A stretch of 64,000 nt of DNA from Candidatus Oscillochloris fontis. GTDB lineage: Bacteria; Chloroflexota; Chloroflexia; Chloroflexales; Chloroflexaceae. Position 1 is the first letter of the stretch. Each line of letters opens with the position of its first letter. Positions 1 through 64,000 of the stretch are shown here, one piece after another. The stretch is taken from the NCBI RefSeq assembly GCF_004138135.1, contig NZ_RYFD01000024.1, forward strand, positions 1 through 64,000, given 5' to 3'. Under the pieces are notes generated by a model. It was not told where the DNA came from, searched no databases, and was given only the letters and a program-made list of their open reading frames with translations. Position numbers and translations under genes: made by a program.

Positions 1-191
1 CCCGTTGCGGGCGTTCAAGGTGAGCGGGTGGGTAGTGCTATGTCGCAAAAAGACCTGGAAACTTAATTTACGGACTAGTAAGTTCTAGGTTCATATATTT
101 TCAGATATAACGGTTCACACCCTTGCACATAAACGGTGATCTACGCTTACTGTACCACAACCCGCAAATCAGAGCAAATTTTCGATTCTCA
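1..191. other. Left-edge non-coding stretch
   Basis: No gene can be assigned. A short open frame on the plus strand runs from the edge to a TAA at 64-66 and another runs to a TAG at about 86-88. Either could be the last codons of a gene lying to the left, but neither has recognisable sequence. Positions 90-191 are the downstream flank of the cyd operon, and I see no clear hairpin with a T-run there. Confidence 0.3.
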
Positions 192-3100
192 TCATAGCAA
201 CTGCACCACCACATCCGCCCCGGCCTGCGCTTGCGGGCGGTGGCTGATCAATAATGTCGTGCGCCCCTGTTGGAGTGTGGCCAGCGCCGCTAGAACCTCG
301 CGTTCAGCCACTGCGTCGAGGTGGGCGGTGGGTTCGTCGAGAATCAGGATGGGCGCGTCTTTGAGCAAAGCCCGCGCAATCGCCAGCCGTTGGCGTTCGC
401 CCCCACTCAGGCGCATCCCGCGCTCCCCTAGCCAGGTCGCATAGCCCTCCGGCAACCGCGCAACTACCTGGTCGAACCCGGCCTGCTGACATGCCCGATC
501 TAGCTCGGCGCGGCTGGCGTCGGGCCGCGCAAGGCGCAGGTTCGCCTCGACTGTCCCGTTAAACAGGTGGGTCTGTTGGGCCACAACGCCGATCATCTGG
601 CGCACATCCTCGCTACGGTAGCTGCGTAGGTCGTGGCCACCAATGCAGATACTCCCCTGGTAGCCCTCCCAGAAGCGCAGCAGCAGGTTGGCCAGCGTGC
701 TCTTCCCGGCTCCGCTCGGCCCGACAATCAGCATGCGTTGGCCCGTGGCTACCCGCCCCGACACCCCCTGGAGTACCGGACGCGGCGCGCCGGGGTAGCT
801 GAAACTCAGGTTGCTGAACTCGATGCTGCTATCGAGTGGCGGCGGCGATTCGTCTGGCTCGTGGCTGATCTGGGGCGCTGTAGCGCGGATTTCAACCAGC
901 CGCCGCCACGCCGCTCGGCTCACTTCGAGGCTTTGCAGGGCTGGCCCTAGCGGGATGAGTGCCTCGAAGCTGGCGAGGGCGCTGAGTGCGATCAACCCCA
1001 ACATGACCCCATCTATCTGGCCGCTGCGTACCAGTGGGATGGCGAGGATGAGCATCGCTACCGCTGCCCCCTGGCCCAGCATGGCAAATAGGCCGTTGCT
1101 CAGGCCGCGTAGCTGCGCCAGTCGTTCCTGCGCTTGCGCGAGCACCGCACCCTGCGTGGCGACCCGCTGGCTAAGGGTGGCTTCGGCCCCCAACGCGAGC
1201 AGGTCGGGCAGCCCCTGGATCGCCTCGACCATGGTGGTGAGCAGTCCCGCCCGTTGCTCGACGACCACCCGCGCCGCGTTGCGGCTGAACTGGCGAATGA
1301 GTAGGGGCAGCATGAGGCCCGCCAGCAGTTGCAGGATGAGCAGTGCAAGGGCAAGGCCGGGGTCAAAGAAGGCCAGCAACCCGCAACTCAGCCCCATCAC
1401 CAGCAGCGCCACTAACGGCGGTGCAACCACGCGCAGGTAGAATTGCTCCAGCGTCTCGACATCGCCCACGGCGCGCGCCAGCAGATCGCCGCCTTGGTGA
1501 TCAATTAGCCCGGCGGGGGCGCGTGGCTCGATCATGGCGAAGAACCAAGTGCGTAGGCGCGCCAGCAGGTGGAACGTGGCGCGGTGGGCGACGTAGCGTT
1601 CGGCGTAGCGGAAGAGGCCGCGTGCAATGCCGAAGAAGCGCACGCCGACTATCGCCACGCTCAGGACGGCAATGCTGGGCATCAGCGCAGCCATAGCAAT
1701 GAGGTAGGCGGAGGTGGCGATCAGGCCGATGCTGCTGCCGACGGTGGCGAAGCCGAGTAGGATGGCGAGAGCGAAGGGGATGGCGCTACGCCATGTGGGC
1801 TGTTCCTCCCCTGCCCCATGTGGTGGTATGTGTAGGGGCGCGTCGCGACGCGCCCTCTGGCGCGATGATCGTGTCTGCGCATCGCTGGAAGCCACGGGGG
1901 GCGCGTCGTGACGCGCCCCTACATGTTCCTGAACTTGATGCATGTGGAGGTGAGAGCCGATCACCTCCACATGATCGGCAACCCGCAGCAGTTGCGGGCT
2001 ATGCGCAATGATCAGGGCGCTCCGGCCTTGGAGCAGCGCTGGTAGCGCCTGCTGTAACGCCGCTTCACTGGCGCGATCCAGATGTGCGCTGGCCTCATCC
2101 AGAATCAGCAGATCGGCTTGCTTGAGCAGGGCACGCGCTATCGCCAGACGTTGGCGCTGGCCCCCCGAAAGCCGCGCCCCCCCGGCCCCTATCGGAGTCT
2201 GGTAGCCCTGTGGCAACTCGACAATAAAGTCGTGCGCCCCGGCCTCCCGCGCTACCCGTTCGACCTCGGCGTCACTGGCATTGGGCCGCGCCAAGCGGAT
2301 GTTCTCGGCCACGCTGCCGGCAAAGAGCGCCGGGTGCTGGCTCACCCAGGCCACCCGTTGCCGCCACGCCCGCCCATCGAGGTCAGATAGGGGGACGCCA
2401 TCAACCCGGATCTCGCCTACATCCGGCTGGAGAAAGTCCAGCAAGAGCCAGGTGAGGGTACTCTTGCCCGCCCCGTTTGGCCCGCTGAGGCCAACGATAT
2501 GCCCCGCTGGAAGATCGAGGCTCACTCCGCGCAACGCTGGCCGCGTGCCTTCGGCGTAGGCGTAGTGCAGGTTGCGGATGCTGATCGCCACGCCCTGCCC
2601 GACCTGCTGCGGGCAAGGTTCAATCGCCTGTTGCGGCGCTTCAGCCTCCAACAACGGCCCGATCCGCCCCAACGCCTCTTTGCCCGCCATGGCTGCGTGG
2701 TGGCGCTGGCCGAGCAGGCGCAGTGGCAAATAGAACTCCGGGGCCAGAATGAGCAACGTCAGCGCCGGGATAAACTCCATCCGCCCAGTCAAGAGGCGCA
2801 GCGCGATCTCGACGGCCAGAATCGCAGTGCCCAAGCTGGCCACTAACTCCAGAATCAGCGCCGAGAGGAAGGCGACCCGCAGCACCTCCATGGTGAGATC
2901 ACCAAAACGGCGGCTGATCGCGGCGACTGCCTCCAGTTGCTCGCGGCTACGCCCAAAGAGTTTGAGTGTTGTTATACCTTGCAGTGTGTCGAGAAAGTGG
3001 GCACTCATGCGCCCCAGATCGGCCCAGCGCTGCGCTGTTTGGGCCTGAGCGTGGCTGCCGATTAGCCACATAAATACCGGGATGATCGGTGCGGTGAGCA

Positions 3101-3581
3101 GCAGCACCAGCCCGGAGAGCGGGTCGAGCGGGAAGACATAGACCAGAATGATCAGTGGGGCCAACCCGGCCAGGATGGTCTGGGGCAGATACTGGCTCAG
3201 GTACTCATCGAGCGCCTCGATCCCTTCTACCATCGTGGTGGCCAATTCGCCACTGCGCTCGACATCCAACGCCGCTGGGCCACGCGCCAGTAGCGCCGCC
3301 ACCAACCGCGCCCGCAGTTCCAACTTGACCCGACTGGCCAGCCGTTGGCTACTCGCCTCGCCCAGCCAGGTCAGCCCGGCGCGCAGCAGTGCCAGCCCGC
3401 CAACCCCGGCGAGTGGCCCCGTCACATCACTGAGGCTGGCCTGCCCCAGAAAGACCACCCCGATCACATACGCCAGGAGCGCCGCAAGACCCACCGCCGT
3501 TACCGCCGAAAGGGCACCGGCAACGACGGTGAGCCAAAACCAGGGGATTCTATTGACAGAGTGGCGGAGGTTAGGTATCAA
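192..3581 (-). CDS. cydDC: CydDC fused heterodimeric ABC exporter (cytochrome bd assembly)
   Basis: CydDC exports thiols (glutathione, cysteine) to the periplasm and is needed for haem insertion into cytochrome bd. The two halves, normally separate, are one 1129-residue chain here. The CydD half (about 1-545) has TM segments, Walker A GPNGAGKST near 367-375, signature LSGGQRQ (471-477), and Walker B ILDEASAH. The CydC half (about 597-1129) has Walker A GPSGAGKST, signature LSGGERQ, Walker B ILDEPTAH and the switch His in LLISHRP. Residues about 553-584 are a low-complexity linker encoded by a palindromic repeat. The start is TTG, because an in-frame TAG lies three codons upstream; the Shine-Dalgarno (SD) is poor. 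It is the last gene after cydA and cydB, separated from cydB by 226 nt of repeats. Function is very likely; start is less sure. Confidence 0.93.
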   Translation of the reverse strand: MIPNLRHSVNRIPWFWLTVVAGALSAVTAVGLAALLAYVIGVVFLGQASLSDVTGPLAGVGGLALLRAGLTWLGEASSQRLASRVKLELRARLVAALLARGPAALDVERSGELATTMVEGIEALDEYLSQYLPQTILAGLAPLIILVYVFPLDPLSGLVLLLTAPIIPVFMWLIGSHAQAQTAQRWADLGRMSAHFLDTLQGITTLKLFGRSREQLEAVAAISRRFGDLTMEVLRVAFLSALILELVASLGTAILAVEIALRLLTGRMEFIPALTLLILAPEFYLPLRLLGQRHHAAMAGKEALGRIGPLLEAEAPQQAIEPCPQQVGQGVAISIRNLHYAYAEGTRPALRGVSLDLPAGHIVGLSGPNGAGKSTLTWLLLDFLQPDVGEIRVDGVPLSDLDGRAWRQRVAWVSQHPALFAGSVAENIRLARPNASDAEVERVAREAGAHDFIVELPQGYQTPIGAGGARLSGGQRQRLAIARALLKQADLLILDEASAHLDRASEAALQQALPALLQGRSALIIAHSPQLLRVADHVEVIGSHLHMHQVQEHVGARHDAPPVASSDAQTRSSRQRARRDAPLHIPPHGAGEEQPTWRSAIPFALAILLGFATVGSSIGLIATSAYLIAMAALMPSIAVLSVAIVGVRFFGIARGLFRYAERYVAHRATFHLLARLRTWFFAMIEPRAPAGLIDHQGGDLLARAVGDVETLEQFYLRVVAPPLVALLVMGLSCGLLAFFDPGLALALLILQLLAGLMLPLLIRQFSRNAARVVVEQRAGLLTTMVEAIQGLPDLLALGAEATLSQRVATQGAVLAQAQERLAQLRGLSNGLFAMLGQGAAVAMLILAIPLVRSGQIDGVMLGLIALSALASFEALIPLGPALQSLEVSRAAWRRLVEIRATAPQISHEPDESPPPLDSSIEFSNLSFSYPGAPRPVLQGVSGRVATGQRMLIVGPSGAGKSTLANLLLRFWEGYQGSICIGGHDLRSYRSEDVRQMIGVVAQQTHLFNGTVEANLRLARPDASRAELDRACQQAGFDQVVARLPEGYATWLGERGMRLSGGERQRLAIARALLKDAPILILDEPTAHLDAVAEREVLAALATLQQGRTTLLISHRPQAQAGADVVVQLL
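1831..1923. repeat. Family D palindromic repeat inserted in frame in cydDC
   Basis: Two palindromes, each around GGGCGCGTCGYGACGCGCCC, face each other as TGTAGGGG...CCCCTACA across 93 bp (31 codons). The same unit occurs outside genes at about 29117 and 35699. Here it is read through without a stop and encodes residues about 553-584, the CydD-CydC linker. Confidence 0.9.
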
Positions 3582-3596
3582 TCTACTCTAGTATAT

Positions 3597-3710
3597 TTGG
3601 TTTTGACGCAAAGGCGCAGTTGATGCAAAGGCACTTTTGGTTTTGACGCAAAGGCGCAGTTGATGCAAAGGCACTTTTGGTTTTGACGCAAAGGCGCAGA
3701 GGCGCAAAGA
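3597..3710. repeat. Three tandem 40-bp family A units
   Basis: A 40-bp unit beginning TTGGTTTTGACGCAAAGGCG is repeated at steps of exactly 40 (TTTTGACGCA at 3601, 3641 and 3681); the third copy is truncated. The core matches the dispersed family A repeat. It lies in the 226-nt gap between cydB and cydDC, so it is probably transcribed within the operon. Confidence 0.9.
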
Positions 3711-3724
3711 TTTTTATATATTTT

Positions 3725-3804
3725 GCGTCGTTGCGTCGTTGCGTCGTTGCGTCGTTGCGTCGTTGCGTCGTTGCGTCGTTGCGTCGTTGCGTCGTTGCGT
3801 CGTT
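3725..3804. repeat. Octanucleotide array (GCGTCGTT)x10
   Basis: Ten perfect, uninterrupted copies of GCGTCGTT, starting three codons after the cydB stop. The motif resembles the TTGCGTC core of family A, so it may have arisen by slippage within such an element. Arrays like this can vary in length between isolates. Confidence 0.97.
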
Positions 3805-3807
3805 GAC

Positions 3808-4821
3808 CTAATACGTCAACTCGCTCTTGATACTGACCCGATGGCGGAAGACCCAATAGCTCCATGCCTGATAGCCCAAGACAATCGGCAAGAAGATCAG
3901 CGCCACAAACGACATGATCGTGAGTGTCTTGGGGCTAGACGACGCATTGTAGATCGTCAGGCTCCACTCCGGGTTGAGGTTAGAGACCAACACACGGGGG
4001 AAGAGCAGCATAAAGATCGTGATCACCGAAAGGCCAATATTGAGTGAGGTCATCACGAAGCCCCAACCGAGGCGCTTGGTGTTGACAAAATAGGCCGCGC
4101 CGAAGAGTGAGAGCAGCGAAGCCATCGGCACAAAGCCGGGGTCAACCCCCAGATGCTCAATTGCATCGGTGAAGAAGTAGGTGGCAATGATGAACGCCAC
4201 TACGATCACCGTCGCCACCGGGCCAACCCGCAGCGTCATCTTCATCGCCCGCTCACGCAACGCATCGGTAGTCTTGAGATCAAGATAGACCGCGCCATGG
4301 AGCGTAAAGAGCGTGAAACTCGCCAGACCACCCAGGAGTGCATAGGGGTTGAGCAGATCGAAGAAGGTGCCGACATAGTTCATCTCGGCATCAATCTTCA
4401 CCCCATAGACCATGTTCGCAATCGCGACTCCCCAGAGCAGCGCCGGTACCGCACTCCCAAAGAAGATCGCCCAATCCCATACCATCCGCCAACGCGGATT
4501 CTCGTCCTTGCTGCGGTATTCAAAGGCAACAGCCCGCACGATCAGGCCCAGCAGCAACAGGAAGAGCGCCATATAAAAGCCACTGAAGAGCGTGGCATAC
4601 CAGTGGGGGAAGGCGGCAAAGATCGCACCACCAGCGGTCAGCAACCAGACCTCATTCCCATCCCACACCGGGCCAATCGTATTGATGATCACCCGCCGTT
4701 CGGTGTCATTCTTACCCAAAAAGGGCAACAGAATACCCACCCCGTAATCGAAGCCCTCCAGGATAAAGAAGCCGACAAAGAGAACCGTGATCAAGATGAA
4801 CCAGAGGATATTGAGATCCAT
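3808..4821 (-). CDS. cydB: Cytochrome bd ubiquinol oxidase subunit II
   Basis: CydB pairs with CydA in the membrane quinol oxidase that reduces O2 to water with high affinity. The 337-residue protein has the typical hydrophobic N-terminus with the family signature EGFDYGVG (about 23-30), GPVWDGNEVWLLTAGG (about 50-65) and about nine TM segments. Length is normal for the short type. The ATG is preceded by AAGGAG and lies 11 nt after the cydA stop, so the two are co-transcribed and probably translationally linked. In an anoxygenic phototroph this oxidase would scavenge oxygen or support microaerobic respiration (inference). Confidence 0.97.
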   Translation of the reverse strand: MDLNILWFILITVLFVGFFILEGFDYGVGILLPFLGKNDTERRVIINTIGPVWDGNEVWLLTAGGAIFAAFPHWYATLFSGFYMALFLLLLGLIVRAVAFEYRSKDENPRWRMVWDWAIFFGSAVPALLWGVAIANMVYGVKIDAEMNYVGTFFDLLNPYALLGGLASFTLFTLHGAVYLDLKTTDALRERAMKMTLRVGPVATVIVVAFIIATYFFTDAIEHLGVDPGFVPMASLLSLFGAAYFVNTKRLGWGFVMTSLNIGLSVITIFMLLFPRVLVSNLNPEWSLTIYNASSSPKTLTIMSFVALIFLPIVLGYQAWSYWVFRHRVSIKSELTY

Positions 4822-4832
4822 GGAGCGACTCC

Positions 4833-6194
4833 TTATCCAGCATGCACCGTGGCGGTCTCACCCGGCACCCGCGTCGCGTACTTGAGCATGAGGTAGGCGG
4901 TAGCCGCCATCAGCACGAGGTAGACCAGCGTAAAGCCGATCAGGGTGATGAGCACCATCCCCGTACTGACTGTCGGTGAGACCGCATCTTCGGTGCGTAA
5001 CACACCATAGACGATCCAGGGCTGGCGACCCATCTCGGTGAAGATCCAGCCGGTGGCATTGGCAAGGTAGGGCAAGCCGAGCGCTGGCACCAGCAGCGCC
5101 AGCATGCGCGGCGATTGTATTTTGTCACGTGCCAACATATAGAGCGCCATCGCCGCCAACCCCAGCATCAAGGTACCGGCCCCGACCATCCCTCGGAATG
5201 ACCAGTAGTTCAAAAAGACACTCGGTATATAGTTGCCGGGGCCATAGGTTGCCTCAGATTCGGCCTGAAGATCCTTGATCCCACGCACTTCACCCTCAAA
5301 GCGATTGAAGGTGAGAAAACTGAGCATCCCCGGAATCTTGATCGCAAACAGATCGCGCTGCTCAGCCTCACTCGCCACCGTAAAGAGCGAGAGCGCCGCC
5401 GGATCTTCACTCTCCCAGAGCGCCTCAGCCGCTGCCATCTTCATGGGTTGCACCTTGATGATGTACTGCGACTGGGCGTGCCCGGCCAAAACTACCCCCA
5501 GTGTCGAGACGATGCCGATCAGCGTGCCGATCTGGAACGAACGGCGAAACAACTCCTTCGCCTCATCTGCCAACGGGCGACGCAGGTGGTAGGCACTGAT
5601 CCCCAGCACAAAGAAGGCGGCGGTAGAGATCGCCGCAAACATCGTGTGTGGCCACTGCACCCACAAGTGCCCATTGGTGAGCAGAGCACTGAAACTCTCC
5701 ATCTCGGCGCGCCCATTGTTGATCACATAGCCCACCGGCTGGTGCATGAAGGAGTTAGCGGCCAGAATCCAGAAGGACGAGATCGTGCTGCCAATCGCCA
5801 ATAACCAGATACTCACCAAGTGTTGCAATTTAGTGAGCTTCTCCCAGCCAAAAAGCCAGAGGCCCAAGAAAGTCGATTCGAGGAAGAAAGCCATCAACGC
5901 CTCAATCGCCAACGGTGCCCCGAAGATATCACCCACAAAGCGCGAGTAGTCCGACCAGTTCATACCAAACTGGAACTCCTGCACAATGCCAGTGGCCACA
6001 CCAATCGCAAAATTGATCACCAGCAACTTGCCCCAAAACTTGGTCATCGTCTTGTAGAGCGGGTTGCCGGTACGCACATAGATCGTCTCCATAATGGCGA
6101 CGATGAGCGCCAGACCGATTGAGAGCGGGACGAAGAAGAAGTGGTAGACCGTGGTGATGGCAAATTGCCAACGGGCAAGGATCAGTGCATCCAT
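4833..6194 (-). CDS. cydA: Cytochrome bd ubiquinol oxidase subunit I
   Basis: CydA carries haems b558, b595 and d and the quinol site. The chosen start gives 453 residues beginning MDALILARWQFA. The N-terminal WQFAITTVYHFFFVPLS segment holds the conserved axial His, and GWIFTEMGRQPW near the C-terminal third is the family signature. The short distance between helices VI and VII indicates the short Q-loop class. The frame is open 17 codons further upstream, but the ATG at 6192-6194 is preceded by GGAG at a good distance and matches the usual N-terminus. First gene of cydA-cydB-cydDC. Confidence 0.96.
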   Translation of the reverse strand: MDALILARWQFAITTVYHFFFVPLSIGLALIVAIMETIYVRTGNPLYKTMTKFWGKLLVINFAIGVATGIVQEFQFGMNWSDYSRFVGDIFGAPLAIEALMAFFLESTFLGLWLFGWEKLTKLQHLVSIWLLAIGSTISSFWILAANSFMHQPVGYVINNGRAEMESFSALLTNGHLWVQWPHTMFAAISTAAFFVLGISAYHLRRPLADEAKELFRRSFQIGTLIGIVSTLGVVLAGHAQSQYIIKVQPMKMAAAEALWESEDPAALSLFTVASEAEQRDLFAIKIPGMLSFLTFNRFEGEVRGIKDLQAESEATYGPGNYIPSVFLNYWSFRGMVGAGTLMLGLAAMALYMLARDKIQSPRMLALLVPALGLPYLANATGWIFTEMGRQPWIVYGVLRTEDAVSPTVSTGMVLITLIGFTLVYLVLMAATAYLMLKYATRVPGETATVHAG

Positions 6195-6289
6195 ACAACC
6201 AACTCCACACCCCGCTACCGAATGGAACAACGGGGTATAAGCCATGACAAACCGACATCCCTTTGAATGTGACTTCTCTCACAGGCTAG

Positions 6290-6317
6290 ACTATACCAGA
6301 TAACGAGCATCTTCAAG
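6290..6317 (-). promoter_or_regulatory. Probable cydA promoter
   Basis: On the minus strand TGGTATAGT gives an extended -10 (TATAGT at 6290-6295) with a CTTGAA-like -35 about 16 nt upstream. The predicted leader is about 90 nt. No FNR or Rex site is obvious. Confidence 0.55.
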
Positions 6318-6331
6318 TTGAAATTATATTA

Positions 6332-6363
6332 CCGTAGAGTCACAATATCTTGCGACTCTACGG
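6332..6363. repeat. Inverted repeat CCGTAGAGTC/GACTCTACGG
   Basis: Ten-base perfect arms around a loop containing CAATATCTTGC, between the divergent cydA and der promoters. A related hairpin with the same CAATATCTTGC core follows the PucC gene at 50325. Confidence 0.8.
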
Positions 6364-6480
6364 TTTGGGGCGTAGCCCCAAGCCCCATGTTTGGTTGATT
6401 TTTGGCCGCTTCGCCGCCAAAAATCAACCAAACAAGATCTTCGGAGGCGGCAAGCCGCCCCCGATCCCCCACCGGCGGTA
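6364..6480. repeat. Family B nested palindromic element, copy 1
   Basis: Contains GGGGCGTAGCCCC, then a long hairpin around TTC (arms about 6389-6409 and 6413-6433, one mismatch), then GATCTTCGGAGGCGGC and the CCCACCGG end typical of the family. It sits just upstream of the der promoter. Confidence 0.88.
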
Positions 6481-6496
6481 GCATAAGCCCGACTTT

Positions 6497-6505
6497 TGGT
6501 ATAAT
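6497..6505 (+). promoter_or_regulatory. der promoter, extended -10
   Basis: TGGTATAAT is a perfect extended -10, 53 nt before the der ATG. No good -35 is visible, as expected for this class. Confidence 0.7.
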
Positions 6506-6557
6506 AGCTCAGAATATACATGGCGACCCGCTAGATGGCTCGCCGGAGAGGACAGTT

Positions 6558-7940
6558 ATGACCAAGCCCATAGTGGCCCTGGTTGGCCGCCCCAATGTGG
6601 GCAAGTCAACCTTTTTTAACCGGCTGATCGGCGAGCGCCGGGCAATTGTTGAGGATATGCCGGGTACCACCCGTGACCGGATCTACGGTGACACCTTCTG
6701 GAACGGGCGCGATTTTATGGTGGTGGATACGGCAGGGTTGCTCTTTGGTGGCGATGACCCCAGTTTGCCAGCAGCCGAGATGAGTCGCCGTACTCGTGAA
6801 CAGGCCAATGTGGCGATTAGTGAAGCCGACGCGGTCATCTTTATGGTGGATGGCCGCGAGGGTATGACCGCCGCTGATAACGAGGTCGCCGAAGTGTTGC
6901 GCGGTACCTCCAAACCAGTAGTGTTGGCGGTCAATAAGTGCGACAGTGTCGAGCGCAATCTGGATGCGGTGGAGTTCTATGCGCTCAACTTGGGCGAACC
7001 CATCCCGATGAGTGCCTTCCACAGCCTGGGTACGGGTGATGTGCTGGATCGGCTGGTGGAGGCATTCCCACCCTACCAAGCTCCTGAGGATACCGAACAT
7101 CATCTGCATATCGCTATCGTCGGGCGGCCCAACGTCGGCAAGTCGTCACTGCTCAACAAACTGCTCGGCCAAGAGCGCAGCGTTGTCAGTGCGGTACCCG
7201 GTACCACCCGCGATAGTATTGACACCGAGATCACCTTCTATGGCGAGCGGGTGACGCTGATTGACACGGCGGGGATTCGCCGTTCCGGGCGCATTGAACA
7301 GGGTATCGAGAAGTATTCGGTGATGCGTACTCTCCGTGCGATTGAGCGCTGTGATGTGGCGCTGCTGCTGATTGATGCCGAAGAGGGTATCACCGCGCAG
7401 GATACCCACATTGCCGGGATGGTGCTTGATGCCAAGAAGGGCATCGCCCTGCTCGTCAACAAGTGGGATGTGATCGAGAAAGATAACGAGACCTACCAAG
7501 AGTATGAAGATCAGGTGCGCAACGCCTTCAAGTTTATTGATTACGCCCCGATCCTGTTCATCTCGGCGCTGAGTGGCCAGCGGCTCAATCGGGTTGTCCA
7601 GTTGGCGCAGGAGATCTATGATCAGCGCCAGAAGCGCGTGCCCACCGGCGAACTCAACAACTTCCTGCGTCAAGCGGTGCTCGATCAACCACCGATGGCG
7701 GTGCGTAAAGGTGCCCACCTACGCCTCTACTACGCCGTGCAACCCCAGATCGATCCGCCAGTCTTCCTCTTCTTTGCCAACGATGGCGATCTGGTTCATT
7801 GGTCATACGGGCGCTACTTGGAGAACCGCCTGCGCGAGCAGTACGGCTTCGGCGGAACCCCGATTGTGATCGTCTTCCGCTCGCGTGAGGAGAAGGCCGA
7901 ACCGGCCAAGCGCGGGCGAAGGAAGAAGCAGGAGGATTGA
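6558..7940 (+). CDS. der: Ribosome-assembly GTPase Der (EngA)
   Basis: Der is an essential GTPase needed for 50S ribosomal subunit maturation. The 460-residue protein has two tandem G domains. The first opens MTKPIVALVGRPNVGKSTFF and has GTTRD, DTAG and NKCD; the second has GRPNVGKSSLLNKLLG, GTTRD, DTAGIRR and NKWD. A KH-like domain follows, and the C-terminus is basic (KRGRRKK). The frame is open for 52 codons upstream, but that part lies across the promoter and family B repeat; the ATG at 6558 has GGAGAGGA before it. The TGA stop is followed at once by a family C repeat. Confidence 0.98.
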   Translation: MTKPIVALVGRPNVGKSTFFNRLIGERRAIVEDMPGTTRDRIYGDTFWNGRDFMVVDTAGLLFGGDDPSLPAAEMSRRTREQANVAISEADAVIFMVDGREGMTAADNEVAEVLRGTSKPVVLAVNKCDSVERNLDAVEFYALNLGEPIPMSAFHSLGTGDVLDRLVEAFPPYQAPEDTEHHLHIAIVGRPNVGKSSLLNKLLGQERSVVSAVPGTTRDSIDTEITFYGERVTLIDTAGIRRSGRIEQGIEKYSVMRTLRAIERCDVALLLIDAEEGITAQDTHIAGMVLDAKKGIALLVNKWDVIEKDNETYQEYEDQVRNAFKFIDYAPILFISALSGQRLNRVVQLAQEIYDQRQKRVPTGELNNFLRQAVLDQPPMAVRKGAHLRLYYAVQPQIDPPVFLFFANDGDLVHWSYGRYLENRLREQYGFGGTPIVIVFRSREEKAEPAKRGRRKKQED

Positions 7941-8014
7941 GTAGGGGCGAAGCATCGCCCCCACTAATGATGGGTATTCCCCGATCTCATACTGGGGCGA
8001 TGCTTCGCCCCTAC
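7941..8014. repeat. Family C inverted repeat, copy 1
   Basis: Arms GTAGGGGCGAAGCATCGCCCC and its reverse complement (7941-7961, 7994-8014) are separated by 32 bp. The repeat starts on the base after the der stop codon and fills the gap to the next gene. It could fold into a strong hairpin in the der mRNA, but there is no T-run. Confidence 0.93.
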
Positions 8015-8037
8015 ACGCCCCAAACAAAGATACCGCC

Positions 8038-9093
8038 ATGGAATGGCTTGAACCCACACAGCACGATCCGGCCCCATTCCGCCACGCGGTCGCAACGCGC
8101 AGTGCCTATCGCCCGTTGTATGTGAAGATCAAACTTACCTTCGCATGCAACCTGCGCTGCGCGATGTGTCGCCACTGGCGCGAGGAACGCCCGCCGCCCT
8201 TGCCCCACACCCACTGGCAATACGTCATTGATGATCTGGCTGCGCTGGGCTGCCGCAAACTTCACTTCTCCGGCGGCGAGCCACTCCTGGCTCCCTACCT
8301 CCCCGATCTGATCGCCCAGGCCACCCGCCTGGGTCTTCGCGTCACCCTCACCACCAACGGCACGCTCGTGGAGAAGTCGCTGGCCCGCCATTTGGTCGAG
8401 GCCGGATTGCGCGGAGTGAACATCTCACTCGACGCGCCCATCCGCAAGATCCACGACCGGCTGCGCGGGGTGCCGGGGGCATGGAAGGCGACGCTGCGCG
8501 GGGTGCGCCAGTTGGTGCGCGCCGCCCCACGCGGTAAACTCGCCATCCGCCTGAATACGGTGGTCAGTCGCGGCAACTACCGCAGCCTGCTGGGGTTGCC
8601 CGATCTTGCCGCCAACCTGGGAGTCGCGGCCATCAACCTGATTGCGGTGGATGCCCAGGATAGCCCCGGCCTTGCGCTGCGCAGCCGCGATCTGCGCGAT
8701 TATAACGCACGCATCGCGCCACATCTGGCCCAGCGGGGCATGGAACTGGGCCTCATTCAACATCCCGATCAGGTCTATGTCTTTGGCAATGAACATGCCG
8801 ATCCCGCCCACGCGCTCAACGGCCACTATGCACGTGGCTTCTACCAGCACCACCCCTGCTATGCCCCATGGGTACATAGCCTGATTGACTTTAATGGCCG
8901 CGTCTACCTCTGCTGCATGACCCGCGAGAGCATGCACGCAGTCGGCGATCTGACGCAGCAACGCTTCAGCGACATCTGGCAGGGCGCGGGCTATGCCCAA
9001 GCCCGCCAGATGATGCACCCGCCCGCCTTGCCACAATGCCAGTGTTGCGATAACTTTATCGCCATCAATCAGGCATTGCAGCCGGTCTTCTAA
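8038..9093 (+). CDS. Radical SAM protein with SPASM-like C-terminus
   Basis: Radical SAM enzymes use a 4Fe-4S cluster to make a 5'-deoxyadenosyl radical. Residues C37, C41 and C44 form the CxxxCxxC motif (CNLRCAMC), followed by FSGGEPLL near 78-85. The C-terminal 75 residues contain CYAPW, YLCCM and CQCC, a cysteine pattern like SPASM or twitch domains that bind auxiliary clusters in peptide-modifying or cofactor enzymes. No precursor peptide gene was seen nearby. The gene has no strong SD. Its stop overlaps the convergent zinc-ribbon gene by 4 nt. The substrate is unknown. Confidence 0.88.
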   Translation: MEWLEPTQHDPAPFRHAVATRSAYRPLYVKIKLTFACNLRCAMCRHWREERPPPLPHTHWQYVIDDLAALGCRKLHFSGGEPLLAPYLPDLIAQATRLGLRVTLTTNGTLVEKSLARHLVEAGLRGVNISLDAPIRKIHDRLRGVPGAWKATLRGVRQLVRAAPRGKLAIRLNTVVSRGNYRSLLGLPDLAANLGVAAINLIAVDAQDSPGLALRSRDLRDYNARIAPHLAQRGMELGLIQHPDQVYVFGNEHADPAHALNGHYARGFYQHHPCYAPWVHSLIDFNGRVYLCCMTRESMHAVGDLTQQRFSDIWQGAGYAQARQMMHPPALPQCQCCDNFIAINQALQPVF

Positions 9094-9482
9094 CTCACAT
9101 CCGAGAAATCCTCACCGCGATCATCCTCGCTCACTTGGTCAAAGTAGTCTAAATTACTACTTGAGTAGTAGTAAGATTCGGCATAGCTGCTAGAATGGTT
9201 CGGATCGGCGCAACGCGCACAGATTGGCCCCGCAGGTTCAATACGCAGATGTTGATCACAGAATGGTTGCCCACACATCCGACATGTACCAATCGCGGGA
9301 AGATCGCAGCGGTGCGGGGTCAGTACACCCACCGGCTGAACGCAGCGTTGCCCCAGCGCCGAGGTGGCCCCGGTATAGGCAGGCGGCGCAGCGGCTTCGG
9401 CTTGCAGGGCGGCTCCACATGAGATACAAAAGCGGCTCCCCGCTGGGAGCGCACGGCCACAGACAGGGCAGGGTTTCTCCAC
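9090..9482 (-). CDS. Zinc-ribbon protein with acidic, Ser/Tyr-rich tail
   Basis: This 130-residue protein starts at GTG with AAGGAG upstream. An N-terminal double zinc ribbon (CPVCG...CISCG, residues 5-23) is followed by a Pro/Ala linker, then CRMC-CDQH and CARC, a B-box-like metal site (about 66-92), and a tail rich in Ser, Tyr and Asp. No TM segment is seen. It could be an adaptor or scaffold for protein contacts; no function can be assigned. It converges on the radical SAM gene with a 4-nt overlap. Confidence 0.8.
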   Translation of the reverse strand: MEKPCPVCGRALPAGSRFCISCGAALQAEAAAPPAYTGATSALGQRCVQPVGVLTPHRCDLPAIGTCRMCGQPFCDQHLRIEPAGPICARCADPNHSSSYAESYYYSSSNLDYFDQVSEDDRGEDFSDVS

Positions 9483-9599
9483 GGGTTAGCTCCTTGGTTA
9501 GATGATGACACGGTGAATCGTTGTTGGCAATGACGTATGCCTATGTGTTAGCTGAGCGTGTCGAAGCTAACACCCCTCCGGGATGATCGAGGAACTATT

Positions 9600-10748
9600 A
9601 TGCCATACCATTTGGCCCTCCTCAGCGACACCTTCCCCCCCGATCCGGGCGGGTTGGCCATCTCCGCCGCCCGACTGGCCCACGGCATCGCCGCCCACGG
9701 CCACCAGGTCGAGGTCTTTGCCCCCACGCCCCACCTGCCTCCCGGCGAGGTGCGCGGGTTTCGTCAGGATGCCGTGCAGGTGTGGCGCTTCGGGGCACAG
9801 CGCAAGCCCGATGCGACCCTGGCCGAGTGGTTCGATCTGCTGCTCACCCGCCATGCCGAGACGCCCTTCGACCTCTTCCATGCCTACTTTATGGCCCGCA
9901 GCGGCTTTGTGGCGGTCTACGCGGGGCGCTCGGTGGGGGTGCCAAGTATTGTCAGCGCCCGTGGCAATGATCTGGATCGCGCCGTCTTTGATCCGGGTAA
10001 GGCGGCGCATATCCGTTACGCACTCGAATATGCCGAGCGGGTGACGGCCAACACGCAGCAGTTGGTGGCGCGGGCGAGGGCGCTGGCTCCGACCCGTTCG
10101 ATCCACCTCATTCCCAATGGAGTCGAGAACGACATCTTCACCCCTGGCCGCACCGATGCCGCGCTCGCCCAACGCTTCGGGTTGAAGACCGGACAACCGG
10201 TGCTGGCCTTTGTCGGCGAGGCGCGCGCCAAAAAGGGGCTGGCGCTGCTGCTCCTGGCCTTCCGCGAACTCGCCCACCGCCGCCCGCTCAGCCTCTGGCT
10301 GCTCGGTGGGGTACGTTCTGGCCCCGACCACGATCTGGTGGCGCTCTTCCAACGCCAAAACCCCGATCTGGATCTGGTGGTGACGCCCGCCCGCGAGCAT
10401 CAACAGATGCCCGCCTGCTACCGCCTGATCGATCTGCTCGTTCTGCCCTCACTGCACGATGGGCTACCCAACGCACTACTAGAGGGCATGGCCACCGCTC
10501 GCCCCATCGTCGCCAGCCACGCCGGGGGCATCCCCGACGCCTTGCGCCACGAACAGAACGGCCTGCTCGTACCGCCCGGCCAAATCGAACCGCTCATCGC
10601 CGCCATCGAGCGCATGCTGGATGATAGCGTGTTGCGTGTACGCCTCGGCAGCGCCGCACGAGCGACGGTCATCCACGAGTTTACCCCGACAGCCGAGATC
10701 GCCACCAATCTGGAGCTTTACCATGATCTCTGCGCAGATCGCGCCTAG
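9600..10748 (+). CDS. Glycosyltransferase family 4 (GT-B fold)
   Basis: The 382-residue protein begins MPYHLALLSDTFPPDPGGLA, a typical GT4 N-terminal Rossmann start with a Gly-rich acceptor loop. The donor half contains FVGEARAKKGLALLL and the E-x7-E-type segment LPNALLEGMATARPIVAS. Such enzymes move sugars from nucleotide-sugars to lipid or glycan acceptors at the membrane. An upstream GTG at 9558 is in frame, but GAGGA sits before the ATG at 9600, which also matches family length. It overlaps the next gene by 26 nt, so the two are coupled. Confidence 0.93.
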   Translation: MPYHLALLSDTFPPDPGGLAISAARLAHGIAAHGHQVEVFAPTPHLPPGEVRGFRQDAVQVWRFGAQRKPDATLAEWFDLLLTRHAETPFDLFHAYFMARSGFVAVYAGRSVGVPSIVSARGNDLDRAVFDPGKAAHIRYALEYAERVTANTQQLVARARALAPTRSIHLIPNGVENDIFTPGRTDAALAQRFGLKTGQPVLAFVGEARAKKGLALLLLAFRELAHRRPLSLWLLGGVRSGPDHDLVALFQRQNPDLDLVVTPAREHQQMPACYRLIDLLVLPSLHDGLPNALLEGMATARPIVASHAGGIPDALRHEQNGLLVPPGQIEPLIAAIERMLDDSVLRVRLGSAARATVIHEFTPTAEIATNLELYHDLCADRA

Positions 10749-11832
10749 CTATGCGACGGCGGCCCCATCACCACAGGCGACATGGGAACATGCACGGGCG
10801 CTTATCTTCCGCTATGGGTGGAACAGCGTCGCCTACCAGATCCTCAACCCCGGCATTCAACACTGGTTCGCGCCCAATGGCGATGCCGTAATCGGCTATG
10901 TCAATGCGGCGGGCTACCGGATTGTCGCAGGCGCACCGATTGCCCGCGCCGAAGATCTCGCCGGAGTCGCCAGCACCTTCAGCACCGAGGCGCACCGGGC
11001 GGGTCAGCGGGTCTGCTACTTTGGTGTCCAGGATCACTTTGTTGCCGCCATGGCCGATCAGCCGCCCATGGCGCGCCTGCTCCTCGGCGGCCAACCCGTC
11101 TGGAATCCCCACGGGTGGCCAGAGATCCTAGCCCACAAGGCATCGCTACGCGCCCAACTCGCCCGCGCCCGCAACAAGCAGGTGACGATCAGCCCCTGGC
11201 CAACCGAAAAGGCCAGTGCACATACCGAGCTACGCCGTTGTCTTGCCGAGTGGCTCCAGGATCGCCACCTGCCCCCGATGCACTTCCTGGTCGAACCCGA
11301 CACCTTCGGCCACCTGCATGACCGCTACGTCTGGGTGGCATGCCGCGAGCAACAGATCGTCGGCTTTCTGGTTGCCTCGCCCATCCCGCAACGACGCGGC
11401 TGGTTGGTGGAGCAACTGGTGCGCTGCCACGCCGCCCCCAACGGCACCGCCGAACTGCTGGTGGATGCCGCCATGCGCCACTTCGCCGCCAGCGATGTAG
11501 AGTATGTCACGCTAGGTCTCTCACCGCTCGCCTGCCGCACCCCCTGGGCGGTCACCCCCCAACCGGCATGGATCAGCGCGATGCTGGCCATGATGCGCGC
11601 CTACGGGCAACGCTTCTACAACTTCAGCGGCTTAGATGCCTTCAAGGCCAAGCTCCAACCCCATCTGTGGGAGCCGGTCTACGCGCTGAGTAACGAGCGC
11701 CGCTTCTCACCGCGAACCTTCTACGCGATCATCGGGGCCTTCGGTGGCACCTCGCCGCTACGCTACCTGAGCCGGGCGCTGTGGCGGGTGATACGGGAGA
11801 GAGTAAGGGCAATAACGCAACGGTCAAGCTGA
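10723..11832 (+). CDS. DUF2156 / LPG-synthase C-terminal-like protein
   Basis: A 369-residue soluble protein with a double-GNAT-like architecture resembling DUF2156, the aminoacyl-transferase domain of MprF-type lysyl-phosphatidylglycerol synthases. Supporting segments are RYGWNSVAYQILNPG near the start, DAVIGYVNAAGYRIVAGAP, and FYNFSGLDAFKAKLQPHLWEPVYAL at the C-terminus, which matches the usual end of that domain. No membrane flippase half is present. Coupling to the glycosyltransferase suggests modification of a membrane glycolipid (inference). Start chosen at MISAQIAPSY inside the previous gene; an upstream extension would only read its other frame. Confidence 0.82.
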   Translation: MISAQIAPSYATAAPSPQATWEHARALIFRYGWNSVAYQILNPGIQHWFAPNGDAVIGYVNAAGYRIVAGAPIARAEDLAGVASTFSTEAHRAGQRVCYFGVQDHFVAAMADQPPMARLLLGGQPVWNPHGWPEILAHKASLRAQLARARNKQVTISPWPTEKASAHTELRRCLAEWLQDRHLPPMHFLVEPDTFGHLHDRYVWVACREQQIVGFLVASPIPQRRGWLVEQLVRCHAAPNGTAELLVDAAMRHFAASDVEYVTLGLSPLACRTPWAVTPQPAWISAMLAMMRAYGQRFYNFSGLDAFKAKLQPHLWEPVYALSNERRFSPRTFYAIIGAFGGTSPLRYLSRALWRVIRERVRAITQRSS

Positions 11833-11866
11833 TACGCCCCTTCTGAAACCATGTCTAATGCATAAC

Positions 11867-13636
11867 CTAAAAGGATGACATGCTAATAGGCTTAACCCAT
11901 ACAGTCTGTATCACAAGCCTTCGAGTGCTGATCAACCGCACCTCAATGTGCGCCATGCGGTCGCTCGCACGCGGGATGCCGCACAGGATGCGGAGGTGCC
12001 CAACGGCTGGAGTTTGGCCAACGAGGAGCCGCGTGCGCTGACCAGCGGGATGCACGAGATTACACTCCCAGGCAACCGGAGCCGATGATTGGTAGGCCAG
12101 ATCGATCACATACCCCCCCGCCTGGAGCGGGTTGGGCGGGCGAACCGCCAGCCACGCTACACCGCGCTGTAACGTCAGATCATCCAGGGTGAGCGGGCGC
12201 AGTGGCGGGAGAAACCAGCTACTCAACCCCAGCACGAGCAGCACCAGCCCCACCCACGCCCCCACTAGTAGCTCGCGCTGGCGGCGCAGCAGCGCGCGGC
12301 CACTGAGCGCCAGAGTTACCAGGAAGGCCAGCGCGATCCAGTTGGTAGAGGAGTGGCTAAAGCTCGCCAGATCGCGGAACGAGGGCAACCAACGCGCACG
12401 CTGCCAACTACTCAGATCGAAGAAGTCGGCATAGGGGTTGCTCTCTATCCAGGCAGCGGCAGAGCGCAGCGGCGTGGTGTAAGTGTAGCTGGTGGGGATG
12501 AGCAACTTCGCCAGCACAATCCCCTGCACGGCGAAGAGCAGCAGCAGCGCCACCACCCCTAGCCATGCACGTTGGCGCTCCACGAGCAGCCGGATCATAC
12601 TCACCAACGGCAAGACCCACACCAGCGCCAGCGCCCAGAAGAAGCGCCCCGCAAACGAAGCCCCGCCATACCAGTTGGTATGCGCCGCACTCGGCAACAA
12701 CAGCGCCAAGTAGATCGCCGCCGCAACCAGCGCCAAGCGCCAGTTGCTGGCCACAAACGGTGCCAGTCCTACCACCCCCACCAAGAAGAGCGGCACATGC
12801 ATGAACAGCCCCTGCATGCGATCCAGGTGCAACCCCAGCGCCACCATCACCACCCCACGCACATCCTGGGCCGCATCCCCGGACTGGTACGGGCCTAACG
12901 GGGTGCCAAAGGCGTGCTGGTTGAAGACCCCCAGTGCCAGCAACGAGACGAGCAGCATAATCGGCGCTCGCCAATCGCGCCGCCTCAGACTCCACAGCGC
13001 CAAGATGAGCGCAGGCAGCCCGAATTTGAGGTGTAGCCAGGGCAGCAGGGCGAGCAGGAACGGGGCGAACGGGAACGCCGACCAGAGTAGCGTGAACAGG
13101 ATCAACCCGGCCAGCAGATCGGGGTAGATCTGGGTGCTCCCCAGCAAAAAGGGCGGGCTGAGGCTAACCAGCAGCGCGATCAGCAAGGGCCATGGCGTGT
13201 CGGGAAGTTGGGTCTGCGCGTAGGCATAGACACTGAACGGGAGCAGCGCGAGCAGCAGCACCATTCCAATTTTAGCACCGAGTACGCCACCGAGCGTGTA
13301 CGCTGGCAACAACAGCACCGGCAAGCCCAACCCATGGATGCTGTAGCCATTCAGACTGTGCGTATCATCCCCAAACTGGCGCCCCGGCGGCATCGCCCGC
13401 AACACCGGCGTGTCAATCTGATGGTTGTTCACCACCAACACATCCCCATCACGCAGCAGCGAGTCGCTGGTGAGCAGGTAGTGTGGCTCATCGCCGGTGA
13501 TCTGGTTGAGGGATTGTTGCTGCCATGTCAGGATGATCAGCAGGGCAATAATAGTCGGTAAAATCAGGATGAATAGAGGGTGTTTATATTGCATATTTTC
13601 ATTATCGGTGCATTGATAAACAACAAAAGTAGCCAC
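11867..13636 (-). CDS. Polytopic membrane protein, GT-C glycosyltransferase-like
   Basis: A 589-residue protein with about ten TM segments and a soluble C-terminal domain. The first periplasmic loop carries GDEPHYLLTSDSLLRDGD, the acidic DE pattern seen in GT39/GT83-like dolichyl- or polyprenyl-phosphate-sugar transferases. These enzymes use lipid-linked sugars to glycosylate proteins or lipids on the outer face. The longest reading starts at GTG 13634-13636; an ATG at 13592-13594 (MQYKHPLFIL), just before the first TM segment, is an equally plausible start, and neither has a good SD. It is monocistronic and convergent with the DUF2156 gene. Confidence 0.7.
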   Translation of the reverse strand: MATFVVYQCTDNENMQYKHPLFILILPTIIALLIILTWQQQSLNQITGDEPHYLLTSDSLLRDGDVLVVNNHQIDTPVLRAMPPGRQFGDDTHSLNGYSIHGLGLPVLLLPAYTLGGVLGAKIGMVLLLALLPFSVYAYAQTQLPDTPWPLLIALLVSLSPPFLLGSTQIYPDLLAGLILFTLLWSAFPFAPFLLALLPWLHLKFGLPALILALWSLRRRDWRAPIMLLVSLLALGVFNQHAFGTPLGPYQSGDAAQDVRGVVMVALGLHLDRMQGLFMHVPLFLVGVVGLAPFVASNWRLALVAAAIYLALLLPSAAHTNWYGGASFAGRFFWALALVWVLPLVSMIRLLVERQRAWLGVVALLLLFAVQGIVLAKLLIPTSYTYTTPLRSAAAWIESNPYADFFDLSSWQRARWLPSFRDLASFSHSSTNWIALAFLVTLALSGRALLRRQRELLVGAWVGLVLLVLGLSSWFLPPLRPLTLDDLTLQRGVAWLAVRPPNPLQAGGYVIDLAYQSSAPVAWECNLVHPAGQRTRLLVGQTPAVGHLRILCGIPRASDRMAHIEVRLISTRRLVIQTVWVKPISMSSF

Positions 13637-13687
13637 ATACTAACCACATTGAGTTAAATATCTACTCTACTGTGAAGCGAACCCTCC

Positions 13688-13693
13688 TATAAT
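13688..13693 (+). promoter_or_regulatory. Candidate kinase-operon -10 box
   Basis: A consensus TATAAT lies 26 nt before the first ATG of the kinase gene. The -35 region is weak. Confidence 0.45.
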
Positions 13694-13719
13694 CAAATCT
13701 GGAATTCTATCGCATATAG

Positions 13720-15771
13720 ATGTCACACAGGCACATTATGTCACTTCCGCCTGGAACCCTCGTAAACCAGCGTTACGAGATTGTGCGACAGGTTGGACAA
13801 GGTGGGATGGGCGCGGTCTACGAAGCCCGCGATACTCGCCTAGGACACCCGGTTGCCCTCAAGCAGACTCTGGTTACCGATGCCCAATACGCCCACGCCT
13901 TTGAGCGTGAAGCGCGCCTGCTGGCTTTCCTGCAACACCCCAATCTGCCACGGGTCACCGACCACTTCCACGATCAAACTGGCCAATTTTTGGTGATGAG
14001 CTTTATTCCCGGTGAGGATCTGGCGAGTCTGTTGCATCAACGCAACGGCCCCTTCCCACTGGATATGGTGCTGGGCTGGGCCGATCATCTGCTTGACGCA
14101 CTTGACTACCTGCACACCCAATCACCGCCGGTGTTGCATCGCGATATTAAGCCCCAAAACCTGAAACTGAACCCGCGTGGTCAACTCATTCTGCTCGATT
14201 TTGGGCTGGCCAAGGGAGCCTTGTGGCAGACCCGTGTCACCAGTGGTGGCAGTGTGATGGGCTATACGCCCGCCTATGCGCCCATGGAGCAGATCCAGGC
14301 GAGTGGCACCGATGAACGCAGTGATCTCTATGCGGCGGCTGCAACACTCTACCACCTGCTCGTGGGTAGCCCGCCGCCAAGTGCGCTCGAACGCGCCGCT
14401 GCACTGATGAAGGGCCAGCCTGACCCGCTGCTGCCAGTCTATCACCATGTGCCAGGGATTCCGGTAGCGATTGGTGATCTGCTCCACCAGGCCATGCACC
14501 CCGACCCTGATCAGCGCCCAGCCACGGCGGCAACGATGCGCTCAGCCCTACGTCAGAGCAACCCGCACCAACCTAGCCCAACACCGAGTGGCCCACTCAA
14601 TGCGGTAGGCACGCCAACCATTGCCGCCGCCACCGTCCAACCCCGTCTGGCGAACCCGCCACCCATCCCGGTGATCGCGACAGGCGCACCACCAGCAAGC
14701 CCTGCCACAAAGCCACGTTTGCCGATCAAGCTGCGTACCAAACATCTGCGCTGGGGGCTGCCACTCATCGCCATCCTCATCGCCGTCATCACCATCCTCG
14801 TGCTCAATATACCCTCCGGTGAGCTTGAACACACCTTAGAGGGTCATACCCGTACCGTTGAGAGTGTAGCCTTCTCGCCCGATAGTACCCTCGTAGCCTC
14901 TGCGGCCTGGAATGACCCCATCCATCTGTGGCGGGTGAGCGACGGGGAGTTGGTGCGTGAGTTCAATACAGGTGATCCTGGCGGATTCAATCACATCGCC
15001 TTTTCTTCCAATGGGCAGACTATTGCCGGAACCTCCGGTGCATATGTCTATCTCTGGCGGGTACGTGATGGCGAACTCCTCTACAGCTTGCACCACAGTT
15101 ATGTGGGGTTTCTCTTCATAACTTCCGATCTGCAAGTTAAGAGTATCGCCTTCTCTCCCGATGGAGAACTGCTGGCGGTCGGTTGTAACCAGGGCATCTG
15201 GTTTTGGCGCACGAGCGATGGATCCCAAACCACCCGCCTCGCTAATACAGAGGAGGAGAGTGTCTCGTTCTCAAGCGTGGCTTTCTCACCCGATAGCAAA
15301 CTTCTCGCTGGAGCCGATTCAAACAATGTGATTAGAGTGTGGCGGCGTGAGGATAATCGCCAGATTGAAGCACTGAGCGTCCATACCAAATCAATCTACC
15401 GTGTCATCTTCTCACCTGATGGCCGTCTGCTGGCGAGTGCCTCCGCCGATGGTACCATCCGCATCTGGGAGGTGAGTGATCCACAGTATCTGGTGGTCAG
15501 CCACCCCCTGCTCCAGACGATCAGCCCCAACATTGGTCCAATCTATGATATCGCCTTCGCACCCGATAGCCAGACTCTGGCCTCGGTGGGCGATGATGGT
15601 CTGGTGCGCTTTTGGGATGTGCGTACTGGAGATGCCCTGGCCCAATTCAAGGGTCATCAGTCGAATGGCGCATCCAAGTTCACCCGTGCCGTCGCCTTTG
15701 CGTCCAATGGTCGCAGGGTTGCCTCAAGTGGAAGCGATAATACGGTGCGCCTGTGGCGCTATAACCCGTAG
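13720..15771 (+). CDS. Membrane Ser/Thr kinase with C-terminal WD40 propeller
   Basis: A Hanks-type (PknB-like) kinase domain lies at about 19-280 with all key parts: glycine loop GQGGMG (26-31), Lys48, HRDIKPQN (140-147) and DFG (160-162). A Pro-rich linker and one TM helix (about 345-363) follow, then seven WD40-type repeats (about 370-683), enough for one propeller on the far side of the membrane. This layout suggests an external sensor driving an internal kinase (inference). A second ATG at 13738 matches the start of the next paralogue and may be the real start. The next kinase begins 8 nt downstream. Kinase call is firm; ligand unknown. Confidence 0.93.
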   Translation: MSHRHIMSLPPGTLVNQRYEIVRQVGQGGMGAVYEARDTRLGHPVALKQTLVTDAQYAHAFEREARLLAFLQHPNLPRVTDHFHDQTGQFLVMSFIPGEDLASLLHQRNGPFPLDMVLGWADHLLDALDYLHTQSPPVLHRDIKPQNLKLNPRGQLILLDFGLAKGALWQTRVTSGGSVMGYTPAYAPMEQIQASGTDERSDLYAAAATLYHLLVGSPPPSALERAAALMKGQPDPLLPVYHHVPGIPVAIGDLLHQAMHPDPDQRPATAATMRSALRQSNPHQPSPTPSGPLNAVGTPTIAAATVQPRLANPPPIPVIATGAPPASPATKPRLPIKLRTKHLRWGLPLIAILIAVITILVLNIPSGELEHTLEGHTRTVESVAFSPDSTLVASAAWNDPIHLWRVSDGELVREFNTGDPGGFNHIAFSSNGQTIAGTSGAYVYLWRVRDGELLYSLHHSYVGFLFITSDLQVKSIAFSPDGELLAVGCNQGIWFWRTSDGSQTTRLANTEEESVSFSSVAFSPDSKLLAGADSNNVIRVWRREDNRQIEALSVHTKSIYRVIFSPDGRLLASASADGTIRIWEVSDPQYLVVSHPLLQTISPNIGPIYDIAFAPDSQTLASVGDDGLVRFWDVRTGDALAQFKGHQSNGASKFTRAVAFASNGRRVASSGSDNTVRLWRYNP

Positions 15772-15779
15772 GAGTATGC

Positions 15780-16949
15780 ATGTTTGTACCAGGAACACTG
15801 ATCAACCAGCGCTATGAGATTGTGCGGCAGGTTGGACAGGGCGGGATGGGGGCAGTCTATGAGGCCACTGATACCCGGCTTGGGCATCGCGTGGCAATCA
15901 AGCAGACGCTGGTGAACGACCCCCAATACGCGCATGCCTTTGAGCGCGAAGCCCGTCTGCTGGCCTTTCTGCAACATCCAGGTTTACCACGTGTCACCGA
16001 CCACTTTAGCGATGCTGATGGTCAATTTCTGGTCATGGATTTTATTATTGGCCAGGATCTCGCCGATCTGTTCCAGCAACAGGCTGGGGCATTCCCGGTG
16101 GCGACGGTGCTGGATTGGGCTGATCAACTGCTTGATGCCCTCGACTACCTGCACAGCCAATCACCACCAGTGATTCACCGTGATATTAAGCCCCAGAACC
16201 TCAAACTGAATCCGCGTGGCCAACTCATCCTGCTCGATTTTGGGCTGGCCAAGGGAGCCTTGTGGCAGACCCGCATCACCAGCGGGGGCAGTGTGATGGG
16301 CTATACCCCGGCTTATGCACCGATGGAGCAGATCCAGGCGAGTGGCACCGATGAACGCAGCGATCTCTATGCGGTTGGCGCGACGCTCTACCACCTGCTC
16401 GTGGGTAGCCCGCCGCCAAGTGCGCTCGACCGCGCTTCCGCACTGATGAAGGGCCAAGCCGATCCTCTCGTGCCCGCCCATCAGATCAACCCGGCGATCC
16501 CGGTGGCGGTGAGTGAGGCACTCCACCAGGCCATGCACCCAGACCCCAATCAGCGCCCGGCCAGCGCCGTGATCATGCGGGCGGCGCTGCAAGCAGCGTC
16601 CCGCCAGCAACCCAGCCGCTTACCGAGTGGCCAACTCTATACCGTCAGTCCACCCGCTGCTCATGTAGATGCGCGTGCGGCTATGCCTACGCCAATCGCC
16701 AATGTGGCAACCGTGGGCCAACCAACCATCCTCGCTCCACCACCCCCACTCAATCCTGCTGATTGGCCGATACAGATGCGCAGCCGCTGGACGCTCTACC
16801 ACGTCGGTATCTTTGCGGTGATGGCAGCAATTCTGAGTTATGAGGTCTGCTCGTGGACCACCTTCTACCTCTCAATGCTGGTATCACTCCTAATGGTATA
16901 CTCCCTGGTTGATCTTTGGCCTGTGGGAGGTAATTGGAACACCCAGTGA
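15780..16949 (+). CDS. Ser/Thr kinase paralogue, probably frameshifted in its membrane tail
   Basis: The kinase domain (about 11-275) is nearly identical to that of the preceding gene, with GQGGMG (19-24), Lys41, HRDIKPQN (133-140) and DFG (153-155), and long stretches of identical DNA. A Pro/Ala linker and one or two hydrophobic segments (about 342-380) follow, then the frame stops at 16947-16949. A second frame, open from 16894, continues with further TM segments to 17325, so the protein was probably longer. Catalytically it looks intact. Tandem duplication is likely (inference). Confidence 0.88.
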   Translation: MFVPGTLINQRYEIVRQVGQGGMGAVYEATDTRLGHRVAIKQTLVNDPQYAHAFEREARLLAFLQHPGLPRVTDHFSDADGQFLVMDFIIGQDLADLFQQQAGAFPVATVLDWADQLLDALDYLHSQSPPVIHRDIKPQNLKLNPRGQLILLDFGLAKGALWQTRITSGGSVMGYTPAYAPMEQIQASGTDERSDLYAVGATLYHLLVGSPPPSALDRASALMKGQADPLVPAHQINPAIPVAVSEALHQAMHPDPNQRPASAVIMRAALQAASRQQPSRLPSGQLYTVSPPAAHVDARAAMPTPIANVATVGQPTILAPPPPLNPADWPIQMRSRWTLYHVGIFAVMAAILSYEVCSWTTFYLSMLVSLLMVYSLVDLWPVGGNWNTQ

Positions 16950-17325
16950 ATGGTGGATTGCAACTCCCTTCCTCGCAGCCATGGGCTTGGGTTGGGCACA
17001 ATCACTCATGCTGGCCGAAAGGGTGCAGCGATCCTCAAACCTCATCGGTGCCTACATCTTCATCAGCGTGATCGCGAGTGTGCCCCTCTTCGTGATCATC
17101 TTCCCAATAGGGTTCGCCTCAGGTGAAGGCTTCTTCACCTGTACCCAATTCTTTGCACTATTCACCACAGCCAAACCAGCCCAACTGGGTGGGCTGGTCA
17201 TTTCAACTATTCGCGGATTGATCGGAGGTAGCCTAGTTGGCCTGATGGTCGGGGGCTTTCTGAACGGCGTCTTCAAACGGCTCTTCTTCCCCCGGCCACC
17301 CAAACAACCCAAGGCCACCCGCTAA
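16909..17325 (+). CDS. Membrane tail ORF, likely out-of-frame continuation of the upstream kinase
   Basis: 138 codons with about three TM segments, including GAYIFISVIASVPLFVIIFP and the Gly-rich helix GGLVISTIRGLIGGSLVG, ending in a basic tail. The only starts are TTG 16909, inside the kinase gene, or an internal ATG at 16981; neither has an SD. The frame is open only from 16894. The overlap with the kinase end and the continuing membrane character favour a one-base frameshift splitting one gene over a separate gene. Sequencing error cannot be excluded. Confidence 0.5.
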   Translation: MIFGLWEVIGTPSEWWIATPFLAAMGLGWAQSLMLAERVQRSSNLIGAYIFISVIASVPLFVIIFPIGFASGEGFFTCTQFFALFTTAKPAQLGGLVISTIRGLIGGSLVGLMVGGFLNGVFKRLFFPRPPKQPKATR

Positions 17326-17328
17326 CGC

Positions 17329-19770
17329 TCACTCCACATACTGCGGCTCGGCCACACGCTGGCTGCTGCGCAGCCCATTGAGCGTCGCTGCGGGTTGCAG
17401 CGCGGTCTGCAAGACCTGATCGAGCGTATCAACTGGCACAAAGGTCATTTCGTCAAAGACCTCGCGGGGCAGATCGTCCAGATCGGCCTCGTTGCGGCGT
17501 GGCAGGATGATCGTGCGGATACCGGCACGATGCGCCCCCAGCGCCTTCTCCTTGATCCCACCAATCGGGAGCACCCGCCCGCGCAGCGAGATCTCGCCCG
17601 TCATCGCCACGTCATCGCGCACCAGCCGCCCGGTGGCCGCCGACGCCAACGCGGTCGCCATCGTGATCCCGGCGGAGGGGCCATCCTTGGGCACCGCGCC
17701 CGCCGGCACATGGATGTGGATGGCGTGATGATCGAAGAAGGCCGGATCGATCCCCAACTCGCGCGCCCGCGAACGCACATAGGTCAGCGCGGCTTCGGCA
17801 CTCTCACGCATCACCTCGCCCAACTGGCCAGTGATTTTCAGTTCGCGGCTGCCCTCCATCACCACCGCCTCGACAAAGATGATGTCGCCGCCCACCGGTG
17901 TCCAGACCAACCCCGTCGCCACACCGGGCTGATCAATGCGCTCCTTGGCTTCGTTGAAGAAGCGCTGGCGTCCCAAGGCCGTGCGCACAAAGGCCGGATC
18001 AACCAGAAGTGCATGATCACTGACCTCGCTCTGCTCAGCCAAACGACGGGTCACTTTACGCAGCACGCCACCAATATGGCGCTCCAGGTTGCGCACCCCC
18101 GCCTCGCGGGTATAGTCACCGATGATGGTACGCAGCGCCGCCTCGTTCACCTCCGCTTCGCTGGGGCGCAGCCCGTTGGCGCGCAACTGGCGCGGCACTA
18201 GGTGGGTCTGCGCGATCTGCACCTTCTCGTCCTCGATGTACCCAGAGAGCTCGATCACCTCCATGCGGTCGCGTAGCGCCGGGGGCACATTGTCCCAACT
18301 GTTCGCCGTGGCAATAAAGAGCACCTGGGAGAGATCAAAGGGCAGATTCAGGTAGTGATCGGTGAAGGTGTTGTTCTGCTCTGGATCGAGCACCTCCAAC
18401 AAGGCCGAGGCCGGATCACCACGATAATCGTTACCCAGTTTATCAATCTCATCAAGCAGAATGACCGGATCGGAGCTACCCGCCCGGCGCAGTTCTTGGA
18501 TCAAGCGCCCCGGCTGCGAACCGATGTAGGTACGCCGGAAGCCGCGCAATTCGGCCTCATCGCGCACCCCGCCGAGGCTCATACGCACGAAGTTGCGCCC
18601 CAGCGCACGGGCAATGCTCTGCCCCAGACTCGTCTTGCCCACCCCAGGCGGCCCCACAAAGGCCAGGATCGGCTCGCGTCCGGCGCGCCCGCTATCCTCG
18701 CCGAGTGCGGCACGCCGCTGCTTGACCGCCAGATACTCCAGGATGCGCTCCTTGATCTGGGTCAGCCCATAGTGATCCTCGTCCAACACCTGACGCGCAA
18801 AGGCGATATCAATTGGCGAACCGGTGGGTTTATTCCAGGGCAACTCGGCCAGCCACTCCAGATAGGTACGCACCATCTGGTATTCGGGCGAACTCTCATT
18901 CAAGCGTTGCAAGCGACTCAACTCGCGGTCAGCCTCTTTGCGCACCACATCAGACATCTGCGTCCGGGCCAACTTGGCGCGCAGGTCATCCAGATCGCTA
19001 ACCTCCTCTTCCTCCTCGCCCAACTCCTTCTGGATGGCACGGATCTGCTGACGCAGGAAGAAATCACGCTGCTGCTTAGCTGCGTTCTCTTGCACCTCGT
19101 GGCGAATACGGTTCTGCACCTCCAGCAGCGCCAACTGGACACGGTAAAAATCGCGCACCTTGGTTAGCCGCGCTACCAGGTCGAAGGTTTCGAGCAGATC
19201 TTGGCGCTCGGCGAAGGTATAATCGGGCGAGTAGCCGGTATTATCGGCGAGGTGGCCGGGGTCTTCGATGGCGCGCACAACATTACGCACCTCCTGGCTC
19301 ACCCCTGGCCGCAACTCCAACACCGCATCAACCACCGCCCGCGTCTCCAAAATCAGCGCATCGAGTTCGGGCGATGGCAGCACCTGATCTGGGCGCAGTT
19401 GAAAACTGAAGCGCCAAGGATGATCGGGGTCAAGCGCATCACCAATCTCGGCCCGGATCATGCCGCGCACCACAATGCCGTTGGTTCCATTCGGCAACAT
19501 CCCCGACTGCTCAATGCGGGCCACCACGCCAATATCAAAGATCTGCGCCCGCAAGGGAATATCAGAATCGGGATCACTCTCTGGGCGACGAGCCACCAGC
19601 AACAAGCGCCGATCCCCCTTCAGCGCCGCATCCACAGTGGGCAGCATGGCCTCATCCACCGCTAGGCTGACCACGGTATGCGGAAAGACCACGACGCCCT
19701 CTAGTGCGAGCAGCGGCAGGCTGAACGTGGGCCTGGGCGTGGCTTCATAGGAGTGGATTGGATCGCTCAT
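17329..19770 (-). CDS. lon: ATP-dependent protease Lon (LonA)
   Basis: Lon degrades misfolded and regulatory proteins in the cytoplasm. The 813-residue protein has the N-terminal substrate-binding domain (about 16-215, FSLPLLALEGVVVFPHTVV), a coiled-coil stretch, the AAA+ module with Walker A GPPGVGKTSL and Walker B ILLDEIDKL, and the C-terminal protease domain with the Ser/Lys dyad in PKDGPSAG (Ser699) and PIGGIKEKALGAHR (Lys740). Length is normal. A consensus promoter and a palindrome lie upstream. Its 3' end is 3 nt from the convergent kinase-tail ORF. Confidence 0.98.
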   Translation of the reverse strand: MSDPIHSYEATPRPTFSLPLLALEGVVVFPHTVVSLAVDEAMLPTVDAALKGDRRLLLVARRPESDPDSDIPLRAQIFDIGVVARIEQSGMLPNGTNGIVVRGMIRAEIGDALDPDHPWRFSFQLRPDQVLPSPELDALILETRAVVDAVLELRPGVSQEVRNVVRAIEDPGHLADNTGYSPDYTFAERQDLLETFDLVARLTKVRDFYRVQLALLEVQNRIRHEVQENAAKQQRDFFLRQQIRAIQKELGEEEEEVSDLDDLRAKLARTQMSDVVRKEADRELSRLQRLNESSPEYQMVRTYLEWLAELPWNKPTGSPIDIAFARQVLDEDHYGLTQIKERILEYLAVKQRRAALGEDSGRAGREPILAFVGPPGVGKTSLGQSIARALGRNFVRMSLGGVRDEAELRGFRRTYIGSQPGRLIQELRRAGSSDPVILLDEIDKLGNDYRGDPASALLEVLDPEQNNTFTDHYLNLPFDLSQVLFIATANSWDNVPPALRDRMEVIELSGYIEDEKVQIAQTHLVPRQLRANGLRPSEAEVNEAALRTIIGDYTREAGVRNLERHIGGVLRKVTRRLAEQSEVSDHALLVDPAFVRTALGRQRFFNEAKERIDQPGVATGLVWTPVGGDIIFVEAVVMEGSRELKITGQLGEVMRESAEAALTYVRSRARELGIDPAFFDHHAIHIHVPAGAVPKDGPSAGITMATALASAATGRLVRDDVAMTGEISLRGRVLPIGGIKEKALGAHRAGIRTIILPRRNEADLDDLPREVFDEMTFVPVDTLDQVLQTALQPAATLNGLRSSQRVAEPQYVE

Positions 19771-19795
19771 GGTGCTGCTCCATCTATTACAATTG

Positions 19796-19851
19796 CGGAA
19801 TAGTTATTCCGTCGTATAAAGAATTATGAAACCGCAACTTTTGTTTGTCAA
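19796..19851 (-). promoter_or_regulatory. lon promoter with downstream palindrome
   Basis: On the minus strand a perfect -35 TTGACA (19846-19851) is separated by 17 nt from -10 CATAAT (19823-19828). Just after the expected start site is the inverted repeat CGGAATAGTTATTCCG (19796-19811), a candidate repressor operator. The regulator is unknown; the site is not a CIRCE element. Confidence 0.75.
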
Positions 19852-19890
19852 TGGCAAAACAATGATTCTAAGATTCCTCTTACATGAAGT

Positions 19891-20032
19891 TTAGGGCTAC
19901 CGCCCTAAAACCCATGGTTGGGGCTACGCCCCAAACCTGCTTTTTTCTCATAAGTTGGCGGCTTCGCCGCCAACTTACGAGAAGAAAAAATCTTCGGGGG
20001 AGGCAAAGCATCCTCCGAACCCCACCGGAGGT
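19891..20032. repeat. Family B nested palindromic element, copy 2
   Basis: GGGGCTACGCCCC is followed by a hairpin around GGCGGC-TTC-GCCGCC (arms 19947-19962 and 19966-19981, one mismatch), then TCTTCGGGGGAGGC and the CCCACCGGAGG end. It fills the gap between the lon promoter and the next operon. Confidence 0.87.
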
Positions 20033-20090
20033 AAACCCAACAAGTTGTGCTACACTATGGTTATACAGCATCAAAGGGAGGGGTGGTACT

Positions 20091-20384
20091 ATGACAATGA
20101 TCACCTATGATGAGATACTAACAGTCGCCCGCTGCCTACCACTGACAGATCGGTTACGCCTTGTTAGCACGCTCGCGGATGAGGCTATTGGCGAGATCGC
20201 CATACCGTCCATCCCTCCAATGTCATCTACTCAATCTATTGCTGCACGGGAGGAAATACGGGCCGCATTCGCTGCGCTTCCTACTCCACGCCGATCCTTA
20301 GGTGAACAGCTAGAAGCAGACCGTCAAGAGCGGGATCATGCGCTAGTAGGGCGTACCCTGGAGGACGGTAATGTGGACGCTTGA
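20091..20384 (+). CDS. Putative antitoxin of a VapBC-like pair
   Basis: A 97-residue acidic protein beginning MTMITYDEILTVARCLPLTD; a strong GGGAGGGG lies upstream. The N-terminal half resembles short helical antitoxin-like proteins that bind DNA or the toxin, but no ribbon-helix-helix motif is certain. It overlaps the PIN-domain gene by 14 nt, the usual arrangement for an antitoxin followed by its toxin. The call rests mainly on this context. The frame is open upstream through the family B repeat, which is not coding. Confidence 0.65.
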   Translation: MTMITYDEILTVARCLPLTDRLRLVSTLADEAIGEIAIPSIPPMSSTQSIAAREEIRAAFAALPTPRRSLGEQLEADRQERDHALVGRTLEDGNVDA

Positions 20385-20664
20385 TGCTAGTGTGATCGTG
20401 CGAAGTTTTGACCCACTTGATGCTGAATATGCTATTGTCGTGGAGTTTCTTAATCGCCTCGAACACGATGCGCTTCCTATTATCGTACCGCGCCTCGTGC
20501 TACCTGAAATCGCCGGGGCAGTGCGTCGCCTCCTCCGTGATCCTATCCGCGCACGACTCGCCGTAACTGTCTGGGCGACATTACCCCACGTACAAATTGT
20601 GACGTTGAGTGATTCACTTCTCGATGAAGCAGCAGAGATTGCGGCGGATCGTGCGCTACAGTGA
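20371..20664 (+). pseudogene. C-terminally truncated PIN-domain (VapC-like) toxin
   Basis: PIN toxins are Mg-dependent RNases with four acidic residues. The first two are present: D5 in LDASVIVRSFD and E46 in LPEIAGAV. The protein ends at residue 97 with AAEIAADRALQ, exactly where intact relatives continue into the segment carrying the third and fourth acids. VapC proteins are usually 125-145 residues. GGAGGA precedes the ATG. The gene is therefore probably inactive, although the truncated protein might still bind the antitoxin. Confidence 0.75.
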
Positions 20665-20697
20665 AGCTCTACATTTTCTATCAGATATCTCATACCT

Positions 20698-21486
20698 ATG
20701 AATAACCAACCCCTCCCCGCCCACGACTGGAAACTCTGGATCTACACCAACTACGACTGCAATCTGCGCTGTACGTATTGTGTCGCCCGTTCGACCCCCG
20801 AAACTCCCCGCCGGGCGATTGGGCTAGAAAACATCCAACGTCTGGTTGATGAGGCGGTGGAACTGGGCTTTAGTGATCTCTTCTTGACCGGCGGTGAGCC
20901 GCTGATTTTGGATGAGATCTACGCGATGATTGACTATGCCACGCCGCGCATCCGCACGACTCTGCTCACCAATGCGATGCTGTTGCACGGAAAGCGCATG
21001 GAGCGTTTGGTAGAATGTGCCAGCCCCAACCTGATCGTGCAGGTGAGCCTGGATGGAGCCTGTGCCGAGGATCACGACGCCTACCGGGGCGCGGGCACTT
21101 GGGCCAAGACGGTCGCCGGGATTGAAGCGCTCCTTGAGCGCGGCTTCCATGTGCGGCTCTCGACCACCGAAACCCCCGCCAATACCGCGCACCTCGCCGA
21201 CATCTGCGCCTTCCACGAGCGGTTGGGCATCCCCGAATCTGATCACTTCGTGCGCCCCATGGCGCGGCGCGGCTTTGCCGATTCTGGAGTCGAGGTCTCA
21301 ATGCTCAACCTCGCCCCGGAACTGACGGTGGATGTGGATGGTATCTTCTGGCACCCGCTCTCTACCGATAAGGATATGCAGGTAATCAAGTGTATAGATT
21401 CACTGGCAAAAGCCGTGGATCTGGTCAAAAAGCAACTCGACACCATCGCCCGCACCGGCCAAGCCCCACTGATGACCTTTACCTGA
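20698..21486 (+). CDS. Radical SAM protein
   Basis: 262 residues with the cluster motif CNLRCTYC (C21, C25, C28) near the start and FLTGGEPLI, plus a TIM-barrel-like core. The C-terminal part has few cysteines (one in IKCID), so an auxiliary cluster domain like that of the radical SAM gene at 8038 is not evident. It is followed 50 nt later by a DUF2064 sugar-nucleotide transferase-like gene, which suggests a shared pathway. The substrate is unknown. It lies close behind the broken toxin gene. Confidence 0.87.
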   Translation: MNNQPLPAHDWKLWIYTNYDCNLRCTYCVARSTPETPRRAIGLENIQRLVDEAVELGFSDLFLTGGEPLILDEIYAMIDYATPRIRTTLLTNAMLLHGKRMERLVECASPNLIVQVSLDGACAEDHDAYRGAGTWAKTVAGIEALLERGFHVRLSTTETPANTAHLADICAFHERLGIPESDHFVRPMARRGFADSGVEVSMLNLAPELTVDVDGIFWHPLSTDKDMQVIKCIDSLAKAVDLVKKQLDTIARTGQAPLMTFT

Positions 21487-21536
21487 GGGTAGCGCCGCCG
21501 CCCCCGTGTGGGGCAACCAGAAATAGCAGCACGCCT

Positions 21537-22193
21537 ATGCAGCCCAACGCACTCTTTGTCGTCGCTAAGCGTCCGCTTGCTGGGCACACCAAGACGCGGT
21601 TATACCCACCGCTTAGCCCACAGACGGCGGTACTGTTATATGAAGGGTTTCTGCGCGATACGCTGGAGTTGATGCGGCAGGTTCCGGGTGTCCGCCATGG
21701 GATTGCCTACCTGCCCCATGATGCCGAGGACTATTTCCGCAACCTCGCCCCAGATATGGATCTCATTCCGCAGCGAGGTACTAACCTTGGCGAACGCCTC
21801 GACAACTTGTTGAGTGATGCACTCAATACGGGAACGAAATGTGCCGTTGTGATCAATAGCGATAGCCCGACCCTCCCGCTTACCTACCTGCACCTCGCCT
21901 TCGACCACCTCAACGCCGGATCGGATCTGGTGCTTGGCCCCTGTGATGATGGTGGCTACTATCTGATTGGGCTACGCCAACCCCACCCGCGCCTGCTGCG
22001 TGAGGTGACGATGAGTACCCCCACGGTATTACGCGATACCCTGGCCATTGCCGATGAACTCGGTCTACACAGTACGCTCCTGCCTATTTGGTACGATGTA
22101 GACACTGTTGCAGAGCTGGCACGCCTACAACGCGAGTTGGCTAATACTGATCCCGCGATTGCTCCACATACGCGGCGTTGTTTGAAGGTGTAG
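21537..22193 (+). CDS. DUF2064 (TIGR04282) glycosyltransferase-like protein
   Basis: 218 residues of GT-A/nucleotidyltransferase fold. The N-terminal VVAKRPLAGHTKTRLYPPL is the nucleotide-binding loop, SDSPTLP the metal-binding region, and GPCDDGGYYLIGL the family signature. Members are related to cofactor guanylyl/uridylyl transferases and sit in glycan or cofactor clusters. Start chosen at MQPNALFVVAKR, which matches the family; the frame is open upstream into the previous gene. The TAG stop lies in a degenerate family C repeat (GTAGAGGCGAAGCATTGCC). Confidence 0.88.
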   Translation: MQPNALFVVAKRPLAGHTKTRLYPPLSPQTAVLLYEGFLRDTLELMRQVPGVRHGIAYLPHDAEDYFRNLAPDMDLIPQRGTNLGERLDNLLSDALNTGTKCAVVINSDSPTLPLTYLHLAFDHLNAGSDLVLGPCDDGGYYLIGLRQPHPRLLREVTMSTPTVLRDTLAIADELGLHSTLLPIWYDVDTVAELARLQRELANTDPAIAPHTRRCLKV

Positions 22194-22352
22194 AGGCGAA
22201 GCATTGCCACCAGGGAATGGGCAAAGTCACCTCCGGTGGAGGTTCGGGGGCGGCGAAGCCGCCCCCGAAGATCTTTTTTGTTGTGTTTTGGCGGCTTCGC
22301 CGCCAAAACACAACAAAAACTGAGGTTTGGGCACAGCCCCGGCGAAGCCGCC
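22190..22352. repeat. Half family C unit plus family B element, copy 3
   Basis: Starts with GTAGAGGCGAAGCATTGCC, followed by CACCTCCGGTGG, GGGGGCGGCGAAGCCGCCCCC, and a perfect 21-bp hairpin around TTC (arms 22275-22295 and 22299-22319). It ends with a degenerate GGGCACAGCCCC. The element lies between the DUF2064 gene and the next promoter. Confidence 0.88.
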
Positions 22353-22360
22353 AACAATGG

Positions 22361-22389
22361 TTGCCCGCAACTACGGTTAGCGGTACAAT
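22361..22389 (+). promoter_or_regulatory. Promoter of the unknown gene at 22418
   Basis: TTGCCC (22361-22366), a 17-nt spacer and TACAAT (22384-22389) match sigma-70 spacing. The leader would be about 22 nt, with TGAGGAG before the ATG. Confidence 0.6.
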
Positions 22390-22417
22390 GGCGCGATACA
22401 TCTATTGAGGAGCGCGC

Positions 22418-23044
22418 ATGTTGACCTATGACGATCTGGTGAGTGGGCTTGAGGATGCCTGGCGAGCGGTGGGGTTGCACGAGCATACCTTCATTGAGAG
22501 CGTCATTCCGATGACGCATGACCGCAGCTTTAAGGTCGAACTCTTCCCTGAACACGATGAACCACTCACCACTGAGAATATTCCACCTTGGCTTGAACTG
22601 GGTTTTACTTGGACCGCCGTGCATCAACTGATCTGTGAGGGGCGACCACTGCCGACCGAATCTCTCGATCTGATGTGGTCGTATACGGCAACCTTGGGGA
22701 ATAATCTGGAACGCAGCGATACTGAACTGGTGCGAATGTTTCAACGCGCCGTCCATAGCGCCTTTGCCCGCTACTACCCCACCGAGGCCATGGAGATGGA
22801 ACCTGTCTCGGTTGAGGTACGGCGGCTCTACCAGAATGATGGGCAGAAGCTGCAACTGGAGTCGATCCAGTTGGTGAGTATCACCGTCTCGGATCTCTTT
22901 GAGCAGTGGACCGAGCGCGATCTGACGGGGCTGCGCACGATTCTGCTGATCGAGATGCAGTTGGCAAGTGCGATCATCGCCAATCTGAGCGACATGTTCA
23001 CGCCGCGTGGTCGTGGAGGTTATCGCTCAGTAGACGCAGCCTAA
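22418..23044 (+). CDS. Conserved-looking protein of unknown function
   Basis: 208 residues, acidic, soluble, no TM segment or signal peptide. The start MLTYDDLVSGLEDAWRAVGL has an SD (GAGGAG) and a promoter of its own. Secondary structure looks like helical ends flanking a strand-rich middle (VSVEVRRLY...LQLESIQLVSITVSD). No catalytic motif is visible and I do not recognise a family. The stop abuts the convergent ParA gene with no gap. Confidence 0.8.
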   Translation: MLTYDDLVSGLEDAWRAVGLHEHTFIESVIPMTHDRSFKVELFPEHDEPLTTENIPPWLELGFTWTAVHQLICEGRPLPTESLDLMWSYTATLGNNLERSDTELVRMFQRAVHSAFARYYPTEAMEMEPVSVEVRRLYQNDGQKLQLESIQLVSITVSDLFEQWTERDLTGLRTILLIEMQLASAIIANLSDMFTPRGRGGYRSVDAA

Positions 23045-23980
23045 TCAGCGCCGATCCCCCGCCGCTAACTCCTGGCGTCGGTACTTGCAGTGGTCACAAT
23101 AGAGAATGCGGTAGCCCGCCACGTTAGCGCGTTGGAGCGGGCGACCGCAGTTGGGGCAGGTGGCATTCAGCACCGCGCCAGCCCCGGTGACCATCGGTGG
23201 GGTGGGGGTGGAGGGTGCAAGCGGGGGCGTGGCTGGCCCCAACTGAATCCGGGCGCTCATCTGCTCAACCAACCGGGCATAATCGAGCGCTCCACGCGAG
23301 CGCGGGTCAAACTCGTAGATAGTCTTCCCCTGCGCGGTACACTCGGAGAGCCGGACATTGACCCGAATCGGATCAAGCACCAGATCGCCATAACGCTCGC
23401 GGAGGGTATCGAGCAACTCAACTGATTGACGGGTACGTGTATCGTAGAGGGTGGGCACAATGGCACGCAGAGCGGCGGTGTTGCCCTTGATACGCTTGAG
23501 TTGCTGGATCAGCACTTCCAGTCCCTTCAGGGCGAAGGGTTCGACGGTCGTAGGCACGAGGATGTCGGTGGCAGCATTGATCGCATTGACATTCAGCACC
23601 GTAAGCGAACCACCCGAATCGATCAGAATCACATCATAGTGTGAGCGCAACGGCATGAGCGCCTTATCGAGCACCCGCGCCCAGTCAGGGCGACGGGAGA
23701 TTTCGGGTTGGGCGGTCAGCAGGCTGGCATCAGCGGCAATCAGATCGAGGTTGGGGCGCGCCGGGCTAATACAATCGCTCAGTTTGGCACCATCCACCAA
23801 CACATCATACAGGGTACGACGCGGCTGAACCCCCAAAGCCATGGAGAGATTCCCTTGGGCATCGGTATCCACCAGCAGCACCCGTGAGCCACGCAGGGCA
23901 AACCCCGCACTCAGATTGACGACAGTGGTTGTTTTACCGATGCCGCCTTTCAGGTTGGTAACTGCAATGACGCGGCCCAT
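23045..23980 (-). CDS. ParA/Soj-type ATPase with C-terminal zinc ribbon
   Basis: 311 residues. The deviant Walker A motif KGGIGKTT (11-18), DTDAQGNLS and the DSGGS segment identify a ParA/MinD-class ATPase, which forms ATP-dependent dimers on DNA and positions cargo. After a Pro-rich linker, the last 35 residues form a rubredoxin-like zinc ribbon (CPNCG...CDHC) that ordinary ParA proteins lack. The ATG at 23978-23980 has AAGGA upstream; the open frame beyond it overlaps the neighbour. No ParB lies directly beside it. It is downstream of the exonuclease-WYL gene by 22 nt, so probably co-transcribed. Confidence 0.9.
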   Translation of the reverse strand: MGRVIAVTNLKGGIGKTTTVVNLSAGFALRGSRVLLVDTDAQGNLSMALGVQPRRTLYDVLVDGAKLSDCISPARPNLDLIAADASLLTAQPEISRRPDWARVLDKALMPLRSHYDVILIDSGGSLTVLNVNAINAATDILVPTTVEPFALKGLEVLIQQLKRIKGNTAALRAIVPTLYDTRTRQSVELLDTLRERYGDLVLDPIRVNVRLSECTAQGKTIYEFDPRSRGALDYARLVEQMSARIQLGPATPPLAPSTPTPPMVTGAGAVLNATCPNCGRPLQRANVAGYRILYCDHCKYRRQELAAGDRR

Positions 23981-24002
23981 AGGGGTTCCTTGTTTGGTGA
24001 GA

Positions 24003-24821
24003 TTAACAGATCTCAGCCGCCTCGATCTTGTCGAGTACAAAAGTACGAATATTCTGGCGCAGTTCACAATAGGCGCGCAGACAGATCCCATACGGCTCGT
24101 TCGTCAGGTAGATCGGGCGCACGGTGCGGGTCAGACTTTCGGGGCTACTCCGTGAGCGGTAACGGATCGTGAGCGCCCGACCTTCAGCCAACGCACGCGC
24201 AATCAGCGGCGGGGCATTGGGTTCGACCACTCCAGGGGCAAGTCCCCGTTCAAGGCGCAGCGCATCATGCAAAGTCACCACCCCCAACTCCGCCATAGTC
24301 ACCTGAAGGTGCTGGAAGACGCCACGCAGCGCCAACACATCGGCCAGCGCACGGTGGGTGGGGCGGGGCAACCCAAAATATTCGGCCAGTGCCGCCAAAC
24401 TGTACGAAGGTCGGCGCAGTAAGCGTCGGGCCAGCACCAGCGTATCGAGGGTGAAGCACGCCAGCGGCGGACGCCCAATCCGGGCCAGTTCGGCATTCAA
24501 GAAGGCCATGTCGAAGGGTAGGTTGTGGGCAATCAGCACCGCCCCGTGGGCCATCCGCTGCACACGCCCAGCAACACTCTGAAAGCGCGGAGCTAGGCGC
24601 AACTCAGCATCATGAAAGCCATTCACCGCCGCAGCTTGAGGATCGAGCAGGCGGTCGGGGCGCAACGGGCTACCCAGGTAGTCCTCGACAAGTGCGCCGC
24701 GCACCCGTAACAGCGCCACTTCACACACCCGATGGCCAGCCCGGAGATCCAGGCCGGTCGTCTCCAGGTCAAAAAAGACCAGCGGGAGATCATGGAGCGC
24801 ACCAGAGATCGCAATCGGCAA
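24003..24821 (-). CDS. DEDDh 3'-5' exonuclease fused to a WYL-like domain
   Basis: An exonuclease domain of the DNA polymerase III epsilon type fills about residues 15-180: FFDLETTGLD (ExoI Asp and Glu), IAHNLPFDMAFL (ExoII) and HRALADV (ExoIII His and Asp). The C-terminal 70 residues (ALTIRYRS...RTVRPIYL...LRAYCELRQNIRTFVLDKIE) fit a WYL domain, a ligand-sensing fold common in defence and DNA-damage regulators. The ATG at 24851 lies in a repeat flank; TTG at 24819-24821 has AGGAGG five nucleotides upstream and is preferred. It may process DNA in response to a nucleic-acid signal (inference). Confidence 0.85.
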   Translation of the reverse strand: MPIAISGALHDLPLVFFDLETTGLDLRAGHRVCEVALLRVRGALVEDYLGSPLRPDRLLDPQAAAVNGFHDAELRLAPRFQSVAGRVQRMAHGAVLIAHNLPFDMAFLNAELARIGRPPLACFTLDTLVLARRLLRRPSYSLAALAEYFGLPRPTHRALADVLALRGVFQHLQVTMAELGVVTLHDALRLERGLAPGVVEPNAPPLIARALAEGRALTIRYRSRSSPESLTRTVRPIYLTNEPYGICLRAYCELRQNIRTFVLDKIEAAEIC

Positions 24822-24851
24822 ACGTGGCCTCCTGAGTACGTGTTCACACAT

Positions 24852-24930
24852 GTTGACGCAAAGACGCCAAGGCGCAAAGTTTTGAATAGCATGACTAATC
24901 GCAACCTTTGCGCCTTCGCGCCTTCGCGTA
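24852..24930. repeat. Family A inverted repeat
   Basis: TTGACGCAAAGACGCCAAGG on one side and a CCTTTGCGCCTTCGCG arm on the other, with a TGTTCACAC flank. It occupies the 83-nt gap between the SH3 gene and the exonuclease-WYL gene, and its flank supplies an upstream ATG to the latter. Confidence 0.88.
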
Positions 24931-24934
24931 AGAA

Positions 24935-26197
24935 TTAGGGTGCCACCGGCACCTTCGCGGCCACATCAGCGGGGATACCAAGCAGACGTGCAGGCACCCA
25001 GCCGCTATTCCCGCGCACCGTCTCGATCTCGTACCAATCGGCTGCGGCGGTCTTCTGCTTGAGATTGACGACTTCATTCAGATTAACTTGGTCCACCGGG
25101 TTACTCGTAGTGTTGGCCTCGGCATAGACCGTACCATCAGCAAAGACGGAGACAATCGTTGCCACGGGCACCTGGGCCTTCAGTTCAGCCGAAATACTCA
25201 GCAGCGAGGCACTGATCCAGCCATCTTTTTGCTGACCATCATCGGTATTGATGAAACTGATCCGGTACCATTCGCCGTTGGGGGTCTGTTCGATGATCCG
25301 CACTTGGTTGCCAGCATCAACCCCACCCACACGATTATTGGGCATCACAAAGGGCAGTGCACGGACATTCCCACCATTTGCAATGGTTGCTTCTGTTCCA
25401 ACCAAGGTAACAAGGGTCGGGGTTATCTCCGGGGTCGCCGTCTCTTCCGTGGTAACAAACGGGGTTGAGGTCGGTTCCAATGTTGGAGTCGGTTCAAGTT
25501 CTCCGGCACCAAAGATATCAGGCGCATAGCTTGCCGGAATACCGAGCGGCCACTCAGCACTCACCTCGCCACCACTGGTCGTCGCACGCACCATATAGAC
25601 CACCCCATTAAGCAGTGGATCAGCGCCCTCCAGCTTCGTTGCCTTAATATCAATCCGCCCCGCATTGACCCGCCCGATGCTCAGGTCAGGATCAAAATAG
25701 GCCACTGGAGCGCCATCAGCGAGCAACTCCACGCTGACTTCGGTCGTATCCGGCAAGCCGGTAGTTGTCCCCACCACACTCAGCGTAATCGGTGTCACGC
25801 GGATAATATCGGCCTTGGTAAGCGTGAGCGAGATCGGCTCAGGCGTTGGCGACGGGAGTGGCGGAGGCGGGGGCAGTTGGTTGCCACCCAAAAGAGTCAG
25901 AATCAGAACGAGCAGACCCAGCACCACCAAAATCGGCACCAGAATGAGGAGAATCTTACCCGCCAGCGAGAGTTTCGCAAAACGATCCCGCCAGCCAGTT
26001 GGCTCTTCATCCAGAGGCAATGAGGTATAATCCACGGTTCCCCCCAAGGTTGGTGTTACACTGACCGATTCATCGAGAGACGGTTGTCCACGCCGCAAAC
26101 GACGGGCAAGAATCACGACGACCACCAACGCGATCACGCCGGCAACGATCAAGATGATCGCGATTATCGGGTTGAGGCGACTGAGCAGGTCTTGCAT
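24935..26197 (-). CDS. Membrane-anchored protein with two SH3-like domains
   Basis: 420 residues. Two TM segments lie at about 11-32 and 80-104 with a short acidic loop between. They are followed by a Pro-rich linker (about 109-120), a strand-rich domain (about 120-220), a Thr/Pro/Glu-rich linker, and two bacterial SH3-like domains (about 265-335 and 345-410) with GNVRALPF and GSEWYEIE-like patterns. SH3b domains often bind peptidoglycan or protein ligands at the cell surface. It may be a cell-wall sensor or anchor; no enzyme motif is seen. Confidence 0.8.
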   Translation of the reverse strand: MQDLLSRLNPIIAIILIVAGVIALVVVVILARRLRRGQPSLDESVSVTPTLGGTVDYTSLPLDEEPTGWRDRFAKLSLAGKILLILVPILVVLGLLVLILTLLGGNQLPPPPPLPSPTPEPISLTLTKADIIRVTPITLSVVGTTTGLPDTTEVSVELLADGAPVAYFDPDLSIGRVNAGRIDIKATKLEGADPLLNGVVYMVRATTSGGEVSAEWPLGIPASYAPDIFGAGELEPTPTLEPTSTPFVTTEETATPEITPTLVTLVGTEATIANGGNVRALPFVMPNNRVGGVDAGNQVRIIEQTPNGEWYRISFINTDDGQQKDGWISASLLSISAELKAQVPVATIVSVFADGTVYAEANTTSNPVDQVNLNEVVNLKQKTAAADWYEIETVRGNSGWVPARLLGIPADVAAKVPVAP

Positions 26198-26330
26198 GCC
26201 AGCGAGATTCCTTATTCAGAGATGGCCCGGTCACAACACTATCTACCATATAATATGACAACGAGAGGCGCTTTGCAAGCGGATAGATCGGCGAAAGCGC
26301 CATAGGGGTGTAACTGGTTTAGAGGGTGTG

Positions 26331-26365
26331 TGCTATAATTTGACACTTAAGCTTCCCGGAAGCTT
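26331..26365 (+). promoter_or_regulatory. metG promoter, extended -10, and palindrome
   Basis: TGCTATAAT (26331-26339) is a perfect extended -10. Ten nucleotides downstream is AAGCTTCCCGGAAGCTT (26349-26365), 8-base arms, at the 5' end of the leader: an operator or a 5' hairpin. No T-box features (specifier loop, antiterminator) were seen in the roughly 75-nt leader. Confidence 0.65.
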
Positions 26366-26421
26366 GGGTATCATAATTTTAGCCTACCTCTCCTGTTGTT
26401 GTGATTGAATATGAGGTTGCT

Positions 26422-28194
26422 ATGCCTGAGCATATTCTCGTGGCTGTGGCGTGGCCCTATGCCAACGGCCCACGTCATGTTGGCCACGTTGCCGGATTTG
26501 GAGTGCCATCCGATATTTTTGCCCGTTTTCAGCGCATGCGCGGCAACCATGTCTTGATGGTGAGTGGGACGGACGAACATGGAACGCCGATCACGTTAGC
26601 CGCCGACAAAGAGGGTGTTACCCCGCGTGACATTGCTGATCGATATAACGAGGTAATCGGTGATGATCTGCGTAACCTGGGCCTGAGCTACGACACCTTC
26701 ACCCGTACAACTACTCAAAACCACTACCTTGTCACGCAGGATCTCTTCCAGACGCTCTACCACAAGGGCTACATTCTGCGCCAAGAGACGCTAGGGGCCT
26801 TCTCGGCGACAACCGGGCGCACGCTGCCGGATCGTTATGTCGAGGGCACCTGCCCGATCTGTGGCTACAAGGATGCGCGTGGCGATCAGTGTGATCAGTG
26901 TGGCAACCAACTCGATCCGATTGACCTGATTGAGCCACGTTCCAAAGTTGATGGCAGCACCCCGATCTTCAAAAAGACTGAGCACTTTTTGCTTGATCTG
27001 CCCGCCTTTGGTGAACAATTGCGCACCTGGATCGAGGCGCAAGATCACTGGCGTCCGAATGTGCGCAGCTTCTCACTCAACTTTATTAAGGATCTCAAGC
27101 CGCGCTCAATCACCCGCGATCTGGACTGGGGCGTGCCAATTCCGCTACCTGAATATGCAGATCGCGACGATAAGCGCATCTATGTCTGGTTTGATGCCGT
27201 GATCGGCTACCTCTCGGCGAGTATCGAGTGGGCCGAAAATCGCGGGACGCCGGAGGCATGGCGCGAGTGGTGGCAGAGTCCGCAGGCGCGCCACTACTAC
27301 TTCATGGGTAAGGATAACATCGTCTTCCATACCGTCATCTGGCCGGGGATGCTGCTGGGCTATGGCGCAGGTGGCTCCTATGGCGACGGGCGCGCCAAGT
27401 TGGAGTTGCCCTACAACGTTGTGTCGAGTGAGTTTCTGACTATGGAGGGCAAGAAGTTCTCCAGTTCACGCGGGGTCGTGATTTATGTCAACGAGGTTCT
27501 AAGCCGCTACGATGCCGACGCGCTGCGCTACTTCCTCTCCATCGCGGGGCCAGAGAACCAGGACACCGACTTCACCTGGGCCGAGTTTGTGCGCCGCAAC
27601 AATGACGAACTCGTGGCAACGTGGGGTAATTTGGTCAACCGCGCACTAACCAATGTCTACAAGAATTTTGGCAGCGTACCGCAGCCGGGCGAACTGAGCA
27701 GCACCGATCAGGATCTGATCGCCCAGGTTGAAGCGGGGGTCGCGGTCGTTGGTGAGGCACTCGATGCGGCGCGCTTCAAGGCAGCGCTGAGCGAGGCCAT
27801 GCGGCTGGCAGGTCAGGTGAATATCTACCTGAGCGACCAGGAGCCGTGGAAGGTGATCAAGGTGGATCGTGAGCGAGCGGCGACGATCTGGTATACCACG
27901 TTGCGCTGCGTAGACACGCTGAAGATCCTCTTCACGCCCTTCCTACCCTTCAGCAGCCAGCGCCTGCACGAGTACCTGGGGTATGAGGGCTACATCGCCG
28001 GGCCGCTGGAATTCCGCGACTATACCGAGCCAAACGGACGCAGCCACCGCGTCCTCACCGGCGACTACGAGTCCTGGGTGGGGCGCTGGGAGGTCAGTGC
28101 GCTGCCGGTGGGCCAGGCGCTGCGTGAACCCAAGCCACTCTTCAAGAAACTGGACGAGAAGGTGATTGAGGAAGAGTTAGCGCGCCTTGCATAG
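26422..28194 (+). CDS. metG: Methionyl-tRNA synthetase
   Basis: Attaches methionine to initiator and elongator tRNA. The 590-residue protein has the class I HIGH-type motif HVGH within [12 protein letters not shown], a zinc knuckle (CPICG...CDQCG), the KMSKS-type motif as KFSSSRG, and an anticodon-binding helical domain. The C-terminal EMAP-like tRNA-binding domain is absent, as in shorter MetG types. ATG at 26422 has GAGG six nucleotides upstream and matches the usual start ([17 protein letters not shown]); the frame is open 7 codons further. It is transcribed alone from an extended -10 promoter. Confidence 0.97.
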
Positions 28195-28212
28195 CACCTA
28201 CGCATTGTAACT

Positions 28213-28345
28213 GGTCACAGTTCTCCTAGCATTCCGGTTTTGACGCAAAGACGCCAAGGCGCAAAGCCTTCACTATAGGCTCGATCACAACCTTTGCGCC
28301 TTGGCGTCAAAACGGGTATTCTGTTTACCCCAAGTATGAACAATC
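28213..28345. repeat. Family A inverted repeat with conserved flanks
   Basis: Core arms at about 28238-28262 and 28291-28312 carry GACGCAAAGACGCCAAGGCG and its complement. The left flank, GTCACAGTTCTCCTAGCATTCCGG, is the reverse complement of flanks seen beside the copies at 58471 and 60281; the right flank CCCCAAGTATGAAC matches that of the copy at 55841. Confidence 0.88.
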
Positions 28346-28349
28346 TCTC

Positions 28350-28377
28350 TTGCGTAATTATCTGACATATATACAAT
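28350..28377 (+). promoter_or_regulatory. Promoter of the multi-TM gene at 28418
   Basis: TTGCGT (28350-28355), 16 nt, TACAAT (28372-28377). The leader is about 35 nt with GAAAGG before the ATG. Confidence 0.5.
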
Positions 28378-28417
28378 AGAGATACGCAAAATCTTCTAAC
28401 CATAGAAAGGCAGAGCC

Positions 28418-29104
28418 ATGCAGTACCCTGTGGAGCTTGCACTCGAAGATTACCTGACCGTGATCTTCTCAGGCATTGGGCTGATCCTGCTCACCAAGAT
28501 GGTATTCGAGATGGATCGCACCTTGGGGCGAATGGCGCTGATCGGCAGCATCCTGACCATTTCGGGTGGTGCGCTGAAGGCGACAGGCAAACTGGTCATG
28601 TCAATGGATGGGCCAGACCTTCCCTACCTGAACTTAGGTCTCTTCCCATTGATCGCACCGGGATTCACGCTGGTGGGTTGGTCACTCTTCCAGGTACGCA
28701 AGATCATGCAGGGCAGGCCGGTTTCGCGCCAGCCATGGCTGGTTCCAGCGATTGTGTTGGGGGTCTTCGCACTGGGATCGGGAGCACTCTTCACAGTAGG
28801 TGGGCCGTGGCGCGTGCCACTAATCCTGCTCAGCAGCGTGGCCAACATCAGCCTGCTGGTCATGTTGGCGATTGCGGCATGGAAACGCGATATGAAGATG
28901 GCCAGCGTCTTCTACATCACCACCCTAGTCGTAGTGCTCGTCATGTCGCAGATGGCCCAAATCAAGTTCGACAACTTGGGGGTGATCTGGTTTGAGCAAC
29001 TCAGCCAGACTTTCGCGCAGGCGCTCTTCGCGTTTGCCTCGTGGAAGTACGGACATGCAGCAGTAGTGAGCTACCGCAGTAGCCCAGCCTTGCAGATGGC
29101 GTAG
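28418..29104 (+). CDS. Seven-TM membrane protein of unknown function
   Basis: 228 residues with about seven hydrophobic segments (for example LTVIFSGIGLILLTKMVF, LFPLIAPGFTLVGWSLF, PAIVLGVFALGSGALF). No signal peptide beyond the first TM helix and no conserved catalytic or metal-binding motif; histidines and cysteines are rare. I do not recognise the family. It has its own promoter and is flanked by repeats, so it stands alone. Confidence 0.82.
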   Translation: MQYPVELALEDYLTVIFSGIGLILLTKMVFEMDRTLGRMALIGSILTISGGALKATGKLVMSMDGPDLPYLNLGLFPLIAPGFTLVGWSLFQVRKIMQGRPVSRQPWLVPAIVLGVFALGSGALFTVGGPWRVPLILLSSVANISLLVMLAIAAWKRDMKMASVFYITTLVVVLVMSQMAQIKFDNLGVIWFEQLSQTFAQALFAFASWKYGHAAVVSYRSSPALQMA

Positions 29105-29439
29105 GACAAGACGTATGGGGCGCGTCGTGACGCGCCCCTACGCGGTATTCCATAAAGCGAATGACTATGCGGCGAAGCCGCTCCCGAAGATCTTTTTTGT
29201 TGGTGTTTGGCGGCTTCGCCGCCAAACACCAACAAAAATTGGAACTTGGGGCGTAGCCCTAATGACTTTGCACATGCCCTGGGGAGAGGGGGGTATATCT
29301 ATAACATCCGTCTTAAGAATGATCTTCCTCTCCGCCGGATAGCCACCTCAACACTAGCCCATTGACCCGTGTATTGCTGACAGATTGTGGGTATGCTACG
29401 CCTAGCCACAAGAGAGAGTGCAATACGTGGGAGAGACAG
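29105..29439. repeat. Repeat-filled gap: family D half unit and family B copy 4
   Basis: 29116-29150 is a family D palindrome (GGGCGCGTCGTGACGCGCCC) followed by CCTACGCGGTATTCC, the same junction as at 35778. 29168-29280 is a family B element with a perfect 21-bp hairpin around TTC (29194-29214, 29218-29238), then GGGCGTAGCCC and ACTTTGCACATGCCC. The rest, to the next ATG, is a leader without clear features. Confidence 0.85.
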
Positions 29440-29967
29440 ATGGGCACGACCCCAAGTGTAACCGAACGCCACCGTGAGTATGAGGTACGCCGTCGCGAAC
29501 GGGCAATAACGCTGGCCCGCGAGGCAGATTACATGTACCAGAAGGTGCAGCGTATGGCGTTACTACGCCACTTCTGGTGTCGCCTGCGAGGCAAACCGCA
29601 CGATCTACCCAAGGGCGAAGAGCTATTGGCGCATGCAATCCCCTTAGCCGTGGCGGTGAGTGGGGTGGTTCATATTCCGCTGCGCCAGATCATTGGCAGC
29701 GAGGATCGCGGCGAAGATTTCGACTGCACCTTTGCGCCGCTGCAACGCCATACCCGCGAGCGCTGGTGCCGGGTTGCGCTGGCGTGGTTGGAGGGTACCG
29801 CCCTAGAGCCGGTTCAACTGATACAGGTAGGTAACTTCTACTTCGTGCGCGACGGGCACCACCGCGTGTCGGTGGCGCGGGCCTTTGGCGCGGTGACGCT
29901 GGAGGCGGTGGTGGTGCGGTGTTTTGCGGTGGCCACGTCGGTGCAGTGGGTGGGTGTGGTGGAGTAG
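29440..29967 (+). CDS. ParB-like (Sulfiredoxin/ParB fold) protein
   Basis: 175 residues. An N-terminal basic helical region (RHREYEVRRRERAITLAREADYM) may bind nucleic acid. The C-terminal third holds GNFYFVRDGHHRVSVARAFG, the GxxRxxA-type motif of the ParB/Srx nucleotide-binding fold, which in ParB uses CTP and in relatives acts as nuclease or kinase. GGGAGAGA precedes the ATG at 29440; an in-frame earlier ATG at 29362 lacks an SD. It lies 76 nt before the CHAT gene in the same direction, but a separate promoter intervenes. Confidence 0.78.
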   Translation: MGTTPSVTERHREYEVRRRERAITLAREADYMYQKVQRMALLRHFWCRLRGKPHDLPKGEELLAHAIPLAVAVSGVVHIPLRQIIGSEDRGEDFDCTFAPLQRHTRERWCRVALAWLEGTALEPVQLIQVGNFYFVRDGHHRVSVARAFGAVTLEAVVVRCFAVATSVQWVGVVE

Positions 29968-29999
29968 GGAGCCATGTCATACCTTCAGTAGCGTGCTTT

Positions 30000-30008
30000 T
30001 GGTATACT
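30000..30008 (+). promoter_or_regulatory. Promoter of the CHAT-ATPase operon
   Basis: TGGTATACT, an extended -10, lies 36 nt before the CHAT gene ATG, with GGTGAG as a modest SD. Confidence 0.6.
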
Positions 30009-30043
30009 AGATACCACCCTACCGTGACTATTGGTGAGTATCT

Positions 30044-32164
30044 ATGTCTGATGCCGAGCTTGAAATTGCCATTCGCCACCATGGAGATGGCTATGCTGCC
30101 GATGTACGTTTTAGCTCGCCAACCCATGATGTACTACCCGCCACGAATATACACCTGATTTTCGATCTGGATATGTTGCGCTCCTTAAGTCTCGATCCAG
30201 ATAGCTATGGCGAGGCGCTCAGTGCGACGCTCTTCGCCGATCAGCGGCTGCGAGCCGCATGGCAGCAGGCACGCGCCGTCGCGCAGCAGATGGGTGTTCT
30301 GCGCTTTCGGCTGCGTCTCGATATGAGTGCTCCCGAACTGCACGCCCTCGCCTGGGAGTTGCTGCGTGATCCGGAACAGCATGCGCCATTGGCGCTGAGT
30401 GAGCAGGTGCGGTTTTCGCGCTACCTGGAGAGTACTGACTTCTCACCGCTGCATATTCCGCTGCGACCTGCGTTGCGTGCCTTGGTGGTGGTGTCCAACC
30501 CCAGCGACTTGGGGCGCTTCCAACTAACCGAGATAGATGTAGAGGGTGAAGTTGCCCGCGCCCAAGCAGCCCTGGGGGATATACCGACAACCATTGTTGG
30601 TGCGCATCCGGCAGCCCAACACGGGCATGCAACTCTAGCAGCGATCACGGCTGCGTTACGTGACGGCCCGCAATTGGTGTTGCTGATCGCTCACGGTACG
30701 CTGGTCAAAGATGAGGCGTATCTCTGGTTGGAAGACGAGGGCGGTAGGGCTGATCGGGTGAGTGGAACGGTCTTTGTTGAAGCACTGGCACAGTTGCCGT
30801 GTCGTCCGCTGTTGCTGGTATTGGCGGCGTGCCAGAGTGGTGGGAATAGCAATGTCAATACCTTGGCCGCATTGGGGCCTCGTCTGGCTCGCGCTGGAGT
30901 TGCTGGAGTACTGGCCTTCCAGGGCTATCTGCCGGTGAGGAGCCTGCGCCGCCTGTTACCGCCGCTCTTTGGTGAGTTGCGCCGCGATGGGCGGATTGAC
31001 CGGGCGTTGGCGGCGGCACGCGGGGCACTGCGCCAGCATGCGGAGTGGTGGTTGCCGGTGCTCTGGTTGCGGGTACGTGATGGGCAACTCTGGTACATGG
31101 AGCCGCCACCAGCACCCGCCGCACCGATGATCGCAACAGACCCGCTACCACTGGAAGCGCCGGAGGGGACGATGCACACCGAATCGCGCTTCTATGTGGA
31201 GCGCCAGCCCGCCGACCGCGTCGCCCTCACGAGTGCGCACGCCCAGTACGGTAGCACCCTGACGATCAAGGGGCCGCGTCAGGTGGGGAAGAGTTCGTTA
31301 CTCATTCGGGTGATGGCGGCGGCAGGGCAAGCGGGCAAGCATGTGGCCTACCTCGATTTCCAGCAGTTTGATGAGGCGGCACGGGCTGATGCCGATACCT
31401 TCTTTCTCCAGTTTGTACGCTGGTTGGGTGATGAGCTAGGATTGGCTGAACTGCGCACGGCTGATTGGCCGCTGGCGTTGGGTACGATGCAGCGCTGCAC
31501 GCGCTATGTCGAACGTACCCTCTTGCCCGCGCTGGATGGGCCACTGCTGCTGGCAATGGATGAGGTGGACAGTATTCTCGACTGCCCCTTCCGCACCGAT
31601 TTCTTCGCCATGCTGCGGGTCTGGCACAACAACCGAGCCATGCCCAACCGACCGATCTGGCGCAAACTTGATCTGGCGCTGGTAACATCAACCGAGCCAT
31701 ACCAGTTGGTCGAGAATCTAAACCAGTCGCCCTTCAATGTGGGTGAGGTGATCGAGCTAAGCGACTTTGATGCAAATCAGGTTACGCAACTCAACGCACT
31801 CCACGGCCAACCGTTCGTAGTGAATGATGCAGCACGGATCTATGAGCTACTGAACGGACATCCCTACCTCACCCGCCGGGCGCTCTATCTGGTCGCCGAT
31901 GGGCGTCTCAGCACCGCCGAATTGTTCGCGCAGGCGGACAGTGAGAACGGCCCCTTTGGTGAGCACCTGCGCCGCCACCAGCAGCGCCTAACCAAGCGCC
32001 CCGATCTGGCTCAGGTCTTCCGGCAGATTCTGCTCACCCAGCGCACTAGTGATGATCAGGCATTCTGGCGCTTGCGCGGGGCAGGGTTGGTGCGGCGGGA
32101 TGGGGAGCGCAGTCTGGCGCGCTGCCGCCTCTACGCCGACTACTTCACGGAGCGGTTACGATGA
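30044..32164 (+). CDS. CHAT-domain protease fused to a P-loop ATPase
   Basis: 706 residues. Residues about 40-350 form a CHAT (caspase HetF-associated with TPR) peptidase with the catalytic pair His217 (LLIAHGTL) and Cys263 (LAACQSGG). Residues about 380-700 form a STAND-like P-loop ATPase (DUF/AAA_35 type) with Walker A KGPRQVGKSS (409-418) and Walker B LLLAMDEVDS (501-510). Related proteases cut bacterial gasdermins or other targets on infection, as in CHAT-gasdermin and gRAMP/TPR-CHAT systems. The stop overlaps the WD40 gene start by 4 nt (ATGA). No gasdermin gene was seen. Role in defence is inferred. Confidence 0.9.
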   Translation: MSDAELEIAIRHHGDGYAADVRFSSPTHDVLPATNIHLIFDLDMLRSLSLDPDSYGEALSATLFADQRLRAAWQQARAVAQQMGVLRFRLRLDMSAPELHALAWELLRDPEQHAPLALSEQVRFSRYLESTDFSPLHIPLRPALRALVVVSNPSDLGRFQLTEIDVEGEVARAQAALGDIPTTIVGAHPAAQHGHATLAAITAALRDGPQLVLLIAHGTLVKDEAYLWLEDEGGRADRVSGTVFVEALAQLPCRPLLLVLAACQSGGNSNVNTLAALGPRLARAGVAGVLAFQGYLPVRSLRRLLPPLFGELRRDGRIDRALAAARGALRQHAEWWLPVLWLRVRDGQLWYMEPPPAPAAPMIATDPLPLEAPEGTMHTESRFYVERQPADRVALTSAHAQYGSTLTIKGPRQVGKSSLLIRVMAAAGQAGKHVAYLDFQQFDEAARADADTFFLQFVRWLGDELGLAELRTADWPLALGTMQRCTRYVERTLLPALDGPLLLAMDEVDSILDCPFRTDFFAMLRVWHNNRAMPNRPIWRKLDLALVTSTEPYQLVENLNQSPFNVGEVIELSDFDANQVTQLNALHGQPFVVNDAARIYELLNGHPYLTRRALYLVADGRLSTAELFAQADSENGPFGEHLRRHQQRLTKRPDLAQVFRQILLTQRTSDDQAFWRLRGAGLVRRDGERSLARCRLYADYFTERLR

Positions 32165-35100
32165 GTCCCACAAACATCTACACCGTTGGCGGTACGGTTC
32201 AGGCCGGGCAGGGTATCTACATCCCGCGTCGGGCCGATGATGAACTACTGGGACTGTGTCGGGCGGGCACCTTCGCCTACATCCTCACCGCCCGCCAGAT
32301 GGGCAAGTCGAGCCTGATGGTACGCACAGCCGAGCGGCTGGAGCAAGAGGGGACACGCACGGCCCTGATTGATCTGACCAAATTGGGAGCCAAGGCGAGT
32401 GCTGAACAGTGGTACCTCGGTTTTCTGGTCGAACTGGCCGACCAGCTTGGCCTCGCCAGCGACGTACTCGACTGGTGGCAAGCGCAGGCCCACTTGCCGA
32501 TGGCCCAGCGGATGAGCCTCTTTTGTAGCACAGTGGTACTGGCCGAAATGACTGAGCCGGTGGTAATCTTTGTTGATGAGATTGATAGCACCCTCAGCCT
32601 CGACTTCACCGACGACTTCTTTGCCGCCATTCGCGCCCTCTACAACGCCCGTGCGGGCGACGAACAGATACGCCGCCTCACCTTCGTACTGATCGGTGTC
32701 GCTACCCCCGGCGACCTGATCCGTGACCCGAAGCGTACCCCGTTTAACATTGGTGTCCGGGTTGACCTAGAGGATTTTAGCCCCCAAGAGGCTGCACCCC
32801 TGGCCGCCGGGTTGAACCTACCTGCCGACGAGGCTACGCGGGTATTAGGCGATATACTGCGCTGGACGAATGGACACCCCTACCTGACCCAGCGGCTCTG
32901 TCGGGCGCTGAGTACCCACGAGCGGGAGAGTTGGGACGCAGCGGCGCTTGAGGCCACGGTGAGCGCAACCTTCTTTGGCGAAGAGAGCGAACGCGACCAC
33001 AACCTACAATTTGTGCGCGACATGCTGGTCGAGCGTAGTCCAGATCGCATCGGCGTGCTCAAGCTCTACCAAACCATTCGGCTTGGGCGGCGACCAGTAC
33101 CGGACGAGGAGCAATCGCTAAACCACGCCCACCTCAAGCTGAGCGGCATCGTGCGGCGCAGCGAGCGCCACCTCCAGGTACGCAACCAGATCTATGCTAC
33201 CGTCTTCAACCCCACCTGGATCAAGCAGCACTGGCCGCTCAGTTGGTGGCAGGGCATCCCGGTGGGGGTGCGGATTGCCGGGGGGCTGGCGCTCATCTCA
33301 CTGATCGTACTATCCGTCGTCACCAGCCTGCTATTTCAGGCACTACACACCGCCGATGAACGCCTACGCATCTCCAACGCCCAGCGGCTCGCCTTCGCCG
33401 CACAAAGCCTGCCAGAAGAAAAGCAAGAACCGGCTCTGCAACTAGCCTACTACGCATATAGACTCGACCAGAATAGTATTACCGAGCAAGTGCTCCATGA
33501 CCTCGTTAATCAGCGATCATGGGGACCCACTGTCCTCTCTGGACACACATCTTCTGTCAATAGCGCGGTCTTCAGCCCTGATGGTATCCGCATTCTCACT
33601 GCATCAGATGATGGCACAGCACGGCTGTGGGATGCCCAGGGCCAAATAGCAACCCTCTCTGGACACACGAGTAGTGTCTGGAGTGCCGTCTTCAGCCCCG
33701 ATGGAACGCGCATCCTCACTGCATCAGCAGATAGTACAGCGCGGCTGTGGGATGATCAAGGCCAACTTCTGGCAACCCTCTCTGGACACACAAGTAGTGT
33801 CTGGAGCGCAGTCTTCAGCCCCGATGGAACGCGCATTCTCACTGCATCAGATGATGGCACGGCGCGGCTGTGGGATGCCCAAGGTCAACCACTAGCAACC
33901 CTAGAGGGACACACAGGTGGTATCAGGAGCGCCGTCTTCAACCCTGATGGTACCCACATCCTCACTGCATCATATGATCGCACGGCACGGCTGTGGGGTG
34001 TTCAGGGCCAACCACTAGCAACCCTAGAGGGACACACAGGTAGTATCAGGAGCGCGGTTTTCAGCCCCGATGGCACTCGCATCCTCACAGCCTCAGCAGA
34101 TGGCACGGCACGGCTGTGGGATACCCAAGGACAATCACTGGTGACCCTCTCTGGACACACTGATGCTGTCTGGAGCGCGGTCTTCAGCCCGGATCAAACC
34201 CGCATCCTTACTGCATCACGAGATGATACGGCACGGCTGTGGGATGCCCAGGGCCAACCACTAGCGACCCTCTCTGGTCACACGGAGCAGGTCAATAGCG
34301 CGGTTTTCAGCCCCGACGGCACCCACATCCTCACTGCATCAGATGATGGCACGGCACGGCTGTGGGTTGCGATAGAAAAGCCGTTGGCTACTCTCGACAA
34401 TTATCCATCTGGTATCGAAAGCGCGGTCTTCAGCCCGGATCAAACCCACATCCTCACCACCTCACGTAATCACACAGCGCAGGTATGGAATACACAGGGT
34501 AAACTTCTCACAACCCTAGATGGAACTACGAGCGCAATCTTTAGCCCCGACGGCACTCGCATCCTTACCGCCTCGGATGATCGCACGGCGCGGCTGTGGG
34601 ATAATCAAGGCCGTTTGCTGACAACTCTCTCCGGTCATACAGATTCGGTTAATAGCGCAATCTTTAGCCCCAACGGCACTCGCATCCTTACCGCCTCGGA
34701 TGATCGCACGGTGCGGCTGTGGGATAATCAAGGCCAACTGATGATGACACTTCCTGGCCATACGAACTGGTTCAAAAGCGCCGTCTTCAGCCCCGATGGT
34801 ACCCGCATCCTTACCACATTAGGAGATGATAAGACGGCGCATCTGTGGGACACGACAGGAAAGCCACTGGCTACGCTGACTGGTCACATGGCTCCTATCA
34901 ATAGCGCAGTCTTCAGCCCAGATGGGCGGCACATCCTCACCCTATCTTTCGACAACACGGTACGCCTGTGGGATACAACAGGAAAGCCACTGGCTACACT
35001 GACTGGTCACACGGCTCCTATCAATAGCACAGTCTTCAGTCCAGGTGGGATTCTCATCCTTACTACATCATCCGATAACAGAGTGTACCTATGGAACACG

Positions 35101-35487
35101 ACAGGAAAACTACTAGCTATACTGGTCGGGCACACAGGTGATATCAACAGCGCAATCTTCAGTCCCGACAGCACCCTCATCCTCACCGCCTCTGATGATC
35201 GCACAGCGCGGCTATGGGATGCAACAGGAAAACCACTAGCTACGCTGGCTGGACACGCATCTTCTGTCAATAGTGCGGTCTTCAACCTCGATGGGCGGCG
35301 CATCCTCACTGCCTCGAATGATGGCACGGCACGCCAGTATTTTGTCTACCCGGAGGATCTGCTAAATGCGGCGGCATGCCGGATCGGGCGCGACCTGACG
35401 AGTGCGGAGATTGCCCTATACAACGTCCCCGATCTGCCGCCCATCCCCCTGGAGGAACGGGTGTGTCCAACGCTGGGGGAGCCGTAG
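32161..35487 (+). CDS. STAND-like ATPase with TM helix and 15 WD40 repeats
   Basis: 1108 residues. The N-terminal ATPase, same family as in the upstream gene, has Walker A LTARQMGKSS (42-51) and Walker B VVIFVDEIDS (134-143), then a helical region, a TM helix (about 370-392), and 15 WD40 repeats (about 458-1060). The C-terminal CRIGRDLTSAEIALY...CP motif is typical of repeat-bearing STAND proteins. Such proteins oligomerise when repeats bind a trigger. Repeat 9 lacks about 4 residues. Translational coupling to the CHAT gene suggests a sensor-protease pair. The neighbour is probably its effector (inference). Confidence 0.9.
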   Translation: MSPTNIYTVGGTVQAGQGIYIPRRADDELLGLCRAGTFAYILTARQMGKSSLMVRTAERLEQEGTRTALIDLTKLGAKASAEQWYLGFLVELADQLGLASDVLDWWQAQAHLPMAQRMSLFCSTVVLAEMTEPVVIFVDEIDSTLSLDFTDDFFAAIRALYNARAGDEQIRRLTFVLIGVATPGDLIRDPKRTPFNIGVRVDLEDFSPQEAAPLAAGLNLPADEATRVLGDILRWTNGHPYLTQRLCRALSTHERESWDAAALEATVSATFFGEESERDHNLQFVRDMLVERSPDRIGVLKLYQTIRLGRRPVPDEEQSLNHAHLKLSGIVRRSERHLQVRNQIYATVFNPTWIKQHWPLSWWQGIPVGVRIAGGLALISLIVLSVVTSLLFQALHTADERLRISNAQRLAFAAQSLPEEKQEPALQLAYYAYRLDQNSITEQVLHDLVNQRSWGPTVLSGHTSSVNSAVFSPDGIRILTASDDGTARLWDAQGQIATLSGHTSSVWSAVFSPDGTRILTASADSTARLWDDQGQLLATLSGHTSSVWSAVFSPDGTRILTASDDGTARLWDAQGQPLATLEGHTGGIRSAVFNPDGTHILTASYDRTARLWGVQGQPLATLEGHTGSIRSAVFSPDGTRILTASADGTARLWDTQGQSLVTLSGHTDAVWSAVFSPDQTRILTASRDDTARLWDAQGQPLATLSGHTEQVNSAVFSPDGTHILTASDDGTARLWVAIEKPLATLDNYPSGIESAVFSPDQTHILTTSRNHTAQVWNTQGKLLTTLDGTTSAIFSPDGTRILTASDDRTARLWDNQGRLLTTLSGHTDSVNSAIFSPNGTRILTASDDRTVRLWDNQGQLMMTLPGHTNWFKSAVFSPDGTRILTTLGDDKTAHLWDTTGKPLATLTGHMAPINSAVFSPDGRHILTLSFDNTVRLWDTTGKPLATLTGHTAPINSTVFSPGGILILTTSSDNRVYLWNTTGKLLAILVGHTGDINSAIFSPDSTLILTASDDRTARLWDATGKPLATLAGHASSVNSAVFNLDGRRILTASNDGTARQYFVYPEDLLNAAACRIGRDLTSAEIALYNVPDLPPIPLEERVCPTLGEP
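33529..35345 (+). repeat. Tandem WD40-coding repeats, about 120-bp unit
   Basis: Fifteen copies of about 40 codons share SGHT...SAVFSPDGTRILTASDDGTARLWD. Neighbouring copies are nearly identical in DNA: the 60-odd bases starting at 34551 and at 34674 differ at one place, and GCGGTCTTCAGCCCGGATCA recurs at about 34178 and 34421. This points to recent duplication or gene conversion. Confidence 0.93.
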
Positions 35488-35515
35488 CATTTCATCAAAC
35501 GTTAGCTACGGAAAT

Positions 35516-35620
35516 TCGGCACGGTGGCTGAGCTTGTCGAAGCCACCCGCTGTCTTCGACAGGCTCAGCCAGCGAAGATGCCCGCTGGCGGTAGCTGAGC
35601 TTGCCGAAGCCACCGGCGGG
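35516..35620. repeat. Family E inverted repeats
   Basis: GGTGGCTGAGCTTGTCGAAG and GTCTTCGACAGGCTCAGCCA pair across the stretch, and a second degenerate unit (GGTAGCTGAGCTTGCCGAAG) follows. A shorter relative, TTAGCTGAGCGTGTCGAAGC, is at 9548-9567. Confidence 0.85.
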
Positions 35621-35628
35621 TCGTTGAA

Positions 35629-35689
35629 GGTAGCACCGGCTTCCAGCCGGTCGGTGGCGCATCGTGACCGGCTGGAAGCCGGTGCTACC
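35629..35689. repeat. Perfect 24-bp inverted repeat
   Basis: GGTAGCACCGGCTTCCAGCC starts the left arm (35629-35652); the right arm (35666-35689) is its exact complement, with a 13-nt loop. No other copy was seen in this window. Confidence 0.93.
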
Positions 35690-35698
35690 CTGTGCGGA

Positions 35699-35881
35699 TG
35701 TAGGGGCGCGTCGTGACGCGCCCACGGGATGCACCGCTATGGTGGGGCACACGGGCCGGGCGCGTCACGACGCGCTCCTACGCGGTATTCTTGAAATGGA
35801 GTTTAGGGCACCCCTACATCCTCTGCGTTCCTCTGTGTCCTCTGCGGTCAAAAACTAGGGCGCATCACGATGCGCCCCTAC
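35699..35881. repeat. Family D pair, family F half and a family D end
   Basis: 35699-35782 is a family D pair (TGTAGGGGCGCGTCGTGACG ... GCGCGTCACGACGCGCTCCTA). 35817-35855 is the CTCTGCG half of family F, and 35858-35881 is GCGCATCACGATGCGCCCCTAC, whose CTA is the glmS stop codon read on the minus strand. The whole gap 35488-35877 is repeats; no gene is seen. Confidence 0.87.
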
Positions 35882-37725
35882 TCCACCGTCACGCTCTTGG
35901 CCAGGTTGCGCGGCTGGTCCACGTCGCAGCCGCGCCGTACCGCCACTTCGTAGGCCAGCAGTTGCAATGGGATGACGGTGAGGATAGGCTGGAGCAGCGG
36001 GAGGGTGCTGGGTACGGTGATCACATGGCTGGCTTTTTCGGCCAGCAGGTGATCGCCTTCACTGCCAATCGCGATGACTTGGCCACCACGCGCCTTGACC
36101 TGCTCGATGTTGCTGAGCATCTTTTCGTAGATGCCGTCTCGCGGGGCGATGCAGATGACCGGCATGCGCTCGTCAATGAGGGCGACGGGGCCGTGTTTCA
36201 TCTCGCCGGCGGGGTAGCCTTCGGCGTGGATGTAGCTGATCTCTTTGAGTTTGAGTGCGCCTTCGAGGGCAATCGGGTAGTTGGCTTGCCGCCCCAGAAA
36301 GAGTGCGTTGGTGGCGTGGTGGTAGCGGTCTGCGAGGTGGGCGCAGATGGGGGCGGCGGTTTCGAGTACGTGCGCCACTTTGCCGGGTAGTTCGATCAGC
36401 GCTTGGAGGTGCGGGCGGATCTGGTTGGGGGTGAGGGTGCCGCGTGCCTGACCGAGATAGAGTGCGAAGAGGTAGCTGGCCGCCAGCATTGAGGTGAAGG
36501 CTTTGGTTGAAGCAACGCCGATCTCTGGGCCAGCATGCAGGTAGAGCGGCCCGCCGTCGGCGACACGCGCCGCTTGGCTGCCAATCGCGTTGACCAGCGC
36601 GATGCTGGGGACGCCTTGGGTGCGCGCTTCTTCCATCGCCGCGAGGGTGTCCACCGTCTCGCCACTCTGGGTGATCGCCAGCAGCAGCGCATCGGCACCG
36701 AGCACCGGCTCGCGGTAGCGAAATTCGCTGGCATAGTCCACTTCGACCCGCACGCGGGCGAGGTGTTCGATCATGAATTTGGCCATCAGGCCAGCATGCC
36801 ATGCCGTGCCACATGCTGTGGCGTAGATGCGCTCAATCCGGCGCAGCGCGTTGGTGTCGAGTTTCAGATCATCAAGGAAGACCTGGCCCGCCTCCTGATC
36901 GATCCGCCCGCGCAGCACATCGGTGAGGGCACGCGGCTGCTCGGCGATCTCCTTCTGCATAAAATGTTTGAAGTCGCCTTTGGCCGCTGCGACCGGGTCC
37001 CAACTGATGTTGGTGATCGGACGGGTGACGGGTGTGCCATCGAGGCGGCTGATGCGGGCACCCTCGCGGGTGATCACGGCCAGATCGCGGTCTTCGAGGA
37101 AGATCAGATCGCGGGTGTAGTCGAGGATAGCGGGGATGTCAGAGGCGATGAAGGTCTCGTCTTCGCCCAAGCCGATCACCACGCCGCCAGCATTGCCGAG
37201 GCGCGCCGCGACAAGTGTGGCGGGTTCGTGGATGCAGAGCGCGACGACCGCATTGCCCCCGCGCAGATCGGCCATGGTGCGGCGCACGGCAGTTTCGAGC
37301 GAACCCGTCTGCTGGTAGTAGAGCCCGACGAGATGCGCGATCACCTCGGTGTCGGTCTGGGAGAGAAAGGTGTGGCCCGCCTCCATCAGACGACCCTTGA
37401 GTTCCAGGTAGTTCTCAACAATTCCGTTTTGGATGACGACAATCTCGCCGCTGGCGTCGCGGTGGGGGTGGGCGTTGATCTCGGTGACGCCGCCGTGGGT
37501 GGCCCAGCGCGTATGGCCCATGCCAACCGTGCCAGCCGCAGGTTCGCTGGCTAAGCGGGTGATCAGGTTGGCCAGTTTGCCCACGCTGCGCCGCAGTTGC
37601 AGCCCCTCGGTACCCAGGATGGCGATACCCGCCGAATCATAGCCGCGATACTCTAGCCGTTGCAAGCCACCAACAACCACGTCAGTGGCGTTGCGTTGGC
37701 CAATATATCCAACAATACCGCACAT
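35878..37725 (-). CDS. glmS: Glutamine-fructose-6-phosphate aminotransferase
   Basis: Makes glucosamine-6-phosphate, first step of amino-sugar synthesis for peptidoglycan. The 615-residue protein has the N-terminal glutaminase domain with nucleophile Cys2 (MCGIVGYIG) and two SIS isomerase domains (including ITQSGETVDTLAAM and the C-terminal LAKSVTVE signature). Length is normal. CAGGAG precedes the ATG. The stop codon TAG is part of a family D repeat. No glmS ribozyme is present: the leader is only about 30 nt. Confidence 0.98.
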   Translation of the reverse strand: MCGIVGYIGQRNATDVVVGGLQRLEYRGYDSAGIAILGTEGLQLRRSVGKLANLITRLASEPAAGTVGMGHTRWATHGGVTEINAHPHRDASGEIVVIQNGIVENYLELKGRLMEAGHTFLSQTDTEVIAHLVGLYYQQTGSLETAVRRTMADLRGGNAVVALCIHEPATLVAARLGNAGGVVIGLGEDETFIASDIPAILDYTRDLIFLEDRDLAVITREGARISRLDGTPVTRPITNISWDPVAAAKGDFKHFMQKEIAEQPRALTDVLRGRIDQEAGQVFLDDLKLDTNALRRIERIYATACGTAWHAGLMAKFMIEHLARVRVEVDYASEFRYREPVLGADALLLAITQSGETVDTLAAMEEARTQGVPSIALVNAIGSQAARVADGGPLYLHAGPEIGVASTKAFTSMLAASYLFALYLGQARGTLTPNQIRPHLQALIELPGKVAHVLETAAPICAHLADRYHHATNALFLGRQANYPIALEGALKLKEISYIHAEGYPAGEMKHGPVALIDERMPVICIAPRDGIYEKMLSNIEQVKARGGQVIAIGSEGDHLLAEKASHVITVPSTLPLLQPILTVIPLQLLAYEVAVRRGCDVDQPRNLAKSVTVE

Positions 37726-37760
37726 AAGGGGTTTGCTCCTGTGTCTGTTTGAAGTGGCGG

Positions 37761-37769
37761 GATTATAGC
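37761..37769 (-). promoter_or_regulatory. glmS promoter, extended -10
   Basis: Minus-strand TGCTATAAT, 35 nt upstream of the ATG; no clear -35 box. Confidence 0.65.
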
Positions 37770-37827
37770 ATAGTGGTGTCCTATGTTAGCTGAAAGCGGG
37801 GTGATACAAAGCATAGAGAGATTTGTT

Positions 37828-37875
37828 GGGGCGTAGCCCCAAACCCCAATTTTTAAGGAGGGCATAGCCCTCGGT
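37828..37875. repeat. Partial family B element
   Basis: GGGGCGTAGCCCCAA and GGGCATAGCCCTCGG arms only; the central TTC hairpin is missing. Confidence 0.75.
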
Positions 37876-37889
37876 GGTACACCATATCA

Positions 37890-37975
37890 ACCGCAGAGGA
37901 CACAGAGGTACGCAGAGGGATGGGTTTCACGCTACCTATAATTCTTCCTCTGCGTTCCTCTGCGTCCTCTGCGGT
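37890..37975. repeat. Family F inverted repeat
   Basis: 29-base arms (37890-37918 and 37947-37975), starting ACCGCAGAGGACACAGAGG and closing with its near-perfect complement; loop about 28 nt. Half of the same repeat lies at 35817. With 37828-37875 it fills most of the gap before the aminotransferase gene. Confidence 0.92.
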
Positions 37976-38108
37976 CAAAAAACAGGGCGCAAGAGGACGC
38001 TTAACCGAACACCTATGCGGCTTGCCGCCCCCGAACCTCCAAAAACTTGCGCATCCATACCTGCGTGGGCTACAATCGAGACTGGTACCGCACACGGCGA
38101 AAGGATCT

Positions 38109-39437
38109 ATGATGACCAATACTCCCCACACATTCCCAGACACCTTGCCGGGCCAGCACGCCAGTGCCCTGGTAGCGCGTGACAATCAGGTCATGGTGCC
38201 GATGGGCCGGGTCTACCCGTTGGTGATTGATCACGCTCAAGGCTGCGAGGTCTGGGATGTGGATGGCAACCGCTTCCTGGATGCCACCGCCGGGATCGCC
38301 GTACTCGCCGCTGGCCACTGCCACCCGCGCTTGATTGCGGTGGCGCAGCAGCAACTCACCCGCTTTACGCACATGGCGGGCACCGACTTCTATAATGAGC
38401 CGATGATCCGCGCCGCTGAGAAGCTGGCCGCCCTGATGCCCCAGGGGCCAGCATGGCGGGTCTTCTTCACCAATAGTGGCACCGAGGCTATCGAGGCGAG
38501 TATCAAACTGGCCCGTTATGCGACTGGTCGCCAGAATATTATCGCCTTCTACAGCGCGTTTCATGGCCGCAGCTATGGCAGCCTCTCACTCACCGCCTCG
38601 AAGCCCCGCCAGCGGCGCGGCTTCTTCCCGCTGCTGCCCGGCACCTTCCACGCCTTCTACGCCAACCCGCAGCGCCCCCCGCTCAAGAGTGATCCGGCTA
38701 AAGTGACCGAGACGTGCCTCAGTTTTATTGAACAGACGCTCTTCCAGACCACCTGCCCGCCCGATTCGGTGGCCGCGATTGTGGTCGAGCCGATCCAGGG
38801 CGAGGGCGGCTATGTCGTTCCAGCCCCTGGCTTTCTAGCGGGCTTGCGCCAGATCTGCGACCAACATGGCATCATGCTGATTGCCGACGAGGTGCAGAGC
38901 GGGGTGGGCCGCACCGGCAAGATGTGGGGGGTTGAGCATGAAGGTGTCGTGCCGGACATTATCGCCTCGGCGAAGGGGCTGGGCGGCGGTTTGCCGCTAG
39001 GTGCGATGATCGCCCGCAGTGAGGTTGCGATGCAGTGGCAGCCCGGTTCACATGGCAACACCTACGGCGGCAACGGGCTTACCTGCGCAGTGGCGCACGA
39101 GTTGCTCACCATGGTTGAAGAGGAGTTGATGGACAACGCGGCCCATGTCGGGGCGCACCTGATGGCGCGGCTTCAGGAGGTGGCCAGCCACTTCCCACAG
39201 ATCAGCGTGGTGCGCGGGCGCGGCCTGATGATCGGAGCCGAGTTTGTTGATCCGGCCAGCGGCAACCCGAATGGGAAGCTCGCCGATGCGGTGATGGAGA
39301 TGTGTTTCCGCAAGGGGTTGCTGGTGCTCACCTGTGGGGCCTCGACCATCCGGTTCTGCCCGCCGCTCACCATGAGTATGGCCGAGGCGGATGAGGTGGC
39401 CGAGCGCTTTGCGGTGGCAGTGCGGAACATCCTGTAG
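38109..39437 (+). CDS. Class III PLP aminotransferase (4-aminobutyrate-type)
   Basis: Moves an amino group from omega-amino acids such as GABA, ornithine derivatives or beta-alanine using pyridoxal phosphate. In the 442 residues, NSGTEAIEASIKLAR binds phosphate, LIADEVQSGVGRTGK carries the PLP Asp, and SAKGLGGGLPLGA holds the PLP-linked Lys. It most resembles GabT or acetylornithine-like enzymes; substrate not settled. AAGGA precedes two adjacent ATGs (38109, 38112); the second has better spacing. The open frame to 37920 is repeat sequence. The TAG stop lies in a family C repeat. Confidence 0.93.
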   Translation: MMTNTPHTFPDTLPGQHASALVARDNQVMVPMGRVYPLVIDHAQGCEVWDVDGNRFLDATAGIAVLAAGHCHPRLIAVAQQQLTRFTHMAGTDFYNEPMIRAAEKLAALMPQGPAWRVFFTNSGTEAIEASIKLARYATGRQNIIAFYSAFHGRSYGSLSLTASKPRQRRGFFPLLPGTFHAFYANPQRPPLKSDPAKVTETCLSFIEQTLFQTTCPPDSVAAIVVEPIQGEGGYVVPAPGFLAGLRQICDQHGIMLIADEVQSGVGRTGKMWGVEHEGVVPDIIASAKGLGGGLPLGAMIARSEVAMQWQPGSHGNTYGGNGLTCAVAHELLTMVEEELMDNAAHVGAHLMARLQEVASHFPQISVVRGRGLMIGAEFVDPASGNPNGKLADAVMEMCFRKGLLVLTCGASTIRFCPPLTMSMAEADEVAERFAVAVRNIL

Positions 39438-39507
39438 GGGCGAAGCATCGCCCCAGTGCGCACTGGGAATTTCATCTGTCGTTGGAGGGGCGATGCTTCG
39501 CCCCTAC
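39434..39507. repeat. Family C inverted repeat, copy 2
   Basis: GTAGGGGCGAAGCATCGCCCC (39434-39454) and its complement (39487-39507). The TAG in its first four bases is the aminotransferase stop codon. Confidence 0.94.
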
Positions 39508-39519
39508 TCGACCCCAACA

Positions 39520-39528
39520 TGCTATAAT
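39520..39528 (+). promoter_or_regulatory. Extended -10 giving a probable leaderless mRNA
   Basis: TGCTATAAT ends 7 nt before ATG 39536, so the expected transcription start is at or one base before the start codon. There is no room for an SD. Confidence 0.6.
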
Positions 39529-39535
39529 CAGCCGT

Positions 39536-40234
39536 ATGGGTGTGATCTGGTTGTTGGCTGGATTAGGGGTGCTGTGGCTCCTCTATTGGATCATCATTAT
39601 TGGTGAAGGTACCTACCTGGGGCCATGGGCGGTACGGCTGGTCTATCGTTGGGGGGCGCGGCACTATGATGCGATCCGCACCGCCACCCATACCCAGGAT
39701 GAACATCTGTTGTTGCCGCTGTTGCGTGCAGCACTAGAAGGACGTAGCGCCCCGCAGGTTCTCGACGTTGCCACTGGTACCGGGCGTGTGCCGCTCCTAC
39801 TCGCGTCTGATCGTGGGTTTACCGGCAACATCATTGGGCTCGATCTCACCGCACAGATGCTCGATCTGGCCCACCAGAAACAGGCCCAGATGTGTCCAGC
39901 GGCAGCAATCCACTGGCAACAAGGTGAAGCGACCCACCTCGCGTGGCCCGATAATCAGTTCGATCTGGTGTGTTGTTTAGAAGCACTCGAATACTTCCCC
40001 CAGCCGCGCCAAGCACTGGCCGAAATGGTACGCGTGTTGCGGCCAGGCGGGAGTCTCATCATCAGCAAGTGGACCGATGGTTGGGCACGATTGTTGCCCG
40101 GTCGGGCGTTGAATCAGAAGGCCATGTACCAACAACTCGACAACCTGGGCCTGGAATCAATCCGGATTACTCCCTGGCAAAGCGGAGCCTATGAACTGGT
40201 GCGGGCGATCAAAGACCCGCATGCAGCAGAATAA
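39536..40234 (+). CDS. Membrane-anchored class I SAM methyltransferase
   Basis: 232 residues. One N-terminal TM helix (about 2-24) is followed by a UbiE/type-11 fold: motif I VLDVATGTGR, acidic GLDLTA and FDLVCCLEALEYF, then VLRPGGSLIISKW. Substrate unknown; membrane location suggests a lipid or quinone. Start chosen at MGVIWLLAG, directly behind the -10; an upstream frame extends into the repeat. First of four same-strand genes with gaps of 5, 17 and 19 nt. Confidence 0.87.
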   Translation: MGVIWLLAGLGVLWLLYWIIIIGEGTYLGPWAVRLVYRWGARHYDAIRTATHTQDEHLLLPLLRAALEGRSAPQVLDVATGTGRVPLLLASDRGFTGNIIGLDLTAQMLDLAHQKQAQMCPAAAIHWQQGEATHLAWPDNQFDLVCCLEALEYFPQPRQALAEMVRVLRPGGSLIISKWTDGWARLLPGRALNQKAMYQQLDNLGLESIRITPWQSGAYELVRAIKDPHAAE

Positions 40235-40239
40235 ACCCA

Positions 40240-41712
40240 ATGGCAGACGCAACCCCCACATCTAGCCCGCTGCTCTTCGGACGCTACCGCGTGCGTGAGC
40301 AGGTGGGTGAAACCCGGCTCACAGTGGTCTACGCGGCAACCGATGAACGCCTGAGTCGGCAGGTTCTGCTACACCTGCTACGCAAGGAGTTGGCTGGCCA
40401 GGAGCGCCCGCGTGAGCGCTTTCTGAGCGAGATCAGCCAGAGTGCGCGCCGTTCACACCAAGCGCTCCTGGAGGTTTTTGATAGTGGTGAAGGCGCTAAC
40501 CGCCCCTATATGATCAGCGAATATGTGAGCGGGCGGCCCTTGCGTGGGTTGGGCGTGCTGACGGTCGAGCAGGCACTGCTCTACATGCGCCAGATCGCCG
40601 GGGCGATTGCGGCCTGTCAGGCCCAGGCTGATGCCAGCCAACCGCAAGGGTTCTACCACCCGCCGATCAGCAGCAGCAATATTCTGCTAGTGGATGAAGG
40701 CCGGGTGAAGTTGGTGGAGAGTTGGCTGCTGCCCAGTAGCGAGATCCTGGCCGACCAAGCCGCTTACCGTGCGCCAGAACTGAGCGAAGGCCAACCGGCC
40801 AGCCAGGCCAGCGCGGTCTATAGTATGGGGCTGTTGCTCTACGAGTTGCTCACCGGGAGCCGCGCAGTAAGTGGCAGTGATGCGCGTGAGATCGCCCTGG
40901 CCCACCTCAGCCTGCACCTGCCCCCGCTCAGCCATGCGCGACCGAGCCTCTACCTGCCCAAGGCCGAGGAGTTGCTGGCCCGCGCCACCACCCGCATCCC
41001 CGATCAGCGCTATCGCAACGCAACCGAATTTGCTGCCGCGCTCGATGGACTATGGCGCGATCTAGGGGCCAGTACCCAGCGCTTGGTTGCACCGAATGCC
41101 CAACCAGCCAGCCCCGCAGCGCCGGTGCAACGCATTGCCACCGCCCCCTTGCGCCTGCCCGATGCAGTGGCACCCATCATCAAGCCGCGCATGCAGGCCA
41201 TCCGCAGCGGGATCACCAACCTGAACCTGGGGGCCAGCATGCGGCGTGGCCCCAGCGTTGCAACTGCCGGGGTACGCCAACAGAGCCTCGTGCGTAGTAT
41301 GATGGGATGGATCGTCATGCTGAGCCTCTTGCTCGTCGTGGGAATTGGTAGTTACATCGGCGTGAACGCCCTGATCAATCAGATGAACGGCATCTCACGG
41401 CCCAACCTGCCGAGCATGCCGGGGCTACCCAGCGCCGACACCAACCAAGGGCCATTGAGTTGGTTCGGCCAGTTTATCCAGCGCGACGAGATCTATATCG
41501 TCAATCTGGCCGAGGGGCTAAATATGCGTAGTGAACCCAACGTTCATGATGCGGGCAATATTGTCATCGTGGTTCCAAACGGTACCCCCGTGACCAAACT
41601 GGAGGGGCCATTGATGCAGGATAACATCCCTTGGCTACGCGGCTCAACCGAAGTCGCTGGTCAGCGCTATGAAGGCTGGATGTCGCTCAACTATCTGCGT
41701 CTGGAGCCATAA
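40240..41712 (+). CDS. Membrane pseudokinase with C-terminal SH3 domain
   Basis: 490 residues. About 14-275 align with the Hanks kinase fold, but catalytic parts are gone: the glycine loop is VGETRLTVVY, the VAIK Lys is replaced (QVLLHLL), HRDxxxxN is HPPISSSN (140-147), and DFG is VES (159-161). A TM helix (about 350-372) leads to an SH3b-like domain (about 415-490). It is probably an outside-sensing scaffold or regulator for another protein, perhaps a kinase or the methyltransferase encoded 5 nt upstream (inference). Confidence 0.87.
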   Translation: MADATPTSSPLLFGRYRVREQVGETRLTVVYAATDERLSRQVLLHLLRKELAGQERPRERFLSEISQSARRSHQALLEVFDSGEGANRPYMISEYVSGRPLRGLGVLTVEQALLYMRQIAGAIAACQAQADASQPQGFYHPPISSSNILLVDEGRVKLVESWLLPSSEILADQAAYRAPELSEGQPASQASAVYSMGLLLYELLTGSRAVSGSDAREIALAHLSLHLPPLSHARPSLYLPKAEELLARATTRIPDQRYRNATEFAAALDGLWRDLGASTQRLVAPNAQPASPAAPVQRIATAPLRLPDAVAPIIKPRMQAIRSGITNLNLGASMRRGPSVATAGVRQQSLVRSMMGWIVMLSLLLVVGIGSYIGVNALINQMNGISRPNLPSMPGLPSADTNQGPLSWFGQFIQRDEIYIVNLAEGLNMRSEPNVHDAGNIVIVVPNGTPVTKLEGPLMQDNIPWLRGSTEVAGQRYEGWMSLNYLRLEP

Positions 41713-41729
41713 ACGCTACGGAGGGTGGC

Positions 41730-42341
41730 GTGACCAAAGAGGATATTTCCAACCATGTTATCTATGCCGAGCGGGTGCGGTTGCGCCCCTGGCAACGACG
41801 AGACACATTGGCACAGGAGCTATGGCCACGGTATACGGAACCATTCAGTTCGCTCTGGAATATCGCTCGGAGCAACTACAGTGACTCTCAGCGGCGGCAG
41901 AGTTGGAGTACGCAACGCTACGCATGGGCGATTGAGGATGGGTATCAACGCCTCATCGGGCGCATTTCGCTACGCGAGATTGACCTGCACGAATCCAGTG
42001 CCCGCCTCGGCATCTCGCTCTCACCCCATTATGTCAGCCAGGGCTATGGTACCGAGGCTCTCGCAGCCTTCCTTGATGCCTTCTTTGGGCCGTTGGACTA
42101 TCAGGCGCTACACCTTGATGTCGCCGCGTTCAATATTCGCGCTGTACGTTGCTACGAACGCCTCGGATTCAAATATGTCTTCAGTGAATGGCGCGGTACA
42201 GGCCGTGACGCCAGTCTGCGCCTCCTCGATGATCCGCGCTACCAGGGGTATCAAGCCTACTTTCGGCGCGGACGCTATGAAACGACGGTTGAATTTTACG
42301 AGATGACCCTGGAGCGGGACACATGGTACGCCCGCCCATAA
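41730..42341 (+). CDS. GNAT N-acetyltransferase, RimJ/RimL type
   Basis: 203 residues starting at GTG with GGAGGG before it. RVRLRPWQRRD begins the fold, LGISLSPHYVSQGYGTEAL holds the acetyl-CoA pyrophosphate loop (Q-x-x-G-x-G/A), and NIRAVRCYERLGF is the end of the family core. Acceptor unknown: a protein N-terminus or small molecule. Third gene of the methyltransferase-pseudokinase operon. Confidence 0.9.
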   Translation: MTKEDISNHVIYAERVRLRPWQRRDTLAQELWPRYTEPFSSLWNIARSNYSDSQRRQSWSTQRYAWAIEDGYQRLIGRISLREIDLHESSARLGISLSPHYVSQGYGTEALAAFLDAFFGPLDYQALHLDVAAFNIRAVRCYERLGFKYVFSEWRGTGRDASLRLLDDPRYQGYQAYFRRGRYETTVEFYEMTLERDTWYARP

Positions 42342-42360
42342 CGGCTGTAAGGAGCGTTCA

Positions 42361-42906
42361 ATGTCACTCATCGCCGGAAACCTCGCCGTTGTGCAGCGCC
42401 TGTTGGACAGCAAAGAGATGGTATGGGGAGTGTTTGCCGGAGCCGCCGCGCACCTCTACGGCAACCGCCGCCCGATTCAGGATGTGGATATTGTGATCAT
42501 GCCGGGCCAAATGTCGGCTGTGGTGCAACTCTTCCAGAGTAGTGGCAAGGCGGTACAGTTCGATGGCCAACGCATCATCTGGCGAGGCATCAAGATCTTC
42601 GATGATCTCTCGCTACGCCGCGAGGGGGTACACCATCCGCTAAACCTTGACGCGCCCATGCAGGCTCGGATGCGCAAGATGTCACTGCTGGGAGCGCCGG
42701 TACCGGTAGTCGCCCCCGAAGATGTGGTGGTTCACAAACTATTACTGGATCGCGGCAGCACCTTCGGCAAGTTTGATGTGGTTGATGTGGAGGGTATTCT
42801 GCGCCGCCAGACCTTGGATGTGGAGTATGTGCGTGAGCGAATGCGGTTGATGCAGGCCGAGGAGCGCTTGATCGGGCGGTTGCGAGAATTGGGAGTGGCG
42901 ATCTAA
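42361..42906 (+). CDS. Nucleotidyltransferase-fold protein
   Basis: 181 residues. WGVFAGAAAHLYGNRRPIQDVDIVI matches the GG/GA-x9-DxD/E pattern of the minimal nucleotidyltransferase fold; the two acids DVDI fit metal-binding residues, though a third is not certain. A later segment PEDVVVHKLLLDRG is also seen in AbiEii-like and DUF6036-like proteins. It could be an antitoxin-modifying, antibiotic-modifying or stand-alone NTase. AAGGAG precedes the ATG. Last gene of the operon. Confidence 0.75.
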   Translation: MSLIAGNLAVVQRLLDSKEMVWGVFAGAAAHLYGNRRPIQDVDIVIMPGQMSAVVQLFQSSGKAVQFDGQRIIWRGIKIFDDLSLRREGVHHPLNLDAPMQARMRKMSLLGAPVPVVAPEDVVVHKLLLDRGSTFGKFDVVDVEGILRRQTLDVEYVRERMRLMQAEERLIGRLRELGVAI

Positions 42907-42949
42907 AAAACGCGGCGGCAACGGGTATCACATACCCATCGCCGCCGCG
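42905..42949 (-). terminator. Rho-independent terminator of rpsR
   Basis: CGCGGCGGC and GCCGCCGCG arms enclose a smaller ACGGGTAT/ATACCC pairing; on the minus strand the hairpin is followed by six T (42905-42910 read as A on plus). It also closes the convergent operon weakly. Confidence 0.88.
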
Positions 42950-42964
42950 ATTCTTGAGCAGAGC

Positions 42965-43237
42965 CTATCCGCGAGTATGCGAAGGAGCCGCTGGCAACAG
43001 GGCGAGATGGCGCGCGCGCTTGATCGCAATCGAGAGGCGGCGCTGCATCTTAGCGGTAACACCTGTGCGGCGGCGGGGCAGAATCTTGCCCTGGGCGGTG
43101 ACATACTTCTGAAGGCGCTTGATGTCCTTGTAGTCGGGAAGGATACCAAGCTTGGTGAACTCACACTCACGGCGGCGACCACGTGGGCGGTTGCCACCAG
43201 CGCCACCGGCGAACCGGGTTCGATTATTGCGCTCCAC
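42965..43237 (-). CDS. rpsR: 30S ribosomal protein S18
   Basis: Small-subunit protein at the platform, contacts S6. 90 residues with the family core [18 protein letters not shown], followed by [20 protein letters not shown], and the usual [22 protein letters not shown] end. An N-terminal Arg/Gly-rich extension precedes it. Start is GTG (43235-43237) with AAAGGAG seven nucleotides upstream; the open frame beyond reads the leader. S6 and SSB, common neighbours, are not beside it, so the gene stands alone with its own promoter and terminator. Confidence 0.95.
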
Positions 43238-43298
43238 AGAGACTCCTTTTATACCGACGGGCGCGGCAGCCCGCCAAAAATGGCACACATTGGCGTAT

Positions 43299-43307
43299 AG
43301 TATACCA
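43299..43307 (-). promoter_or_regulatory. rpsR promoter, extended -10
   Basis: Minus-strand TGGTATACT about 60 nt upstream of the GTG start. Confidence 0.55.
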
Positions 43308-43326
43308 TAGGTTTGCGGTTGTTTTG

Positions 43327-43470
43327 GCGGGGGTTCGGGGGCGGCTTCGCCGCCCCCGAAGATCTTTATTTATTGTTTTTTGGCGGCTTCGCCGCCAAAA
43401 AACAATAAAAATTGGAGTTTGGGGTGTAGCCCCAAGGACTTTGCACATGCCCGCCTCCCCACCGGAGGTG
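43327..43470. repeat. Family B nested palindromic element, copy 5
   Basis: GGGGGCGGCTTCGCCGCCCCC is followed by GATCTTTA and a 19-bp hairpin around TTC (43369-43387 and 43391-43409), then GGGGTGTAGCCCC, ACTTTGCACATGCCC and CCCACCGGAGGTGG. It fills the gap between gatA and the rpsR promoter. Confidence 0.9.
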
Positions 43471-43479
43471 GATAAAAGC

Positions 43480-44937
43480 CTACCCAAGGGTAGGCCGCCG
43501 GGTATGCCAATCGGTCGTGCGCTGGTAGGCATCACCGGCACGCAGCAGCGTGGCCTCATCGAAGGGTCGCCCGATGAGTTGCAGGCCCACCGGCAGATTC
43601 TCACTGAACCCGCACGGCACTACCAACCCCGGCACACCAGCGAGGTTGATCGGCAGTGTACAGACATCGCTCAAGTACATCGCCAGCGGGTCGTCGGTCT
43701 TTTGGCCAATGGGGAAAGCGATGGTGGGCGAGGTCGGTGCGGCGAGCATATCCACCTGGGTGAAGGCTTGCTCGAAGTCACGCTTGATCAGCGTGCGCAC
43801 CTGCTGTGCGCGCTTGTAGTAGGCATCGTAATACCCGGCGGAGAGGGCATACGTGCCGAGCATAATGCGGCGGCGCACCTCAGCCCCGAAGCGGTGGCCA
43901 CGAGTCAGTTCGATCTGATCCCACATACTCTCGCCGGCTTCACGCGGGCCATAGCGCACCCCATCGAAGCGCGCCAGATTGGCGCTGGCCTCAGCCGGAG
44001 CGATGATATAGTAGGTGGGTAGCGCGTACTTGGTGTAGGGCAACGAGACGGGAATGATCTGCGCACCGAGGTCGCGGAGTACCTCGATAGCAGTGCGGGT
44101 AGCCTGCTCAACCCCCGGCTCCATACCTTCAACAAAATATTCGCTGGGCACCCCCACCCGCAAGCCACGCAGATCGCCACTGAGGGCGGCGCTATAATCG
44201 GGGACGGGCAGGTCGGCGCTGGTACCATCACGCGGATCGTGACCGGCGAGAGCTTGGAGCATGAGCGCCAAATCGGCGGCTGTCCAGGCCATGGGGCCGA
44301 TCTGATCAAGCGAGGAGCCATAGGCGATCAGGCCATAGCGACTGACACGCCCGTAGGTGGGCTTGAGGCCACTGATACCGCAGAGAGCAGCGGGTTGGCG
44401 AATCGAACCGCCGGTATCGGTGCCGAGCGTGCCGAGCGCCTGACCAGCGGCCACGGCTGCGGCGCTGCCCCCGCTACTGCCACCGGGCACGCGGGAGAGA
44501 TCCCAGGGGTTACTGGTCGTCTGATAGGCGCTGGCCTCGGTACTCGAACCCATTGCAAACTCATCACAGTTGAGTTTACCGAGCATCAGCGCACCGGAAG
44601 CATTGAGGCGCTCGATCACCGTCGCGTTGTAGGGCGGCACGAAATCTTCGAGGATACGCGAACCACAGGTGGTACGTACCCCCTCGGTGCAGATAACGTC
44701 CTTAATCGCCAGCGGAATACCATGGAGTGGGCCATTGTCCGCAGCGCCACGGGTTGCATCGGCGGCACGCGCCTGAGCCAGCGCCGTCTCGGCGGTAACA
44801 GTGAGGAACGCCTTGACACTCGGCTCGGTATGTTCGATACGAGCCAGCAGAGCCTCGGTAAGCGCGAGTGAAGTCAAATCGCCCGCATCAAGCGCAGCGC
44901 GGGCGCTGGTAATCGTCAGAGAGCTAAGGTCGGTCAT
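43480..44937 (-). CDS. gatA: Glutamyl-tRNA(Gln) amidotransferase subunit A
   Basis: With GatB and GatC converts misacylated Glu-tRNA(Gln) or Asp-tRNA(Asn). The 485-residue amidase-signature protein has Lys in IPLAIKDVICTEG, GGSSGGSAAAVA (cis-Ser region) and nucleophile Ser in GTDTGGSIRQPA. Start chosen at MTDLSSLT with GGGAGA upstream; 14 more codons are open. gatB and gatC are not in the window. The leader contains GCCCGCGTCTGCGGGC, a short hairpin. Confidence 0.95.
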   Translation of the reverse strand: MTDLSSLTITSARAALDAGDLTSLALTEALLARIEHTEPSVKAFLTVTAETALAQARAADATRGAADNGPLHGIPLAIKDVICTEGVRTTCGSRILEDFVPPYNATVIERLNASGALMLGKLNCDEFAMGSSTEASAYQTTSNPWDLSRVPGGSSGGSAAAVAAGQALGTLGTDTGGSIRQPAALCGISGLKPTYGRVSRYGLIAYGSSLDQIGPMAWTAADLALMLQALAGHDPRDGTSADLPVPDYSAALSGDLRGLRVGVPSEYFVEGMEPGVEQATRTAIEVLRDLGAQIIPVSLPYTKYALPTYYIIAPAEASANLARFDGVRYGPREAGESMWDQIELTRGHRFGAEVRRRIMLGTYALSAGYYDAYYKRAQQVRTLIKRDFEQAFTQVDMLAAPTSPTIAFPIGQKTDDPLAMYLSDVCTLPINLAGVPGLVVPCGFSENLPVGLQLIGRPFDEATLLRAGDAYQRTTDWHTRRPTLG

Positions 44938-44987
44938 GCAGATTCTCCCGGCGGGGTACGCCCGCAGACGCGGGCACAAGCGGTTCT

Positions 44988-44996
44988 ATTGTACCA
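44988..44996 (-). promoter_or_regulatory. gatA promoter, extended -10
   Basis: Minus-strand TGGTACAAT, about 50 nt upstream of the ATG. Confidence 0.6.
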
Positions 44997-45089
44997 AAAA
45001 ACCGCCGCTCCTGAGATATGGCTAGAGGACGTAATTGTTCACGATTGGGGTAAAGAAACCCCCTTATCGCCAGGTTCCCCGATCATCCC

Positions 45090-45162
45090 GTAGGAGCGAA
45101 GCATCGCCCTCCATAGAGCAGGGGAACTCAAACGAGTTTGGAGGGCGATGCTTCGCCCCTAC
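45090..45162. repeat. Family C inverted repeat, copy 3
   Basis: GTAGGAGCGAAGCATCGCCC (45090-45113) pairs with 45139-45162, arms of 24 with one mismatch. It is not next to a stop codon in this case. Confidence 0.93.
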
Positions 45163-45183
45163 TTGATTTCTTGTCAACAAACA

Positions 45184-45202
45184 TGTACAGTGAGGCTGTA
45201 CA
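45184..45202. promoter_or_regulatory. Probable toxin-antitoxin operator
   Basis: TGTACAG-TGAGG-CTGTACA, perfect 7-base arms with a 5-nt spacer, 24 nt before the antitoxin ATG. Phd/YefM antitoxins bind such palindromes to repress their own operon, with the core TGTACA often seen. Confidence 0.75.
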
Positions 45203-45226
45203 CTTCAGAGACCAGTGGAATGGGAT

Positions 45227-45514
45227 ATGACTATTCAAACAACCTACACCCAAGCTCGATCACAGCTTGCCGCATTGCTTGAGCAGGTAACCAACGACCG
45301 CGAGATCGTCATCATCCAGCGTCGTGGAGGTGAGGATGTGGCGCTGATTGCCGCCGATGAATTAGTCGGCTTGCTCGAAACCGTTCATCTCCTACGCTCG
45401 CCAGCCAACGCCGAACGGCTTTTGAACACCCTAGGGCGGGTTCGTCAGCGGGTTGGCGCTCCCCAGTCAATCGAACAACTACGGCACGAGGTTCAAATTG
45501 ATGCCGACGCCTGA
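45227..45514 (+). CDS. Phd/YefM-family antitoxin
   Basis: 95 residues. TYTQARSQLAALLEQV followed by REIVIIQRRGGEDVALIAADE is the typical N-terminal DNA-binding fold of Phd/YefM, and the C-terminal tail (residues 50-95) would neutralise the toxin. Start chosen at MTIQTTYT. An operator palindrome is 24 nt upstream. Its end overlaps the toxin gene by 14 nt. Confidence 0.92.
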   Translation: MTIQTTYTQARSQLAALLEQVTNDREIVIIQRRGGEDVALIAADELVGLLETVHLLRSPANAERLLNTLGRVRQRVGAPQSIEQLRHEVQIDADA

Positions 45515-45794
45515 TCCACATCCTACACCACCAATTCAACGCGATGCGGTCTTTCAGTCTGAATTTCGCGAGGACTTACGGTATTGGGTTGAGACAGATC
45601 GGCGCACTGCGCTCAAGATATTTACCCTGATTGAAGCGATTCTGCGTGACCCGTTCACTGGGGTTGGCAAACCTGAACCACTGAAATATCTGGGTACAGG
45701 AGTCTGGTCACGCCGCATCACCCAGGAGCATCGGCTGGTATATGTCGTCAGCAATACCCGGATTGACTTTGTGCAGGCTCGCTATCACTACTAG
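45501..45794 (+). CDS. YoeB/Txe-family mRNA interferase toxin
   Basis: YoeB cuts mRNA at the ribosomal A site. The 97-residue protein has the family's FREDLRYWVETDRRTALKI, PFTGVGKPEPLKY, WSRRITQEHRLVYVV and the C-terminal RYHY with the catalytic His/Tyr. The N-terminus is about 15 residues longer than usual (MPTPDPHPTPPIQRDA), but the ATG overlaps the antitoxin end in the standard way. It looks intact. Confidence 0.94.
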   Translation: MPTPDPHPTPPIQRDAVFQSEFREDLRYWVETDRRTALKIFTLIEAILRDPFTGVGKPEPLKYLGTGVWSRRITQEHRLVYVVSNTRIDFVQARYHY

Positions 45795-45808
45795 AGGGAG
45801 GAGTCTCT

Positions 45809-46318
45809 ATGTCTACCCAGGAAGCCATAGATTATGCTTATAGTGTAGCAGCGGCCGGTGCAGGCGCATCGTGTATCGTGAAGTTTTCCAATCCACTTCC
45901 GATCTCAGATATTCTTTCGCAAGTCTTGACGATGAAAGTAATATCTGACAATATCGCATCAATCTATGGCTTCAAGTCGGTTCCGGGATTAACGGGATTT
46001 ACAATGAAGCTCATTGGTGCAGGGGGTGGTGTGAAATTGGCGAGCGAAGTGATGATGCCGATCCCCATCATCGGGCTAGGTGCAAGCACTGTTGCTGCGT
46101 TTTGCATCCAGATGGCAGCAAGTATCGCATTCATCATCATATTCGAGTTACGAAAAAAAGGCACCCTGCCGAATGATTATCTGAAACGGGCAAGCCCGAT
46201 GGAGATCGCGTACCTCATCCGCCTCGCGGTTGAAGCTGGCGGGGAGATTGCGCTGGGGAAAGATCAGGTTGAGGCCATCAGCGCGGCGGTAGCGAAGTTT
46301 GAAGATGCGGTTGTGTAG
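45809..46318 (+). CDS. Small membrane protein, DUF697-like
   Basis: 169 residues with two hydrophobic segments (about 62-95 and 95-115: MMPIPIIGLGASTVAAF, MAASIAFIIIFEL) flanked by helices rich in Ala and Glu. The layout resembles DUF697 domains, which sit on GTPases, but no GTPase is nearby. GGAGG precedes the ATG. It starts 14 nt after the toxin gene and so may be co-transcribed with the toxin-antitoxin pair. Function unknown. Confidence 0.7.
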   Translation: MSTQEAIDYAYSVAAAGAGASCIVKFSNPLPISDILSQVLTMKVISDNIASIYGFKSVPGLTGFTMKLIGAGGGVKLASEVMMPIPIIGLGASTVAAFCIQMAASIAFIIIFELRKKGTLPNDYLKRASPMEIAYLIRLAVEAGGEIALGKDQVEAISAAVAKFEDAVV

Positions 46319-46376
46319 TGTGATCAGAGCCTACCCATGACACGTATCGGGCGTACTTGTTTTCAAAGGAGATTTC

Positions 46377-47258
46377 ATGCGCTACACGGCAATCGCGCAT
46401 AGTCTGGTGGCCCGCCACCCCAACCCAGTGGGGGTCGTGGAGTTCTATGGTGGTCAGTTCTTTGGCCAGTTCCCGGCCACGAGTTATGATGCCTTACTGG
46501 AGCGGGTCTTTACGGCGGGGTATACGATTATCGCTGTGCCGTATGCCTTCAGTTTTGATCATATCAGTGTAGCCGAGGATCTCCTAGTTGAACGCGATCT
46601 GGTTCGTCAGCAACTCCCCGAACTGGATGGGGTGCCCCATTTTTGGGTTGGTCATAGCCTAGGGTGTAAGTATATTGCGCTACTCGAAGCCTATACCGAT
46701 GTGGCGAGTGGCCTCTTCCTTCCGCCCCAGCGCAATCCGGCCCAAGCCCGACGCGGTATCATTGATGAACCCTCGATCCTGATGGCACCCGATATTGGCG
46801 ATACCGCTTCGGCATTGCCCGTGCCATGGCTCGGCCATCTGCTCGACTCGCTCGGTCTGGGGGTGCGCCCGACCCGTGCCGAGACCCAGCGTTTGATTGT
46901 TGAGGATGATCTCTTCAATCTGACTGGGCTGATCTCCTTCTGTGATGATACGGTGGCTGGTCATGCAGGTGGTGATCCCGCAGAGAGTGATGTAGCCTGG
47001 TTGATCAGTGTCCTCGACGGGCAACATGGGCATAAGCTCATCCACCGCGAGTTGCCGGGGGCACATATGGTTCCGGTAGGAGTACGCCTCGCCGATATTG
47101 TGGTACGGGTTGATCCCACATTGGAGATTGGGCCAGCCGAGCCACCTTCGGAACTCGAACGTGCGGTGGTGGAGATGCTGAACGCACTCGACCAGCGCCG
47201 CCAGCGGGTGATTGCGCAGCGTAAAGCGGGGAGGAATCGGGCACATTCGGGATCATGA
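46377..47258 (+). CDS. DUF1350 alpha/beta-hydrolase-like protein
   Basis: 293 residues. VVEFYGGQFFGQFPATSYDALLERVF, GYTIIAVPYAFSFDH and WVGHSLGCKYIALL identify DUF1350, found mainly in cyanobacteria and plants; GHSLG looks like a nucleophile elbow. The C-terminus is basic. AAGGAGA precedes the ATG. Its end overlaps the opposing DUF952 gene by 6 nt. It supports a phototrophic origin; its substrate is unknown. Confidence 0.9.
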   Translation: MRYTAIAHSLVARHPNPVGVVEFYGGQFFGQFPATSYDALLERVFTAGYTIIAVPYAFSFDHISVAEDLLVERDLVRQQLPELDGVPHFWVGHSLGCKYIALLEAYTDVASGLFLPPQRNPAQARRGIIDEPSILMAPDIGDTASALPVPWLGHLLDSLGLGVRPTRAETQRLIVEDDLFNLTGLISFCDDTVAGHAGGDPAESDVAWLISVLDGQHGHKLIHRELPGAHMVPVGVRLADIVVRVDPTLEIGPAEPPSELERAVVEMLNALDQRRQRVIAQRKAGRNRAHSGS

Positions 47259-47555
47259 TCCGACCTGAAGTGGATGCGCGGCAATCACTGCATCCAGATC
47301 GAGTGGGCCGTAGAGGTGCGGGAAGAGTATTCCCGGTTCGCCCTCTTCGTAGCGTAGCTCTACGCTAAGCCGGGCCGGATCAATCTGCAACAGAACCAGA
47401 TCGTCGCGCCCGGCAAAGAAGCGAGCGGCGGTACCTTCAACCTGTTCTTGCGTTGAACAGTGGATGAAACCCTCCTGGTGGAGGCTATCGGTGATGTAGA
47501 TGCCGGTCGCCAGTGAGACGTCCCAGTCGGCGCGGGTGGCGATATGGTAGATCAT
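47253..47555 (-). CDS. DUF952 protein
   Basis: 100 residues beginning MIYHIATRADWDVSL, with GFIHCSTQEQV and LFPHLYGPLDLDAV, the usual DUF952 signatures. A small single-domain protein related to glutathione S-transferase-like accessory proteins. Function not known. AGGAGGAT precedes the ATG. Converges on the DUF1350 gene. Confidence 0.93.
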   Translation of the reverse strand: MIYHIATRADWDVSLATGIYITDSLHQEGFIHCSTQEQVEGTAARFFAGRDDLVLLQIDPARLSVELRYEEGEPGILFPHLYGPLDLDAVIAAHPLQVGS

Positions 47556-47624
47556 GGGGTATCCTCCTTCTTTTTGATGCGAAGGCGCGAAGATGACACA
47601 TGATAAAGTATCATCGCTGATCGT

Positions 47625-48926
47625 ATGCTACGTCCACTGATTGTCCTCATTCTGAGTGGGGCGAGTTTCCTGGCTGCGCAGGGCACCGGGTTGCGCATCT
47701 TCTTCCACCTGAGCTATGTGCTGCTAGGCTTACTTGGGCTATCAATTGTGTGGGCTTGGCTCAATCTGCGCGGGCTGAGTGTGGAGCGAGAACCGCTGAC
47801 CCTGCGGGCGCATGTGGGTGAGTTTGCCCGCGAGCGGATCACGATTCGGAACCGCTGGTGGTTGCCCAAGCTCTGGATCGAGTTGCTCGATCAGTCGGAG
47901 TTGCCCCAGCATGGCGTCGGTTTCGTCACCTCGTTGGGGATTGGCCAGCAGGGGCGCTGGATTGCGCGCACCCTGTGTACGCTGCGCGGGCGCTACCGGC
48001 TTGGCCCAGCCACCCTGGTGAGTGGCGATCCGTTTGGGATTGTGCGGATGACCCGTCAGGTTGCCACCAGCAATGAGATCCTGGTCTACCCGCAGATGGT
48101 GGATCTGCCGGGGTTCCAGTTACCGAGTGCCGATCTGCCGGGTGGGCAGGCGACGCGGGCACGCACGTTTCATGTGACGCCCAACGTCTCTACGGTACGC
48201 GAATATGTGCCGGGTGACAGCTTCAACCGTATTCATTGGCGCAGTACGGCGCGTACCGGCCAGTTGATGGTGAAGGAATTTGAGCTTGATCCCTCGGCGG
48301 ATGTCTATATTGTGCTGGATATGCAGGAGCGCACGGTGGTGCGCGACATGCGGGCGCGGCGGCAGCGTGGGGGAGGCGATGTGCGCAATCAGGCACCCTG
48401 GTGGCGGCGTAGCCCCAGCGAGCAGCCCGGTGCGCCGATTGTGGCGGCGAGCAGCGAGGAGTATGCGGTGATGACGGCGGCTTCGCTGGCGCGGACGCTG
48501 TTGGCGCAGAACCGCATCGTGGGCATGATCGCCTGGGGCCAACACCGCGAGATCATCCCGGCTGAGCGGGAGTCGCGCCAACTCTTTAAGATTCTCGAAG
48601 CCCTGGCGGTACTACGTGCCCACGGCTCACAGAGTCTGGCCGAGGTCTTGATTGCGGAAAGCCAACGCTTTGGGCGTAATTCGACCCTGTTGATCATCAC
48701 CTCGGCGCTTGATGAGCGCTGGGTTGTCGCACTTCAGCAACACCTGATGCGCGGGGTACGGGCAGCGGTGATCTTTGTGGACCCGCAAAGCTTTGGGGGC
48801 ATGCAAGACGTTAACCCCATCTTGCGGCGGGTAGCCGAACTGAACCTCCCGCTCTACCGGGTGCGCCAGGGCGAGTCGTTGGCGCTGGCGTTGGGAATGC
48901 CACTACAACCTGAGAGTGTGCGATAG
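47625..48926 (+). CDS. DUF58 membrane protein
   Basis: 433 residues. Two TM helices at the N-terminus (about 2-44), then a soluble region with REPLTLRAHVGEF and the DUF58 signature VREYVPGDSFNRIHWRSTART, ending in a von Willebrand A-like half. DUF58 proteins usually work with MoxR ATPases and transglutaminase proteins in envelope or chaperone roles; no moxR gene is beside it. A TATCAT -10-like box lies 11 nt before the ATG, giving a very short leader. The next gene has its own promoter just past the stop. Confidence 0.92.
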   Translation: MLRPLIVLILSGASFLAAQGTGLRIFFHLSYVLLGLLGLSIVWAWLNLRGLSVEREPLTLRAHVGEFARERITIRNRWWLPKLWIELLDQSELPQHGVGFVTSLGIGQQGRWIARTLCTLRGRYRLGPATLVSGDPFGIVRMTRQVATSNEILVYPQMVDLPGFQLPSADLPGGQATRARTFHVTPNVSTVREYVPGDSFNRIHWRSTARTGQLMVKEFELDPSADVYIVLDMQERTVVRDMRARRQRGGGDVRNQAPWWRRSPSEQPGAPIVAASSEEYAVMTAASLARTLLAQNRIVGMIAWGQHREIIPAERESRQLFKILEALAVLRAHGSQSLAEVLIAESQRFGRNSTLLIITSALDERWVVALQQHLMRGVRAAVIFVDPQSFGGMQDVNPILRRVAELNLPLYRVRQGESLALALGMPLQPESVR

Positions 48927-48927
48927 C

Positions 48928-48936
48928 TGGTATAAT
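48928..48936 (+). promoter_or_regulatory. PucC promoter, extended -10
   Basis: TGGTATAAT right after the DUF58 stop, 43 nt before the ATG. Confidence 0.65.
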
Positions 48937-48978
48937 TCCCTCCATTCCGCAGACAATGCTTCATATGGAGAGCGAGTT

Positions 48979-50313
48979 ATGGCGACGCAACCGGAACGCC
49001 TGAAGATGGGGCGTACCCTGAAGATCGGTTCGTTTCATATTGGTTCGGCCTTCACCGACATTCTGCTCTCGGCGGTTTGGAACCGCATCCTGATCAGTAA
49101 TCTCGGCCTACCGGCTGGGCCGGTGGCGATTCTGGCGGCACTGCGCTACCTGTTGGCCCCGCTGAGCATCTGGGCCGGGGATCGCTCGGACAGAAAGCCG
49201 ATCTTTGGCAAGTATCGCCTGCCCTATATCTGGGGTGGCCGGGCAATGATGGCGTTAGGGTTGCTGCTCATTCCGCCCTCGACGCTCTTGCTGGCTGAAG
49301 ATCCGAGTTCGATCATGGGTTGGGGGTTAGCGACGCTCTGTTTTGTGGTGTGTGGGGCGGGGACGCTGATTTCGGGCAGCCCCTTCTTGGCCCTGTTGCG
49401 CGACAGTGCGCCAGTGAGTAAGCGCGGACAGGCGCTGAGTATCGCCCAGATCATGCTGCTCTTCGCCTTTTCGATGGCTCCGGCACTCTATGGGCTGTTG
49501 ATGAAGAACTATGACCAAGCCAGTCTGTGGCGAGCGGTGCTGATCGGCGTGGGCTTGGCGGTACCCTTCTGGTTCTTCTCGCTGCTGGGTGAAGATCGCT
49601 ACACCCCGGAGGCTAATCCACAAGAAGAACAACCCTCGTCGCGGGTTGTTCTGGGGATGATCTGGGCCGATCCGCGTGCGCGCGCCTTCTTTGTCTTCCT
49701 CTCACTCGGAATGATCAGCGTCTTTGCCCAAGACGCGATACTTGAGCCATTCGGCGGCGATGTCTTTGGGCTGGATGTGGGAGCCACCACCCGCTGGAAC
49801 GCCTTCTGGGGCTTGGCGGTGCTGGTCTCGATGGTTGGCGGCACGATTATTACCCGTAAACATGCCCCCCACGAGCAGGTGGGAACAACCCTGATTGGGT
49901 TAGGGGCGACGATGGTCGCGATGGTGTTGTTGGGGGTGGTGGCGATCTTCAAGATCCAGGCGGCAATGATACCGACCCTGATCATCTTTGGCTTGGGCTT
50001 TGGTATCCAGACGGTCGGCACGATCAGCCTGCTGATGGCGATGACCTCGGATCGTCACGCGGGAGCCTATCTCGGCTTCTGGTCGCTGGCGCAACTCGTC
50101 TTCCGTGGGGTGGGTATGGGCTTAGGTGGGATTATCCGCGACATGGTGTTGGCAGCCACCAACTCGCACACCATCGCCTACGGCAGCGTCTTTTTACTCG
50201 AAGCGGTGGGGTTGGTGGGCTGCATCATGCTGCTCATGCGGATTGACGTGGTTGGGTTTGCACGCGGGGCGTTGCCGAGCACCCATGATCGTATCGCGGC
50301 CTTGGCGGATTAG
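48979..50313 (+). CDS. PucC/BCH-family MFS transporter
   Basis: 444 residues, about 12 TM helices. The start KMGRTLKIGSFHIGSAFTDI is followed by LLSAVWNRILISNLGLPAGP and the LAPLSIWAGDRSDRKP-FGKYRLPYIWGG loop, family marks of PucC/LhaA/Bch2-type proteins that aid bacteriochlorophyll delivery and light-harvesting complex assembly. No photosynthetic pigment gene is beside it, so a general MFS role is possible. GGAGAG precedes the ATG at 48979. This gene is the main clue to phototrophy. Confidence 0.87.
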   Translation: MATQPERLKMGRTLKIGSFHIGSAFTDILLSAVWNRILISNLGLPAGPVAILAALRYLLAPLSIWAGDRSDRKPIFGKYRLPYIWGGRAMMALGLLLIPPSTLLLAEDPSSIMGWGLATLCFVVCGAGTLISGSPFLALLRDSAPVSKRGQALSIAQIMLLFAFSMAPALYGLLMKNYDQASLWRAVLIGVGLAVPFWFFSLLGEDRYTPEANPQEEQPSSRVVLGMIWADPRARAFFVFLSLGMISVFAQDAILEPFGGDVFGLDVGATTRWNAFWGLAVLVSMVGGTIITRKHAPHEQVGTTLIGLGATMVAMVLLGVVAIFKIQAAMIPTLIIFGLGFGIQTVGTISLLMAMTSDRHAGAYLGFWSLAQLVFRGVGMGLGGIIRDMVLAATNSHTIAYGSVFLLEAVGLVGCIMLLMRIDVVGFARGALPSTHDRIAALAD

Positions 50314-50324
50314 GGATGTAGCGT

Positions 50325-50360
50325 AGAGACGCAATATCTTGCGTCTCTATATTTTTATAT
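50325..50360 (+). terminator. Probable terminator after PucC
   Basis: AGAGACGCAA-TATC-TTGCGTCTCT hairpin (50325-50348), followed by ATATTTTTATAT. It overlaps the 3' end of murI on the other strand and the core matches the repeat at 6332. Confidence 0.7.
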
Positions 50361-51125
50361 CTCCGCCTTGATCAGCGGCACCTCTTCGCCCCAGACGCGC
50401 ACCAAGGGCGGCCCGACCGTCTCAGGGTCCCCGGTAGTGGCGAAGCGGAGCGTACCACCATCGGGGTCTATCGCGTAGACCTCGACAATGCGGGAGACCT
50501 GTTCAGCCACGGCGGAGCCAGTATCAATGATCTCGATCTCTGGCCCGGCAAGTTCGGCAATCAGCGGGCGGAGGAAGGGAAAGTGGGTACAGCCGAGCAC
50601 CACCGCGTCCACGCCCTGGGAGCGGAGTGGTTCGAGGTAGCCCGTGAGGGCAGCGCGCACATCGGGGCCATTCAGATCACCTGCCTCGACATAGCCCACC
50701 AAGTCGGGGCTGGGCATGGTGAAGATTTGTGCCCGCGAGGCAAAGCGGCGCACGAGGTTCATGAAGCGCTCGCCATGCAAAGTTCCACTGGTCGCCAAGA
50801 CCCCTACCCGCCCGTTGCGGCTAGCGGTAATCGCCGGTTTGAGACCTGGCTCCAAGCCGATCACCGGCACCGGCAACTCGGCCCGTAACTGATCGGCTGC
50901 GGCGGAGGTGGCCGTATTACAGGCGATGACAACCAGATCAGCCCCTTGCTGAACCAGCCAATTGGCACATGCCTGTGCCCGCACGCGCACCTCGGCAGCC
51001 GGACGTGGCCCATACGGGCAGTAGGCACTATCTGCGAGGTAGAGAAGATCGTGATCAGGAAGACGCTCACGGATCGCCCGCAGCACCGAAAGGCCGCCGA
51101 GGCCCGAATCGAAGACGCCGATCAT
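50355..51125 (-). CDS. murI: Glutamate racemase
   Basis: Makes D-glutamate for peptidoglycan. 256 residues with catalytic Cys69 (ACNTAT) and Cys179 (GCTHFPFL), the start MIGVFDSGLGGLSVLR, and the usual length. AAGGAT precedes the ATG. Alone on its strand, with the class-I amidotransferase gene 50 nt upstream. Confidence 0.97.
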   Translation of the reverse strand: MIGVFDSGLGGLSVLRAIRERLPDHDLLYLADSAYCPYGPRPAAEVRVRAQACANWLVQQGADLVVIACNTATSAAADQLRAELPVPVIGLEPGLKPAITASRNGRVGVLATSGTLHGERFMNLVRRFASRAQIFTMPSPDLVGYVEAGDLNGPDVRAALTGYLEPLRSQGVDAVVLGCTHFPFLRPLIAELAGPEIEIIDTGSAVAEQVSRIVEVYAIDPDGGTLRFATTGDPETVGPPLVRVWGEEVPLIKAEI

Positions 51126-51175
51126 CGTTGATCCTTATGTAGTGGAAGATCGAACGTATCTCACCATCCACCTTG

Positions 51176-51907
51176 TTATGTGCGCTGACACGCCGCCACA
51201 AAACCGGCAAAGAGTTGGCGCCAACGCGGCTCTGCATTGGCCCAGAGGTGTTCGGGGTGGCACTGCACCGCAACCACAAACTGCTCGCCGGTACCTTCGA
51301 CTGCCTCGATCACGCCATCGTGAGCGTGGCCAACAACTCGTAAACCGAGGGCAACATCCTTGATTGCCTGGTGGTGCATGGTGTTCGCCATCACCTCCTC
51401 GACACCGAGGTGTTGCGCGAGCCAACTGCCAGGACTCAGGCTGATGCTGTGGGTGAGAATATCATACTGGTGCAGTTTGATATTCACCCGGTGATCGAAG
51501 GCATTTTCGTACTGTGCGCCGAGATCTTGGTAGAGCGAGCCGCCAAAGGCGACATTGATCACCTGAATACCGCGACAGATACCAAGTAGTGGTTTCTGAT
51601 CCTCGCGAGACCAGCGGGCCAGTGCGATCTCGACGACATCGCGCTGAGGATCGACCGCACCCAGATCGGGGTGGGGTTCTTCGTGGTAACGCGCCGGGTC
51701 AACGTCATCGCCGCCGGGGAGCAAGATACCATCACAGCAACGATAGAGGCCGCGAACAACTTCAAGGTCATCGCTAAGCGGGATGAGTACGGGCACCCCA
51801 CCGGCAGCTTCGAGGGCGTGCAGGTAGGCTGGGCGAACGGCCATCAGCGCCGATCCGCGCTCATCCTGGCTATTCATGCAGGAGATACCAATCAGGGGTC
51901 GAGACAT
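51176..51907 (-). CDS. Class-I glutamine amidotransferase-like hydrolase (peptidase C26, PuuD-type)
   Basis: 243 residues. PLIGISCMNSQDERGS start, LPGGDDVDP, nucleophile Cys in LLGICRGIQVINVAFGGSLYQD, and the His/Glu pair in VQCHPEH. Relatives split gamma-glutamyl-GABA or other gamma-glutamyl compounds. The class III aminotransferase at 38109 is not nearby, so a link is speculative. Start MSRPLIGIS matches the family; five further codons are open. Promoter 35 nt upstream. Confidence 0.92.
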   Translation of the reverse strand: MSRPLIGISCMNSQDERGSALMAVRPAYLHALEAAGGVPVLIPLSDDLEVVRGLYRCCDGILLPGGDDVDPARYHEEPHPDLGAVDPQRDVVEIALARWSREDQKPLLGICRGIQVINVAFGGSLYQDLGAQYENAFDHRVNIKLHQYDILTHSISLSPGSWLAQHLGVEEVMANTMHHQAIKDVALGLRVVGHAHDGVIEAVEGTGEQFVVAVQCHPEHLWANAEPRWRQLFAGFVAACQRT

Positions 51908-51942
51908 AGGATGGTAATCCAAAGTACGATTGTCGTAGGGAG

Positions 51943-51951
51943 ATTATAGCA
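51943..51951 (-). promoter_or_regulatory. Promoter of the amidotransferase-like gene
   Basis: Minus-strand TGCTATAAT; leader about 30 nt. Confidence 0.65.
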
Positions 51952-51997
51952 TAGAGCAGACTCGTAGCGTGTCTACACAGAGGGACTCTTACATGTT

Positions 51998-52447
51998 CTA
52001 TATGCGGTCGTATGCTGCCAGATGGTTATCAATTGACCAAATAAATACTCGGCGTGATCGATGAAGTAAGCACTGATGCTCAAATTCCTTAATGATCAAG
52101 AGATCGCCAATCCCAACACCTTGCATTGCGTAATTCGGAAAGGTATTGAGGTAGTCATGCATCTGCTGAAGATCAAGCACAGGCGTGGGTATCCAGGGTG
52201 CAGTGCCATCAAGCGCCTGCTGTACTTGTGTGACAAACCGTTGCGCAACTGCGCGTCGCATGCCTCCATCACCTTGTTGGGCAATATGATTACCAGTCTC
52301 GATAATCGCTGTCACTGGTAAGAGCAGAGTCATTTGAGACTGAATATACTGCCTGAGTTGTGCTAATACAGCATCACGTTGTTGATTACGATTAGGTACA
52401 TCTAGTACGTTACAAAAAATGCTAGTATCTACCAAGCAGATACTCAT
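51998..52447 (-). CDS. PIN-domain nuclease
   Basis: 149 residues with all four acidic positions plausible: D7 (LVDTSIF), E50 (IIETGNH), D115 (GIGDLLII) and D140 (WSIDNHL). PIN domains cut RNA, or DNA in some systems. The start overlaps the ATPase gene by 4 nt (ATGA on the minus strand), so translation is coupled. An ATPase-nuclease pair fits an immune or abortive-infection role (inference). It appears complete, unlike the truncated PIN at 20371. Confidence 0.87.
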   Translation of the reverse strand: MSICLVDTSIFCNVLDVPNRNQQRDAVLAQLRQYIQSQMTLLLPVTAIIETGNHIAQQGDGGMRRAVAQRFVTQVQQALDGTAPWIPTPVLDLQQMHDYLNTFPNYAMQGVGIGDLLIIKEFEHQCLLHRSRRVFIWSIDNHLAAYDRI

Positions 52448-53757
52448 GTCTCATTCTTTCTAGAATCAAGGGTATCTAGCCATGCGAAATTACGAGCGAG
52501 ACGCTCTTCGGCTGTCTGCCGACTCTTGAGGAAGTGATCGAGTGTTCCCCGTGTTACAAGATCACCAAGTGAACCCTGTGCGATCAACGCGGGGTAGGTC
52601 GTAAGATCTTCGAGCCGAGTTAGGCGACTATCTCCCTCATCAGGATCACGATAAGAACAGACAACATTGGGAATGGCGTCAAGAGGGAGTGCGTCGAGAA
52701 GGGCAGGATTATGTGTGGTCAACAATATATTGAGTCGTCGTTCATGCGCAACGTGCTGGATATGTTCAAGAAGCATTTGGGCACGACTTGGATGTACCCC
52801 ATTGTCAATCTCTTCGATCACAACGAGCGAACCTTCGGGCGCAGAGAGTAACGCAGCAGCAATGGCGAGTACACGCAACGTTCCATCAGAAAGCAGTGGT
52901 GCATCACGAACTTCCTGATGCCCGCCGAAGGTCTCGGTAAGTTGTACCATGACCTCATTGCGGGAAGTCTCGATAAAGGTAATTGCACGAATATCCTGCT
53001 CCGGTAATGCCCGAATGAAATCAAGTATCTGGTCGTGGCAATGATGTCGGTGTACAAGATCATAGAGGACGCTAGAGACATTAGAGCCATCATCGTTCAG
53101 GCGTATATCAACGATAAAACTGTAACCGCGCATGCGACGTGGATGCGGATCGAGAAAGAGAATTTGTTCGAGTAGCGTTTGGTAGGTCTTGGTTATGCTA
53201 GGAATGAGTTGTTGAGCCTGGATGTGTTCGCTACCGAAACGTGCCGGGGTAATCAATTGGGTAAAGACTGCCTGTTGGTCGGTTGCGACGATGCGCGGTT
53301 TCTTTCCTCCGCGTGCGAAGTTGTTATAGGAGACTTGAAGGTCGTGGCTATACAGATCAGTTGTGGGTTCAACTCGATAGAGTGGAAAGCGATCTTGAGA
53401 ACTAGCAATTTGTTCGGCATGGATGCGCATATCCATCTCACCTATCGCGATGCTGAGTTCAAGGGTGTCCCATTCAGCAACAAGAGGAGTAGACACCGTG
53501 CAACCCAAGGTGAAGCTAGAGGATTCCTGATAGCTCAGATTCTGTATCCCTCCGCGAATAGCATAATCCTCGCTCTGAACACTCTTCAGAATCTCGCTGA
53601 GCCGTCGTCCCTGGGCTAACCATGCAAGGAAGCGTAGCCCCTCAATCGCGTTGCTCTTGCCCGATGCGTTGGCACCGATCAGCAGGGTTAGTGGAGCAAG
53701 GGGCAGCGTTGCATTGCGGTAGCTTTTAAAGTTCCCAAGATGAAATGATTCAATCAT
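52444..53757 (-). CDS. SMC/RecF-like ABC-class ATPase (AAA_21 type)
   Basis: 437 residues. Start MIESFHLGNFKSYRNATLPL, Walker A LIGANASGKSNAIE (28-35), an insert of about 240 residues, an ABC signature-like LLSDGTLRVLAIAAAL, Walker B VVIEEIDNGVHP, and switch His in TTHNP. No TOPRIM domain is seen, so the nuclease is the separate PIN protein. Such stand-alone ATPases power nuclease effectors in several phage-defence systems. The stop overlaps the PIN gene by 4 nt. Codon use is slightly more AT-rich than that of neighbours, which hints at transfer. Confidence 0.9.
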   Translation of the reverse strand: MIESFHLGNFKSYRNATLPLAPLTLLIGANASGKSNAIEGLRFLAWLAQGRRLSEILKSVQSEDYAIRGGIQNLSYQESSSFTLGCTVSTPLVAEWDTLELSIAIGEMDMRIHAEQIASSQDRFPLYRVEPTTDLYSHDLQVSYNNFARGGKKPRIVATDQQAVFTQLITPARFGSEHIQAQQLIPSITKTYQTLLEQILFLDPHPRRMRGYSFIVDIRLNDDGSNVSSVLYDLVHRHHCHDQILDFIRALPEQDIRAITFIETSRNEVMVQLTETFGGHQEVRDAPLLSDGTLRVLAIAAALLSAPEGSLVVIEEIDNGVHPSRAQMLLEHIQHVAHERRLNILLTTHNPALLDALPLDAIPNVVCSYRDPDEGDSRLTRLEDLTTYPALIAQGSLGDLVTRGTLDHFLKSRQTAEERLARNFAWLDTLDSRKNET

Positions 53758-53857
53758 AGGTACACCTTACTCAGATCTGCGCTCATGTCCACTACAGGAT
53801 AGCACCACGTATTAGTCACGACAAGCACTGCGATTGTGCCAAAGTCGTGTAGCACAA

Positions 53858-53924
53858 ACTCTTCGGTACGTCATTGTTACACCCTGATCTTGTCGAAGGG
53901 TGTATCAACGACGTACCGAAGAGT
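53858..53924. terminator. Long hairpin between the ATPase and GNAT genes
   Basis: 28-base arms (53858-53885 and 53897-53924) starting ACTCTTCGGTACGTC with a few mismatches; loop contains TTGTCGA. It directly follows the minus-strand GNAT gene and may act as a transcript end or RNA stabiliser; only a weak T-run follows. Could also be a mobile palindrome. Confidence 0.6.
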
Positions 53925-53939
53925 GTACAGTGTACGACG

Positions 53940-55205
53940 TTAAGAAGCCGCCAATACCAAATCCGAGCGATACCCGATCAGGTAGTGGTGTCCGTCGGCG
54001 ACGGCGACATCGGCGATGAGGTAGCGCCCCGGAGCGTAGCCGATCACCTCGGCGAAGATCGCGTCGGTGGCGCTGCGCCACGCCACGGCAGCATCGAGAT
54101 CTTCGGCTTGGAGCGCGGTCCAGTCGGCGGGGATCTCGATGGCGATGTGGGCTGCGCCCTCTGGTTCGCGTAGCCGCGTTAGCCCGGCGTTGAGGATGGC
54201 ACAGTCGGGGAAGCGCGCCAAACTACGGTCACGGCGTGGGCCTTCGAGCATCCCCGTTTGCCCCCAGGCGGTATTGGGCATCCAGGCAATACCGAAACGC
54301 GAGGCACTCACGCGGTTGAGTTGGTTCTTGAAGGGGTAGTAGGCCGGGTAGAACTCGCCCGCTACGGCGCGCAGTTTGTGGAAGTTGAGCGTGGCATTCG
54401 CAAACTGGAGCGGGTCGGCAGTCCAGTGGATGACCTCGATGCCCTTGGCGAGCGCATCACTGGCCTGGGCACGCTTGAGCGTCGCGGCCAGCCCGGCACG
54501 GCGCAGCCCCGGATCTACCCCCATCACCTGCGACTCGATGCTGAGTGAGGTGTCCACACCGGCCCGTTCTAGCCCTTCCAATCCACCAAAACGGTAGAAA
54601 CCGAGCAGAAAGCCGACCACCCGGCTACCGACCCGTGCCACGAGCGAGGTCGCGGGGCCAAACTCAGCACTGTGAAGATCGTCGGGGTAAAGCCCGCCCG
54701 GCCCCGCGCCCCAGATCTGCATGTGCATAGCGCGAATCGCGGCCACTTCGTCTGGGCCGGGTGCGCCGATACTGAACTCGCCGATGCGGTGATCGGTTGA
54801 GCGGTAGCTACGCGCCCGGCTGGGGTGGTGCAAGGTGATTGTCGGTGAGATGTGGTGGTGCCCCAGGATCTCGCTGAGGCGCGGGGTGAGGTGGGCCGGT
54901 TCGGCGACATCAGTGTCGGTGCGGGCCAGGGTGTAGCGCAGCGTGTAGCTCGTGCGGCTGCCTTCGGTTCCACGCGGGAAGAGCAGCGCCGCCCCACGTA
55001 GGCCGCGCTCATCGCGCAAGCGTAGCACGCGCCCACCCATCTTGACGAAGGTGGTCTGAACAAAATGATCGGGTAACAGTTCGGGGTTGTGCGGCGCACC
55101 CAGGTGTTGCCAGAGGCTGGACAGTTCGTTCGGCCAAGTTGGCGCATGATGATCGATGAGATCTACATGCCAGCTTGCACGCGGAGAAAGATCTTGTCGT
55201 ATCAT
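53940..55205 (-). CDS. GNAT-superfamily protein (COG3375-like)
   Basis: 421 residues. The central GNAT half includes MHMQIWGAG, TSLVARVGSRVVGFLLGFYRF and QVMGVDPGLRRAGLAATLKRAQ, which holds the acetyl-CoA loop; the flanking halves look like degenerate GNAT folds. Acceptor unknown. Start MIRQDLSPR at 55203-55205 has GGAGG 6-9 nt upstream; earlier starts (55250, 55229) lack an SD. Monocistronic. Confidence 0.82.
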   Translation of the reverse strand: MIRQDLSPRASWHVDLIDHHAPTWPNELSSLWQHLGAPHNPELLPDHFVQTTFVKMGGRVLRLRDERGLRGAALLFPRGTEGSRTSYTLRYTLARTDTDVAEPAHLTPRLSEILGHHHISPTITLHHPSRARSYRSTDHRIGEFSIGAPGPDEVAAIRAMHMQIWGAGPGGLYPDDLHSAEFGPATSLVARVGSRVVGFLLGFYRFGGLEGLERAGVDTSLSIESQVMGVDPGLRRAGLAATLKRAQASDALAKGIEVIHWTADPLQFANATLNFHKLRAVAGEFYPAYYPFKNQLNRVSASRFGIAWMPNTAWGQTGMLEGPRRDRSLARFPDCAILNAGLTRLREPEGAAHIAIEIPADWTALQAEDLDAAVAWRSATDAIFAEVIGYAPGRYLIADVAVADGHHYLIGYRSDLVLAAS

Positions 55206-55328
55206 ATACAGTGCCTCCAAATTGTTCATTTGCACACGCCGAATCCACACCGGGGTTGCTCAGCGTTGAACAATCGCGCAGCACTGCCCTCTAAGCATAG
55301 CATATCTTTGTGAAAAGAGGAGTACCAC

Positions 55329-55772
55329 ATGTCGGAGACTCTGCCCGCCCATCTCGTCGGCTTTCCCTTCATTCATTGGCTTGAGGTGCGTTTCCGCGAT
55401 CTTGATGTCCTCGGCCATGTCAATAACTCGGTCTATGCGACCTACCTGGAGTCGACGCGGATCGAGTTCTATCACCACCTGACCGGGTTGCCATTAGAGA
55501 AGCTGAACATCATTCTGGCCGAGTTGACGATCAAGTATAAGGCTCCAGCCTTCTACAAGGACAAATTGGGCGTGGGGATCAAGGTGGCTTCGTTTGGGAG
55601 CAAGAGCTTTGGGATGGAGTATGCGATTGTGCGCCCCGCCGATGATGTGGTGGTGGCGAGCGCACGCAGTGTGCTGGTGATGTATGACTACACCCTCAAT
55701 AAGACGGTGCATATTCCCGATGCGTTTAAGCAGCGCGTGGAGGAAGTGCAAGGGCCGGTGGGGAAGCATTAG
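55329..55772 (+). CDS. Acyl-CoA thioesterase, 4HBT/YbgC type
   Basis: 147 residues of the hotdog fold. WLEVRFRDLDVLGHVNNSVYATYLESTR contains the catalytic Asp region and the HVNN signature. Hydrolyses acyl-CoA or 4-hydroxybenzoyl-CoA-like thioesters in the cytosol. GAGGAG precedes the ATG. Near the glycan cluster but not clearly part of it. Confidence 0.95.
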   Translation: MSETLPAHLVGFPFIHWLEVRFRDLDVLGHVNNSVYATYLESTRIEFYHHLTGLPLEKLNIILAELTIKYKAPAFYKDKLGVGIKVASFGSKSFGMEYAIVRPADDVVVASARSVLVMYDYTLNKTVHIPDAFKQRVEEVQGPVGKH

Positions 55773-55777
55773 ATATC

Positions 55778-55786
55778 TGGTACAAT
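55778..55786 (+). promoter_or_regulatory. Extended -10 upstream of the glycan cluster
   Basis: TGGTACAAT, 208 nt before the DUF2079 ATG; a family A repeat lies in the long leader. Confidence 0.5.
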
Positions 55787-55838
55787 CGCAGCGCTGCTAC
55801 GCTCTGGGCGGGCAGAGGGGTAGCTGTTCATATTTCTT

Positions 55839-55960
55839 GGTTTTGACGCAAAGACGCCAAGTCGCAAAGCTTTCGAGGTAGACCCTCATCAAATCCTTTG
55901 CGTCTTTGCGCCTTGGCGTCAACACGAAGATGCTGTCTAGCCCAAGTGTGAACCGTTACT
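55839..55960. repeat. Family A inverted repeat with CCCAAGTGTGAAC flank
   Basis: Arms around TTGACGCAAAGACGCCAAG and CTTTGCGCCTTGGCGTC (55841-55923), then CACGAAGATGC and CCCAAGTGTGAACCGTTAC. It precedes the DUF2079 gene. Confidence 0.9.
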
Positions 55961-55993
55961 GTAGAGGGTTTCTTTTAGGACAGAAGTAATCGC

Positions 55994-57505
55994 ATGGCTC
56001 TCTCTCACCGCACCCCGGCGCGCACGCGGCTGCCGGGTTGGCTCACACCGCATGTGGCGCTGGTGGCGCTGCTCATCGCTGCGAGTAGCGCCCTGATCGC
56101 GGGGGCGGCGTTTAAGTATTCGCGCTGGGGCCAGGGGTTCGATATGGTGGATTTCCACCTGCCGGTCTGGGGTACCCTGCACGGCAAGTTCCTGCTGGTC
56201 TCGCGCTACAACTTCACCGATACGTTTATGGGTTTGGATGTGGCGCTCGGTTTCTTGCCCGCGCTGCCCTTCTATGCGCTCGTTCCTTCGGCCTATACGC
56301 TGATTGTGCTGCAAGCGGTGTTGATGGTCTCGGCGGCCATCCCGGTCTTTCTGATCGCCCGTGAACGGATCGGCAATCCGTGGGCCGGGGTGGCCTTCGC
56401 GGCGGCCTATCTGCTCTACCCAACCACCCAGTTCATGACGCTGGCTGGCCCGTTTCAGCCGCGTATTCCGGGCTTGGTGCTCTTCTTCTGGGCCTTCTTC
56501 TTTTTGATCCGTAAGCAGCTTTGGCCCTATCTGATCTGTCTCTTTTTGGCCATGCTCGCGCGTAGTGATGCGGCGCTGGTGGTGGTGGCGTTTGGGATGG
56601 TGGCGGCGCTGCGCCGCGAACGCTGGCCCTTTGCGGTCTTGCCACTCATGGTGGGGTTGCTCTACTTTTATGCTGCGCTGACCTACATTACGCCGCGTTT
56701 CTATGATCCCAGTTTCCAACCCGCGCAGGTCGCATTGCCCTTCGACCTGAACCGTGACTATAACGATCTCTGGCCGTGTGGCTTGAGTCCGCAGGCGTGT
56801 TACTACATTCATTTGGGCGGTAGTTTGCCGGAGATTGCCAAGAATATCCTCACCCATCCGGTGGAGATCTTCTTTTTTGTCTTTCAACCGGCGAAACTGG
56901 TCTACTTGGCGCTGATGTTGGGGACGCTGCTCTTTCTGCCGCTCTTCGCGCCGCGTGAGTTGTTGCTGGTCGCGCCGATCTTTGCGATCAACCTGCTCTC
57001 GGATCGGGTCTACCAGTATGTGATTACCGAGCAGTATCAGATCCTCGCTATCCCCGGCGTGGTGATCGCGGCGATCTATGGTGGCGCGTGGCTGTGGGAG
57101 CACCCGTGGCTGCGCCGGTTTGATGGGAAGTGGCTCTTGCTGGGGATGCTGCTGGTGATCGGGTTGCTCAACATCCCACTCAAAAACCCGGTCATTTCGG
57201 CCTTCCGCAACCCGGAGTCGGCGGTGCGCGTGGCGATTATGGAGCGCATGAAGGCCGAAATTCCGCCCGATGCGGTGGTGGCGGCAACCTCGTTCTTGGG
57301 GCCGCATCTGCTCCCGCGTGAGGAACTCTACTATATCCCTGGTGGCAAAATGCACCACCAGATTGATGAGGCTGAGTATGCCTTCATTGATACGCGGGCG
57401 AGTGCGATCCAGGGGCGTGGGATTGTGGAAGCGTTGCAGAATGATCCGCGCTGGCAGTTGCTTGATGTTGAGGATGATCTGTTACTCTTCCGACGAATAG
57501 AGTAG
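55994..57505 (+). CDS. DUF2079 polytopic membrane protein
   Basis: 503 residues, about 10-12 TM helices and a C-terminal soluble segment (about 420-503). FDMVDFHLPVWGTLHGKF near the start and the later RNYNDLWP-like loop fit DUF2079, a GT-C-like family linked with surface polysaccharide genes. AGGACAG precedes the ATG. A long reverse-strand open frame here is only a codon-bias shadow. First gene of a run that also holds a methyltransferase, a flippase and two glycosyltransferases. Confidence 0.9.
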   Translation: MALSHRTPARTRLPGWLTPHVALVALLIAASSALIAGAAFKYSRWGQGFDMVDFHLPVWGTLHGKFLLVSRYNFTDTFMGLDVALGFLPALPFYALVPSAYTLIVLQAVLMVSAAIPVFLIARERIGNPWAGVAFAAAYLLYPTTQFMTLAGPFQPRIPGLVLFFWAFFFLIRKQLWPYLICLFLAMLARSDAALVVVAFGMVAALRRERWPFAVLPLMVGLLYFYAALTYITPRFYDPSFQPAQVALPFDLNRDYNDLWPCGLSPQACYYIHLGGSLPEIAKNILTHPVEIFFFVFQPAKLVYLALMLGTLLFLPLFAPRELLLVAPIFAINLLSDRVYQYVITEQYQILAIPGVVIAAIYGGAWLWEHPWLRRFDGKWLLLGMLLVIGLLNIPLKNPVISAFRNPESAVRVAIMERMKAEIPPDAVVAATSFLGPHLLPREELYYIPGGKMHHQIDEAEYAFIDTRASAIQGRGIVEALQNDPRWQLLDVEDDLLLFRRIE

Positions 57506-57520
57506 GGCGGGAGGTCGTGT

Positions 57521-58366
57521 ATGGACTATGAGGCGCTTTCTGAACTTGAGCAGGCAATCGAGCCGTGGCTCCAGCATATGACGTGGCGGCGCGATTATGG
57601 CCGTTGGCGTGAGCGGCGTATCAATCAGGAACTCTACCAGGACGAGCGGCTGGCGATGCTGAGCGGGGTGGCCGGGGAGCTTCGGGGGTTGCGGGTACTC
57701 GATCTGGGTGCGGGGATGGGCGGCTTTGCGGTGGCGGCGGCGCTGCGCGGGGCGCGGGTGGTCGCCTGCGAGTATAACCCGGCCTACTGCGAGATCGTGC
57801 GCCTACGGGCGGAGCGCCACAACCTGCGCCTGCCGGTCTTTAATGCGGCAGGAGAGACGCTGCCCTTCGCTGATGCCAGCTTTGATGTGGTGGTGGCCTG
57901 GGATGTCATCGAGCATGTGCAGTCGCCCACGGCCATGTTGCGCGAGATTGCGCGCGTCTTGCGCCCGAAGGGCCACTGTCTGATCACGGCGATCAACCGG
58001 CGCGCCTGGATTGACCCGCACTACCATCTGCCGGGGATCAACTGGCTGCCGCGCATGCTGGCCGAGGTGCTGATTGCGCGGCGTGGGCGCACCAAGGCCG
58101 GTGCGGCCTTCCGCGATATGCAGCGCCTGAGTGAGATGCACTACTTCCACTATGGCCAGTTTATCCGGCTGTGTAAGCGCCACGGCTTCCGCGCCAAGGA
58201 TCTGCGCCAGGAGCAACTGCGGCGCGGGACGCTGCGCAGCCCCAAACCGACTCGCCGCGCCATCCGGCGGGTGTTGCGCGGTTTGGGGTTAGAAGGGCTG
58301 GCCTACAGGGTGCAGCGGCGCTGGTATGTGGGCATGTTTGAACTCGCTTTGGAGAAGATGCAGTAA
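57521..58366 (+). CDS. Class I SAM methyltransferase
   Basis: 281 residues. RVLDLGAGMGGFAVAAALRGARV is motif I with VACEYNPAYC for the adenosine ribose; FDVVVAWDVIEHV and LRPKGHCLITAINR complete the UbiE-type fold. A C-terminal basic helical part may bind a membrane or glycan. GGGAGG precedes the ATG, 15 nt after the DUF2079 stop, so the two are co-transcribed. Probably modifies a sugar or lipid carrier in the glycan pathway (inference). Confidence 0.93.
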   Translation: MDYEALSELEQAIEPWLQHMTWRRDYGRWRERRINQELYQDERLAMLSGVAGELRGLRVLDLGAGMGGFAVAAALRGARVVACEYNPAYCEIVRLRAERHNLRLPVFNAAGETLPFADASFDVVVAWDVIEHVQSPTAMLREIARVLRPKGHCLITAINRRAWIDPHYHLPGINWLPRMLAEVLIARRGRTKAGAAFRDMQRLSEMHYFHYGQFIRLCKRHGFRAKDLRQEQLRRGTLRSPKPTRRAIRRVLRGLGLEGLAYRVQRRWYVGMFELALEKMQ

Positions 58367-58390
58367 CACTTGAGGTAAACCGAAGCCTTT

Positions 58391-58500
58391 GATTGACGCA
58401 AAGACGCCAAGACGCAAAGGTTATGATGAGAGCCTCTATCTGAAAGCTTTGCGCCTTGGCGTCTTTGCGTTAAAACCGGGATGCGAGGAGAAGTGTGAAT
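58391..58500. repeat. Family A inverted repeat with GCGAGGAGAAGTGTGAA flank
   Basis: Arms at 58393-58419 and 58447-58470, then AAAACCGGGATGCGAGGAG and AAGTGTGAATAA. It fills the gap before the flippase gene. Confidence 0.9.
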
Positions 58501-58526
58501 AATTTTAAGATGTAGGAATGTAGCCT

Positions 58527-60188
58527 GTGCCACCCGAATCAACGCCACGCCCCTCCCTCTCCACGCAGGTCTCGCGGGCTGTCATCTGGAATACGCTCTT
58601 TGTCCCGCTGCGGCTGGTGGCCGAGGTGCTCTCGACCCTGGTGAAGATCAATCAGCTCTCGCAGGCCGGTTTCGGCTTGGTGTCGCTGGTGCGCGGCGCG
58701 AGTAACCTCTTCGGTACGGGGATCGATCTGGGAACGGCGCGTTCCTTACCCAAATACATCCCAGAGCAGGATCACGCCGGGGGCGCACGGGCGGTGTTGC
58801 GGCTGCTGGTGGCAGTCTTTGCGCTCCAGATGGCGGTGTTGTTGCTGGTGGCGCTCGGCTTGGCGCTGGCGCAACCGCAGATCGGCAGCTACTTGCAGGG
58901 GCTACTCAGCAGCAATACGCGGGTGGAAGCCGAGGCGCGGGCCGAACTCTCGCTCTTCGTTGCCGACTACACCTGGCTGATCGTGCTGGTCGTGCTGGCG
59001 CTGCTCTTCCTGGGCACCTGCTACGACATGCTCATGGCCTTTCTGAGCAGCTTTTTTCGCCAGAAGGCGTGGAATAGCATCGCGCTGGCGGCGGGGCTGT
59101 TACCGCAGTTCCTCACCGTGGCGGCAATTCTGGCGCTGCCCGCCTCGCTCGACATCCTGGGGGTGCTGGGCGCTATGGTACTGGCTCCAGCGATTGCGGT
59201 GGCGCTCGCAGCCTGGCAGGTACTCGGTGCCCAACGTGATGAACAGGGCCAGCCGATACGCCTCGTGGATGAAGTGCGTACCACGCTGCGCGATCTGCGT
59301 GCCGCACTGCCACCGGGGTTCGTGCGCTACAGTGCCGTCTCCTACCTCATGACCGTGACCGATTTTGTGGCCAGTTTCGAGTTTGTCAATTTCTTTAGCC
59401 AGGACATTCAGGGGGTGGCGTTGCTCTCGGCGGGGGCGTTGCTGGTGCGCATGGCGCTGGGCTACCTCTACACGCCGATGGTGGGGGTGCAGGTGCCGCT
59501 CTTTACGCGGGTGCGCCAGGGCGAAGGCGGCACGCTCAACGGGGCGTACCAATCGCTGGTGCGGTTGCAACTGCTGCTGCTCGTACCGGGCGGCGTCGGG
59601 CTGATGCTGCTGGCCGAACCGGCACTGCTGGTGCTCAACCCGGCCTACCTGCCCGCCGCACCGATTGTGTGGGTGCTCGTACCATGCCTCTTCCTCGAAT
59701 GCCTCCTCACCACCGCCCACAACGCCCTGATTGTCCACGAGCGCCTAGGGACGATCATCATCTCGCGGCTAATTACGCTGCTGGTGGTAGTGCCGCTGGC
59801 GATTCTCCTACCTCCATGGGCCGGGTTGGTGGGCATGGCGTTGGCCTTCGGTGTGGCGCGGCTGGCGTCGGGCTTCTGGGTGACAGCGAGCGGGGTACGG
59901 TTGCTGGGGCTACACTGGCCGTGGCGCTTCAGCCTGCGGGTAGTGCTAGCCTCCGCCGCCATGGCGCTGATCATCCTGGGGGTACGCAGCCTCATGCCGC
60001 CGCTGCCCACCGATGTTACGCTGGCCGACAAGCTGCGTGAGGCGGTGTTGATGTTGGGCATGGCCGGGATTGGCGCGGTGGCCTTCTTTGCTGCGCTGCG
60101 CCTACTCGGCGGGATTGATGCTCAGGACAAGGCCCAGTTGGCGAAGACCAAGTTGCCGTTGAAGAAGTGGTTGTTGCGGGTGTTGTAG
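58527..60188 (+). CDS. Polysaccharide flippase, Wzx/MATE-like
   Basis: 553 residues, about 12-14 TM helices with the MVF/MATE start LSTQVSRAVIWNTLFVPLRL, an internal NQLSQAGFGLVSLVRGASNLF loop and a second half with LLLAEPALLVLNPAYLPAAPI. Carries lipid-linked repeat units across the membrane. Starts at GTG with a modest AGGA upstream. Flanked by family A repeats on both sides. Cluster position supports the function. Confidence 0.92.
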   Translation: MPPESTPRPSLSTQVSRAVIWNTLFVPLRLVAEVLSTLVKINQLSQAGFGLVSLVRGASNLFGTGIDLGTARSLPKYIPEQDHAGGARAVLRLLVAVFALQMAVLLLVALGLALAQPQIGSYLQGLLSSNTRVEAEARAELSLFVADYTWLIVLVVLALLFLGTCYDMLMAFLSSFFRQKAWNSIALAAGLLPQFLTVAAILALPASLDILGVLGAMVLAPAIAVALAAWQVLGAQRDEQGQPIRLVDEVRTTLRDLRAALPPGFVRYSAVSYLMTVTDFVASFEFVNFFSQDIQGVALLSAGALLVRMALGYLYTPMVGVQVPLFTRVRQGEGGTLNGAYQSLVRLQLLLLVPGGVGLMLLAEPALLVLNPAYLPAAPIVWVLVPCLFLECLLTTAHNALIVHERLGTIIISRLITLLVVVPLAILLPPWAGLVGMALAFGVARLASGFWVTASGVRLLGLHWPWRFSLRVVLASAAMALIILGVRSLMPPLPTDVTLADKLREAVLMLGMAGIGAVAFFAALRLLGGIDAQDKAQLAKTKLPLKKWLLRVL

Positions 60189-60214
60189 AATATTGGTAGA
60201 GCAGCCTTCAATCA

Positions 60215-60402
60215 TTGACGCAAAGACGCGAAGACGCGAAGGTTTTATTGAAGGCTTTGCGCCTCTGCGTCTTTGCGTCAAAACCGGAATGCGAGGAGAA
60301 GTGTGAACAGTTACCTAACATCCCAGTTTTGACGCCAAGGCGCAAAGTCTTCAAGAGAAGCCCCATCAAAATCTTTGCGTCTTGGCGTCTTTGCGTCAAC
60401 AT
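60215..60402. repeat. Two family A inverted repeats in tandem
   Basis: Copy 1 at 60215-60285, then AAACCGGAATGCGAGGAGAA and GTGTGAACAGTTAC; copy 2 at 60327-60400. The spacer between them is the same flank as at 58471-58500. They fill the gap to the glycosyltransferase gene at 60414. Confidence 0.9.
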
Positions 60403-60413
60403 ATGGATTCCCT

Positions 60414-61502
60414 ATGCATATCGCGCTCTACAACCTAACCACCACTACCAAATTTGGCGGAGTGGAGAGTTTTGTCTGGGATCTCGCCCGCGAACTGGCC
60501 GGGCGCGGCCATGCGGTGAGCATCATCGGGGGGGTGGGGAGCCGCCGCGAAGCTGCACCGGGGGTGCGCGTAGTCACCTTCCCGTTCATCAGCCGCCGCT
60601 TCTGGCAGGCCATCCCACCGCTGCGGCGTGCTTATGCCGAGGCCAAGTTGCTGGAACGGCTGACGCTGGCGGTTCCGGCATTGGCGCACTTGGCACGCGA
60701 TGGGTACGAGATTATCCACATCCAGAAGCCCTACGACCTCGCCCCGGCGCTGTTGGCGCGCCGCTTGGGCGGGGCGAAGGTGGTGCTGGGCTGCCACGGC
60801 GAGGATTTCTACCGGGGCGATACGTTGCTGGCGCGCCATGTGGATGCCTCGGTCTCGTGTTCGCACTTCAACGCGGCCACGATTGAGGCCCACTACGGCT
60901 TCCGTCCCCAGGTGGTCTTTAACGGCATTGACACTAGCCTCTTCCGCCCGCTAGGGCCAGCCGAGCGCAGCAATCGCCCGGCGCAACTGCTCTTCGTGGG
61001 GCGCTTGCAGCCCTGGAAGGGGGTCGAGACCGCCATCCGGGCGTTGGCGCTCATTCCTGATGCCGAGTTGCTGATTGCCGGGGCGGGGGAAGATCGGGCG
61101 CGGCTGGAAGGGATTGTCGCCGAGTTGAAACTAGAAGAGCGCGTGTACTTCCTGGGCGGGCTGGAACGGCAGACCTTGCCGCAACTCTACAGCCGCTGCG
61201 ATCTGCTGCTGGCCACCAGCCATGCCAGTGAGACCTTCGGGATTGGGCCGGTGGAAGCGCAGGCGTGCGGCTTGCCAGTGGTTGCCAGCAACTTCGGCGG
61301 CTTCCCGGAGGTGATTGACGCGGGTCGCACCGGGCTGCTCGTCCCCCCACGTGATCCCCAAGCATTGGCCGAGACAGTCACGAGTCTGCTCGCCGACCCG
61401 ACGCGGCGTGCGGCGATGGCAGCGGCGGCTCCGGCGTGGGCGGCGCAGTTCGCGTGGCCCGCCGTGACAGATCGCATAGAGGCGGTATACAACTCACTAT
61501 GA
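60414..61502 (+). CDS. Glycosyltransferase family 4
   Basis: 362 residues. MHIALYNLTTTTKFGGVESF start with the GGVESF acceptor loop, VFNGIDTSLFRP, LLFVGRLQPWKGVETAIRAL, and the E-x7-E segment SETFGIGPVEAQACGLPVVASN. Adds a sugar to a lipid-linked glycan on the inner face. Stop overlaps the next gene by 4 nt (ATGA). Start chosen at MHIALYNL; an upstream in-frame ATG at 60375 lies in the repeat. Confidence 0.94.
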   Translation: MHIALYNLTTTTKFGGVESFVWDLARELAGRGHAVSIIGGVGSRREAAPGVRVVTFPFISRRFWQAIPPLRRAYAEAKLLERLTLAVPALAHLARDGYEIIHIQKPYDLAPALLARRLGGAKVVLGCHGEDFYRGDTLLARHVDASVSCSHFNAATIEAHYGFRPQVVFNGIDTSLFRPLGPAERSNRPAQLLFVGRLQPWKGVETAIRALALIPDAELLIAGAGEDRARLEGIVAELKLEERVYFLGGLERQTLPQLYSRCDLLLATSHASETFGIGPVEAQACGLPVVASNFGGFPEVIDAGRTGLLVPPRDPQALAETVTSLLADPTRRAAMAAAAPAWAAQFAWPAVTDRIEAVYNSL

Positions 61503-62716
61503 AAATCCTCATTGTCACCACCTACGGCTTCGATCCGGCCTTTCCGAGCCGCCCAGAGCAACTCCAGGCACGGGCATTGGTGCAGCGCGGGCATCAGGTT
61601 GTTGCGCATGAATATTTCGACCCGCGCTACCCCGGCCAATCCACCCGCCACGAGTGGCTGGATGGGGTGGCGGTGCATCGTGCTGCCACGCTGGGCTTCT
61701 TCGCCCCGGAGGCGCTGCTGCGGCTGCTCCATGCCGAGCGGCCCGCTGTAATCCACATTCACCACTTGCGCAACCTCCTCGCCTACCAGACCGTGCAGAT
61801 AGCGCGGCGCCTGGGTATCCCCACCGTCATGACGCCCCACGGCCTGCTGCACGATGGCGATCTGGTGGTGGATCGCGAGCGCCCGCTGGACGCGCCACTG
61901 CGTTATGACAACCTGCTGCGCACCCCCGGCCAACTACTGGCGCGGCTGGCACGCGGCGCACACCCGCGCCGCACCGTGCGCAACTACTGCATCCACGCCC
62001 CCTTGGGGATGCTCGACCACGCGATTGCGCTCTCGCAGCACGAAGCGGGACTCCTGGCCACTTTGGGTCTGCGCCCGGAGCAGATCAGTGTGCTGCCCAA
62101 CGCGGTTGACCTCTCCGGCTTTGTGCAGAATAACCCCGTAGCGCCGCGTGACCCGCGCCTGGTACTCTTCATCGGCCAGTTGGTGCCGCGCAAAGCCTAC
62201 GATCTGTTGGCGCGGGCCATCCCGTTGGTGCTGCGCGTCATTCCCGATGCACGCTTTGTCTTTGTCAGCCACAACCGGCAAGATGAGGCCGAGTTGCGGC
62301 GCTTGGTAAAAGCAGGACGCGCCGAGGCCCAGGTGGAGCTACGCGGGCGAGTAAGCGAGGAGGAGAAGATCGCCTTGTTGCGCCGCGCCGCCGTAGTTGC
62401 CGCGCCCAGCCGCTACGAGGGCTTCGGGATACCGCTGATCGAAGCGCAGGCGGCGGGGGCGGCGTTAATCACCAGCGATGTCCCGGCGTGCAACGAGATC
62501 ATCCGTGACGGCGAGAATGGGCTACTCAGTGGCTATAACGATCCGAACTCCCTGGCAGACGGCATCATCCGACTGTTGCAGGATCGCGAACTAGCGCAGC
62601 GCCTAGGCCAAACCGGACGCAGCGAAGTCTTTGCGCGCTACAGCGCCGAGCGGCTGGCGGCGGATCTGGAGCGAATCTATGCAAGGATAGCTAATTGCGC
62701 CACTTACGACAGGTAA
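61499..62716 (+). CDS. Glycosyltransferase family 4
   Basis: 405 residues. MKILIVTTYGFDPAFPSRPE start, LPNAVDLSGFV, LVLFIGQLVPRKAYDLLARA, and the E-x7-E segment SRYEGFGIPLIEAQAAGAALI. Translationally coupled to the previous GT4, so they probably act in sequence. The last 26 nt overlap the opposing RsbT gene. Confidence 0.94.
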   Translation: MKILIVTTYGFDPAFPSRPEQLQARALVQRGHQVVAHEYFDPRYPGQSTRHEWLDGVAVHRAATLGFFAPEALLRLLHAERPAVIHIHHLRNLLAYQTVQIARRLGIPTVMTPHGLLHDGDLVVDRERPLDAPLRYDNLLRTPGQLLARLARGAHPRRTVRNYCIHAPLGMLDHAIALSQHEAGLLATLGLRPEQISVLPNAVDLSGFVQNNPVAPRDPRLVLFIGQLVPRKAYDLLARAIPLVLRVIPDARFVFVSHNRQDEAELRRLVKAGRAEAQVELRGRVSEEEKIALLRRAAVVAAPSRYEGFGIPLIEAQAAGAALITSDVPACNEIIRDGENGLLSGYNDPNSLADGIIRLLQDRELAQRLGQTGRSEVFARYSAERLAADLERIYARIANCATYDR

Positions 62717-63095
62717 TCGTAGTACCCACATTCTCCTGAGAGCGAATGAGGAACTCGTCCATCAGACGCTTGGCACCAGGGAGACCCATACCCATACCCC
62801 GCGAGGTGGAGTAACCATCCTGCATCACCAGATCAATATTAGGAATACCCGGCCCCTGATCCTCACAGACAATCTCGATCCCCTTGCGAGTACCCTTCTC
62901 AATTTCACGCACCGTCACATTACCAGTACCGGCATAGAGAAAGATATTGCGTGCCAGTTCACTGACCGCAGTTGCAATGCGAGCCTGATCGATCGCCCCA
63001 AAGCCGAGCACCTTAGCCACATCACGGGCCATGGTACGAGCGATGACAATATCAAGATCACTGCGAATCACCGCAGCCTTAGACTGCCCCATCAT
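62691..63095 (-). CDS. rsbT: RsbT-like serine kinase (GHKL fold)
   Basis: 134 residues. VSELARNIFLYAG (N box), EDQGPGIPN (G1) and GMGMGLPGAKRLMDEF (G2) make it an RsbT-type switch kinase of stressosome or partner-switching modules, which phosphorylates RsbS/RsbR and releases a response protein. Overlaps rsbS by 17 nt and the glycosyltransferase tail by 26 nt. No RsbR, RsbU, RsbX or sigma factor gene is nearby. Confidence 0.92.
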   Translation of the reverse strand: MMGQSKAAVIRSDLDIVIARTMARDVAKVLGFGAIDQARIATAVSELARNIFLYAGTGNVTVREIEKGTRKGIEIVCEDQGPGIPNIDLVMQDGYSTSRGMGMGLPGAKRLMDEFLIRSQENVGTTITCRKWRN

Positions 63096-63462
63096 CGCTC
63101 TCCTCAGTCATGCGCTGCATCACCTTGAGACCCTTCTCAAGATTGAGCGCGGTGAGTACGCGGGGCAACTCAAGACCCAACTCGACCAACGTGATCGCCA
63201 CAGCAGGTTGGAGGCCCGTCAGCACCACCCGTGTTCCCATGAGACCCGCCATTGCCGCGATGTCAGCGATCAAGCGCCCGATGAAGCTATCCACCACATC
63301 AAGAGCCGTGAGGTCAATAATAACCCCCTTGGCGCGAGTATCGTGGATCTTCTGAAGCAGATCGTCCTTAAACTGCACGGCGGAAGCATCGTGCAAGGCA
63401 ACCTGGATCGATGCGATCAGGATGTCTCCGATCTTAAGAATCGGGATACGGAGGCTATCCAA
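63079..63462 (-). CDS. rsbS: RsbS-like STAS-domain antagonist
   Basis: 127 residues of the STAS fold. IPILKIGDILIASIQVALHD start, DLTALDVVDSFIGRLIADIA with the Ser that RsbT phosphorylates, and GTRVVLTGLQPAVAITLVEL. Binds RsbT in the stressosome. Encoded 17 nt overlapping upstream of RsbT, the classical order. The 103-nt gap beyond, to the kinase gene, shows nothing notable. Confidence 0.93.
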   Translation of the reverse strand: MDSLRIPILKIGDILIASIQVALHDASAVQFKDDLLQKIHDTRAKGVIIDLTALDVVDSFIGRLIADIAAMAGLMGTRVVLTGLQPAVAITLVELGLELPRVLTALNLEKGLKVMQRMTEESDDGAV

Positions 63463-63565
63463 TCAATCCTCCCTCTGCTGACAGCGGGCCACATCGCCGC
63501 ATACAACAGGGCATCTAAAGATCCGAACCAGCGGATCACCCATCTAAACGCAACATACAGCCATA

Positions 63566-64000
63566 TTACCCCAGCAGCATTACCGTAGTATAGAGACTCA
63601 AGGCCGCCAGGATGGGGACACTAATATTATCCATACCGTGAGGGGAGATACCCTCAGCCAAAGTAACGACCAAGGCGGTGACAAGGGAAGCCAGCAGACT
63701 CAGCCCGAAACCAAGGGGTTGCGCCGTAGGACTAAGGAAGGAACCCGGTATAAGGAGGAGCGAGAGGAACATCGCCGTACAACTCACGAGGAACATTACC
63801 AAGGAACCCTCATAGGAGCGGGTACCACCGATGACCGTATAGCGATGTTTACCGATACGTTTACCAATAATCGCGGCGAGCGCATCACCCCACGTCATCG
63901 CCATCGTTGCAGCAAGCGCGAGGTAGCCAAGATCGGTTGGGTCATCAGGGCGCCAAAGCAGACCAAAGACAAGCGAGATCGAAAAGGCGAAATAGACCGT
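63566..64000 (-). CDS. Phytol/dolichol-kinase-like CTP-dependent kinase (partial)
   Basis: Cut by the right edge: the frame is open to position 64000 and the true start is beyond it. 144 residues are visible, in the SEC59/VTE5 polyprenol-kinase family. TMAMTWGDALAAIIGKRIGKHRYTV is the family signature, followed by GGTRSYEGSLVMF and three or more TM helices. In phototrophs such kinases recycle phytol for tocopherol or chlorophyll side chains; in others they act on dolichol or diacylglycerol. An ATG at 63902 is internal. Confidence 0.85.
   Translation of the reverse strand, partial: TVYFAFSISLVFGLLWRPDDPTDLGYLALAATMAMTWGDALAAIIGKRIGKHRYTVIGGTRSYEGSLVMFLVSCTAMFLSLLLIPGSFLSPTAQPLGFGLSLLASLVTALVVTLAEGISPHGMDNISVPILAALSLYTTVMLLG

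Follow-up and report, generated by a model that had tools for sequence, protein, structure and literature searches.

A Multicopy MITE Family of Candidatus Oscillochloris fontis Whose Longest Hairpin Is Probably Homogenised by Template Switching

Introduction

How can the stem of a hairpin change from one copy of a repeat to the next and still be complementary within each copy? The question arises from the interval 43327-43470 of a 64,000-nt stretch of contig NZ_RYFD01000024.1 (the window), where an initial annotation recognized one of five copies of a palindromic repeat. Matched change on both arms was ascribed there either to selection on structure or to copying of one arm from the other, and the repeat itself was considered to be a structured RNA or a mobile palindrome similar to REP elements. 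Stem covariation is usually taken to prove that an RNA structure is under selection, and the family described here represents a natural counter-example, in which the covariation is very strong, looks mutational, and is accompanied by controls inside the same element.

Structure, Abundance and Location of the Family

A full copy is ~150 bp in length, has the termini YAGGGCATGKGCAAAGTC...GACTTTGCMCATGCCCTR, and contains three inner hairpins in the order left terminal repeat, CCTCCGGTGGGG, HP1, GATC, HP2, a short linker, HP3, and right terminal repeat. The outer blocks had been described as conserved, and this is borne out by HP1 (TTCGGGGGCGGC-NNN-GCCGCCCCCGAA), HP3 (TTGGGGC-NNN-GCCCCAA) and the CCTCCGGTGGGG block adjoining the terminal repeat. 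HP2, the central and longest hairpin, consists of a ~21-bp stem and a 3-nt loop. Smaller two-ended forms of 51–109 bp also occur and look like internal deletions. At ~150 bp and with 180 copies in the DNA examined, the elements are short, multicopy and non-coding, as MITEs are. In addition, a ~192–194-bp element with the same terminal repeats is found at L121:18897-19089 (C73:53898-54089) and C35:1884-2077; the interior of the L121 copy, the one that was read, is an unrelated imperfect palindrome.

The family is larger than the five copies of the initial annotation, which also missed the terminal repeats, the target duplications and the link to ISAs1 described below. Across the 4.46-Mb genome (139 contigs), a search for AGGGCATGKGCAAAGTC with two or fewer mismatches returned 269 terminal-repeat matches (133 + 136, as compared to 0 and 1 for the reversed-pattern control), and GGCGGCTTCGCCGCC occurs exactly at 177 sites. 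A profile search covering 1.24 Mb of stretches (the window among them) together with short loci recovered 180 separate copies, 132 of them with the core. When the stretches were scanned without reference to the family, 143 perfect hairpins of 16 bp or more in the stem came up, and 103 of them have the GGCGGC tip. A scan of public genomes with CCCCCGAAGATCTTTTTTG, in which records near the O. fontis genome may be omitted, gave only two unrelated-looking matches. By a crude, length-based set of ORF calls, predicted ORFs contain 39 of 160 copies versus 84% of random positions, and the same calls reveal no preference of the copies for a gene strand (24 same, 34 opposite) or for convergent or divergent gene pairs (24 and 23, respectively).

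All five copies reported for the window, at 6364, 19891, 22190, 29168 and 43327, were present upon re-reading. The interval 43327-43470 corresponds to one 5′-truncated copy at 43326..43453 (+ strand; nhmmer copy C80_43326 together with the sequence), which retains HP1, HP2, HP3 and the right terminal repeat and has its terminus at 43453. Its HP1 (43334..43360, +) reads TTCGGGGGCGGC-TTC-GCCGCCCCCGAA with the loop at 43346-43348; HP2 (43367..43411, +) has variable arms of 21 pairs around a TTC loop at 43388-43390, with one unpaired position near the outer end; HP3 (43419..43435, +) reads TTGGGGT-GTA-GCCCCAA with one T.G; and the right terminal inverted repeat (43437..43453) matches CGGGCATGTGCAAAGTC on the − strand with one mismatch. 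The copy at 29169..29280 (+) combines a perfect HP2 (29194-29238) with a broken HP1, an HP3 and a right terminal repeat at 29264-29280, and that at 22212..22340 (+) possesses a left terminal repeat (22212-22228), an HP1 with its loop at 22255-22257, a perfect HP2 (22275-22319) and an HP3 remnant. The two copies on the − strand are a member of a CTC-arm subfamily at 19917..20034 (HP2 at 19942-19986) and a decayed copy at 6365..6484 (HP2 at 6389-6433). The report that the outer arms vary between copies and match within each held up, as 0–2 of 21 HP2 positions are unpaired per window copy: one each at 6389-6433 and 43367-43411, two at 19942-19986, and none at 22275-22319 and 29194-29238. The tip GGCGGC-TTC-GCCGCC, said to be shared by all five, needs amendment, since the existing copy at 6364 reads GGCCGC-TTC-GCCGCC, with one unpaired change inside the tip.

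Termini, Target Duplications and a Candidate Transposase

The terminal inverted repeats are 17 bp in length, and a 10-bp target duplication was evident in 54 two-ended elements (each end within three mismatches, length 45–235 bp), where 10 flanking positions are 63–78% identical versus 26% in the control. In these 54 elements, the flank identity occurs in a single register, with C/T as the end bases at the left and G/A at the right. The terminal repeats and target duplications support the earlier suggestion of a mobile element and together fit a DDE transposase. An IS4/IS231 origin, guessed from an early reading of the duplication as 11–12 bp, was discarded in favor of ISAs1 on account of matching ends and the 10-bp register. 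Target duplications of ISAs1 elements are usually about 8–10 bp.

In sister species G002, the same core recurs in numerous copies with altered ends (CAGGGCGGTTGCAACGTC), and ISs of G002 and G005 encode ISAs1-family transposases (NF033564) flanked by matching ends. For example, ISAs1 ORFs at L182 and L191 in the sister species lie between AGGGCTGTTGCAAAGTC / GACGTTGCAACCGCCCT and AGGGCATGTGCAAAGTC / GACTTTGCTCAGGCCCT, with no target duplication visible around either IS, and two more ISAs1 fragments occur in G002 near a matching end. The NF033564 search gave 0 matches in G000, G001, G003 and G004, and no ISAs1 gene was detected in the family's own genome. Matches to DDE_Tnp_1 in that genome (C52, C121, C19) were considered as the parent and rejected, since the fetched flanks lack matching ends. 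Judging from the matching ends in sister species, an ISAs1-family transposase probably mobilizes the MITE in trans. The family resembles ISAs1-family MITEs in its sister-species ISAs1 ends, its target duplication, its lack of coding capacity and its internal-deletion size classes, but differs in having a three-hairpin core and a genome without a detected ISAs1 gene.

In sister species G001, the same ends mostly enclose another interior, and HP2-like hairpins stand alone. The G001 MITEs L223, L227, L228, L231 and L233 have the same terminal repeats around an interior of CCCTCTCCC...GGGAGAGGG hairpins; in this species, the MITE ends seem to have taken up a different palindrome.

Concerted Evolution of HP2

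Among 144 copies compared, HP2 is represented by 91 different left arms and 99 perfect stems. Its pairs are 96.5% Watson-Crick (106 of 3024 cells are not), and 2080 of 2160 outer-arm cells are paired versus 1408 ± 13 after shuffling. Matched changes on both sides, which are not phylogenetically independent counts, number 443 versus 81 ± 7 in the shuffled data, and sliding the register by 1–3 bases lowers pairing from 96% to 47–51%. The shuffling and register-slide controls thus exclude the possibility, raised in the initial annotation, that the arms match only by chance.

This concerted evolution is confined to HP2. In 47 two-ended copies, within-copy mismatch divided by between-copy divergence comes to 0.14 for HP2, 0.66 for HP1, 0.80 for the terminal inverted repeats and 1.05 for HP3. 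When copies were selected by their terminal repeats only, within-copy mismatch was 12.9% for the terminal repeats versus 2.8% for HP2 with two chance matches (L072 19215 and L099 11896) included, and 1.1% (10/924) for HP2 without them; in this sample, HP2 pairs are intact even in several copies with 5–7 terminal-repeat mismatches. Selection of cores by HP1 and HP3, with HP2 unused, yielded 64 with at least 17 of 20 HP2 positions paired, including 52 perfect stems, and nine others that have no hairpin and look like chance anchors; HP2 is therefore either near-perfect or absent. The effect is weaker in G002, where 4.5% of HP2 pairs are broken and only seven of 20 stems are perfect.

The kinds of change are also informative. 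HP2 mismatches in the 144 copies show no wobble preference (22 GT versus 20 AC), and 33 of 39 matched single steps between distinct perfect arms are transversions, which cannot pass via a G-U intermediate; G<->T on the left arm accounts for 28 of the 39, and T<->C, the easy U-G wobble path, for one. One-sided differences in the terminal repeats are instead mostly transitions (59/101; Fisher p = 4e-6 versus the matched steps), and one-sided HP2 differences are of mixed types, unlike the matched steps. Moreover, the loop inverts as a unit. The 144 loops include 70 GNA, 56 TNC, one GNC and one TNA, and the same arms are found with loops in both orientations (e.g., GAA in seven and TTC in six). 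The absence of wobble preference, the matched transversions and the loop inversion argue against selection at the RNA level and for arm-to-arm copying, one of the two explanations put forward at the outset.

The near confinement of loops to GNA and TNC suggests some constraint; DNA folding energies by loop type gave no separation, since all loops gave identical energy. The left arms are strongly biased toward G and T. In a wider set of HP1 hairpins, there are 61 GT and 32 AC mismatches, and HP1 may be subject to a weak RNA-level effect. HP2 was rejected as an intrinsic terminator: on either strand its 5′ arm is rich in T and its 3′ arm rich in A, the reverse of what a terminator has. HP1 with the GATCTTTTTT that follows it could act as a terminator, but convergent gene pairs show no excess of copies between them.

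Old Copies and Change in Place

HP2 pairing outlasts decay of the remaining element. The 61 copies without recognizable ends, a class that includes copies found partly via HP2 itself, have 55 different arms and 3.4% mismatch, with 42 fully paired over 20 positions. The G+T share of the left arm falls from 98% to 88% in copies without recognizable ends, with more A and C. The outlasting of decay by pairing is the main reason for thinking that the process acts on inserted copies, and the matched changes probably arose in place. No close relative was found to share an insertion; identity to the nearest species is only ~65–80% at the larger matching window segments, and change in place is for this reason deduced rather than observed. 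An orthologous insertion of the window copy was not seen in G001 or G002; in G002, a differently oriented remnant lies close to the matching spacer.

Proposed Mechanism and Alternatives

The best explanation, to which a probability of roughly 0.7 is assigned, is that the family consists of ISAs1-type MITEs in which template switching during replication homogenises the longest hairpin. HP2 would serve as the switch site: following mutation of one arm, the nascent strand may fold back or switch to the opposite strand and copy the other arm, whereby the change would be either removed or transferred to both arms, sometimes with inversion of the loop. HP2 could in this manner drift in sequence and stay a near-perfect palindrome, and the shorter hairpins and far-apart terminal repeats would be homogenised hardly or not at all. 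Template switching between inverted repeats is described as leaving homogenised arms and an inverted spacer, and is stated to favor transversions in bacteria (PMC8604942); loop inversions have also been described in PMC8794818. The transversion preference observed here fits in direction, leaving the predominance of G<->T over other transversions unaccounted for, and it counts against template switching that plain mutation and correction does not predict the G<->T excess among matched steps. Part of the arm diversity could also stem from the activity of numerous source copies that differ in their perfect arms.

The alternative that survives best, though it is improbable, is that HP2 is selected as DNA, as a cruciform or single-strand hairpin for transposition or protein binding, with matched changes confined to active sources and perfect arms passed on to the copies that insert. 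A GNA loop is present on one strand or the other in 126 of 144 copies, and GNA triloops are a class known to be ultra-stable in DNA, according to references cited in PMC11101458; the mostly G and T left arm and the predominance of HP2-type hairpins among the long perfect ones, judging from their GGCGGC tips, also agree with such a role. After insertion, however, HP2 would be expected to decay like the terminal repeats, and it does not. Moreover, both ends are present in elements of 51–79 bp that lack HP2, and a target duplication can be seen around several of these; HP2 therefore seems dispensable for movement. Somewhat less probable again is a reading in which HP2 is actively kept as a DNA module, cruciform or single-stranded, with its loop restricted on one strand to the ultra-stable GNA class and its arms largely to G and T; a dedicated process would then vary the two arms in matching steps, for the most part G<->T, so that every copy acquires a perfect hairpin of its own.

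It is quite unlikely that HP2 is a functional RNA hairpin, in a regulatory RNA or an mRNA, whose matched changes are selected compensatory mutations. The very strong covariation and the location of copies mostly between ORFs would be in keeping with a structured RNA as initially suggested, but G-U is not preferred, transversions dominate, matched T-to-C steps are among the rarest, the loop inverts, copies show no bias in gene orientation or between convergent and divergent pairs, copies without recognizable ends are just as well paired, and the window has 0 Rfam matches at the gathering score. Finally, a REP/BIME-type element with a RAYT (Y1 HUH) transposase as its mover, as the palindromes, high copy number, intergenic location and one Y1_Tnp match in the genome might suggest, is very improbable, given 17-bp terminal inverted repeats and a 10-bp target duplication that point to a DDE transposase, the matching ISAs1 ends, and the weak (24.8 bits) and partial (positions 63-118 of 121) nature of that sole Y1 match.

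Comparison with Known Systems

The proposed mechanism, template switching, is a known one, and in this case it would act throughout an entire mobile family. Quasipalindrome correction, or template-switch mutation, has been described in lacZ and thyA of E. coli (PMC7202029), in yeast genes (PMC8604942) and in RNA genes (PMC8794818), and it resembles the behavior of HP2 in its homogenised arms, changes of several bases together, inversion of the loop or spacer, preference for short spacers, and transversions, which are reported as favored in bacteria. The known cases are single loci or scattered events, whereas the MITE is one mobile family with well over a hundred replicates and with internal controls in its terminal repeats, HP1 and HP3. 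The G/T arm bias and the GNA/TNC loops are left unexplained by the sections of PMC7202029, PMC8604942 and PMC8794818 drawn upon here. REP/BIME elements with RAYT are similarly abundant intergenic palindromes; the present family differs in its terminal repeats, its target duplications and its single weak, partial RAYT-like match. Coding palindromes of Nematomorpha mitochondria (PMC6649704) and the palindromes of Volvox (PMC2670323) likewise make for genomes rich in perfect or near-perfect inverted repeats, but they occur in organelle DNA.

The many replicates of the family would lend themselves to measuring the rate of arm-to-arm copying against stem length, loop and arm distance. They also serve as a warning that calling non-coding RNAs from covariation alone is risky in mobile palindromes.

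Other Repeats

Several other repeats were seen in the same DNA. A second dispersed family around GACGCAAAGACGCCAAGGCGCAAAG, often in inverted pairs, occurs in the window at 3679-3714, 24849-24884, 28236-28308, 55839-55953, 58389-58504 and 60211-60410. At 3707-3826, the 8-mer TTGCGTCG forms a tandem array that adjoins copies of GACGCAAAG and is immediately preceded by a 40-bp direct repeat. Short GC-rich palindromes (GGGCGCGTCGTGACGCGCCC, GGGGCGATGCTTCGCCCC) are scattered at 1836-1931, 7988-8018, 29118-29150, 35704-35890, 39481-39511 and 45136-45166. Some 15 repeats spaced mostly at 123 bp (CTGGACACACA...) occupy 33524-35340, by appearance a WD40-type repeat gene. Finally, a repeated stretch, FNPPGGFGAFGT / FQSAGRIWGFWN, lies beside a transposase ORF at L064:227-1597 and resembles a CRISPR-like direct-repeat array.
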